Shown here one piece after another: positions 1 to 33,813 of a stretch of 33,813 nucleotides of DNA. The notes beneath the pieces are model-generated. The model saw only the letters and a program-made list of their open reading frames with translations, did no database searches and was not told where the DNA came from. The stretch comes from Bacteroidota bacterium. GTDB taxonomy: Bacteria > Bacteroidota > Bacteroidia > Flavobacteriales_D > Crocinitomicaceae. A program made the position numbers and the translations under genes. The DNA lies in contig SBGS01000229.1 in the NCBI GenBank assembly GCA_006226555.1, positions 1-33,813 on the forward strand. The letters are read 5' to 3'. Each line of letters starts with the position of its first letter. The first letter of the stretch is position 1.

Positions 1-75
1 GGTGGTTGTAGCTCAGTTGGTTAGAGCGCCTGATTGTGGTTCAGGAGGTCGTCGGTTCGAGACCGATCTTCCACC
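1..75 (+). tRNA. tRNA-His (GTG anticodon)
   Basis: Cloverleaf read directly: D-arm GCTC...GAGC, anticodon stem CCTGA/TCAGG enclosing TTGTGGT (anticodon GTG), and a T-arm with the TTCGAGA loop. Base 1 is the extra G-1 typical of tRNA-His, opposite C at 75. The CCA end is not encoded. The acceptor stem (2-8 with 68-74) is GTGGTTG against CTTCCAC, which leaves two adjacent U-U mismatches (6 with 70, 7 with 69) flanked by good pairs. The T-stem also has a G-U pair at 51/67. Identity is secure from the anticodon; the mismatches may be normal in this lineage. Confidence 0.95.
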
Positions 76-78
76 CTT

Positions 79-110
79 AAAGAGTCTTGATTTTCAAGAC
101 TCTTTTTTTT
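79..110 (+). terminator. Intrinsic terminator after tRNA-His
   Basis: A 12-bp perfect stem (79-90 with 94-105), three-base loop, followed by T residues to 110. This is a classic rho-independent terminator for the tRNA. The stop codon of the leftward ASPIC/UnbV gene (109-111) lies at the edge of the T-run, so the hairpin could also act on leftward transcripts, but the T tract in that direction is only three bases. Confidence 0.9.
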
Positions 111-1731
111 ATCTCAAAATTTGAATTTGCTGATAACTGGAAATCTCGTAAACCTTCCCTCCCATCAGGTCCTTGAGCACGGTAATCTCCCCTCCAAGCC
201 AGTGTATGGTTAACTCTTCCAGGACATTGGCATCGTTCAATCCAAAATACAATATCCTAGTAGATTGTGATGCCTGTCCGCTCCCACCATCAACCTCCCG
301 CATCATAGATTTTCCTCCTTGCCTGAAGATCGCTTTACAACCAAAACAGTCCGCATTAAGGCCATCCGCTCCTCTTAATCTTATTCCGATCCAATTTCCT
401 ACCTTCATTTCATTCTGGTACAACTTGATCTTTTGATCGAGATTGGCAAAAGCTCCCCAAGGAAGCTTAACAACACTTGAAATAATATCCAGATCGCCAT
501 CATGATCGTAATCGAAGATCACCGCTCCACGATGTGACAACAGATCATTTACTCCTGATGAATCAGATGCATCAACAAATTCACCATTTCGGTTTTCAAA
601 TAAGACGTTCCAATCCTTGACAGAAGTTTTTGGGACCAGAGCAGCTACGTTTCCTTTAGATACATACAGATCAAGATCACCATCAAATTCCATATCGAAA
701 AACAAACCACTCCAGCTTGTTCCACGCACTGTATCTCTGACATACGTAAGATCAATTTCTAATTCCTTCGCAACATCGGTAAACTTCCCATTTTCGTAGT
801 TCATAAGGTAGTTCCTTCCAATGTTCGTGAGATAGTAATCCAGGTCAGCATCGTTATCATAATCGCCTTGACCAATACCCATTCCATACATTTTGATCCC
901 AAAACCGCTTTCTATGGTTTTATTCGTAAAACTCTCTTCGGGATAATTGTTTTCATAATACTGGTTGCCGATTCCGGTCCATTCTCCAAAGTCATTCAGC
1001 AGTAACAGATCCGGGTCTCCATCATTGTCAACATCAGTGAAACTAGCTGCGAGGCCACAACCACCATCATTTAAACCATATTTTGCTGCACATTCCGTAA
1101 ACCCTTTACCACCATTATTGAGTAAGAGCTTATTTTCGAAGCAAACCGGATCATAACCAATTTCTCTTCCATTGGAATCTCTGATCCCTCCCATCGAGGA
1201 AACATAATTTGCTAGGTAGATATCCGAAAAACCATCCATATTGAAATCTCCCCAACATGCAGAAGCATAATTCCCGGGTTCGATAACATCTGAAAGATCG
1301 ATGAGCTCGAAATACTCACCGCGAACATTACGCATAAGTGCAGGAGAGTGCTTATCACCACGACCGATACCTTTTCCGAAATTAACGATCATCATATCGA
1401 TAAAACCGTCGTTATCATAGTCGGCACTTATAGCTCCTTGAATGAAATAACCGTATAATGCATCCAATTTGTATTCTTCTGTTCCATCTACAAATTGTCC
1501 TTTTTGATTGATCCAGAGCTTAGAATTGAATACCCCTCCTGACTGAAAAACATCTTCCCATCCATCATTGTTCACGTCTATGACAAGAACACCTCCTCCT
1601 GCCATTTGAAATTCATTACCGGGATAGATATACGTTAGACCTTTTTCTTCACCTACCTCGATGAATTTGGTTTGCCCGAAAACGTAACACGACAGAAATA
1701 GCGTAATAAGAATCGAATAACTACTCTTCAT
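109..1731 (-). CDS. Secreted FG-GAP/VCBS beta-propeller protein with ASPIC/UnbV domain
   Basis: Exported beta-propeller protein of the CRTAC1/ASPIC-UnbV type. I start it at the ATG at 1731 because that gives a clean signal peptide (MKSSYSILITLFLSC..FGQ); an in-frame start at 1755 would add eight residues in front of it. Seven acidic calcium-binding loops of the FG-GAP/VCBS kind are visible (DVNNDGWED, DYDNDGFID, DFNMDGFSD, DVDNDGDPD, DYDNDADLD, DMEFDGDLD, DYDHDGDLD), consistent with a seven-bladed propeller. The last ~90 residues match the ASPIC/UnbV domain (REVDGGSGQASQS, FGLNDA, IHWLGG). It overlaps the upstream haloperoxidase gene by 11 bases, so the two are almost certainly co-transcribed and probably work together. 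Function is unknown; binding or presentation of a partner or surface ligand is an inference. Confidence 0.88.
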   Translation of the reverse strand: MKSSYSILITLFLSCYVFGQTKFIEVGEEKGLTYIYPGNEFQMAGGGVLVIDVNNDGWEDVFQSGGVFNSKLWINQKGQFVDGTEEYKLDALYGYFIQGAISADYDNDGFIDMMIVNFGKGIGRGDKHSPALMRNVRGEYFELIDLSDVIEPGNYASACWGDFNMDGFSDIYLANYVSSMGGIRDSNGREIGYDPVCFENKLLLNNGGKGFTECAAKYGLNDGGCGLAASFTDVDNDGDPDLLLLNDFGEWTGIGNQYYENNYPEESFTNKTIESGFGIKMYGMGIGQGDYDNDADLDYYLTNIGRNYLMNYENGKFTDVAKELEIDLTYVRDTVRGTSWSGLFFDMEFDGDLDLYVSKGNVAALVPKTSVKDWNVLFENRNGEFVDASDSSGVNDLLSHRGAVIFDYDHDGDLDIISSVVKLPWGAFANLDQKIKLYQNEMKVGNWIGIRLRGADGLNADCFGCKAIFRQGGKSMMREVDGGSGQASQSTRILYFGLNDANVLEELTIHWLGGEITVLKDLMGGKVYEISSYQQIQILR

Positions 1732-3037
1732 CGATACACACAAGTTTTTCAGCAACGAAGCGCCCTAAACGAGAACCATAGTCCATGCTGATGTCAAGGG
1801 TTTTTCTAAAGTGTATTCCACCATAAAAGCGAGACCAGGAGACTTCTTCCACTAATTCTGTAAAAGATGCGTAGGAACGAGGTGCTCCATTGATATCATC
1901 TCGATCTACATTGGTAGAATCTATGAAAGATACCTGATCTCCGAAAACTTGTTTAAATATCTCTCCTCCAGCTGCCGACTGGTAAGAATGTCCTGATGGA
2001 AATTCGGGAAAAGGAGGTGTGCTTAATCTCGTATTGAACTGAGGATCGATATAGCGCTGAATGTAAGTAATGGGACGAATGAAGCTGAACTTATACTTTA
2101 ATTGCCAGCTCGCAATATATGCCTCATTCATCGCTATTCCCAACTTAACATATAATTCGATCGCCTTCTTTAAATCCAGCTCTTTTTGTTCGCTTATCGT
2201 TCTTGCCAATGTATAGAAATGACCTGAGGGTGTACCCGAGTAACCCGGTGAATCATCCCAGTATTCCGCAATGATCTCGAATTTTGGATCCGAAAGTTTT
2301 GAATTTTCCAGAATACTATATGCATCCTTATAGAGTAACGAGTTCGTATCAGTAGAAAACGGAATCACTTCACAACCTGACATGGTTGCTTCACTTCCTT
2401 TCATCATCCAACGATTACTACCCCAATAAGGTAATAAAGATGGCAAATAGCCGGGAGTTGTTTTTACCCAACATTCAAGGCACTCCGGAGGGGTGTATTC
2501 ATCGGGGAAATTATAAATAAATCCTTCTTCTCCTCCATCAGTCTTTGACCATTCTATGATTTCATTTGCAATCCTCTTTCCTAAATCCAGTGATCTCTCA
2601 TTTACTTTTTTCGAAAAACCATCACCGTGTGAATCCTTTAATTCATTGAATAATTGTTGAAGATTTTTTTGGTTTCGCGGTGGCATGTTGCGATAAAGAT
2701 GACTCATCATTTCGTGATCGCAGGCTATGGCTACCAGAAACCTGTTGTATTTTTTTTTGTCCGCAAATACCGTTCTGCTGTAACCATTCATTTGACCTGA
2801 GAGCGACCTCATGTGATCCGTAAAATCGATCGTAGATTCGTAGATTCCAACGCTGAGATAAGCAAATGCTCTTCCGCTAACCGGCGGACTAAAACCAACA
2901 CAATGTTTTGTCAGCTCTATTGCCTCATCCAAATAACGATGATGGATTGCGAGAACTTTTTGATCGTCGCTTTCCTGAGCAATTCCGCTTATACTTATTA
3001 GAGCAAAAACCTGAAAAAATAATATGATCTTCCCCAC
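1721..3037 (-). CDS. Secreted vanadium-dependent haloperoxidase family protein
   Basis: 438-residue PAP2-superfamily protein with an N-terminal signal peptide (MGKIILFFQVFALISISGIAQ). The vanadate-binding signature of vanadium haloperoxidases is complete: K314-x6-R321-P322, P347-S-G-H350, and S402-R403-x5-H409, the last histidine being the expected axial ligand. These correspond in order and spacing to K353, R360, S402-G403-H404, R490 and H496 of fungal vanadium chloroperoxidase. Such enzymes use H2O2 to oxidise halides to hypohalous acid; bacterial acid phosphatases share the same pocket, so phosphatase activity cannot be excluded. Location should be periplasmic or outer surface. First gene of a leftward pair with the ASPIC/UnbV propeller gene. 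Halide preference cannot be read from sequence. Confidence 0.9.
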   Translation of the reverse strand: MGKIILFFQVFALISISGIAQESDDQKVLAIHHRYLDEAIELTKHCVGFSPPVSGRAFAYLSVGIYESTIDFTDHMRSLSGQMNGYSRTVFADKKKYNRFLVAIACDHEMMSHLYRNMPPRNQKNLQQLFNELKDSHGDGFSKKVNERSLDLGKRIANEIIEWSKTDGGEEGFIYNFPDEYTPPECLECWVKTTPGYLPSLLPYWGSNRWMMKGSEATMSGCEVIPFSTDTNSLLYKDAYSILENSKLSDPKFEIIAEYWDDSPGYSGTPSGHFYTLARTISEQKELDLKKAIELYVKLGIAMNEAYIASWQLKYKFSFIRPITYIQRYIDPQFNTRLSTPPFPEFPSGHSYQSAAGGEIFKQVFGDQVSFIDSTNVDRDDINGAPRSYASFTELVEEVSWSRFYGGIHFRKTLDISMDYGSRLGRFVAEKLVCIDEE

Positions 3038-3098
3038 TGAATGCCTTTTTCAAAAATTTGATAGTATCTAATAAAAGTATATTAATAATTCGAGTCTG

Positions 3099-3127
3099 TT
3101 CGTGCAAAAATCAAATTCTTACATTTG
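3099..3127 (+). promoter_or_regulatory. Bacteroidetes-type promoter for the FG-GAP/PQQ-like gene
   Basis: TTCG (3099-3102), 17-base spacer, then TACATTTG (3120-3127), matching the -33 TTTG / -7 TAnnTTTG consensus of Bacteroidetes sigma factors with one change in the -33 box. It covers the TTG at 3125, which argues that translation begins at the ATG at 3143 rather than at that TTG. Confidence 0.6.
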
Positions 3128-3142
3128 CCAAAACACCTGCAC

Positions 3143-4591
3143 ATGATGAAAATCACACGAAATTTCGCGATCCTGTACATGATCTCATCTTCTGTATTAA
3201 GTTTCGCTCAGCGTGAATCGTGGAAAATTCAGATAGATTCAGCCAATATATTCTCTTCTCCCAGGTTTACTGATCTGAACTCTGACGGGGTGAAGGATAT
3301 TGTTCTTGGAGGTGGTGTCGAAGCTATTCCAACACCAAATGGAATAATAGCGATTGATGGAAAAACCGGACAAATGCTCTGGAATTTCCCAACTCCTACA
3401 CAAACATATACGAGCGCAATGTTCCAAGACATTACCGGAGATAAAATTGATGATGTCTTTATTGGTGGAAGAGCAGGTTCATTCTTTGCGATTAACGGCA
3501 ATACAGGTGAGCTTATATGGGAGTTTTTCTCAAAGGACCAAGGAGACCCACGAACAAAAGGTATCCTGAATTTTTATGCTACTCAGTGGATCGATGATCA
3601 GGATAAAGATGGATACAAGGATCTACTTGTGTCAAATGGCGGAGATTATCTTGCAAAACCTGAGGACAAGGAGCGTGGAGGATCGATCCTGATGGTCATA
3701 AGCTCCAAATCAGGAAAGACTATTAAGACTATCCCATTACCTGAAAAACGTGAAACATACTATGCCCCACATATCGTAAATCATCAGCAGGAAACATATG
3801 TTGTATTCGGAAGTGGAGGGGAAACAATTGACGGTGGATTATGGAAAGTAAGATTGTCTGAGGTGTTAAATGGTAAAATGAAAAATGCCGTTGAGATCAC
3901 CCACGATTCAGAGAAGGGTTTCATCCTTAACTCGTTGAGTGCAGATATCAACAAGGATGAAGTTCCGGACATATTAAATGCACGCATGAATGGCACTTTA
4001 AGTGCTTTCGACGGTCAAACCAATCGTGTTCTTTGGGAGCACAACTTCCCTGGCTATGAATGTTATGTCACTCCTTCTTTCGGTCATTTCAATGAGGATG
4101 GTGTACCCGATTTTTTTACCATTATTTCAAAGGGAACATTCCCGATTTATCAGGAATGGCGATTAATCGCAGTTGATGGTGCAAGCGGAAAAATAATTAT
4201 GGATGAAGTATCCGGTTTTAATCAATTTTCTCCGGCTGTATGTGCAGACCTCAATAACGACAAGATCGACGAGATCATTTTTGTTGAGAATGCGCTACTT
4301 GATCCCTCCACTTTCCTCATGATAAATCAAGTAAAAGTTATCGATATCCGATCCAATAAAAACTATTATATCGGTCCAGTTAGGACAGGAATCTCTATGG
4401 CTTCAACACCCTCATTGGAAGACCTGAACAATGATGGTAAATTTGAACTTGTATTGGCCGTGACGACGATGGAATCCGAAAATGAGATGCCTACTAGTAT
4501 CGTCCAATGTATAGATCTTGAACAAAGTATAGAACAACTTACATGGCCTGTTTATCTTGGCCCTAATGAGAATGGTTCATTGGAAAAATAG
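3143..4591 (+). CDS. Secreted FG-GAP / PQQ-like beta-propeller protein
   Basis: About 482 residues with a signal peptide (NFAILYMISSSVLSFAQ). Start placed at the ATG at 3143, with another ATG at 3146; an upstream in-frame TTG at 3125 lies inside the promoter box. The chain alternates two kinds of motif. Calcium-loop repeats: DLNSDGVKD, DITGDKIDD, DQDKDGYKD, DINKDEVPD, HFNEDGVPD, DLNNDKIDE, DLNNDGKFE. PQQ-like blade ends: IDGKTGQMLWNF, INGNTGELIWEF, FDGQTNRVLWEH. Seven repeats fit a seven-bladed propeller. No catalytic residues are recognised. It is divergent from the haloperoxidase pair and 5 bases upstream of a BamA/TamA-like gene, suggesting a surface or periplasmic complex. Ligand unknown. 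Confidence 0.85.
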   Translation: MMKITRNFAILYMISSSVLSFAQRESWKIQIDSANIFSSPRFTDLNSDGVKDIVLGGGVEAIPTPNGIIAIDGKTGQMLWNFPTPTQTYTSAMFQDITGDKIDDVFIGGRAGSFFAINGNTGELIWEFFSKDQGDPRTKGILNFYATQWIDDQDKDGYKDLLVSNGGDYLAKPEDKERGGSILMVISSKSGKTIKTIPLPEKRETYYAPHIVNHQQETYVVFGSGGETIDGGLWKVRLSEVLNGKMKNAVEITHDSEKGFILNSLSADINKDEVPDILNARMNGTLSAFDGQTNRVLWEHNFPGYECYVTPSFGHFNEDGVPDFFTIISKGTFPIYQEWRLIAVDGASGKIIMDEVSGFNQFSPAVCADLNNDKIDEIIFVENALLDPSTFLMINQVKVIDIRSNKNYYIGPVRTGISMASTPSLEDLNNDGKFELVLAVTTMESENEMPTSIVQCIDLEQSIEQLTWPVYLGPNENGSLEK

Positions 4592-4596
4592 GTGCC

Positions 4597-5655
4597 TTGA
4601 AAGTTTTAATCTTCATTATTCTAATTAGCTCGAGTTGGGCTGTTATAGGTCAGCAGGACACATCTTCTCACAAAAAGATTAAGATACTGCCCGTTCCCGC
4701 ATTTGGATATTCCCCTGAAACCAAAACATATATTGGTGCAGTAGCATTATTCACTATAGACATCTTCAACGACAGTCTCACAAGAACCTCAAATGCTAAG
4801 ATCGAGTTCAACTATACCTGGAGAAAACAGATCATTTCTGAGATCCAATGGAACTATTTCACGAAACATGAAAAGTGGTTTACACAGGGGTTATTGCATT
4901 ACTCTAAATACCCGGATTATTACTACGGAATTGGTGAAAACACTGCTGATACAGCTGAAATTTTATATCAAAGTGACAGATTGAAGATCGACCTGAACCT
5001 CCTTCGTTCAATAAGACGTAATGTATTTATCGGTCTTGGTCTAAGGCATTTTCAGTACACAGCCATTCAGTCAGACTCGTCACTTCTTTCTTTCCCTGAA
5101 TTAAGCAGTCAAAAAAATTATGGGTTGAGCACAATTTTTCTGAATGATCATCGGAACAACATATTAACACCTGACCATGGTCATTATTTAAAAATACAAT
5201 TCGAGTTCAACCTCTCATCCAGCAATTACTCGCGCACCACCCTAGATCTCAGAAAGTACTTTTCCTGGGGAACGAAGCTTCCCCAAGTATTATCAGCTCG
5301 CCTATATTCCAGTCATGTATCACCCGGTGCACCATTTTACGATATTGCATTGTTAGGTGGAGATGCATTTGTGCGCGGATACTTTTATGGGCGCTTTCGA
5401 ACAAACAACCTCACTACTTTACAATCCGAATTGAGAACGGATCTATTCTGGCGAATAGGTTTATCTGTTTTTGGGGGTTACTCCATGATTTACAGAAACT
5501 TAGATAATCTTACTTCAACAAATTTCAAACCCAATGCTGGCGTAGGATTGCGCTTTTTGGTAGACAAAAATGAACGGACCAATTTAAGATTTGATTACGC
5601 TATTGGACAAGACGGACAAAACGGATTCTACATTAGCTTTGGTGAATCCTTTTAA
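4597..5655 (+). CDS. BamA/TamA-family outer membrane beta-barrel protein
   Basis: 352 residues: signal peptide (KVLIFIILISSSWAVIGQ) followed directly by a barrel of the D15/Omp85 type with no room for POTRA domains. LGGDAFVRGYFYGRF matches the conserved loop-6 VRGF/Y motif of Omp85 proteins, and the chain ends in an aromatic beta-strand (FYISFGESF). The start appears to be TTG at 4597: an in-frame stop lies at 4567-4569, and no ATG or GTG occurs in frame before the signal peptide. The gene begins 5 bases after the FG-GAP/PQQ-like gene and is likely co-transcribed. The role may be export or anchoring of a neighbour rather than general barrel assembly, which the short length makes unlikely. Confidence 0.85.
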   Translation: MKVLIFIILISSSWAVIGQQDTSSHKKIKILPVPAFGYSPETKTYIGAVALFTIDIFNDSLTRTSNAKIEFNYTWRKQIISEIQWNYFTKHEKWFTQGLLHYSKYPDYYYGIGENTADTAEILYQSDRLKIDLNLLRSIRRNVFIGLGLRHFQYTAIQSDSSLLSFPELSSQKNYGLSTIFLNDHRNNILTPDHGHYLKIQFEFNLSSSNYSRTTLDLRKYFSWGTKLPQVLSARLYSSHVSPGAPFYDIALLGGDAFVRGYFYGRFRTNNLTTLQSELRTDLFWRIGLSVFGGYSMIYRNLDNLTSTNFKPNAGVGLRFLVDKNERTNLRFDYAIGQDGQNGFYISFGESF

Positions 5656-5673
5656 ATAGTCTGTTCGATTTTC

Positions 5674-5681
5674 TACTTTTG
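5674..5681 (+). promoter_or_regulatory. Putative -7 box (TACTTTTG) upstream of prfC
   Basis: TACTTTTG fits the Bacteroidetes -7 consensus TAnnTTTG and ends 14 bases before the prfC ATG. The -33 element is weak, only a TTTT near 5650. Confidence 0.5.
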
Positions 5682-5695
5682 CAAAAAAATCGTAG

Positions 5696-7288
5696 ATGAG
5701 CAACGAATCAGAGATCGCAAGAAGAAGGACCTTCGGAATTATTTCCCACCCGGATGCCGGTAAGACAACATTAACGGAAAAGTTACTCCTATTTGGTGGT
5801 GCGATTCAGACTGCTGGTGCTGTTAAAAACAACAAGATCAAGAAATCTGCGACCTCCGATTTCATGGAAATTGAAAAACAGAGAGGTATATCGGTTGCTA
5901 CATCTGTTATGGCCTTCGAGTACAACGATAAACAGATCAATATCCTAGACACTCCAGGTCACAAGGATTTCGCTGAAGACACCTATCGCACATTAACTGC
6001 TGTAGATAGTGTGATCCTGGTCGTAGATGTTGCAAATGGTGTCGAGGAACAAACAGAGCGCTTGATGGAAGTTTGTCGCATGAGAAATACTCCCGTGATC
6101 ATTTTTGTCAACAAATTAGACCGTGATGGTAAGGAGGCATTTGATCTTCTTGACGAGCTGGAATCTAAGCTGAACATAAAAGTACGTCCTTTAAGTTGGC
6201 CTATTGGAATGGGCGATAGATTTAAAGGGGTATACAATATCTACAAGAATCAATTGAATCTGTTCTCACCGAATAAAACTGGTATCTCCGACGATGTGGT
6301 TGCTCTTGACATTGAGTCCGATGAGCTTACAAAAATGGTCGGTGAAGATGCAGCCAATGAATTACGTGAGGAAATCGAAACGATTGATGGTGTGTATGAT
6401 GCATTTGATCAAAAAGACTACCTGGCAGGTGAAGTCGCTCCCGTATTTTTCGGTTCTGCTGTGAATAACTTCGGGGTACAGGAACTTCTGGATGCGTTTT
6501 GTGAGATCTCTCCAACTCCAAGAGGAAGAGAAACGGATAAGGGAATGGTGGAACCTTCTGATAAAAAATTCTCTGGCTTTGTTTTTAAAATTCATGCCAA
6601 CCTAGACCCAAAACACCGTGACAGGATCGCGTTCTTAAGAATTGTCTCAGGAAAGTTCGAGCGAAACAAATTCTATCATCACGTCAGACTTGATAAAAAT
6701 TTAAAATTCCCGAATCCAACATCATTCATGGCACAGGATAAAAGTGTCATTGACGAGGCATTTCCAGGTGATGTTGTCGGACTTTACGACGCCGGAAACT
6801 TTAAGATCGGTGATACGCTGAATGAGGGTGAAAACTTCAATTTCAAAGGTATCCCAAGTTTCTCACCTGAAATGTTCATGGAGCTTGAAAACCTTGACCC
6901 ACTTAAATCAAAGCAATTAGATAAAGGGGTACGTCAGTTGATGGACGAAGGCGTTGCTCAGCTCTTTATTCAGCAACCGGGTAGCCGTAAGATCATCGGT
7001 ACTGTTGGTCAGCTTCAATTTGAAGTGATCAGTTACAGATTAGAGCACGAGTATGGAGCAAAGTGTCGTTTTGTACCTAGAAATTATTACAAAGCTTGCT
7101 GGATAACCACTGATAATCAGGAACAGCTCGAATCTTTCAAGCGGGCAAAAGCAAATTACATAGCTATGGATAAAGAAGACAATCTTGTTTTCCTTGCAGA
7201 AACACAGTTCTTACTAACCATGGCAGAGCAGGATTACCCGGATATTACTTTCCACAAAACTTCAGAGTTTAAGTTAGAACACGCTTAA
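5696..7288 (+). CDS. prfC: Peptide chain release factor 3 (RF3)
   Basis: 530 residues, full length for RF3, the translational GTPase that recycles RF1/RF2 from the ribosome after peptide release. G1 is SHPDAGKT at residues 17-24, G3 is DTPGH at 85-89, and G4 is NKLD at 139-142. The early segment [12 protein letters not shown] and the switch-I region with KQRGIS are characteristic of RF3 rather than EF-G. The C-terminal part contains the expected RF3-specific region ([19 protein letters not shown]). It stands alone on its strand and converges with the HsdR_N gene, the stops being 4 bases apart. Confidence 0.97.
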
Positions 7289-7292
7289 AAGA

Positions 7293-7727
7293 TCAAAAGG
7301 ACATAAATCCTTCGACTATTTGATATTCGGGATCTGTCACGATGGAGAAATGATCTAATCCGTTACTAACCATTAGTCGTTTCGATTGAAAAATCTTGTT
7401 GTATTGAGCGATTTGAAATAAGGTCTCTGAATTTAATTCAACCTCCGGTGCTTTACATTCAATAACTACATCTATATCTGCAGATGCATTATAGATCACA
7501 ATATCGGCTCTCTTTTTCCGACCGTTATAGGATAAACCAACCTCCACGCCAATTCTAACCGGAGATATTTCAAAATGATGGATCAGTGCATAGAGAATAT
7601 GTTGACGTACCCATTCTTCCGGCGAAAGCACCAGCTTTTTCTTTCTGACAAGACATCTTACAAAGATCGTTTCTCCTGCTCGAGATAGATCCAGTCCTGC
7701 AGGCGGTAAATTTAACTGACGTAACAT
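7293..7727 (-). CDS. Stand-alone HsdR N-terminal (PD-(D/E)xK nuclease-fold) protein
   Basis: 144 residues matching the type I restriction HsdR_N domain alone. The nuclease-fold signature is intact: D75 in RADIVIY, E90-C-K92 in VIECK, and the following Q105-x3-Y109 motif (QIAQY); a glutamate at 37-38 fits the first acidic position. No helicase region, and no hsdM or hsdS genes nearby, so it is not a restriction enzyme. Single-domain proteins like this are widespread in Bacteroidetes with no assigned role; nucleic-acid repair or processing is a guess. The ATG shares its first base with the stop of the dehydrogenase gene (TAATG), so it is the last gene of the porX operon. Confidence 0.85.
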   Translation of the reverse strand: MLRQLNLPPAGLDLSRAGETIFVRCLVRKKKLVLSPEEWVRQHILYALIHHFEISPVRIGVEVGLSYNGRKKRADIVIYNASADIDVVIECKAPEVELNSETLFQIAQYNKIFQSKRLMVSNGLDHFSIVTDPEYQIVEGFMSF

Positions 7728-8950
7728 TACTTCATCCCCATAAGAAGAAGCTCAATGTCCTTATACTTGAGACCAAAGACTTTTCCAAGAACTTCACTCG
7801 TCACCACACCTTTGTACATGTATACTCCACTTCTGAATCCATGATCTCTTTGGATCAATTCACGTGGGCCACCTTTATCTCCCATATCCAGCAGTATAGG
7901 TGAGAAAATATTTGAAAGCGCAAATGAAGCTGTTCTTGAAACACGAGATGGAATGTTCGGAACGCAGTAATGTACTACTCCATGCTGAACAAATGTCGGT
8001 TTCTCATGCGAGGTTACACGAGAGGTCTCGAAACAACCTCCTTGATCAATACTGACATCTACGATCACAGATCCTTCCTTCATGTTCTCTACCATATCTT
8101 CTGTTACTACGCAAGGCGTCCTTCCCAATGATGCACGCAATGCACCAATCGCAACGTCCGCTCTCATGAGAGCTTTAGCCAAAACTTTAGGTTGAATAAC
8201 AGAAGTGTAAACTCTTTGACCAAGGTTGTTTTGTAATCTCCTTAACTTCGAGAGTGAATTATCAAAAACCTTTACAGAAGCTCCAAGTCCAAGTGCTGCT
8301 CGAGTAGCATACTCTCCAACCGTTCCTGCTCCAATAACAACAACTTCAGTAGGTTGGACTCCTGCAACCCCTCCTAACATCATGCCTTTCCCCTGATTAA
8401 AACAAGAAAGCAGATCACCTGCCAGCAGAATTGAAGTATTACCTGCAATCTCTCCCATTGTCCTGACAACTGGGAATGAACCGCTGTCATCCCTTATGTA
8501 ATCCCAAGCGATAGCCGTGATCTTCTTTGAGCTGAGCTTTTGAAGGATCTCTTTGGGTTGAATTGAGATCTGAAGAGCGGAGATCAACGTTTGATTTCCA
8601 GACATCATCTCAACTTCATCTTCAGAAGGAGGAGCAACTTTAAATACGATGTCGCATTTGAAAATATCTTCCGGTGAGTGACAGATCTCTGCTCCAGCTT
8701 CGCTGTAATCGCGGTCTGAAAAACTAGCGCCTTCACCACATTTGGATTCTACCTTAACGCGATGCCCGTTTGCAACAAGCAATGATACTGTTTCAGGAAC
8801 CAAAGCCACTCTTCTCTCTTGAAAAGATGTCTCTTTTGGAATACCGATATAAAGACTTCCTTTCTTCTTCGCAACTTCAAGCATTTCTTCCTTAGGAAGA
8901 AGGCTACCCTGCTGCATTAAATGTTTGAGTAGTTCCGGATCTGTTATCAT
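7727..8950 (-). CDS. ald: Alanine dehydrogenase-like protein
   Basis: 407 residues of the alanine dehydrogenase/transhydrogenase N-terminal family, which interconverts L-alanine and pyruvate with NAD. Seen: IGIPKE and RRVALVP near the substrate site, K104 in FKVAPP, the Rossmann loop GAGTVG (207-212), and DVSIDQGGCFE containing the conserved aspartate. Compared with Bacillus and Mycobacterium enzymes, it has a ~34-residue N-terminal extension. The catalytic histidine of LHLAA (His96 in those enzymes) is a glutamine here (ALQIS, Q127). The activity may therefore differ from the name. It overlaps tsaE by 4 bases (ATGA) and the HsdR_N gene by 1 base. Confidence 0.85.
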   Translation of the reverse strand: MITDPELLKHLMQQGSLLPKEEMLEVAKKKGSLYIGIPKETSFQERRVALVPETVSLLVANGHRVKVESKCGEGASFSDRDYSEAGAEICHSPEDIFKCDIVFKVAPPSEDEVEMMSGNQTLISALQISIQPKEILQKLSSKKITAIAWDYIRDDSGSFPVVRTMGEIAGNTSILLAGDLLSCFNQGKGMMLGGVAGVQPTEVVVIGAGTVGEYATRAALGLGASVKVFDNSLSKLRRLQNNLGQRVYTSVIQPKVLAKALMRADVAIGALRASLGRTPCVVTEDMVENMKEGSVIVDVSIDQGGCFETSRVTSHEKPTFVQHGVVHYCVPNIPSRVSRTASFALSNIFSPILLDMGDKGGPRELIQRDHGFRSGVYMYKGVVTSEVLGKVFGLKYKDIELLLMGMK

Positions 8951-9366
8951 ATATCAATGCTTATTGTTCTACTTCCATCCTGATTTACACGAATATACGA
9001 CCAAATCACGTTATCAGGAAGGAGTTCGGAAATTTTTTCAGGCCATTCGATAAAACACATACCGTCACCATAAAGCATTTCCTCAATTCCAATATCGTAT
9101 GCTTCCTCTTCGCTTTCTATTCTATACAGATCAAAATGATAGATCTTACCGTACATCGGGCTTTCATAGCTGTTAACCAGTGAATAAGTTGGAGAACCAT
9201 CGGGGTCTTCAATGCCCATGCAATTCAATAGCGCCTGAATAAAAGTGGTTTTGCCACTACCCATCTCTGCCTGAAAAGCAAATAATTTCCAATGTCCTAC
9301 CTTTTCAAGAAACTCTTTCGCAGCTTCATGAATATCATCAAGTTGTTGAATCTGAATCGTTATCAT
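8947..9366 (-). CDS. tsaE: tRNA threonylcarbamoyladenosine biosynthesis ATPase TsaE
   Basis: 139 residues, normal for TsaE/YjeE, the ATPase that works with TsaB and TsaD to make the universal t6A37 modification of ANN-decoding tRNAs. Walker A is EMGSGKTT (34-41). The family motifs SPTYSLVN, IYHFDLYR and CFIEWPEK follow in order. It overlaps porX upstream by 4 bases and ald downstream by 4 bases, so expression is translationally coupled within the operon. Confidence 0.95.
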   Translation of the reverse strand: MITIQIQQLDDIHEAAKEFLEKVGHWKLFAFQAEMGSGKTTFIQALLNCMGIEDPDGSPTYSLVNSYESPMYGKIYHFDLYRIESEEEAYDIGIEEMLYGDGMCFIEWPEKISELLPDNVIWSYIRVNQDGSRTISIDI

Positions 9367-10907
9367 CTCGGATCTAGCTCAACATAAGGAATCAGCAGCT
9401 CTTCAAGTGAAATCCCGCCATGCTGAAAGGTATTACTGTAATAATTGACGAAGTGATTGTAATTGTTTGGATAAACAAAGAAATCAGCTGCACTCACAAA
9501 AACGAATTCAGAAGACAACCTGGTTTTCGGCAGTTTGGCATCCTCCGGGTTTGATACCCTGAAAACTTCTTTTTCGTTGTACGAAAGATTATGTCCAACC
9601 TTGTACCTCAGGTTTGAATTCGTTGATCTTTCTCCAATGATCTTTACGGGATTTGTAACGCGGATCGTGCCGTGATCAGTGGTAATCACCAATTTTCTAC
9701 CTGATTCTGCTACCTTTTTTATGATTTCGAACAAAGGCGAATGATCGAACCATGAACGCGTAATTGATCTGTATGCTGATTCGTTTTCTGCCAATTCACG
9801 GATGACCTCCATCTCAGTTCTCGCATGAGAGAGCATGTCCACGAAATTGTACACGATCACGTTCAATTTATTCGACAATAACTGATTGAAATTGTCCGAC
9901 AACTTCTTCCCTGCATCTATGTTTGTGATCTTGTGATAAGACCATTTTATATCGTGACCAAGTCTTTTTAATTGTGCTTCGAGCAATTCCTTTTCAAATT
10001 GATTCTTACCTCCTTCATCCTCTTCGTTTCTCCAAAGATTTGGATGTTTTTTTGCTATATCAGAAGGCATCAATCCTGCAAAAAAAGCATTGCGGGCATA
10101 ATGTGTCGCTGTTGGAAGAATAGAATAAACTACCTCCTCGTTTTTGATCTGGAAAAGTTTACTCAGCATTGGGTTTAATACCTTCCATTGATCATACCTC
10201 AAATTGTCTATTACGATCACAAAAGGATCATGCTCCTTAAGCAATGGACTGATTCGATTTTTAAAAAGTGTATGAATCATTTGAGGGGCCTCTACTTTGC
10301 CATTTACCCAATCCAAATACGCATCCTCAACAAATTTGCTAAACTGAATATTCGCCTCCTTCTTCTGCATTTCAAGAATTTCACGCATCCCGGAATCCTC
10401 AATTCGATCGAGCTCAATATCCCAATAGACAAGCTTCTCGTACACTTCTTTCCATTCATCCTCATCTAACCTTGAATTCAGCATCATTCCTAATTCACGA
10501 AACTCCTGCTGATATGCAGAATTGGTTTTGTTCGTGATCAATTTACTGTGATCAAGATTTTTCTTAATGCAAAGCAATATTTGATTAGGATTTACAGGTT
10601 TAATGAGGTAATCAGCGATATTACTTCCGATCGCTTCCTCCATGATATGCTCCTCCTCACTCTTCGTGATCATTACCACCGGAATGTGCGGCTTTCGCTT
10701 TTTAATGCGCGCCAAGGCTTCCAATCCTGAAATACCAGGCATATTTTCATCCAGAAAAATAATATCGTAATCGCGTTCTTCCACTCGCTCAACCGCCGCC
10801 GAACCATTATTTACCGGATCTACTGAATATCCTTTTCCTTCCAGAAACAGTATATGTGGTTTCAATAGATCAATTTCGTCATCTGCCCAAAGTATTTTCG
10901 CCTCCAT
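9363..10907 (-). CDS. porX: PorX-type response regulator with PglZ (alkaline phosphatase-like) domain
   Basis: About 514 residues from the ATG at 10907, which gives the usual receiver-domain start MEAKILWADDE; an in-frame start at 10955 would add a non-conserved leader. Receiver domain ~1-120 with acidic pair D9-D10 and phospho-acceptor D53 (IIFLDENMPG), plus the conserved lysine in LIKPVNP. A linker is followed by a PglZ/alkaline-phosphatase-superfamily domain with metal-site motifs IVIDNLRYDQW, THYARNAFF, NFVDMLSH, TTDHGT and QHGGIS. In Porphyromonas and Flavobacterium, PorX with sensor PorY controls T9SS genes, and its PglZ domain is a zinc phosphodiesterase. No porY is in this window. First gene of the porX-tsaE-ald-HsdR_N operon. 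Confidence 0.93.
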   Translation of the reverse strand: MEAKILWADDEIDLLKPHILFLEGKGYSVDPVNNGSAAVERVEERDYDIIFLDENMPGISGLEALARIKKRKPHIPVVMITKSEEEHIMEEAIGSNIADYLIKPVNPNQILLCIKKNLDHSKLITNKTNSAYQQEFRELGMMLNSRLDEDEWKEVYEKLVYWDIELDRIEDSGMREILEMQKKEANIQFSKFVEDAYLDWVNGKVEAPQMIHTLFKNRISPLLKEHDPFVIVIDNLRYDQWKVLNPMLSKLFQIKNEEVVYSILPTATHYARNAFFAGLMPSDIAKKHPNLWRNEEDEGGKNQFEKELLEAQLKRLGHDIKWSYHKITNIDAGKKLSDNFNQLLSNKLNVIVYNFVDMLSHARTEMEVIRELAENESAYRSITRSWFDHSPLFEIIKKVAESGRKLVITTDHGTIRVTNPVKIIGERSTNSNLRYKVGHNLSYNEKEVFRVSNPEDAKLPKTRLSSEFVFVSAADFFVYPNNYNHFVNYYSNTFQHGGISLEELLIPYVELDPR

Positions 10908-10929
10908 CTTGGTATAATTCTTAGTTTTG
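10897..10929 (+). promoter_or_regulatory. Promoter for HD phosphohydrolase gene, inside and upstream of the porX start
   Basis: TTCG (10897-10900), 21-base spacer, TAGTTTTG (10922-10929), matching Bacteroidetes -33/-7 elements. The -33 box lies inside the first codons of porX on the other strand. Confidence 0.5.
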
Positions 10930-10949
10930 TAGCGGAAAAACCGCGTCCC

Positions 10950-12230
10950 TTGCAATCAAAGGTAAAGATTAACAATAAAAAGAAGATATTTAACGATCCG
11001 GTATACGGATTTATTTCAATTCCCAAGGAAGTAATCTTTGATGTAATTGAACATCCATATTTTCAGCGTCTAAGAAGGATCAAGCAATTAGGTTTAACCC
11101 ACAATGTTTACCCGGGAGCCTTGCATACACGTTTTCATCATGTTCTGGGTGCAATGCATCTCATGACGAAAGCGGTACAAACCATCAGACGCAAAGGTCA
11201 TGAAATAACCGACAAGGAAGAAGAAGCCGTTTTATTGGCCATCCTTCTTCACGACATTGGTCATGGACCGTTCTCACACGCGTTGGAATATGATATAGTT
11301 TCCGGTGTATCCCATGAAGAGATTTCCCGCTTCTTCATTGAACGTTTAAGCGAAGAATTAGAAGGTGAACTTGATCTCGCACTGGAGGTTTTCAAAGGAA
11401 CCTATCCGAAGAAATTCTTGCATCAGCTGGTTTCGAGCCAATTGGATATGGATAGAATGGACTATCTGAACAGAGACAGCTTCTACACTGGTGTAAGCGA
11501 AGGGGTGATCGGTAGCGACCGCATTATTGAAATGTTAAATGTGGTCGATGGAAATTTGGTACTTGAAGAAAAAGGGATCTACTCCATTGAAAAGTTCATT
11601 GTCGCCAGACGTTTGATGTATTGGCAGGTGTACCTGCATAAAACTGTAGTTGCTACGGAATACATGTTGATCCATGTTTTGAGAAGAGCAAAAGAGCTTT
11701 CCACTAACGGACATGATCTTTTTGCTAGCCCTGCTCTGAACTTTTTCCTTAAAAACAACATCACCAAGGAAGACTTTATTTCCAACAAAAACGTACTTGA
11801 GCAGTTTGCAAGACTTGATGACTATGATATTCTTGGAGCCGTGAAAGTATGGATGGATTATCCAGACAGAGTGTTGAGCGAGCTGTCGAAAAGAATCATC
11901 AACAGAGATCTCTTTAAGATCAAGATTTCTAAAGAGCCTTTTGATCTAAAAGATGTTGAGGCAATCCGTGTTCGCGTAATGCAAGACTTCGATCTTTCGG
12001 AAAATGAAGTGAAATACTTTGTGTACTCAGATAAACTTTCAAATTCTGCCTACACCGAGCATAAGGAAAACATCAATCTCATGATGAAAGATGGCAGCAC
12101 TGTTGATGTGAGTAAAGCATCTGATAATCTGAATATCTCTGCACTATCGAATCCGGTGGAAAAGTACTTTGTGTGTTACCCCGTTACACGCTCCAAAAAA
12201 GCTAAACAGCTAACATTCAAGCACCAGTAG
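10950..12230 (+). CDS. HD-domain phosphohydrolase (SAMHD1/dGTPase-like)
   Basis: 426 residues of the COG1078-type HD superfamily, related to dNTP triphosphohydrolases. The metal-binding HD set is visible: H63/H64 in HTRFHHVLG, H101-D102 in LLHDIGHGPFSH, and aspartates 166/168 in LDMDRMDYLNRD. PVYGFISIP and HPYFQRLRRIKQLGL are typical N-terminal motifs. Likely cytoplasmic; substrate (dNTP or other nucleotide) not proven. The start appears to be TTG at 10950, since no in-frame ATG precedes the conserved region. A small hairpin (GCGG/CCGC, 10932-10944) sits just upstream of it. Divergent from porX, convergent with the next gene with one base between stops. Confidence 0.88.
   Translation: MQSKVKINNKKKIFNDPVYGFISIPKEVIFDVIEHPYFQRLRRIKQLGLTHNVYPGALHTRFHHVLGAMHLMTKAVQTIRRKGHEITDKEEEAVLLAILLHDIGHGPFSHALEYDIVSGVSHEEISRFFIERLSEELEGELDLALEVFKGTYPKKFLHQLVSSQLDMDRMDYLNRDSFYTGVSEGVIGSDRIIEMLNVVDGNLVLEEKGIYSIEKFIVARRLMYWQVYLHKTVVATEYMLIHVLRRAKELSTNGHDLFASPALNFFLKNNITKEDFISNKNVLEQFARLDDYDILGAVKVWMDYPDRVLSELSKRIINRDLFKIKISKEPFDLKDVEAIRVRVMQDFDLSENEVKYFVYSDKLSNSAYTEHKENINLMMKDGSTVDVSKASDNLNISALSNPVEKYFVCYPVTRSKKAKQLTFKHQ
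10957..10964 (-). promoter_or_regulatory. Possible -7 box for porX (minus strand TACCTTTG)
   Basis: Read on the minus strand the bases spell TACCTTTG, a perfect TAnnTTTG, about 50 bases upstream of the porX ATG and inside the first codons of the HD gene. No convincing -33 box was found, so this is tentative. Confidence 0.35.
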
Positions 12231-12231
12231 A

Positions 12232-12873
12232 TCACTCTCTGGCCAGCTTACCTTCTTTCCAATCCTTGATCAACTTAGCCCAAGAATATGGGTTTAACAA
12301 GTTATTGGCCGGTAACTGTCCGTTCGTGTATAACATAGTATACTGTTGATTTCTGGAATACGCATAAGACAATGATGCATCACTTTCTAGACGGGCTGCA
12401 ATAAACGCTAAACTTTCACCGGATAGCTGACGTTGTGCTCTTCTAAGCGCGTCATCATAAGGTTTCATGTCCAAGAATGCTCGAGCAAAGTCTTCCCTTG
12501 ATGGCCACGGGTAAACTTCTACTGCCGGCAGATTTACGGTATCCATGTGCATCATGTGTATGATGGAATAACGATCCTCATTTAATGTGTCCGGAACTAC
12601 AAATGTGCTTGTCTTGTATCCGTAATAAGAAAAATACAAAGTATCTCCCGGGAGAACGACCAAAGAAAAATAACCATAATAATCAGCGATCACTCCCCTT
12701 CTTTGGGTTTTATCAAAGACCGTCGTGTACGGCATAGGTTCAAGTTCCTCAGACTCTACTACGACTCCCGATAATTGAATTAGTAGCGTATCTTCACCTC
12801 CACGAGACTGTGAAAAGGTTGTTAAGGAATTAAAAACTAGAGCAAGCGCAACAATCGAAAGTGTACGAATCAT
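12232..12873 (-). CDS. Secreted carboxypeptidase-regulatory-like domain protein
   Basis: 213 residues. Signal peptide MIRTLSIVALALVFNSLTTFSQ, then a CarboxypepD_reg-like beta-sandwich (~30-120): LSGVVVESEELEPMPYTTV, GYFSLVVLPGDTLYFSYYGY, and the VEVYPWP end. The remaining ~90 residues are helical, with no recognised motif (SREDFARAFL; a YSRNQQYTMLY segment). Similar small proteins are common in Bacteroidetes without known function; periplasmic or outer-membrane association is expected. Monocistronic, with its own promoter. Confidence 0.8.
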   Translation of the reverse strand: MIRTLSIVALALVFNSLTTFSQSRGGEDTLLIQLSGVVVESEELEPMPYTTVFDKTQRRGVIADYYGYFSLVVLPGDTLYFSYYGYKTSTFVVPDTLNEDRYSIIHMMHMDTVNLPAVEVYPWPSREDFARAFLDMKPYDDALRRAQRQLSGESLAFIAARLESDASLSYAYSRNQQYTMLYTNGQLPANNLLNPYSWAKLIKDWKEGKLARE

Positions 12874-12888
12874 CTATCAGACTTTTCA

Positions 12889-12920
12889 CAAGAGTAATCA
12901 ATTCAAAGATGAATTTCAAA
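12889..12920 (-). promoter_or_regulatory. Promoter for the carboxypeptidase-regulatory-like gene
   Basis: On the minus strand: TTTG (12920-12917), 20-base spacer, TACTCTTG (12896-12889), one mismatch from TAnnTTTG. It ends 15 bases before the ATG at 12873. Confidence 0.5.
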
Positions 12921-12981
12921 TGAATTCTGATACTTTAACAAAAACTTATAGTCCACTCCCTTCACCCACAAAAATTAGTGT

Positions 12982-12989
12982 TAACTTTG
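12982..12989 (+). promoter_or_regulatory. Putative -7 box (TAACTTTG) upstream of guaB
   Basis: TAACTTTG fits TAnnTTTG and lies 27 bases before the guaB ATG. No clear TTTG element at -33. Confidence 0.5.
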
Positions 12990-13004
12990 CAGGAATTTAT
13001 TTAG

Positions 13005-14489
<1,485 letters not shown>

Positions 14490-14518
14490 AGTATAACTCA
14501 AACAAATAAGAAGTGAAT

Positions 14519-16477
14519 ATGAAGCGTTTGATTGTTGTTTTATCCAGTTTATTTATCACTATAGGTGTATTTGCTCAGCAAGACGCGGTGATCATGACAA
14601 TTGACGGGAAACCGGTTACAAAGTCAGAATTTTTACAGATCTATCTGAAAAATAATCCTGATCCAAAATTTGATAAAGCTTCGCTCGATGAGTATGTTGA
14701 ACTCTTCAAGAAATTTAAGTTAAAAGTTATTGAGGCCGAAGCATTAGGTTACGATACCATTCCAAAGCTTGCACGTGAATTGAACGGCTACAAGAAACAA
14801 CTTGCAATGCCTTACTTGCAAGATTCTACAAAAAACGAAGAGCTTGTACGAGAAGCTTACGATCGTCTGCAAAATGAGGTAAGAGCATCTCACATTTTGA
14901 TCAAAGCTGATGAGAAAACAAGTCCGGAGGATACGCTAAAGATCTACAATCGACTTCTCGCCATGAAAAAGAGAATCGAGAACGGAGAAGATTTTGCTTC
15001 AATTGCTATGGCACCAAATGGTTCTGAAGATCCATCTGTTAGTTCGAATGGTGGCGACCTTGGTTATTTCACAGCATTCCAAATGGTTTATCCTTTTGAA
15101 GACGCTGCGTTTAAGACTGAGATCGGAAAGGTCTCTATGCCGTTCAGAACAAGATTTGGTTACCACATATTAATGGTTAGCGACAAACGTCCGGCAAGAG
15201 GAACAATGGAAGCTGCCCATATCATGGTACGAGTAACAAAGGAAAGTACTGAGCAAGAGGTTAATGCAGCAAGAGACAAAGCCAATGAGATCTATGACCT
15301 GATCGAAAAAGGAGAAAAATTTGAAGATCTGGTTAAAAAGTACTCCGATGATGGCTCTACTCTTTCCAAAGGTGGTATACTTCCTCAGTTTGGAACTGGA
15401 GCTGCAACTCGAATGGTACCTGAGTTTGAAGATGCAGCCTTTGAATTAAAAAATGACGGAGATGTTTCGAAACCGATAAGAACTGATTTCGGTTTTCATA
15501 TCATCAAGCGTATTAGTTGGAAACCAGTTCCTTCTTTCGAGGAAATGGAAAAGGAAATCAGGACGAGAGTATCGCGTGATTCCAGATCTCAGATCACTCA
15601 GGCATCTTTTGTAGAGAAGCTTAAGAAAGAATATGGTTTCAAGAAGAAAAATGACAAACCTGTTCTGTGGTTTGAGAATGTATTGGACTCTACGTACTAC
15701 CTTGGCCTATTCAAGGCAGCAAGTGTTTCAGCATCCAAGCCTATCTTCACGTTAAACGGGAAGAAATACACTCAGCAAGACTTTGCTATTTATCTTGAGC
15801 AGAACTACAGATCTGCTAACAAAGGAGGAGACATGAAGCAAATGTTACTTGACCAATATGCAAAGTGGGAGAAAAGGGCGATCATTGATTACGAATCTGA
15901 TCGACTTCCGGAAAAATATCCTGCATATAAGGCATTACTGAAGGAGTATCATGATGGAATTCTGCTTTACGAGGTCATGTCTGACCTTGTTTGGAACAAA
16001 GCAATGAGAGACACGAGCGGGTTAAAAGCATATTACGAGGAAAATAAATCAAATTACATGTGGAATTTGAGATATGAAGCCGATGTAATGGAGTGCAAAG
16101 ATCAGAAGATCGCCGAGCAAGTGTATCAGATGATGCAAAATGACACGGTACAGGTAAATGCTGTTGTGAAAGAAGTTAACAAAGACAGTGAGCTTAATGT
16201 TCGGTTGAGAAATGGAAAACTGGATGTTGAAAAGACTGCTTATCTTAAAGATCAAAAACTTGTAAACGGACTAAACAAACCTTACGAATTTGAAGGCAAA
16301 TACTACGTTGTTCGTTTGAAAGAAGTGATCCAACCAACTCAAAAAGAGTTCTACGAAGCTAAAGGTGCTGTTACAAGTGATTATCAAAATAAATTGGAGA
16401 AAGACTGGCTGGCTGAATTGGAAGCTAAATATCCAATCGTTGTAAATGAAGCAGCATTATACAGTTTAGGTGAGTAA
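14519..16477 (+). CDS. Periplasmic peptidyl-prolyl isomerase with two parvulin domains
   Basis: About 652 residues from the ATG at 14519; an in-frame GTG at 14513 would add two residues. Signal peptide MKRLIVVLSSLFITIGVFAQQ. A SurA-N-like helical part comes first. Two parvulin (PpiC) domains follow: the first begins at VRASHILIKADEK (~120-225), the second at EAAHIMVRVTKES (~230-340). Both retain the GGDLGYF/GGILPQF loop, the phenylalanine-rich PFEDAAF/EFEDAAF turn, and the FGYHIL/FGFHII ending. The C-terminal ~300 residues are helical and unassigned. Likely a periplasmic folding factor for outer-membrane or secreted proteins. First of three consecutive SurA-like genes. Confidence 0.9.
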   Translation: MKRLIVVLSSLFITIGVFAQQDAVIMTIDGKPVTKSEFLQIYLKNNPDPKFDKASLDEYVELFKKFKLKVIEAEALGYDTIPKLARELNGYKKQLAMPYLQDSTKNEELVREAYDRLQNEVRASHILIKADEKTSPEDTLKIYNRLLAMKKRIENGEDFASIAMAPNGSEDPSVSSNGGDLGYFTAFQMVYPFEDAAFKTEIGKVSMPFRTRFGYHILMVSDKRPARGTMEAAHIMVRVTKESTEQEVNAARDKANEIYDLIEKGEKFEDLVKKYSDDGSTLSKGGILPQFGTGAATRMVPEFEDAAFELKNDGDVSKPIRTDFGFHIIKRISWKPVPSFEEMEKEIRTRVSRDSRSQITQASFVEKLKKEYGFKKKNDKPVLWFENVLDSTYYLGLFKAASVSASKPIFTLNGKKYTQQDFAIYLEQNYRSANKGGDMKQMLLDQYAKWEKRAIIDYESDRLPEKYPAYKALLKEYHDGILLYEVMSDLVWNKAMRDTSGLKAYYEENKSNYMWNLRYEADVMECKDQKIAEQVYQMMQNDTVQVNAVVKEVNKDSELNVRLRNGKLDVEKTAYLKDQKLVNGLNKPYEFEGKYYVVRLKEVIQPTQKEFYEAKGAVTSDYQNKLEKDWLAELEAKYPIVVNEAALYSLGE

Positions 16478-17336
16478 ATCCTATAAAAATATCAAATGGG
16501 CTGGCATCCTTGTCAGCCTTTTTTCTTTTACCTGTTTATTGCCATCCTGCGGTGATCAGGACAAGGTAGTTGCTTCTGTAGGAAACATGGAGCTTCTAGA
16601 ATCCGAGGTCCTTATTATGATGAAACATCTCGGACAAGACCCCAAGGATGAAAAACAATTCAATTCTTTTATCGAGCAGTGGACCGAAACTGCTTTATAC
16701 GAAATTGAGCTCAAAGAACGTTATCCGGAAAAGTATAAGGTAATCGATCAAAGGGCGAACTCATTTAGAGGTGATCTTGCACGTTTCGAGCTTGAAGAAC
16801 TATCACTTCTATCGAAAATAGATACTGTGATAACAAAAGAAGAGGTTCAGGCTTATTACGATGAACACAAAGAAGAATTCGTTTTAACAGATTATCTTGT
16901 ACGTGCGCTTTATTTGAAAATACCAGAGGGACAGGACTTCAAGAAAAAAAATATTCACATCAAATACCTGTTAAAAAACAATAAAGACCTGGAAGAAGTC
17001 AATTCTTATGCTAAACTTTATGCGGAGAATTTTTATTTCAATGATTCTTCCTGGATTTATTTTTCAGAACTAACGAAAGACATTCCGATGAAGCGATTCA
17101 ACAAGGATAATATTGTTTTGAACAGAACAAAAACGTACTTCAGTGAAGGCGAATACACCTACTTCCTGAATATCCTTGATTATCAATTAAAGGATGATGT
17201 CCCACCTATTGACTTTCTAGAGAATGAGATCAAAACGATTGTTCTCAACCAACGAATTCAGCAGGAAAAAGAAAAATTGAGCCCAATATTACTGAAAGAA
17301 CTAAAAGAAAAATATGCTGTACAGATCAATCATTAG
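16470..17336 (+). CDS. Lipoprotein with SurA-N-like and degenerate parvulin region
   Basis: 288 residues with GTG start at 16470, overlapping the previous gene by 8 bases. No in-frame ATG precedes the signal, so GTG is the only plausible start. Lipobox L24-P-S-C27 followed by Gly-Asp predicts a lipoprotein. KVVASVGNMELLESEVLIMM resembles the start of SurA N-domains. The segment around YLVRALYLKIPEG occupies the place of the first parvulin strand, but the glycine loop and the FGYHI motif are absent, so isomerase activity is unlikely. Between two parvulin isomerases, it may be a membrane-anchored chaperone partner (inference). Confidence 0.75.
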   Translation: MSKSYKNIKWAGILVSLFSFTCLLPSCGDQDKVVASVGNMELLESEVLIMMKHLGQDPKDEKQFNSFIEQWTETALYEIELKERYPEKYKVIDQRANSFRGDLARFELEELSLLSKIDTVITKEEVQAYYDEHKEEFVLTDYLVRALYLKIPEGQDFKKKNIHIKYLLKNNKDLEEVNSYAKLYAENFYFNDSSWIYFSELTKDIPMKRFNKDNIVLNRTKTYFSEGEYTYFLNILDYQLKDDVPPIDFLENEIKTIVLNQRIQQEKEKLSPILLKELKEKYAVQINH

Positions 17337-18672
17337 TATCTTCTTACTTCAAGCATTCGGTGCATTTGCACAACCCAAGACCGTTGATAAAATTGCCGCT
17401 CAAGTTGGTGAAAAGGTAATCCTGTTATCCGACATTCAGGGACAAAAATTACAAATGCTTCAAGCAAATATGAGCTTGACCCCAGATACGGATTGTCAGC
17501 TGTTAGAAGAATTGATGTATCAAAAACTTCTTTTGAATCAAGCTATTCTTGACAGTATTGAAGTTACAGACGAGCAGGTTAATGCAGAAATGGAAAACCG
17601 ATTGAGGATCATTGAAAATCAGATCGGAAGCCGTGAAAAAATGGAGCAATTCTATGGTAAAACGATCGGACAGATCAAAATAGAATTTGCCGATGCGATC
17701 CGTGATCAGTTACTTGCACAGGAAATGGAACGTGAGATCACAATGGGGCTCAGCGTAACACCGAGAGAAGTTGAAAATTTCTATAACTCTTTACCTAAGG
17801 ACAGTATCCCTTTCATCAATTCACAGCTGAGCTTCCAACAGATCGTATTCTATCCGGAAGTTACTCAGGAAGACAAAAAACGTGCATTTCAGACCTTGGA
17901 AGAGATAAGAAAAGACATCATTAACAATGGAAAGTCATTCAGCACGCAGGCGCGTATCCATTCAATGGATCCGGGAAGTGCTTCTACCGGTGGTAAAATT
18001 GAAGCTTCCCGTGGAATGATGGTTGCTCCTTTCGAGGCTGCTGCTTTCAGTCTGGAGGTCGGACAGATCAGTTCCGTATTTGAAACAGAATACGGTTATC
18101 ACATCCTAAAATTACTCGATCGAAAAGGAGACGAATACGTTTGTCAACACATCCTCATCATACCTGAATTCGCTCCTGACGCATTAGAAAAAGCTGCAAT
18201 GATGATGGATTCTTGCTACAATTTACTGATGACCGGAAAGATGACGTGGAACGATGCGGTGATGAAGTTTTCAAATGACGAAGAAACCAAACAAAACAGT
18301 GGTATAATCACCAATCCTATTACAGGTGAACAAACATGGGACATGGAAGACCTTAACCAGGTGGATCAACAGATCTACCTAATCACGGACCGCATGGAGC
18401 CGGGTGATATATCACAACCGGGACTTTACACGAATATCTTTAGTCGTAAGCAAGGTATTCGAATTGTTCGTTTGATGAACAGAACATCTCCTCATAAAGC
18501 CAATCTAAAGGATGATTACAACCTGATCAAAACAGCCGCTGAAAATCAAAAGAAACAAGAAAAAATATTAACCTGGACCAAACAGAAGATCTATTCGACT
18601 TATATTAGACTGGATGATAATTACCAAAATTGTAATTTTGTCAATCCTTGGAATAAAACTGAAAAGCGTTAA
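17314..18672 (+). CDS. SurA-like periplasmic peptidyl-prolyl isomerase
   Basis: 452 residues, close to E. coli SurA length. Signal peptide MLYRSIISIFLLQAFGAFAQ. SurA N-domain (~21-165): VDKIAAQVGEKVILLSDI and LLEELMYQKLLLNQA. A parvulin domain (~165-275) has QLSFQQIVFYPEV, the GSASTGGKI loop, PFEAAAF and YGYHILKL. A second, degenerate parvulin segment starts at CQHILIIPEF. Overlaps the lipoprotein gene by 23 bases. Expected role: chaperoning unfolded beta-barrel proteins across the periplasm to BAM. The name surA is plausible but not certain given the paralogue two genes upstream. Confidence 0.88.
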   Translation: MLYRSIISIFLLQAFGAFAQPKTVDKIAAQVGEKVILLSDIQGQKLQMLQANMSLTPDTDCQLLEELMYQKLLLNQAILDSIEVTDEQVNAEMENRLRIIENQIGSREKMEQFYGKTIGQIKIEFADAIRDQLLAQEMEREITMGLSVTPREVENFYNSLPKDSIPFINSQLSFQQIVFYPEVTQEDKKRAFQTLEEIRKDIINNGKSFSTQARIHSMDPGSASTGGKIEASRGMMVAPFEAAAFSLEVGQISSVFETEYGYHILKLLDRKGDEYVCQHILIIPEFAPDALEKAAMMMDSCYNLLMTGKMTWNDAVMKFSNDEETKQNSGIITNPITGEQTWDMEDLNQVDQQIYLITDRMEPGDISQPGLYTNIFSRKQGIRIVRLMNRTSPHKANLKDDYNLIKTAAENQKKQEKILTWTKQKIYSTYIRLDDNYQNCNFVNPWNKTEKR

Positions 18673-18677
18673 CATTT

Positions 18678-19631
18678 ATGTCAGATAAAGCAGCAGTTGA
18701 TCAGCTTGTAAAAGATTACGAGGCTCTCAAAACAGAAATTCACAAAGTAATCGTAGGTCAAGATGACGTGGTAGACCAGGTTTTGATCTCTATCTTTTCT
18801 CGTGGTCATGCTTTACTTGTTGGTGTTCCGGGATTAGCTAAAACGTTACTCGTAAATACCATTGCACAGTCATTAGGACTTACATTTAACAGGATTCAGT
18901 TCACTCCGGACCTCATGCCTTCTGACATTATTGGTTCAGAAATCCTTGATGAAACAAAGAATTTTAAGTTCGTAAAAGGGCCGTTGTTCTCGAATATTAT
19001 CCTTGCGGATGAGATCAACAGAACGCCTCCGAAGACGCAATCTGCACTTTTAGAGGCCATGCAAGAAAGAGCAGTTACTGCGGCAGGTAACAACTATCCA
19101 CTACCCTCACCATTTTTTGTATTGGCTACACAGAATCCGATTGAGCAAGAAGGTACTTATCCTCTTCCTGAAGCACAATTAGATCGATTCATGTTCAATA
19201 TCTGGGTGGACTACCCTACTTACGTTGAAGAACTTGCAATCGTAAGAGCCACTACAACTGACTTCAAGGCTGATCTTAAGCAGATTCTCGATGGACCTCA
19301 GATCATGAATTATCAGGATCTAATTCGAAGAATACCGGTAGCTGATAATGTGTTGGAGTATGCGGTAAAACTTGTCGGTAAAACGCGCATTAATAGTGAA
19401 TTTGCAACTTCATTGACCAAAGATTATATCTCTTGGGGAGCAGGACCACGAGCCTCTCAAAACCTTATCATAGGTGCAAAATGTCACGCTGCCCTAAATG
19501 GAAAATACTCTCCTGACATCGAAGATGTTAAGGCTGTCGCTCAACCAATTCTACGACATAGAATTGTAAGAAACTACAAAGCGGAGGCCGAAGGATTTAC
19601 AATGGAAAGGATCATTAACGAGTTGCTGTAG
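18678..19631 (+). CDS. MoxR-family AAA+ ATPase
   Basis: 317 residues, standard MoxR length. Walker A GVPGLAKT (49-56), Walker B ILADEIN with D111-E112, sensor region ATQNPIEQEGTYPLPEAQ, and the arginine-finger stretch LDRF. MoxR ATPases act as chaperones for maturation of protein complexes, usually with a DUF58 and VWA-domain partner gene downstream. Those partners are absent here: the gene closes the isomerase cassette (5-base gap from the SurA-like gene) and is followed by an unrelated operon. It may assist the envelope-folding cassette, or its partners may lie elsewhere. Confidence 0.93.
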   Translation: MSDKAAVDQLVKDYEALKTEIHKVIVGQDDVVDQVLISIFSRGHALLVGVPGLAKTLLVNTIAQSLGLTFNRIQFTPDLMPSDIIGSEILDETKNFKFVKGPLFSNIILADEINRTPPKTQSALLEAMQERAVTAAGNNYPLPSPFFVLATQNPIEQEGTYPLPEAQLDRFMFNIWVDYPTYVEELAIVRATTTDFKADLKQILDGPQIMNYQDLIRRIPVADNVLEYAVKLVGKTRINSEFATSLTKDYISWGAGPRASQNLIIGAKCHAALNGKYSPDIEDVKAVAQPILRHRIVRNYKAEAEGFTMERIINELL

Positions 19632-19702
19632 TAGTTAACCGTTTAACTAAAAAATCTCAAGAATATCAGGCGCTTAGACTTTTTTAAAGGCTCAATTTGC
19701 CT

Positions 19703-19710
19703 TATTTTTG
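19703..19710 (+). promoter_or_regulatory. Putative -7 box (TATTTTTG) of the surface-protein operon
   Basis: TATTTTTG matches TAnnTTTG and ends 24 bases before the ATG at 19735. A T-rich run at 19680-19685 occupies the -33 position. An in-frame TTG at 19708 overlaps this box, which supports the ATG at 19735 as start. Confidence 0.5.
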
Positions 19711-19734
19711 TACCCTACTGAAACCGGGTACTAC

Positions 19735-20058
19735 ATGAAAAACTTCTTTCTTATTGGTGGATTTATAATTTTATCCAATTTAACTTTTGGGCAGACTCAT
19801 TCTTATTCCTTCAAGGGCATAGTGACTCAGGAGCAAGCAGCAGAACTGATTGCAGAACTTGAACGACTTCCTGAAGTTTCTAATGTGAAATTAAAATACA
19901 AGGAAGAAAAGGCTGGTGGTGAACTACTATTTGACGTTTTAACACCTGCTTCAAAGACGGATATTGATCAATCCTTCTCCCCTGTTTCGATCAAAGAGAT
20001 TTTACTCCGAAGAAATTTGGAACCCCTGACATTTAAATCAAGAACGGAAAATCCTTGA
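19735..20058 (+). CDS. Small secreted protein, ferredoxin-like (HMA-like) fold
   Basis: 107 residues, signal peptide MKNFFLIGGFIILSNLTFGQ. The mature part (~87 residues) reads as beta-alpha-beta-beta-alpha-beta: YSFKGIVTQ, the helix EQAAELIAELERLP, VSNVKLKYKE, GGELLFDVLT, the helix VSIKEILLRRN, and LTFKS. This is the order of heavy-metal-associated (HMA) domains, but there is no CxxC, so it should not bind metal in the usual way. No family is recognised with confidence. First gene of the operon with the T9SS surface protein (1-base gap), so a role in that protein's export or assembly is possible (inference). Confidence 0.75.
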   Translation: MKNFFLIGGFIILSNLTFGQTHSYSFKGIVTQEQAAELIAELERLPEVSNVKLKYKEEKAGGELLFDVLTPASKTDIDQSFSPVSIKEILLRRNLEPLTFKSRTENP

Positions 20059-20059
20059 G

Positions 20060-23000
20060 ATGAAAAATTTATTACTATCAGCGCTCTTAATCGTGAGTGC
20101 ACAAGCATTGGCACAATCTGATGGCTGTTCTTCGGCAACGCTTCTTAGCGTAACAGCAAACTGTTCCTCCCCTGTATCAGGTACAACTCTTGGTGCTACT
20201 CAAACTATTGCAGGTTGTTCAGGTAATGCCGATGATGATGTATGGTATCAATTCACTGCAACCAATACAGCACATCAGATCACAGTGATTCCAATTGCAG
20301 GTTTTGATCCGGTCGTTCAATTGTTCTCCGGAACATGCTCTTCTCTGACCTCACTGGTTTGTAAAGACAATGGAGGATCCGGTGTTACTGAAATCATCAA
20401 CTACAATGGTCTAACGCCCGGGAATACTTACACAGTAAGAATTTATCATTATGGTGCAGGATCAGGTACTGGAAATTTCACAATTTGCGTTACGAATCCA
20501 CCCCCGACACCGTCAAACGATGAATGTATCAGTGCTACACCATTAAATGTTAACGGCTCTTGTAGCTATACCAATGCTACCACTGATGGTGCTTCTCAAT
20601 CTTTAACCGGATGTTCAGGAACAGCAGATGACGATGTTTGGTTCAGTTTTGTAGCTACAAATTCTTTACAAAACATCCAGGTTAATCCAATTGACGCTAT
20701 CGACCTGGTATTTCAGGTATACTCTGGTTCATGTGGAGCTTTAAACAGCTTGATCTGCATTGATAACACGTTCACAGGAGATGTTGAGCAATCCGATATC
20801 GTTGGACTTGTTCCAGGTCAGACATATTACATTCGTGTTTACGATTACTATCAAGGTAACACAGGTGATTTTCAAATATGCATCACGGGAACGCCCACAC
20901 CTACACCAACCAATGATGATCCTTGTTCGGCGATAGAACTTCCTGCTGTTACAGCAACTTGTCAATTCTCACAATTCACAACTGTAGGTGCTTCAGCAAC
21001 CATGAGTGCTCCTACCCCATCAACTTGTGCTGGAGGTAGTGGTGCAGCGATAGGAGGTTTTTCTGCTTCCTCATCTGATGTTTGGTTTGCCATAACGGTA
21101 CCTGCCAGTGGTAATGTTGATGTTACAGCTCAACCGAATGGTGGCGCAGGATCGATCACAGATGGAGTTATGGCACTCTATAGTGGTACATGTTCCAGCT
21201 TGACTCAGATTGCCTGCTCGGATGATAATAATTATCCCGGATCAACAAATGATCTATTACCATTCTTATCCGTAAACGGACTCACTCCGGGATCAACTGT
21301 CTACCTTAGATACTGGGGATTTGGTAGTTCGACAGGGACATTTGGTATTTGTGTTTCGACGGCAACGAACGATGATTGTGCAAATGCCTTGTATATATGT
21401 GACATTAATGGTTACAGCGCTTCTACAAGTGCCTCTTACACACCTGATCGTCCGGACAATATGCGCGGAAACAACGAGGACATCAACGGAAATAACCTGG
21501 TTGATGGGTTTGACTCAGGAGGGATCTTCGGACAAGCAGGACCATGGGGAACCGGGTCGGCTGATTTTGATGTTGTGATCGATAATAACAGCTGGATCAA
21601 ATTCACTGCTTCAAATACAACTGCTACCTTGGATGTAGATGTTTATGACTGCTGGACAGGAAACGGAATACAAATGCAGATCTTTGAAGGAACGAACTGT
21701 ACAAACTTTATCCCGGTTTCAAATTTTGAAGAAAGTGCGATCGGATTTACAATTACAGCGATAAATCTGACTATTGGAAATGACTATTATCTCATGGTAG
21801 ATGGGTTTGCAGGTGATATTTGTAATTATACGATAACGGCGAATTCAGGTGTTCAGTTTCCTGACATCGCTGACGTAAATCCTATTTGCGAAGGAGGAAC
21901 GGTAACCTTGAATGCACCTCCGGGAGCAACTTCCTACGAGTGGCAGCATGATGGATCTGCAACTCCTAGTGTTACGGTTTCACCATCTACAACGCAAACA
22001 TATTACTGTGAAGTAACTGGTTTATGTGATTACAAGCAGATGCTGGATGTTGTTGTTACAGTAAACCCAAATCCAAATGTGAGTATTACAAATGGTGCTA
22101 CAACATCAATTTGTCAGGGAGCTAGTGCTACACTGACCGCTACCGGAGCAACAAATTACACATGGTCAACAGGTGGTTCAGGAGCATCGATCAATGTTTC
22201 TCCGACCACAAATACGCAATATACTGTAACAGGGATTGATGCGAATGGTTGTTCTAATAATGATGTGATCACGGTGCAAGTAAATTCTCTTCCAACGTTA
22301 GCGGCTAATCCGAATGCTACGGATGCTGATTGCGGTGGATCAAATGGAGCACTTATCGGTGCAACTGCATCAGGAAATGGACCTTTCAGCTATTCATGGT
22401 CAAATGGAACTTCAACTATCGGGTCAACCGCCAACCTTAACAATGTTCCTGCGGGAAATTATTATTTGACTGTAACCGATGCCAACACATGTAATGACCA
22501 ATTCGGACCGTTCAATATCTCAAACCCAGGAGCTCCTCCTGCGCCATCACTTACGATCGATGATAATGATCCTTGTCTTGGTGCATCAAGTGTTTTAACT
22601 GCATCCAGCGCTGCGAGCTCTCCGGTATATAATTGGACCGGTCCTAACGGATTCACTGCTACCGGCACTACTGTTAACTTAACAAATGTGACTTCCCTTG
22701 AAAGCGGTAATTACTGTGTTTCTGTTACATCCGCTGGTTGTACTGGTCCATCTTCCTGCCAGACGATCACAGTACTAAACGATCCTCTGATCGCAGTAAC
22801 AGCTGCCGGGAATGATTCTACAATATGTTTATTCAATGACATTAACCTAAGTGTTACCGGTGCTGATTCATACACCTGGACTGGTCCAAACAGTTATAGC
22901 GGCTCAGGTTCGACCATCAATATCCCTAATGCTCAACAAGCAAACAGTGGTTACTATGCTGTAACGGGAATTGATGCCAACGGCTGTTCTGCTACTGATT

Positions 23001-23800
23001 CCATTTTAATATCAGTACTGCAGCTTCCTGTTGTTGATCTCGCTGCAGATCATGCCAATAATATCTATTGTAATGGCTATATAGCCAATTTAACTGCCAG
23101 TGGAGCTATGTCATATACCTGGACAGGACCATCAGGATTCACTTCCTCCAATAGTTCCGTAACCTTGATCAATCTGGATGCCGGAGATCAAGGATACTAT
23201 TATGTTACAGGTACAGATTCAGAAGGATGTGCTAACTCAGATAGTATTTTCTTGACGATTATTACCAATGTTCCGGCGTTTGCTCCTTCTGACACAATGA
23301 TCTGTCCGGGAGAAACACTGATTCTTTATGGTTCAGGAGGTCAGACGTACAATTGGAATGGACCTGCGGGGTATTATTCTGAGCTTCAGAATCCAACTGT
23401 TACGACCGATGCTTCATTTGAAAACTCAGGAATTTACTACCTGACAGTTACCGATGCCAATGGATGCCTGGGATATGACTCTACACTTGTTGAAGTAACA
23501 AACAATGGAGACTGCCTATTTATTCCAAACCTTACAACTCCTGATAAGGATGGCCACAATGACCTATGGGTAATTGAAGGACTTGATAAATTTGAAAATG
23601 CCGAGGTCGAGATCTATAACAGATGGGGAAATATGGTTTATTATTCCTCTCCCTATAACAATGATTGGGATGGTACTGTAAATCAGCCGGGAGTAATAGA
23701 CGGTGAAGGAAAGGTTCCTGTTGGTACATACTTCTATATTATCAAGCTTAATGAAGGCGATAAACCACCATTTAAGGGATATGTTGAAGTCCAATACTAA
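20060..23800 (+). CDS. Large T9SS type B surface protein (PPC-like, Ig-like, SprB repeat, CHU_C)
   Basis: 1246 residues. Signal peptide to about residue 19. Four Cys-containing PPC-like beta-sandwich modules start near 20, 151, 283 and 434, three of them with NDxC.SA or DGCSSA heads. About seven Ig/PKD-like modules of 75-85 residues run from ~597 to ~1150, several sharing TWTGP...GF and a DANGC or similar ending. The module at ~743-830 (DADCGGSNGALIG, AGNYYLTVTDANTC) resembles a SprB repeat. The end (~1150-1246: LFIPNLTTPDKDGHNDLW, IYNRWGNMVY, VPVGTYFYII) is the gliding-motility-associated CHU_C domain, a type B T9SS sorting signal. Expected: secretion by T9SS and display on the surface or release. 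Adhesin-like; ligand unknown. The SprF-like protein it probably needs is encoded next. Confidence 0.93.
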   Translation: MKNLLLSALLIVSAQALAQSDGCSSATLLSVTANCSSPVSGTTLGATQTIAGCSGNADDDVWYQFTATNTAHQITVIPIAGFDPVVQLFSGTCSSLTSLVCKDNGGSGVTEIINYNGLTPGNTYTVRIYHYGAGSGTGNFTICVTNPPPTPSNDECISATPLNVNGSCSYTNATTDGASQSLTGCSGTADDDVWFSFVATNSLQNIQVNPIDAIDLVFQVYSGSCGALNSLICIDNTFTGDVEQSDIVGLVPGQTYYIRVYDYYQGNTGDFQICITGTPTPTPTNDDPCSAIELPAVTATCQFSQFTTVGASATMSAPTPSTCAGGSGAAIGGFSASSSDVWFAITVPASGNVDVTAQPNGGAGSITDGVMALYSGTCSSLTQIACSDDNNYPGSTNDLLPFLSVNGLTPGSTVYLRYWGFGSSTGTFGICVSTATNDDCANALYICDINGYSASTSASYTPDRPDNMRGNNEDINGNNLVDGFDSGGIFGQAGPWGTGSADFDVVIDNNSWIKFTASNTTATLDVDVYDCWTGNGIQMQIFEGTNCTNFIPVSNFEESAIGFTITAINLTIGNDYYLMVDGFAGDICNYTITANSGVQFPDIADVNPICEGGTVTLNAPPGATSYEWQHDGSATPSVTVSPSTTQTYYCEVTGLCDYKQMLDVVVTVNPNPNVSITNGATTSICQGASATLTATGATNYTWSTGGSGASINVSPTTNTQYTVTGIDANGCSNNDVITVQVNSLPTLAANPNATDADCGGSNGALIGATASGNGPFSYSWSNGTSTIGSTANLNNVPAGNYYLTVTDANTCNDQFGPFNISNPGAPPAPSLTIDDNDPCLGASSVLTASSAASSPVYNWTGPNGFTATGTTVNLTNVTSLESGNYCVSVTSAGCTGPSSCQTITVLNDPLIAVTAAGNDSTICLFNDINLSVTGADSYTWTGPNSYSGSGSTINIPNAQQANSGYYAVTGIDANGCSATDSILISVLQLPVVDLAADHANNIYCNGYIANLTASGAMSYTWTGPSGFTSSNSSVTLINLDAGDQGYYYVTGTDSEGCANSDSIFLTIITNVPAFAPSDTMICPGETLILYGSGGQTYNWNGPAGYYSELQNPTVTTDASFENSGIYYLTVTDANGCLGYDSTLVEVTNNGDCLFIPNLTTPDKDGHNDLWVIEGLDKFENAEVEIYNRWGNMVYYSSPYNNDWDGTVNQPGVIDGEGKVPVGTYFYIIKLNEGDKPPFKGYVEVQY
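21851..23510 (+). repeat. Tandem Ig-like/SprB-type module region within the surface protein
   Basis: About seven diverged in-frame modules of roughly 220-260 bases. Recurrent protein signatures are TWTGP near the middle and TGIDANGCS or TVTDANGC at the end. At DNA level the copies are only loosely similar, so the array is old rather than a fresh slippage product. Confidence 0.7.
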
Positions 23801-23807
23801 TGACAGC

Positions 23808-24719
23808 ATGAGAAAGATAATATTTATAACAGCATTATTTATTTCTGCCTTTGCTCAATCCCAACAGGATGAACAAATGAGCTTGTATATGCAGAATCAG
23901 TTGTACTACAACCCGGCATACGCAGGAAGTAGAAATGCTCTGAGCACCATTGCTATCGCAAGATTTCAATGGGTTCAATTTGACGGCGCCCCTACTACCC
24001 AATGGTTCAGTGTGCATGCGCCTTTTCTACAACAAACACTTGGTGCAGGCATACATGCCGTAAATGATCGCATTGGTAACAGAAGTAGAACCGCAATATT
24101 TGGAGATCTTAGTGCTAGTATTCAGCTGAATAAGCAAAACACCCGACTCGCAGCAGGATTATCCGGAGGAATCGATGTTATTGGATATGACTTCAGTTCA
24201 GTTAAGGTGAATGATCAAAATGATCCCTATTATGGTTCACTCTACAGTGTAACTAAACCAAACATGGGAGCAGGTCTCTATTGTTATTCTGATCGTTTCT
24301 TTGTGGGTCTATCCAGTCCACGTTTATTTGAAATGGAAGATGTTCTTTTAGATTCATTGATAGACAAATTAAATACAAGACACTTTTTCTTCTCATCTGG
24401 ATATGTTTTCGATTTGAATAGTGTATTTAAATTAAAGCCATCAGCATTACTGAAATATACTCCAAAGGCTCCATTAACAGTTGATTTTAACCTTAGTATG
24501 TTAATGTATGATCAAATCTGGGTGGGTCTACTTTACCGTTACAACGAAGCAATGGGAGCTAATGTAATTTACAACATAAAGCAAACGCTGAGTATCGGAT
24601 ACACCTATGATTTCCCAATCAATGGTTTACGCACTTATCAATATGGATCACATGAAGTATTCCTGAGATATGACTTTATGCCAAAGAAAACGAACTATAC
24701 TTCTCCTCGCTATTTCTGA
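23808..24719 (+). CDS. PorP/SprF-family outer membrane protein
   Basis: About 304 residues from the ATG at 23808 (MRKIIFITALFISAFAQSQQ signal peptide); a longer reading from 23703 would run back into the surface-protein gene. The conserved PorP/SprF start DEQMSLYMQNQLYYNPAYAG is present, then a beta-barrel pattern to the end. SprF of Flavobacterium johnsoniae is needed for secretion or attachment of the type B protein SprB encoded beside it. By analogy this protein should serve the 1246-residue protein 7 bases upstream. Confidence 0.93.
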   Translation: MRKIIFITALFISAFAQSQQDEQMSLYMQNQLYYNPAYAGSRNALSTIAIARFQWVQFDGAPTTQWFSVHAPFLQQTLGAGIHAVNDRIGNRSRTAIFGDLSASIQLNKQNTRLAAGLSGGIDVIGYDFSSVKVNDQNDPYYGSLYSVTKPNMGAGLYCYSDRFFVGLSSPRLFEMEDVLLDSLIDKLNTRHFFFSSGYVFDLNSVFKLKPSALLKYTPKAPLTVDFNLSMLMYDQIWVGLLYRYNEAMGANVIYNIKQTLSIGYTYDFPINGLRTYQYGSHEVFLRYDFMPKKTNYTSPRYF

Positions 24720-24721
24720 TC

Positions 24722-26872
24722 ATGAACAAGTACTTAACACTTCTTTTAATATCATTTCATTTTTCCGGCTTCAGTCAATTGAAACAGAAATTGGCAGATC
24801 AGCATTTCGAGCGCATGGAATATGCGAAATGCGTTGAGATGTACGATGAGCTCGCGGCTAAATGTCTAAAGGGAAAATCAAATTTGAATTGGGAAAATGT
24901 CCGTCGAGCCGGAATTGCACATTTCAAGCTCTATGAAATGAATGATGCTATCAAATTCTTCACGGCTCTTCAATCCAAAAATCTTCTCACAGAATCGGAT
25001 CGGGAATATCTGATTAAGGCTTTGCGATACAATGAAAAGTATGGAGACGCTAATAATCTAATCCGAGAGAGTCACAACTTATTTCCTGAAAATCAATTCT
25101 TTTCGACATTGTATGACGATCGAGATAAGTTTAATGATCTAACAAAAGATTCTGCTCAGATCACTGTAAAAGAAACATCCATAAATTCCGGAGATGGTGA
25201 TTTCGGTGTTAGTTTTTATCAAAATTCGATCATATACTCTTCTAAATCTAAAAACGTTGGTTTTTTGAACGAACGTTATGGTTGGGATGATGATTATTTC
25301 CTTAACATGTTCGAGGCTCGGATCGTAAACGATTCCGTTCTTGGCGAACCGCAACTTCTTAGAGACAATTTCGTTTCAAGGGCACATGATGGTCCGGTCA
25401 GTTTTACACCTGACGAAAAAAGAATGGTCATCACTAAAAATGAGCTCGTAAAAGTTAAAGGTCAATCAGTAAGACGCCTAGGTCTGTACTTTTCTGAAAT
25501 TAATGAATCAGGCGAATGGGGACCACTATATCCGTTCAGTTTTAACCAACCAGAGTATGACTATGGTCATGGTCAGTTCGGAGATAATGGTAACACATTG
25601 TATTTTGTTTCAAATAGACCAGGTGGTTTTGGGGGAACAGATATTTATGTCTCTTATAAAATTGGCAGCAGCTGGAGTGAACCTAAGAATCTTGGAAATC
25701 TTGTAAACACCCCATTAAATGAGATGTTTCCTTGTATTGTAAATAATACCCTTTATTTTTCATCAGAAGGACATTTTGGTTTAGGCGGACTAGATGTTTT
25801 CAAAATTTCACTGAACACTTCAAAACCTCCGATGAATTTGGGATATCCCCTGAATACATCATTTGATGACTTCAATCTGATTCTGGATTCAACAGAAAAT
25901 ATAGGCTATTTTTCCTCGAACAGAGGTGATTTTATTGATCGGGTCTATTCCTATAAACGTAATCCAATACGAATAGATCTAAAAGGAAATCTTTATGAAC
26001 TCTATGCTGAAAAAGAGCCGGTAGAGAACCATTGGGTATATATCAAGAACATGGATCGGAATGAAATTGATTCTCTCTCCACAGGCTCAGCGGGTGAATT
26101 CGATTATACTCTTGACGCGAATAATGAATACCGGATCTTTACTACGAAAGAAGAGTACATCCTATTAAAAGAGGCCGCCGTATCTACAAACAACATCTTT
26201 AAAGACACAACAATTCATGTGGAGCTTTTACTCAAACCAACAACGATATTGGTTCATTTGAGAGTAATTGAAAAGAAAACACGCAACATTATACCTGAAG
26301 CGACAGTTACGATCACAGATTACAATAAGGGATGGGACACTACCTTGATCACAAATCAGGATGGTATAGTGTCGCTTACTGTCGACCGCAATGTTGTTTA
26401 TTGGGCTCACGGTGCTAAAAAAGGTTTCATAGATACAGATATATCCTTCAATACCAGCAATGAAGATGGACGTGTGATCGATCTCGAACTAGCATTACCT
26501 CCGATTAAAAAGGGAGAGAGATTTAAGCTTGAAAATATCTTCTATGACCTTAATAAATCGACGTTAAGACCGGAAAGTAAAAGTTCACTTGACAAACTAG
26601 CAGACTTTATCATTAAAAATGACTTAAAGATCGAGCTAAGTGCACATACTGATTCCAGAGGAAGTAATACATACAACCAGAAACTATCTCAAGCGAGAGC
26701 GCAGAGCTGTGTAGATTACCTGATCTCTAAAGGCGTTCGCAAGGATCGCATCACCGCTAAGGGATATGGAGAAACCATGCTTGTAAATAAATGTAAAGAT
26801 GGCGTACAATGTAGTGAAGAGGAACATCAGGAGAATAGACGTACAGAAGTTCGTATACTAGAAGTGAATTAA
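24722..26872 (+). CDS. PorE-like protein: TPR, PD40 propeller, regulatory-like domain, OmpA
   Basis: 716 residues. Signal peptide MNKYLTLLLISFHFSGFSQ with no lipobox cysteine. In order: TPR-like helices (~20-130); a WD40/PD40 propeller (~160-430: SFTPDEKRMVIT, FGDNGNTLYFVSNRPGGFGG, TLYFSSEGHFGLGGLDVF); a carboxypeptidase-regulatory-like domain (~515-585); and an OmpA-like peptidoglycan-binding domain (~600-715) with FYDLNKSTLRPES and the D/R motif in AHTDSRGS...LSQARA. This is the layout of PorE of Porphyromonas gingivalis, which tethers T9SS parts to peptidoglycan. Two bases after the PorP/SprF gene. It may be a paralogue dedicated to this operon's substrate rather than the core PorE. Confidence 0.9.
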   Translation: MNKYLTLLLISFHFSGFSQLKQKLADQHFERMEYAKCVEMYDELAAKCLKGKSNLNWENVRRAGIAHFKLYEMNDAIKFFTALQSKNLLTESDREYLIKALRYNEKYGDANNLIRESHNLFPENQFFSTLYDDRDKFNDLTKDSAQITVKETSINSGDGDFGVSFYQNSIIYSSKSKNVGFLNERYGWDDDYFLNMFEARIVNDSVLGEPQLLRDNFVSRAHDGPVSFTPDEKRMVITKNELVKVKGQSVRRLGLYFSEINESGEWGPLYPFSFNQPEYDYGHGQFGDNGNTLYFVSNRPGGFGGTDIYVSYKIGSSWSEPKNLGNLVNTPLNEMFPCIVNNTLYFSSEGHFGLGGLDVFKISLNTSKPPMNLGYPLNTSFDDFNLILDSTENIGYFSSNRGDFIDRVYSYKRNPIRIDLKGNLYELYAEKEPVENHWVYIKNMDRNEIDSLSTGSAGEFDYTLDANNEYRIFTTKEEYILLKEAAVSTNNIFKDTTIHVELLLKPTTILVHLRVIEKKTRNIIPEATVTITDYNKGWDTTLITNQDGIVSLTVDRNVVYWAHGAKKGFIDTDISFNTSNEDGRVIDLELALPPIKKGERFKLENIFYDLNKSTLRPESKSSLDKLADFIIKNDLKIELSAHTDSRGSNTYNQKLSQARAQSCVDYLISKGVRKDRITAKGYGETMLVNKCKDGVQCSEEEHQENRRTEVRILEVN

Positions 26873-26873
26873 A

Positions 26874-27290
26874 ATGACGAAGTTTTTTCATTTACACGTT
26901 TTACTGCTTTCCGTATTCTCTTTTGGTCAGGAAAGTGATCTCATTGATGCACATCGAGAGGATTCTGAACTAAAGATCGTTATCAGAACGGAAGAACAAT
27001 TAGAAGACCGATATGTCGCAATGGACAACATGACCATCAAGATTTATGGTGATACAACCAAGGTCTATTACATTAATTACAGCGACGGAATGGTTGGGAG
27101 TATGATGATCCCCTATTCCGTATTTGATCGTTTTGTGAAATACGAAGCAGCTTTAAAAACATATGACTGCGCAACAGATCCTTGTAAAAATTCAGTATTG
27201 ATCGAAATTGGAGAAGAAGCAAAAAGATATCCGATAGATCTTTTCCATGTGGAAAGCCTATCATCACTTATGCTCGAACTCGAAAATTAA
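26874..27290 (+). CDS. Small secreted protein of unknown function
   Basis: 138 residues, signal peptide MTKFFHLHVLLLSVFSFGQ. The mature part is mixed alpha/beta with two cysteines nine or fewer residues apart (YDCATDPCKNS), which may form a disulfide. I recognise no family. It starts 1 base after the PorE-like gene, so it is very likely translated from the same mRNA and probably serves the same surface structure. Confidence 0.75.
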   Translation: MTKFFHLHVLLLSVFSFGQESDLIDAHREDSELKIVIRTEEQLEDRYVAMDNMTIKIYGDTTKVYYINYSDGMVGSMMIPYSVFDRFVKYEAALKTYDCATDPCKNSVLIEIGEEAKRYPIDLFHVESLSSLMLELEN

Positions 27291-27302
27291 AAAACCCGCA
27301 CG

Positions 27303-27337
27303 CCTAGTTAATTGAAGCCTCAATTAACACGTTTAGG
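27303..27337. repeat. Inverted repeat downstream of the surface-protein operon
   Basis: Nine-base perfect arms GTTAATTGA / TCAATTAAC with loop AGCC (27307-27328), and an outer CCTA/TAGG pair offset by a five-base bulge. No T-run follows on either strand, so it is not a standard intrinsic terminator. It could protect an mRNA 3' end or bind a protein. Confidence 0.5.
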
Positions 27338-27571
27338 TTTGCCGTAAAGTTCTGAATTCCTCCGTTCAATTCTGAAATCCGAAGATCGAGGCCTTTCATC
27401 CGATTACAAAGACTCACCTTAAGATTTAGTTCCTAAGCTTCAAATTATTACGTACGGGTCCTTCTTTCGAAGTAGATAAAATGACCAATCCATGTTGGCT
27501 TTATCGTAAAATAAATGTACGATTTATTATGTGAAGAAGGTAATAATAGAGCAAGTTTGGAAGATAAACTG

Positions 27572-27579
27572 TAATTTCG
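27572..27579 (+). promoter_or_regulatory. Putative -7 box (TAATTTCG) upstream of the FkbM gene
   Basis: TAATTTCG is one base from TAnnTTTG and ends only 6 bases before the ATG at 27586, implying a very short leader. A TTTG at 27556-27559 is too close (12 bases) for a normal -33 element, so confidence is low. Confidence 0.4.
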
Positions 27580-27585
27580 ACCGCG

Positions 27586-28365
27586 ATGAAAACCATCAAA
27601 CGTATACTCTTCAAGTTGTTGCCGCAAAGAATGTTTCTCCGCGCAATGCACAGGTCCTTTTACTTCATGTATGACCTTGGTTTTTTAAAGAAGAATAAAG
27701 AGTATAAATACCACTACATGATCAAGGAGATCATTGAGCCGGAATATAGCATCGTTGATATCGGAGCGAATCTTGGATACTTTTCCAAGAATTTTGCTCG
27801 CCTTACACCAAAGGGTAAAGTTCTGTCAATTGAGCCTATTCCGCCTTTCTATGATGTCCTTAAACGCTTTCTTTCCAAATTTTCTCAAGTCACGGTTATT
27901 AATTGTGCTTTAGGCAGTGAAAAAGGAGTATTAACCATGGTTATGCCTGAAACAGATGGTGTAATGCGAACGGGACTGCCTCATGTCGCCAGAAATGAAG
28001 AAGAAAAAAAATTGCATAAAACGCAAGATGTTGATGTTCTGGTTGGATCTGAGCTTCTTGGAAATCTGGACAAGATCGATTACATCAAATGTGATATTGA
28101 AGGTTACGAGTGGATCGTTTTTAGTGAGATCAAAAATGTGATCGCTACTAAAAGACCTATCGTTCAAATAGAGATCAGTCCGGATAACGTTCCGAATATG
28201 CTGGAATATTTTTCAAGTCTGGATTACGTTCAATATGGCATTGCCGACTTTAAAGTTGTAAAGGAAAAAGATGGAGTTCAGAAAGAACAAGGTGATTTTC
28301 TTTTTGTTCCGCGCGAGGCAGCTATTTCATTTGAAAACAAACTGAAAAAACGAGGAAAGTTTTAA
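27586..28365 (+). CDS. FkbM-family SAM-dependent methyltransferase
   Basis: 259 residues. SAM-binding motif I is VDIGANLGYF with D58-x-G60, followed by the acidic end of strand 2 in LSIEPIP. The FkbM-family motif DYIKCDIEGYEW lies in the second half. These enzymes methylate hydroxyl groups on sugars, polyketides or peptides. No glycosyltransferases or biosynthetic genes are adjacent, so the substrate cannot be inferred. Its stop overlaps the stop of the leftward MscS gene. Confidence 0.88.
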   Translation: MKTIKRILFKLLPQRMFLRAMHRSFYFMYDLGFLKKNKEYKYHYMIKEIIEPEYSIVDIGANLGYFSKNFARLTPKGKVLSIEPIPPFYDVLKRFLSKFSQVTVINCALGSEKGVLTMVMPETDGVMRTGLPHVARNEEEKKLHKTQDVDVLVGSELLGNLDKIDYIKCDIEGYEWIVFSEIKNVIATKRPIVQIEISPDNVPNMLEYFSSLDYVQYGIADFKVVKEKDGVQKEQGDFLFVPREAAISFENKLKKRGKF

Positions 28366-29219
28366 TCCTTTTTTGGTTCGATCAATTTTTCGATCCCTTT
28401 GATATGGACGTCTCTCTGAGGGAAAGGAATAGCCATTCCTTCAGCTGCCAACATTTTATACACCTTCATTCTAAGCTCCGATTTCGTATTCTCAATAACG
28501 AATGGTTCTTTAGACCAAAAGATCATTTCGAACTCAATTGAAGAATCTCCGAAGTTCACCAATCGCACAAAAGGAACTGGTTTAATCGCGATAGCTTTAA
28601 CCTCTGACATTGCTTTTTTCAGGATCTCTACAACGCGATCAACATCTGATCCATATGCTACCCCTACCCCTACTTTAAAACGAACTTCCTCATAATTATG
28701 AGACCAGTTCACTACCTTCTCAACGATAAACCGGGAATTCGGCATGATGATCGTCATGTCATCTCTTGTCATCAGCTCCGTACTGCGCAAATTGATCTCT
28801 TTCACACGTCCAACGACACCGTCCACTTCAAGGATATCACCAATTTTGATCGTGCCCTCAAACAAAAGAAACAGACCAGATACAAGGTCAGTGAAGATAT
28901 TCTGAAGACCTAACCCGAGTAGCGCTAATAATGCCGTTGATCCAACTAGAAGAACTGTAAGTTTAACTCCAATAACATCCAGGAAAACAATGATACTGAT
29001 AACCCATATGAAGTACTTAATTATCAGGTATATCGACATCCTGCGTTTGGTGTCGATCTTATCCATTATAAAACGAGGTTTTGTAATCGCTCTTTTTAAA
29101 AGCAATAAGACAAACCATGTAACAACAAATACCATTAAGCCCAATAAGAGCTTACCTGTCAAGAGTTTAAACCCTCCCAGGTTCAGTATTTCATAATTCA
29201 TAAAATCATTCCACCGCAT
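28362..29219 (-). CDS. MscS-family mechanosensitive ion channel
   Basis: 285 residues, typical of small MscS. Three hydrophobic segments at about 17-40, 62-82 and 86-125. The third is the glycine/alanine-rich pore helix (STALLALLGLGLQNIFTDL), followed by the beta-domain (IKIGDILEVDGVVGRVKEI, MPNSRF) and the alpha/beta C-terminal domain. It releases solutes on hypo-osmotic shock through the inner membrane. Start uncertain between 29219 and the ATG at 29201. Convergent with FkbM (4 bases overlap) and divergent from efp. Confidence 0.93.
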   Translation of the reverse strand: MRWNDFMNYEILNLGGFKLLTGKLLLGLMVFVVTWFVLLLLKRAITKPRFIMDKIDTKRRMSIYLIIKYFIWVISIIVFLDVIGVKLTVLLVGSTALLALLGLGLQNIFTDLVSGLFLLFEGTIKIGDILEVDGVVGRVKEINLRSTELMTRDDMTIIMPNSRFIVEKVVNWSHNYEEVRFKVGVGVAYGSDVDRVVEILKKAMSEVKAIAIKPVPFVRLVNFGDSSIEFEMIFWSKEPFVIENTKSELRMKVYKMLAAEGMAIPFPQRDVHIKGIEKLIEPKKD

Positions 29220-29277
29220 AACACAAAGATGCCAACTTTAAGCGAATATCCGAAATGCTCAATTAAGATTAAATAAC

Positions 29278-29285
29278 TATCTTCG
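29278..29285 (+). promoter_or_regulatory. Putative -7 box (TATCTTCG) upstream of efp
   Basis: One base from TAnnTTTG, 21 bases before the efp ATG. No clear -33 box. Confidence 0.35.
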
Positions 29286-29306
29286 TCGCGCATTAAAAAC
29301 GAGTTT

Positions 29307-29870
29307 ATGGCAACTACAGCTGACATTAAGAACGGATTATGTATTAAACACAACGATAAGCTGTTTCAGATTATTGAGTTTCAACACGTAAAACCAGGAA
29401 AAGGTCCTGCTTTTGTGCGTACAAAAATGCGCCAGATAGAAAGTGGTAAAGTATTGGATCATACTTTTTCTGCCGGACATAAAATTGAGATCGTTCGTAT
29501 TGAGAACAGAGAATATCAATACCTGTATCAGGAAGGTGATCAATATGTATTCATGAACAGTGAAACATTCGAGCAGGTTAACATTCCGCCTTCGATGATT
29601 GAAAAACCTGAGTTCTTGCAGGAAGGAATGATCTGTAACATTCTTTTCCATGCCGAAGAGGAAGCACCTCTTGTTCTTGAATTACCGATGCACATTATTT
29701 CTGAGGTTACGTACACAGAACCTGGAATAAAAGGAGATACTGCAACTAACACAATGAAGCCTGCAACGATTGCTACCGGAGCTGAAATCAAAGTTCCTTT
29801 ATTTATTGATACAGGAGAAGTAATTAAAGTTGATACGCGTACCGGAGTGTACGTGGAACGAGTAAAATAA
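29307..29870 (+). CDS. efp: Elongation factor P
   Basis: 187 residues, full length. EF-P binds between the ribosomal P and E sites and rescues stalling at polyproline. N-terminal KOW-like domain has the tip loop KPGKGPAF with Lys32, the position modified in lysine-type EF-Ps. Two OB domains follow (MNSETFEQ, and the C-terminal TGVYVERV). Which modification Lys32 carries cannot be told from here; no epmA/epmB is in the window. It ends 5 bases before a strong terminator hairpin. Confidence 0.97.
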   Translation: MATTADIKNGLCIKHNDKLFQIIEFQHVKPGKGPAFVRTKMRQIESGKVLDHTFSAGHKIEIVRIENREYQYLYQEGDQYVFMNSETFEQVNIPPSMIEKPEFLQEGMICNILFHAEEEAPLVLELPMHIISEVTYTEPGIKGDTATNTMKPATIATGAEIKVPLFIDTGEVIKVDTRTGVYVERVK

Positions 29871-29875
29871 AATGG

Positions 29876-29900
29876 AGGACGCACAAGCGTCCTTTTTTTT
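29876..29900 (+). terminator. Intrinsic terminator after efp
   Basis: Stem GGACGC (77-82) / GCGTCC (87-92), loop ACAA, extended by an A-T pair, followed by eight T residues to 29900. The next gene starts only 8 bases later. Confidence 0.9.
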
Positions 29901-29908
29901 GCTTTGAT

Positions 29909-30658
29909 GTGGCGCTGAATTATAAATGGGTGAATAAAACGAACGACACAAAACGTGTTGTTTTGTTTCTGCATGAGGCCTTGGGGAGCATAGGGCAATG
30001 GAAAGATTTTCCTGAACTTCTGTGCAAAGAATTAGACCTTCCCGGAATTGTTTATGAAAGACAAGGACATGGTCGATCACCTGCACTGACGGAGAAACGT
30101 CGAGCAGATTATCTGCATAAGTACGCTTGGGATGAACTACCATCTTTTCTGGAACCGCTGATATCAACATCCGAAATTGAGGAGATTATTTTGGTTGGTC
30201 ACTCAGATGGTGGCACGATCGCGTTGTTGTATGCTGCAAAATTCCCTGAAAAAATAAAGGCTATAATTACGATGGCTGCCCATGTGATCAATGAGTCAGA
30301 AACCATTGCAGGAATTCAACCCGCAGTAGATGCATATCTGTCAGGTAAACTAAATGGGCTCAGAAAGTATCATGGAGATAAGACTGAAACTCTGTTTTAT
30401 GCATGGGCCGATATCTGGCGAGATCCAGCTTTTAAAAATTGGGATATAACGCAAGATATTAAGTCGATTTGTGCTCCTGTACTTGCAATTCAAGGCAGCG
30501 ATGACCAATATGGCACTATAGAACAATTAGAACTGATCGCTACAAACACAAATGCAGAAACCACTTTGATCGAAGATTGTGGACATCATCCTCATCTGGA
30601 AAAAAGTAATACTTGTATTGAATTGATCCGTAATTTTATGCTAAGCAACGGATCATGA
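29909..30658 (+). CDS. Alpha/beta hydrolase
   Basis: 249 residues, cytoplasmic (no signal). Oxyanion region FLHEALGSIGQW, nucleophile elbow GHSDGG with Ser99, acid in GSDDQYG (Asp198 or 199), and histidine in EDCGHHPHLE (His226 probable): a complete catalytic triad in the usual order. Substrate unknown; the family covers esterases, lipases and C-C hydrolases. The start is GTG at 29909, since the next in-frame methionine is past the nucleophile. The efp terminator lies immediately upstream and I see no good promoter between them. Overlaps the next gene by 4 bases. Confidence 0.87.
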   Translation: MALNYKWVNKTNDTKRVVLFLHEALGSIGQWKDFPELLCKELDLPGIVYERQGHGRSPALTEKRRADYLHKYAWDELPSFLEPLISTSEIEEIILVGHSDGGTIALLYAAKFPEKIKAIITMAAHVINESETIAGIQPAVDAYLSGKLNGLRKYHGDKTETLFYAWADIWRDPAFKNWDITQDIKSICAPVLAIQGSDDQYGTIEQLELIATNTNAETTLIEDCGHHPHLEKSNTCIELIRNFMLSNGS

Positions 30659-31224
30659 AAGTATTTCTTCTATCCTTTTTTACATTATCCCTTTTTGTTT
30701 CTGAAGCTCAGGTAAAATTTGAGCGTGAGTACAGAATTCCGGTCGATTCAGTACCTGCTGTCTCTATTGAATTTATGGAACGCTTAGTACCAGACCGTAA
30801 AATTCGATGGATCCGTGAGATATCGCAAGAAGGAACTACAACAGAGGCAAAGGTAAAGGACGGAAAAAGGAAATTATCGGTAGAATTTACGCTAAGTGGT
30901 GACCTCATAGATCTTGAAATCGAAATAGATAAAAAGCACATCTTATCGAATCAAGCGATAACGAACACGCTCAATAAAACTTATAAAAAGTATAAAATCG
31001 AACGCGTTCAACTTCAGATCAAGGGATATCCTCAGGAAGTGATCGATTTTTATACGAAAGCTACGGATAGTTCCTTCCTTGACATGTGGTTTCGATATGA
31101 GATCATCATTCGCGGTAAAAAAGATCAGGAATTCCAACGTTACGAGCTTCTATTCGATTATGATGGAACTGCGGTGAAGGAATACGTAATTGTACCTTTC
31201 AAAAACGATAATCTTGAATTCTGA
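30655..31224 (+). CDS. Secreted protein, possibly PepSY-like
   Basis: 189 residues, signal peptide MKVFLLSFFTLSLFVSEAQ. The pattern VPAVSIEFMERLVPDRKIRW, then an EAKVKDGKRKLSVEFTLSGDLIDLEIEI hairpin and KTYKKYKIERVQL, resembles the PepSY-like/beta-lactamase-inhibitor-like fold found in Bacteroidetes periplasmic proteins. This is a tentative fold match. The gene overlaps the hydrolase (ATGA) and the DUF2490 gene (TGATG), so the three are translationally coupled. Confidence 0.7.
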   Translation: MKVFLLSFFTLSLFVSEAQVKFEREYRIPVDSVPAVSIEFMERLVPDRKIRWIREISQEGTTTEAKVKDGKRKLSVEFTLSGDLIDLEIEIDKKHILSNQAITNTLNKTYKKYKIERVQLQIKGYPQEVIDFYTKATDSSFLDMWFRYEIIIRGKKDQEFQRYELLFDYDGTAVKEYVIVPFKNDNLEF

Positions 31225-31895
31225 TGAGAAGATTATTCTTTCTGATCTTTGCATGTGGAACAGCATTTATACATGCACAGCAAGAAAAAAGAATTGGACT
31301 ACTTCCATCATTTAATTTGCGTTATTCGATAAATGAGGAATGGAAGACAAATATGAAGATTGAGTCTCGTTTTCTTCAGATCGATATGAAGCAAGATTCC
31401 TCTGATTTTCAATTTTACAACCTAACTGACATTTCATTTTTCATCGGAAAAAAAATACGGATCGATAATAATTTTGCTGCTGGGTATTTATTCCGCACCA
31501 CAAACGATGGTAGAATTATTCATCGCTTTATTCAGCAGTTCACCACATTACAAAGCTGGAGAAGCATTAAAAGTGCACAAAGGATCAGATTAGATCAAAC
31601 GATCTCAGCTGGAACTGTTACCTATCGCCTGAGGTACCGATACGGCCTAGAGATCCCACTTAATGGTGAGTCCATCGATATCGGTGAATCCTATTTTCTC
31701 GCACATTTCGAAGCAATTTTTAGTTATGAAAAAAGCGAGCAAATTATCGAAGGTCGTTTAAGTCCATTGATCGGTTGGAAGCTGAATAATAGAGGCAAAT
31801 TTGAAATCGGTCCTGAAATACGTGTGAACAGAAATCGTCAAAAAGAAGGTTTAACCAGTAATTGGTTAGTGATCAATTATTACTTCACAATATAA
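31224..31895 (+). CDS. DUF2490-like outer membrane protein
   Basis: 223 residues, signal peptide MRRLFFLIFACGTAFIHAQ. The rest is an alternating beta-strand pattern ending in an aromatic strand (NWLVINYYFTI), as expected for an outer-membrane barrel. HRFIQQFTTLQSW and RLRYRYGLEIPL match the DUF2490 style of conserved basic strands. Function unknown. Last gene of the hydrolase/PepSY-like/DUF2490 set; no terminator hairpin follows. Confidence 0.75.
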   Translation: MRRLFFLIFACGTAFIHAQQEKRIGLLPSFNLRYSINEEWKTNMKIESRFLQIDMKQDSSDFQFYNLTDISFFIGKKIRIDNNFAAGYLFRTTNDGRIIHRFIQQFTTLQSWRSIKSAQRIRLDQTISAGTVTYRLRYRYGLEIPLNGESIDIGESYFLAHFEAIFSYEKSEQIIEGRLSPLIGWKLNNRGKFEIGPEIRVNRNRQKEGLTSNWLVINYYFTI

Positions 31896-31905
31896 CCAAG
31901 AGTTT

Positions 31906-31934
31906 TTTGCTTTCGTCGTTTTAGCTTAATTTTG
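31906..31934 (+). promoter_or_regulatory. Strong Bacteroidetes promoter for the DUF2452 gene
   Basis: TTTG (31906-31909), 17-base spacer, TAATTTTG (31927-31934): both boxes perfect. The -7 box ends 4 bases before the ATG at 31939, so transcription should begin at or within a few bases of the start codon. Confidence 0.7.
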
Positions 31935-31938
31935 AGAT

Positions 31939-32391
31939 ATGAGCGAGGAGTTCCAAAATCCGATTGATCCTGATAAAATCACAGAGAATCCACATTCTTT
32001 GGAATATGGACACAATGTTGGATCAGCTGTAGTTAAACCCGAAGATCAAGGAAAGATCAAGGGACGTGCTTTGGCTGCAATGGAGCATCAGACGGATATG
32101 CAGTTAGACCAGATTTATCAGCAAATGCAATTGCTCGCTGATCAGGCTAAAAAGCTGAACGATCGAAAGCAGATCTCCAATGTCATATACACAGCTGAAA
32201 TGCGATTTGAGCCATTGATCAATCATGTGTATCACCTATACGAGAAAGAAAATAAGGGGTATATCTTATCATTGATCGCACCTGATCAGTGGGGACGATC
32301 TAAAATGCAATTCACATTCATCGCCACTGTTCGTTTATTGGCGGACCATACATGGGATATACTGGATAAAAATCCGGATTTCGACTTCTAG
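31939..32391 (+). CDS. DUF2452 family protein
   Basis: 150 residues, no signal peptide, likely cytoplasmic. NPIDPDKITENPHSLEYGH and VGSAVVKPEDQGKIKGRAL are the conserved start of DUF2452. A central helical/coiled segment (QLDQIYQQMQLLADQAKKL) is followed by a conserved FEPLINHVYHLY and SLIAPDQWG end. No known function. Monocistronic with a clear promoter; converges on yaaA with one base between the stops. Confidence 0.85.
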   Translation: MSEEFQNPIDPDKITENPHSLEYGHNVGSAVVKPEDQGKIKGRALAAMEHQTDMQLDQIYQQMQLLADQAKKLNDRKQISNVIYTAEMRFEPLINHVYHLYEKENKGYILSLIAPDQWGRSKMQFTFIATVRLLADHTWDILDKNPDFDF

Positions 32392-32392
32392 A

Positions 32393-33151
32393 TCAACGCG
32401 TAAATACCCATTCACTATCCGTAGATAGGTTCGCATCAAAACGATATCCTTCACGATCGAAACCTTTGATCTCTTCAGGATCGGTCAAACCACTGGAAAG
32501 AATATAGTTGGCCATCATGCCTCTCGCCTGTTTAGCGTAGACCATTACTACCTGATATTTTCCGTTCTTGAACTCCTTAAAAACAGGCGTGATCAGCTTC
32601 GCTTTTAATTTCTTATTTGGAATGGCTTTAAAATATTCTGTTGAAGCCAGGTTCACGATCAGCTCACTCTCTTCTTTATTCAACTCATCTACGATCTTGT
32701 CTCCCCAGAAAGCATATAGGTTTTTCTTAGTCGGTGTTACCGCCCAGCTAGTACCCATTTCCAATCGATACGGATGAATCAGATCCAATGGTTTCAGTAT
32801 TCCATATAACCCTGAGAGAATTCGTAGCTCATCTTGTGCCCTCCTGAGTGTAGACTCATCAAATTGTGTTGCATTCAATCCTCGATAAACTTCACCATTA
32901 AAAACGGCTCCAGCGTATACTCCCCCGTCTTTATCAGAGGAAATGGGCTTCCATGCAGCATACCGATCAACATTTAACTCGGCAAGATCAGTAGATAAAT
33001 GCATGAGATCAGCGATCTTTTTTACGGAGAATTTTCTGAGCTTTGAGACAAGAGATTCAGCTTCGTTTTGAAAAACAGGAATAGAATACTCCTTAGTACT
33101 GAATGTTTTTGAACTATCGATGTTTTTTGCAGGTGACAATAGAATCTTCAT
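32393..33151 (-). CDS. yaaA: Peroxide stress protein YaaA (UPF0246)
   Basis: 252 residues, full length. Family signatures: MKILLSPAKNID at the start, LRILSGLYGILKPLDLIHPYRLEMG in the middle (split as ILSGLYGILKPLD and PYRLEMGT), and YAKQARG near the end. In E. coli YaaA lowers intracellular free iron and DNA damage under H2O2 stress. It starts 9 bases after the stop of the SLC13-type transporter on the same strand, so they may share a transcript. Confidence 0.95.
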   Translation of the reverse strand: MKILLSPAKNIDSSKTFSTKEYSIPVFQNEAESLVSKLRKFSVKKIADLMHLSTDLAELNVDRYAAWKPISSDKDGGVYAGAVFNGEVYRGLNATQFDESTLRRAQDELRILSGLYGILKPLDLIHPYRLEMGTSWAVTPTKKNLYAFWGDKIVDELNKEESELIVNLASTEYFKAIPNKKLKAKLITPVFKEFKNGKYQVVMVYAKQARGMMANYILSSGLTDPEEIKGFDREGYRFDANLSTDSEWVFTR

Positions 33152-33160
33152 ACCACAAAA

Positions 33161-33813
33161 TTAAATGAAAATCCATGAAAATACCGTAACAATGATCACT
33201 CCCAGTAAGTTCAATATGAAACCTACTCGCGCCATTTCAGAAACTGTTACTTTCCCTGAAGAAAATACGATCGCATTTGGTGGCGTACTGACCGGAAGCA
33301 TAAATGCACATGAAGCAGCTAATGTAACAGGCATACAAAGTTGCAATACCGAATAATCGCTATTAATGGCAAATACGGCAACAACAGGGACGAATACGGT
33401 CACAAGTGCCAGGTTAGACATAACTTCGGTTGCGTAGATCGCAATACCAACAAGTACGAGTAACAAAACGAAGACAGATATTTTTCCAAATCGTTCGAAT
33501 ACCAGGCTCAAGTCATTCACCACTCCATTCACTTCCATCATCTTGGCTAGTGCCAATCCTCCTCCAAAAAGTAACAATACTCCCCATGGAAGCTGTTTCG
33601 TATCTTTCCATTCAAGTAACTTCTTCCCTTTTTCAGCAGGAATCACGAATAATAAAATCGCACCTAAAATTGCAGGTCCTTCATCTTTGTAGTTGATCCC
33701 CGTGTAATGCATTATCAGTTCTCTGAAAGACCACAGAAACACGATGAACAAAAACAACAGTAGTACACTTTTCTGCTGTATCGTCCACTTGGTTTTTTCC
33801 GGATGTTCAATCG
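33161..33813 (-). CDS. SLC13/DASS-family transporter, 3' part only
   Basis: The reading frame is open to the window edge at 33813, so the N-terminal part lies outside; 217 residues are visible. Several transmembrane segments. The DASS motifs are clear: LPWGVLLLFGGGLALA, TEVMSNLALVTVF, and LPVSTPPNAIVFSSG near the C-terminus, which form the sodium and dicarboxylate sites. Likely a Na+-coupled transporter of divalent anions such as C4-dicarboxylates or sulfate. An apparent internal start at 33757 is a leucine codon in a membrane segment, not the real start. Confidence 0.93.
   Translation of the reverse strand, partial: IEHPEKTKWTIQQKSVLLLFLFIVFLWSFRELIMHYTGINYKDEGPAILGAILLFVIPAEKGKKLLEWKDTKQLPWGVLLLFGGGLALAKMMEVNGVVNDLSLVFERFGKISVFVLLLVLVGIAIYATEVMSNLALVTVFVPVVAVFAINSDYSVLQLCMPVTLAASCAFMLPVSTPPNAIVFSSGKVTVSEMARVGFILNLLGVIIVTVFSWIFI

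Follow-up and report, generated by a model that had tools for sequence, protein, structure and literature searches.

A vanadium haloperoxidase gene paired with a CRTAC1-type propeller gene in Bacteroidota

Described relatives and the two genes of the pair

Many marine bacteria have vanadium haloperoxidases, enzymes of importance for the cycling of iodine and bromine and for biocatalysis. To our knowledge, those of bacteria have been studied as lone enzymes, and the best-studied iodoperoxidase among them is VIPO1 of Zobellia galactanivorans. The ASPIC domain of the second protein considered here is also present in human CRTAC1. Homology to Zobellia VIPO is named in an earlier study (PMC5064120), where PDB 4usz is the Zobellia iodoperoxidase; 4usz and 4cit have one sequence in common. 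A Zobellia paralogue, vIPO3, is induced on a brown alga (PMC9296495), and a CRTAC1-family gene lies beside hydrazine-synthase-like genes in an unrelated setting (PMC12758564). In searches of the open-access literature (in one of them, among the best 12 of 48 matches), we found no account of a haloperoxidase paired with ASPIC/UnbV, CRTAC1, SusD or FG-GAP/VCBS proteins.

The window, by which we mean the whole analysed stretch of 33,813 nucleotides from a Crocinitomicaceae genome, opens with four genes whose coordinates and strands the initial annotation had given exactly. The haloperoxidase gene (1721-3037, minus strand) encodes a VIPO-like protein of 438 aa with a Sec signal. Its best solved relative is 4cit (residues 35-435, E 3.9e-50; the next has E 3e-5), and its vanadate site is complete, as first annotated: K314, R321, S348, G349, H350, R403 and H409 map one to one onto the 4cit ligands and are invariant in an alignment of 21 relatives. 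The protein shares with VIPO1 full-length homology, these seven residues, F353 and, in most rows of the alignment, W321 (F in the others). Unlike VIPO1, it falls in a separate clade with a support of 100, in which the equivalent of Y263 is G in all 19 members and that of D322 is R, K, Q or another residue. Because the second-sphere set of VIPO1-type iodoperoxidases (Y263, W321, D322, F353) is thus not matched at Y263 and D322, the halide preference of VIPO1 cannot be transferred to this clade. The enzyme of this marine bacterium probably oxidises halides such as iodide, to judge from its sequence, and a preference for iodide is a guess. A further difference from VIPO1 is a CxxCW motif (2470-2482, minus strand; C186 and C189), found in every one of the 19 clade members and in 7 other haloperoxidases, which probably forms a disulfide. 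A YaaA-like peroxide stress protein is encoded on the same contig as this peroxide-using enzyme (32393-33151).

The protein could alternatively be a phosphatase of the PAP2 superfamily, with the propeller binding a phosphorylated polymer. Vanadate and phosphate sites resemble each other in this superfamily, and PAP2 is the top Pfam family of the protein, at 25.6 bits (just below the cut-off of 27.2). However, Pfam also detects part of the second helical domain of vanadium chloroperoxidases (VCPO_2nd), the match to 4cit is full-length, and the same type of partner adjoins a gene 99% identical to 4cit (see below). We consider a phosphatase improbable, although it is the strongest of the alternatives to a haloperoxidase acting with a propeller partner.

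The partner gene (109-1755, minus strand) encodes a CRTAC1-type protein with a seven-bladed FG-GAP propeller followed by a UnbV/ASPIC domain, as indicated by Pfam (FG-GAP_3, E 4e-27; UnbV_ASPIC, 37.7 bits for a cut-off of 23.4) and by the predicted fold. Its frame begins at a TTG, and an ATG at codon 9 (position 1731) yields a normal signal sequence. The latter is probably the real start, in which case the protein has 540 aa and the overlap with the haloperoxidase gene, already noticed in the initial annotation, would be 11 bases instead of 35. Sequence searches alone found no solved relative of this protein. Its AlphaFold2 model is all-beta (pLDDT 85.5), and Foldseek matches it to murine CRTAC1 (PDB 9etn) with E 1.6e-27 and TM scores of 0.74/0.73, the second match having E 3.6e-8. 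The predicted fold is that of CRTAC1, with the same order of propeller and UnbV_ASPIC domain. Unlike the murine protein, the one in the window is bacterial, lacks an EGF-like domain and is encoded by a gene that overlaps a haloperoxidase gene.

Distribution of the pair

We searched 240 genomes of the family for close relatives of the haloperoxidase and then inspected their neighbourhoods; this search was used in place of a scan of genome contigs with the single protein, which gave just two relatives. The resulting clade has 19 loci, counting the window and 18 relatives, and a support of 100 (SH-aLRT). In all 19, an ASPIC gene lies immediately downstream of the haloperoxidase gene on the same strand; the genes overlap by 4-16 bases in 16 relatives and abut in two. 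The ASPIC partners also form a single clade (17 usable rows, support 100). The pair is therefore a fixed unit in this clade. A scan of viral contigs gave one distant match only, and hence no link to phages.

Through weak matches in the 240-genome search we came upon a strongly diverged haloperoxidase of about 1290 aa, which retains K, R, SGH, R and H in its catalytic part. In 17 of 17 loci the next gene, which in most cases overlaps it by 4 bases, encodes an ASPIC protein of about 800 aa; Pfam confirmed UnbV_ASPIC in the partners tested. Members of both families carry sorting tails (NCBIfam) of the type IX secretion system (T9SS). An eighteenth pair (L175, the others being L133-L147, L151 and L152) was met while inspecting ASPIC genes. 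These tailed pairs constitute a second form of the pair, apparently undescribed, and three genomes (G150, G126, G089) contain one form as well as the other, with a separate partner for each. Haloperoxidase relatives of about 650-700 aa without an ASPIC partner (L148, L149, L150) branch as sisters of the T9SS form.

Outside the family, we identified 60 VIPO-like genes by protein search alone, blind to their neighbours. Of these, 25 have a directly adjacent ASPIC gene in the same orientation (19 upstream, 3 downstream and 3 on both sides); two others have one within three genes, 31 have none, and two are at contig edges. Lipobox-like signals are present on 18 of the 23 long ASPIC partners of this set. 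Some of these loci adjoin SusD genes, an arrangement known from polysaccharide-utilisation loci that we confirmed in two cases. One locus (L106, 4979-9644) bears directly on the described enzyme: its CHARACTERISED enzyme is 99% identical to 4cit over 389 columns of the tree alignment, the sequence of 4cit being taken from its alignment with the window haloperoxidase. This gene starts 8 bases downstream of an ASPIC gene of 1101 aa, itself preceded by a second ASPIC-like frame. Given this identity, the ASPIC gene of L106 adjoins the gene of an enzyme identical, or all but identical, to the proven iodoperoxidase. The arrangement differs from that of the window, where the partner is downstream and much shorter (540 aa against about 1100). 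The 4cit-like gene is followed by one for a GyrI-like domain protein.

Other haloperoxidases have other neighbours. In the two annotated regions inspected, haloperoxidases on plasmids have no ASPIC gene annotated next to them, and one of the plasmid enzymes, on a plasmid of Adhaeribacter swui (L153), lies near genes for a chloride channel, a CrcB fluoride exporter and PAP2 phosphatases. In a different haloperoxidase clade (L057, L059, L063, L064, L065, L077, L091), the haloperoxidase gene is immediately followed by a gene of about 115-130 aa; two of the products were tested, and both lack a Pfam match and look lipoprotein-like. In L097, the region downstream of the haloperoxidase gene (3430-5076) shows a weak HmuY match and encodes a PaaA/PaaC-like protein.

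We then compared the linkage with chance expectation. In 23 genomes with 81 ASPIC genes (PF07593 count), an ASPIC gene lies no more than 6 kb from 26 of the 31 haloperoxidases, where 0.34 would be expected. These genomes were chosen as haloperoxidase carriers, partly after some neighbourhoods were known, so that the 25 of 60 above is the fairer figure; it is also far beyond chance. In six genomes the sole ASPIC gene detected is the neighbour of the haloperoxidase, and they include that of the window, which is 89% complete. The presence of an ASPIC neighbour requires 7 changes on the haloperoxidase tree, and linkage requires about 11 on the ASPIC tree, showing that the pair has formed or broken up several times. 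Since 31 of the 60 haloperoxidases stand without an adjacent ASPIC gene and many ASPIC genes stand apart from any haloperoxidase, neither protein generally requires the other. No fusion of a haloperoxidase gene with an ASPIC gene came to light in the loci inspected. In summary, the association first seen in the window is real and beyond chance; the pair extends more broadly, across the phylum, than the initial annotation had it, and the four genes do not form a fixed unit.

Location and possible role of the pair

All four proteins of the locus have a Sec-type hydrophobic N-terminal segment, read from the sequence without a signal-peptide program, in line with the export signals assigned to them originally. 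None of the four has a T9SS sorting tail. In the clade, a simple lipobox-like pattern, which is not a predictor, matches two of the 19 haloperoxidases and one of the 17 ASPIC partners. The cell-surface location initially proposed thus finds no support for the window's clade: its signals make the periplasm, or release by some route, more likely than anchored display on the surface. T9SS tails or lipoprotein signals are present on sister forms elsewhere, and the T9SS form of the pair is probably at the surface or secreted. Elsewhere in the window (20060-24719), a gene for a T9SS type B cargo protein overlaps a gene of the PorP/SprF family.

The two genes are linked at every locus of both the window's clade (19 of 19) and the independent T9SS clade (17 of 17), in 25 of 60 cases elsewhere and at the 4cit-like gene. 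This linkage argues for a partnership, in which the ASPIC propeller is, from these gene neighbourhoods, probably a working partner of the haloperoxidase. A fuller account, which we hold to be about evenly balanced between right and wrong, is that the two act together outside the cytoplasm. They would be made as a coupled pair and exported by Sec. With vanadate and hydrogen peroxide, the enzyme would oxidise a halide, most likely iodide and possibly bromide. The propeller would hold the enzyme or its substrate, or present the substrate, and would thereby direct the short-lived oxidised halogen to its target, be it a polymer, an incoming toxin or a signal molecule. The exported oxidation unit of the initial annotation is thereby retained for the haloperoxidase and its ASPIC partner, which co-occur strictly in very diverse genomes; it extends in part to the second propeller and weakly to the barrel (see below).

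Two other roles for the ASPIC protein seem to us about equally unlikely. It could be the substrate, with the haloperoxidase iodinating or cross-linking tyrosines in the propeller, or in a matrix to which the propeller belongs, and so hardening an extracellular layer. In favour, each enzyme has one dedicated partner, often translationally coupled, and the T9SS-tailed pairs would come together at the cell surface. Yet the tyrosine content of ASPIC proteins is not high (4.7% in the window type, 5.4% in the T9SS type, 4.4% in unlinked ones), and the comparison of linked with unlinked proteins gave no support to a tyrosine-rich substrate. Alternatively, the ASPIC protein could be a maturation factor that folds or protects the haloperoxidase or loads vanadate into it, which would fit the overlapping genes, the near-strict linkage in the window's clade and the periplasmic signals on both proteins. 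The 31 VIPO-like relatives without an adjacent ASPIC gene argue against such a need, as does Zobellia VIPO1, which Fournier and colleagues in 2014 reportedly produced in active form in E. coli with no partner present.

Joint action of enzyme and propeller would have consequences beyond this clade. A conserved partner, found even beside a near-identical VIPO1 gene, would explain the destination of the oxidised halogen, and the pair would give a testable role to bacterial ASPIC/CRTAC1 proteins. The hydrazine-synthase neighbourhood is a possible parallel: a CRTAC1-family FG-GAP protein is encoded there too next to a secreted redox enzyme, although the enzyme is unrelated and the organisms are different. 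It is conceivable, as a more speculative proposal, that haloperoxidase and CRTAC1-type protein constitute a general two-protein system of extracellular halogenation in Bacteroidota, assembled more than once, and that secreted oxidising enzymes have repeatedly taken CRTAC1-family proteins as partners. If true, this would be a first working hypothesis for the original role of the ASPIC domain, which human CRTAC1 also has.

The second propeller and the Omp85 barrel

Divergent from the pair, and separated from it by a short shared intergenic region (3038-3124), is the gene of a second FG-GAP propeller (3125-4591, plus strand; Pfam FG-GAP/beta-propeller, PQQ-like). Its real start is probably the ATG at 3143 or 3146. 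A match to TANNTTTG at 3120-3127 (plus strand) would fit a flavobacterial promoter; since the window has no more of these matches than expected by chance, we rejected it as promoter evidence. The seven repeats first annotated correspond to seven DxDxDG-like calcium loops, a number also present in the ASPIC protein. The model is all-beta (pLDDT about 86) and its best match is BamB (E 8.7e-11, TM 0.47/0.61, 11% identity). It shares with BamB, as with other PQQ-like and FG-GAP propellers, the type of fold only, and nothing points to a function in BAM. We also rejected a PQQ-enzyme function, the propeller matches being generic.

Orthologues of this propeller (at least 48% identity, about 487 aa) occur in 11 of the 240 genomes, namely in 10 of the 19 with the haloperoxidase and in 1 of the 221 others (hypergeometric p 7e-12, uncorrected for kinship). 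The gene adjoins the pair in the window, L007, L037-L040, L044 and L046, in divergent and convergent orders, and lies one gene further away, next to the barrel gene, in L048. Its presence in 10 of 19 haloperoxidase genomes is best read as that of an optional accessory gene, whose product might serve in binding. Most other propeller-positive genomes have longer paralogues of about 950 aa (L128:4158-7016 and many family genomes); the one checked has SprB repeats and a T9SS tail.

The fourth gene (4597-5655, plus strand) encodes an Omp85-superfamily barrel of 352 aa and is the member with the weakest linkage. Its only Pfam match, above the cut-off like that of the second propeller, is PF01103 (61.5 bits), which spans residues 91-352, up to the last residue, and the Omp85 loop motif VRGY is present. 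Conserved sequence begins about 8 residues after the signal. The match leaves no room for POTRA domains, in agreement with the initial description. The protein is of the 'noNterm' type of Omp85 (PMC4104836), barrels without an N-terminal extension, and we found no haloperoxidase link in that source's account of the subfamily. Orthologues (at least 45% identity) were found in 12 of 240 genomes, including 8 of the 19 with the haloperoxidase (p 1e-7).

The initial annotation had all four genes working as one, with the barrel as exporter or anchor. An obligate locus of this kind is the least likely of the alternatives: the haloperoxidase is indeed present in 10 of the 11 propeller genomes and the barrel gene is next to a unit gene in three configurations (in the window; after ASPIC in L044; after the propeller in L048 and L126; the latter two with 4-base overlaps), but among the 19 haloperoxidase genomes the propeller is missing from 9 and the barrel from 11. 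The barrel is unlinked to the unit in G124, G150, G007 and G151 and occurs without the second propeller or a close haloperoxidase in G143, G133 and G039. Judged by co-occurrence in relatives, the check proposed in the initial annotation, haloperoxidase and ASPIC pass, the propeller passes halfway and the barrel barely. Nothing in the analysis supports an exporter role. We rejected the barrel as a core member, whole-genome searches showing it often unlinked and also present without the rest; it would be a hitch-hiker or an optional outer-membrane neighbour, outside the core of the haloperoxidase and its ASPIC partner. The barrel also adjoins a unit gene in L127. In G150 (L124) it lies beside HD, PglZ, TsaE and alanine-dehydrogenase-like genes, the same block that follows it in the window. 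There, a response-regulator receiver is fused to the PglZ domain (9363-10955) beside TsaE, in the part shared with the G150 barrel region.
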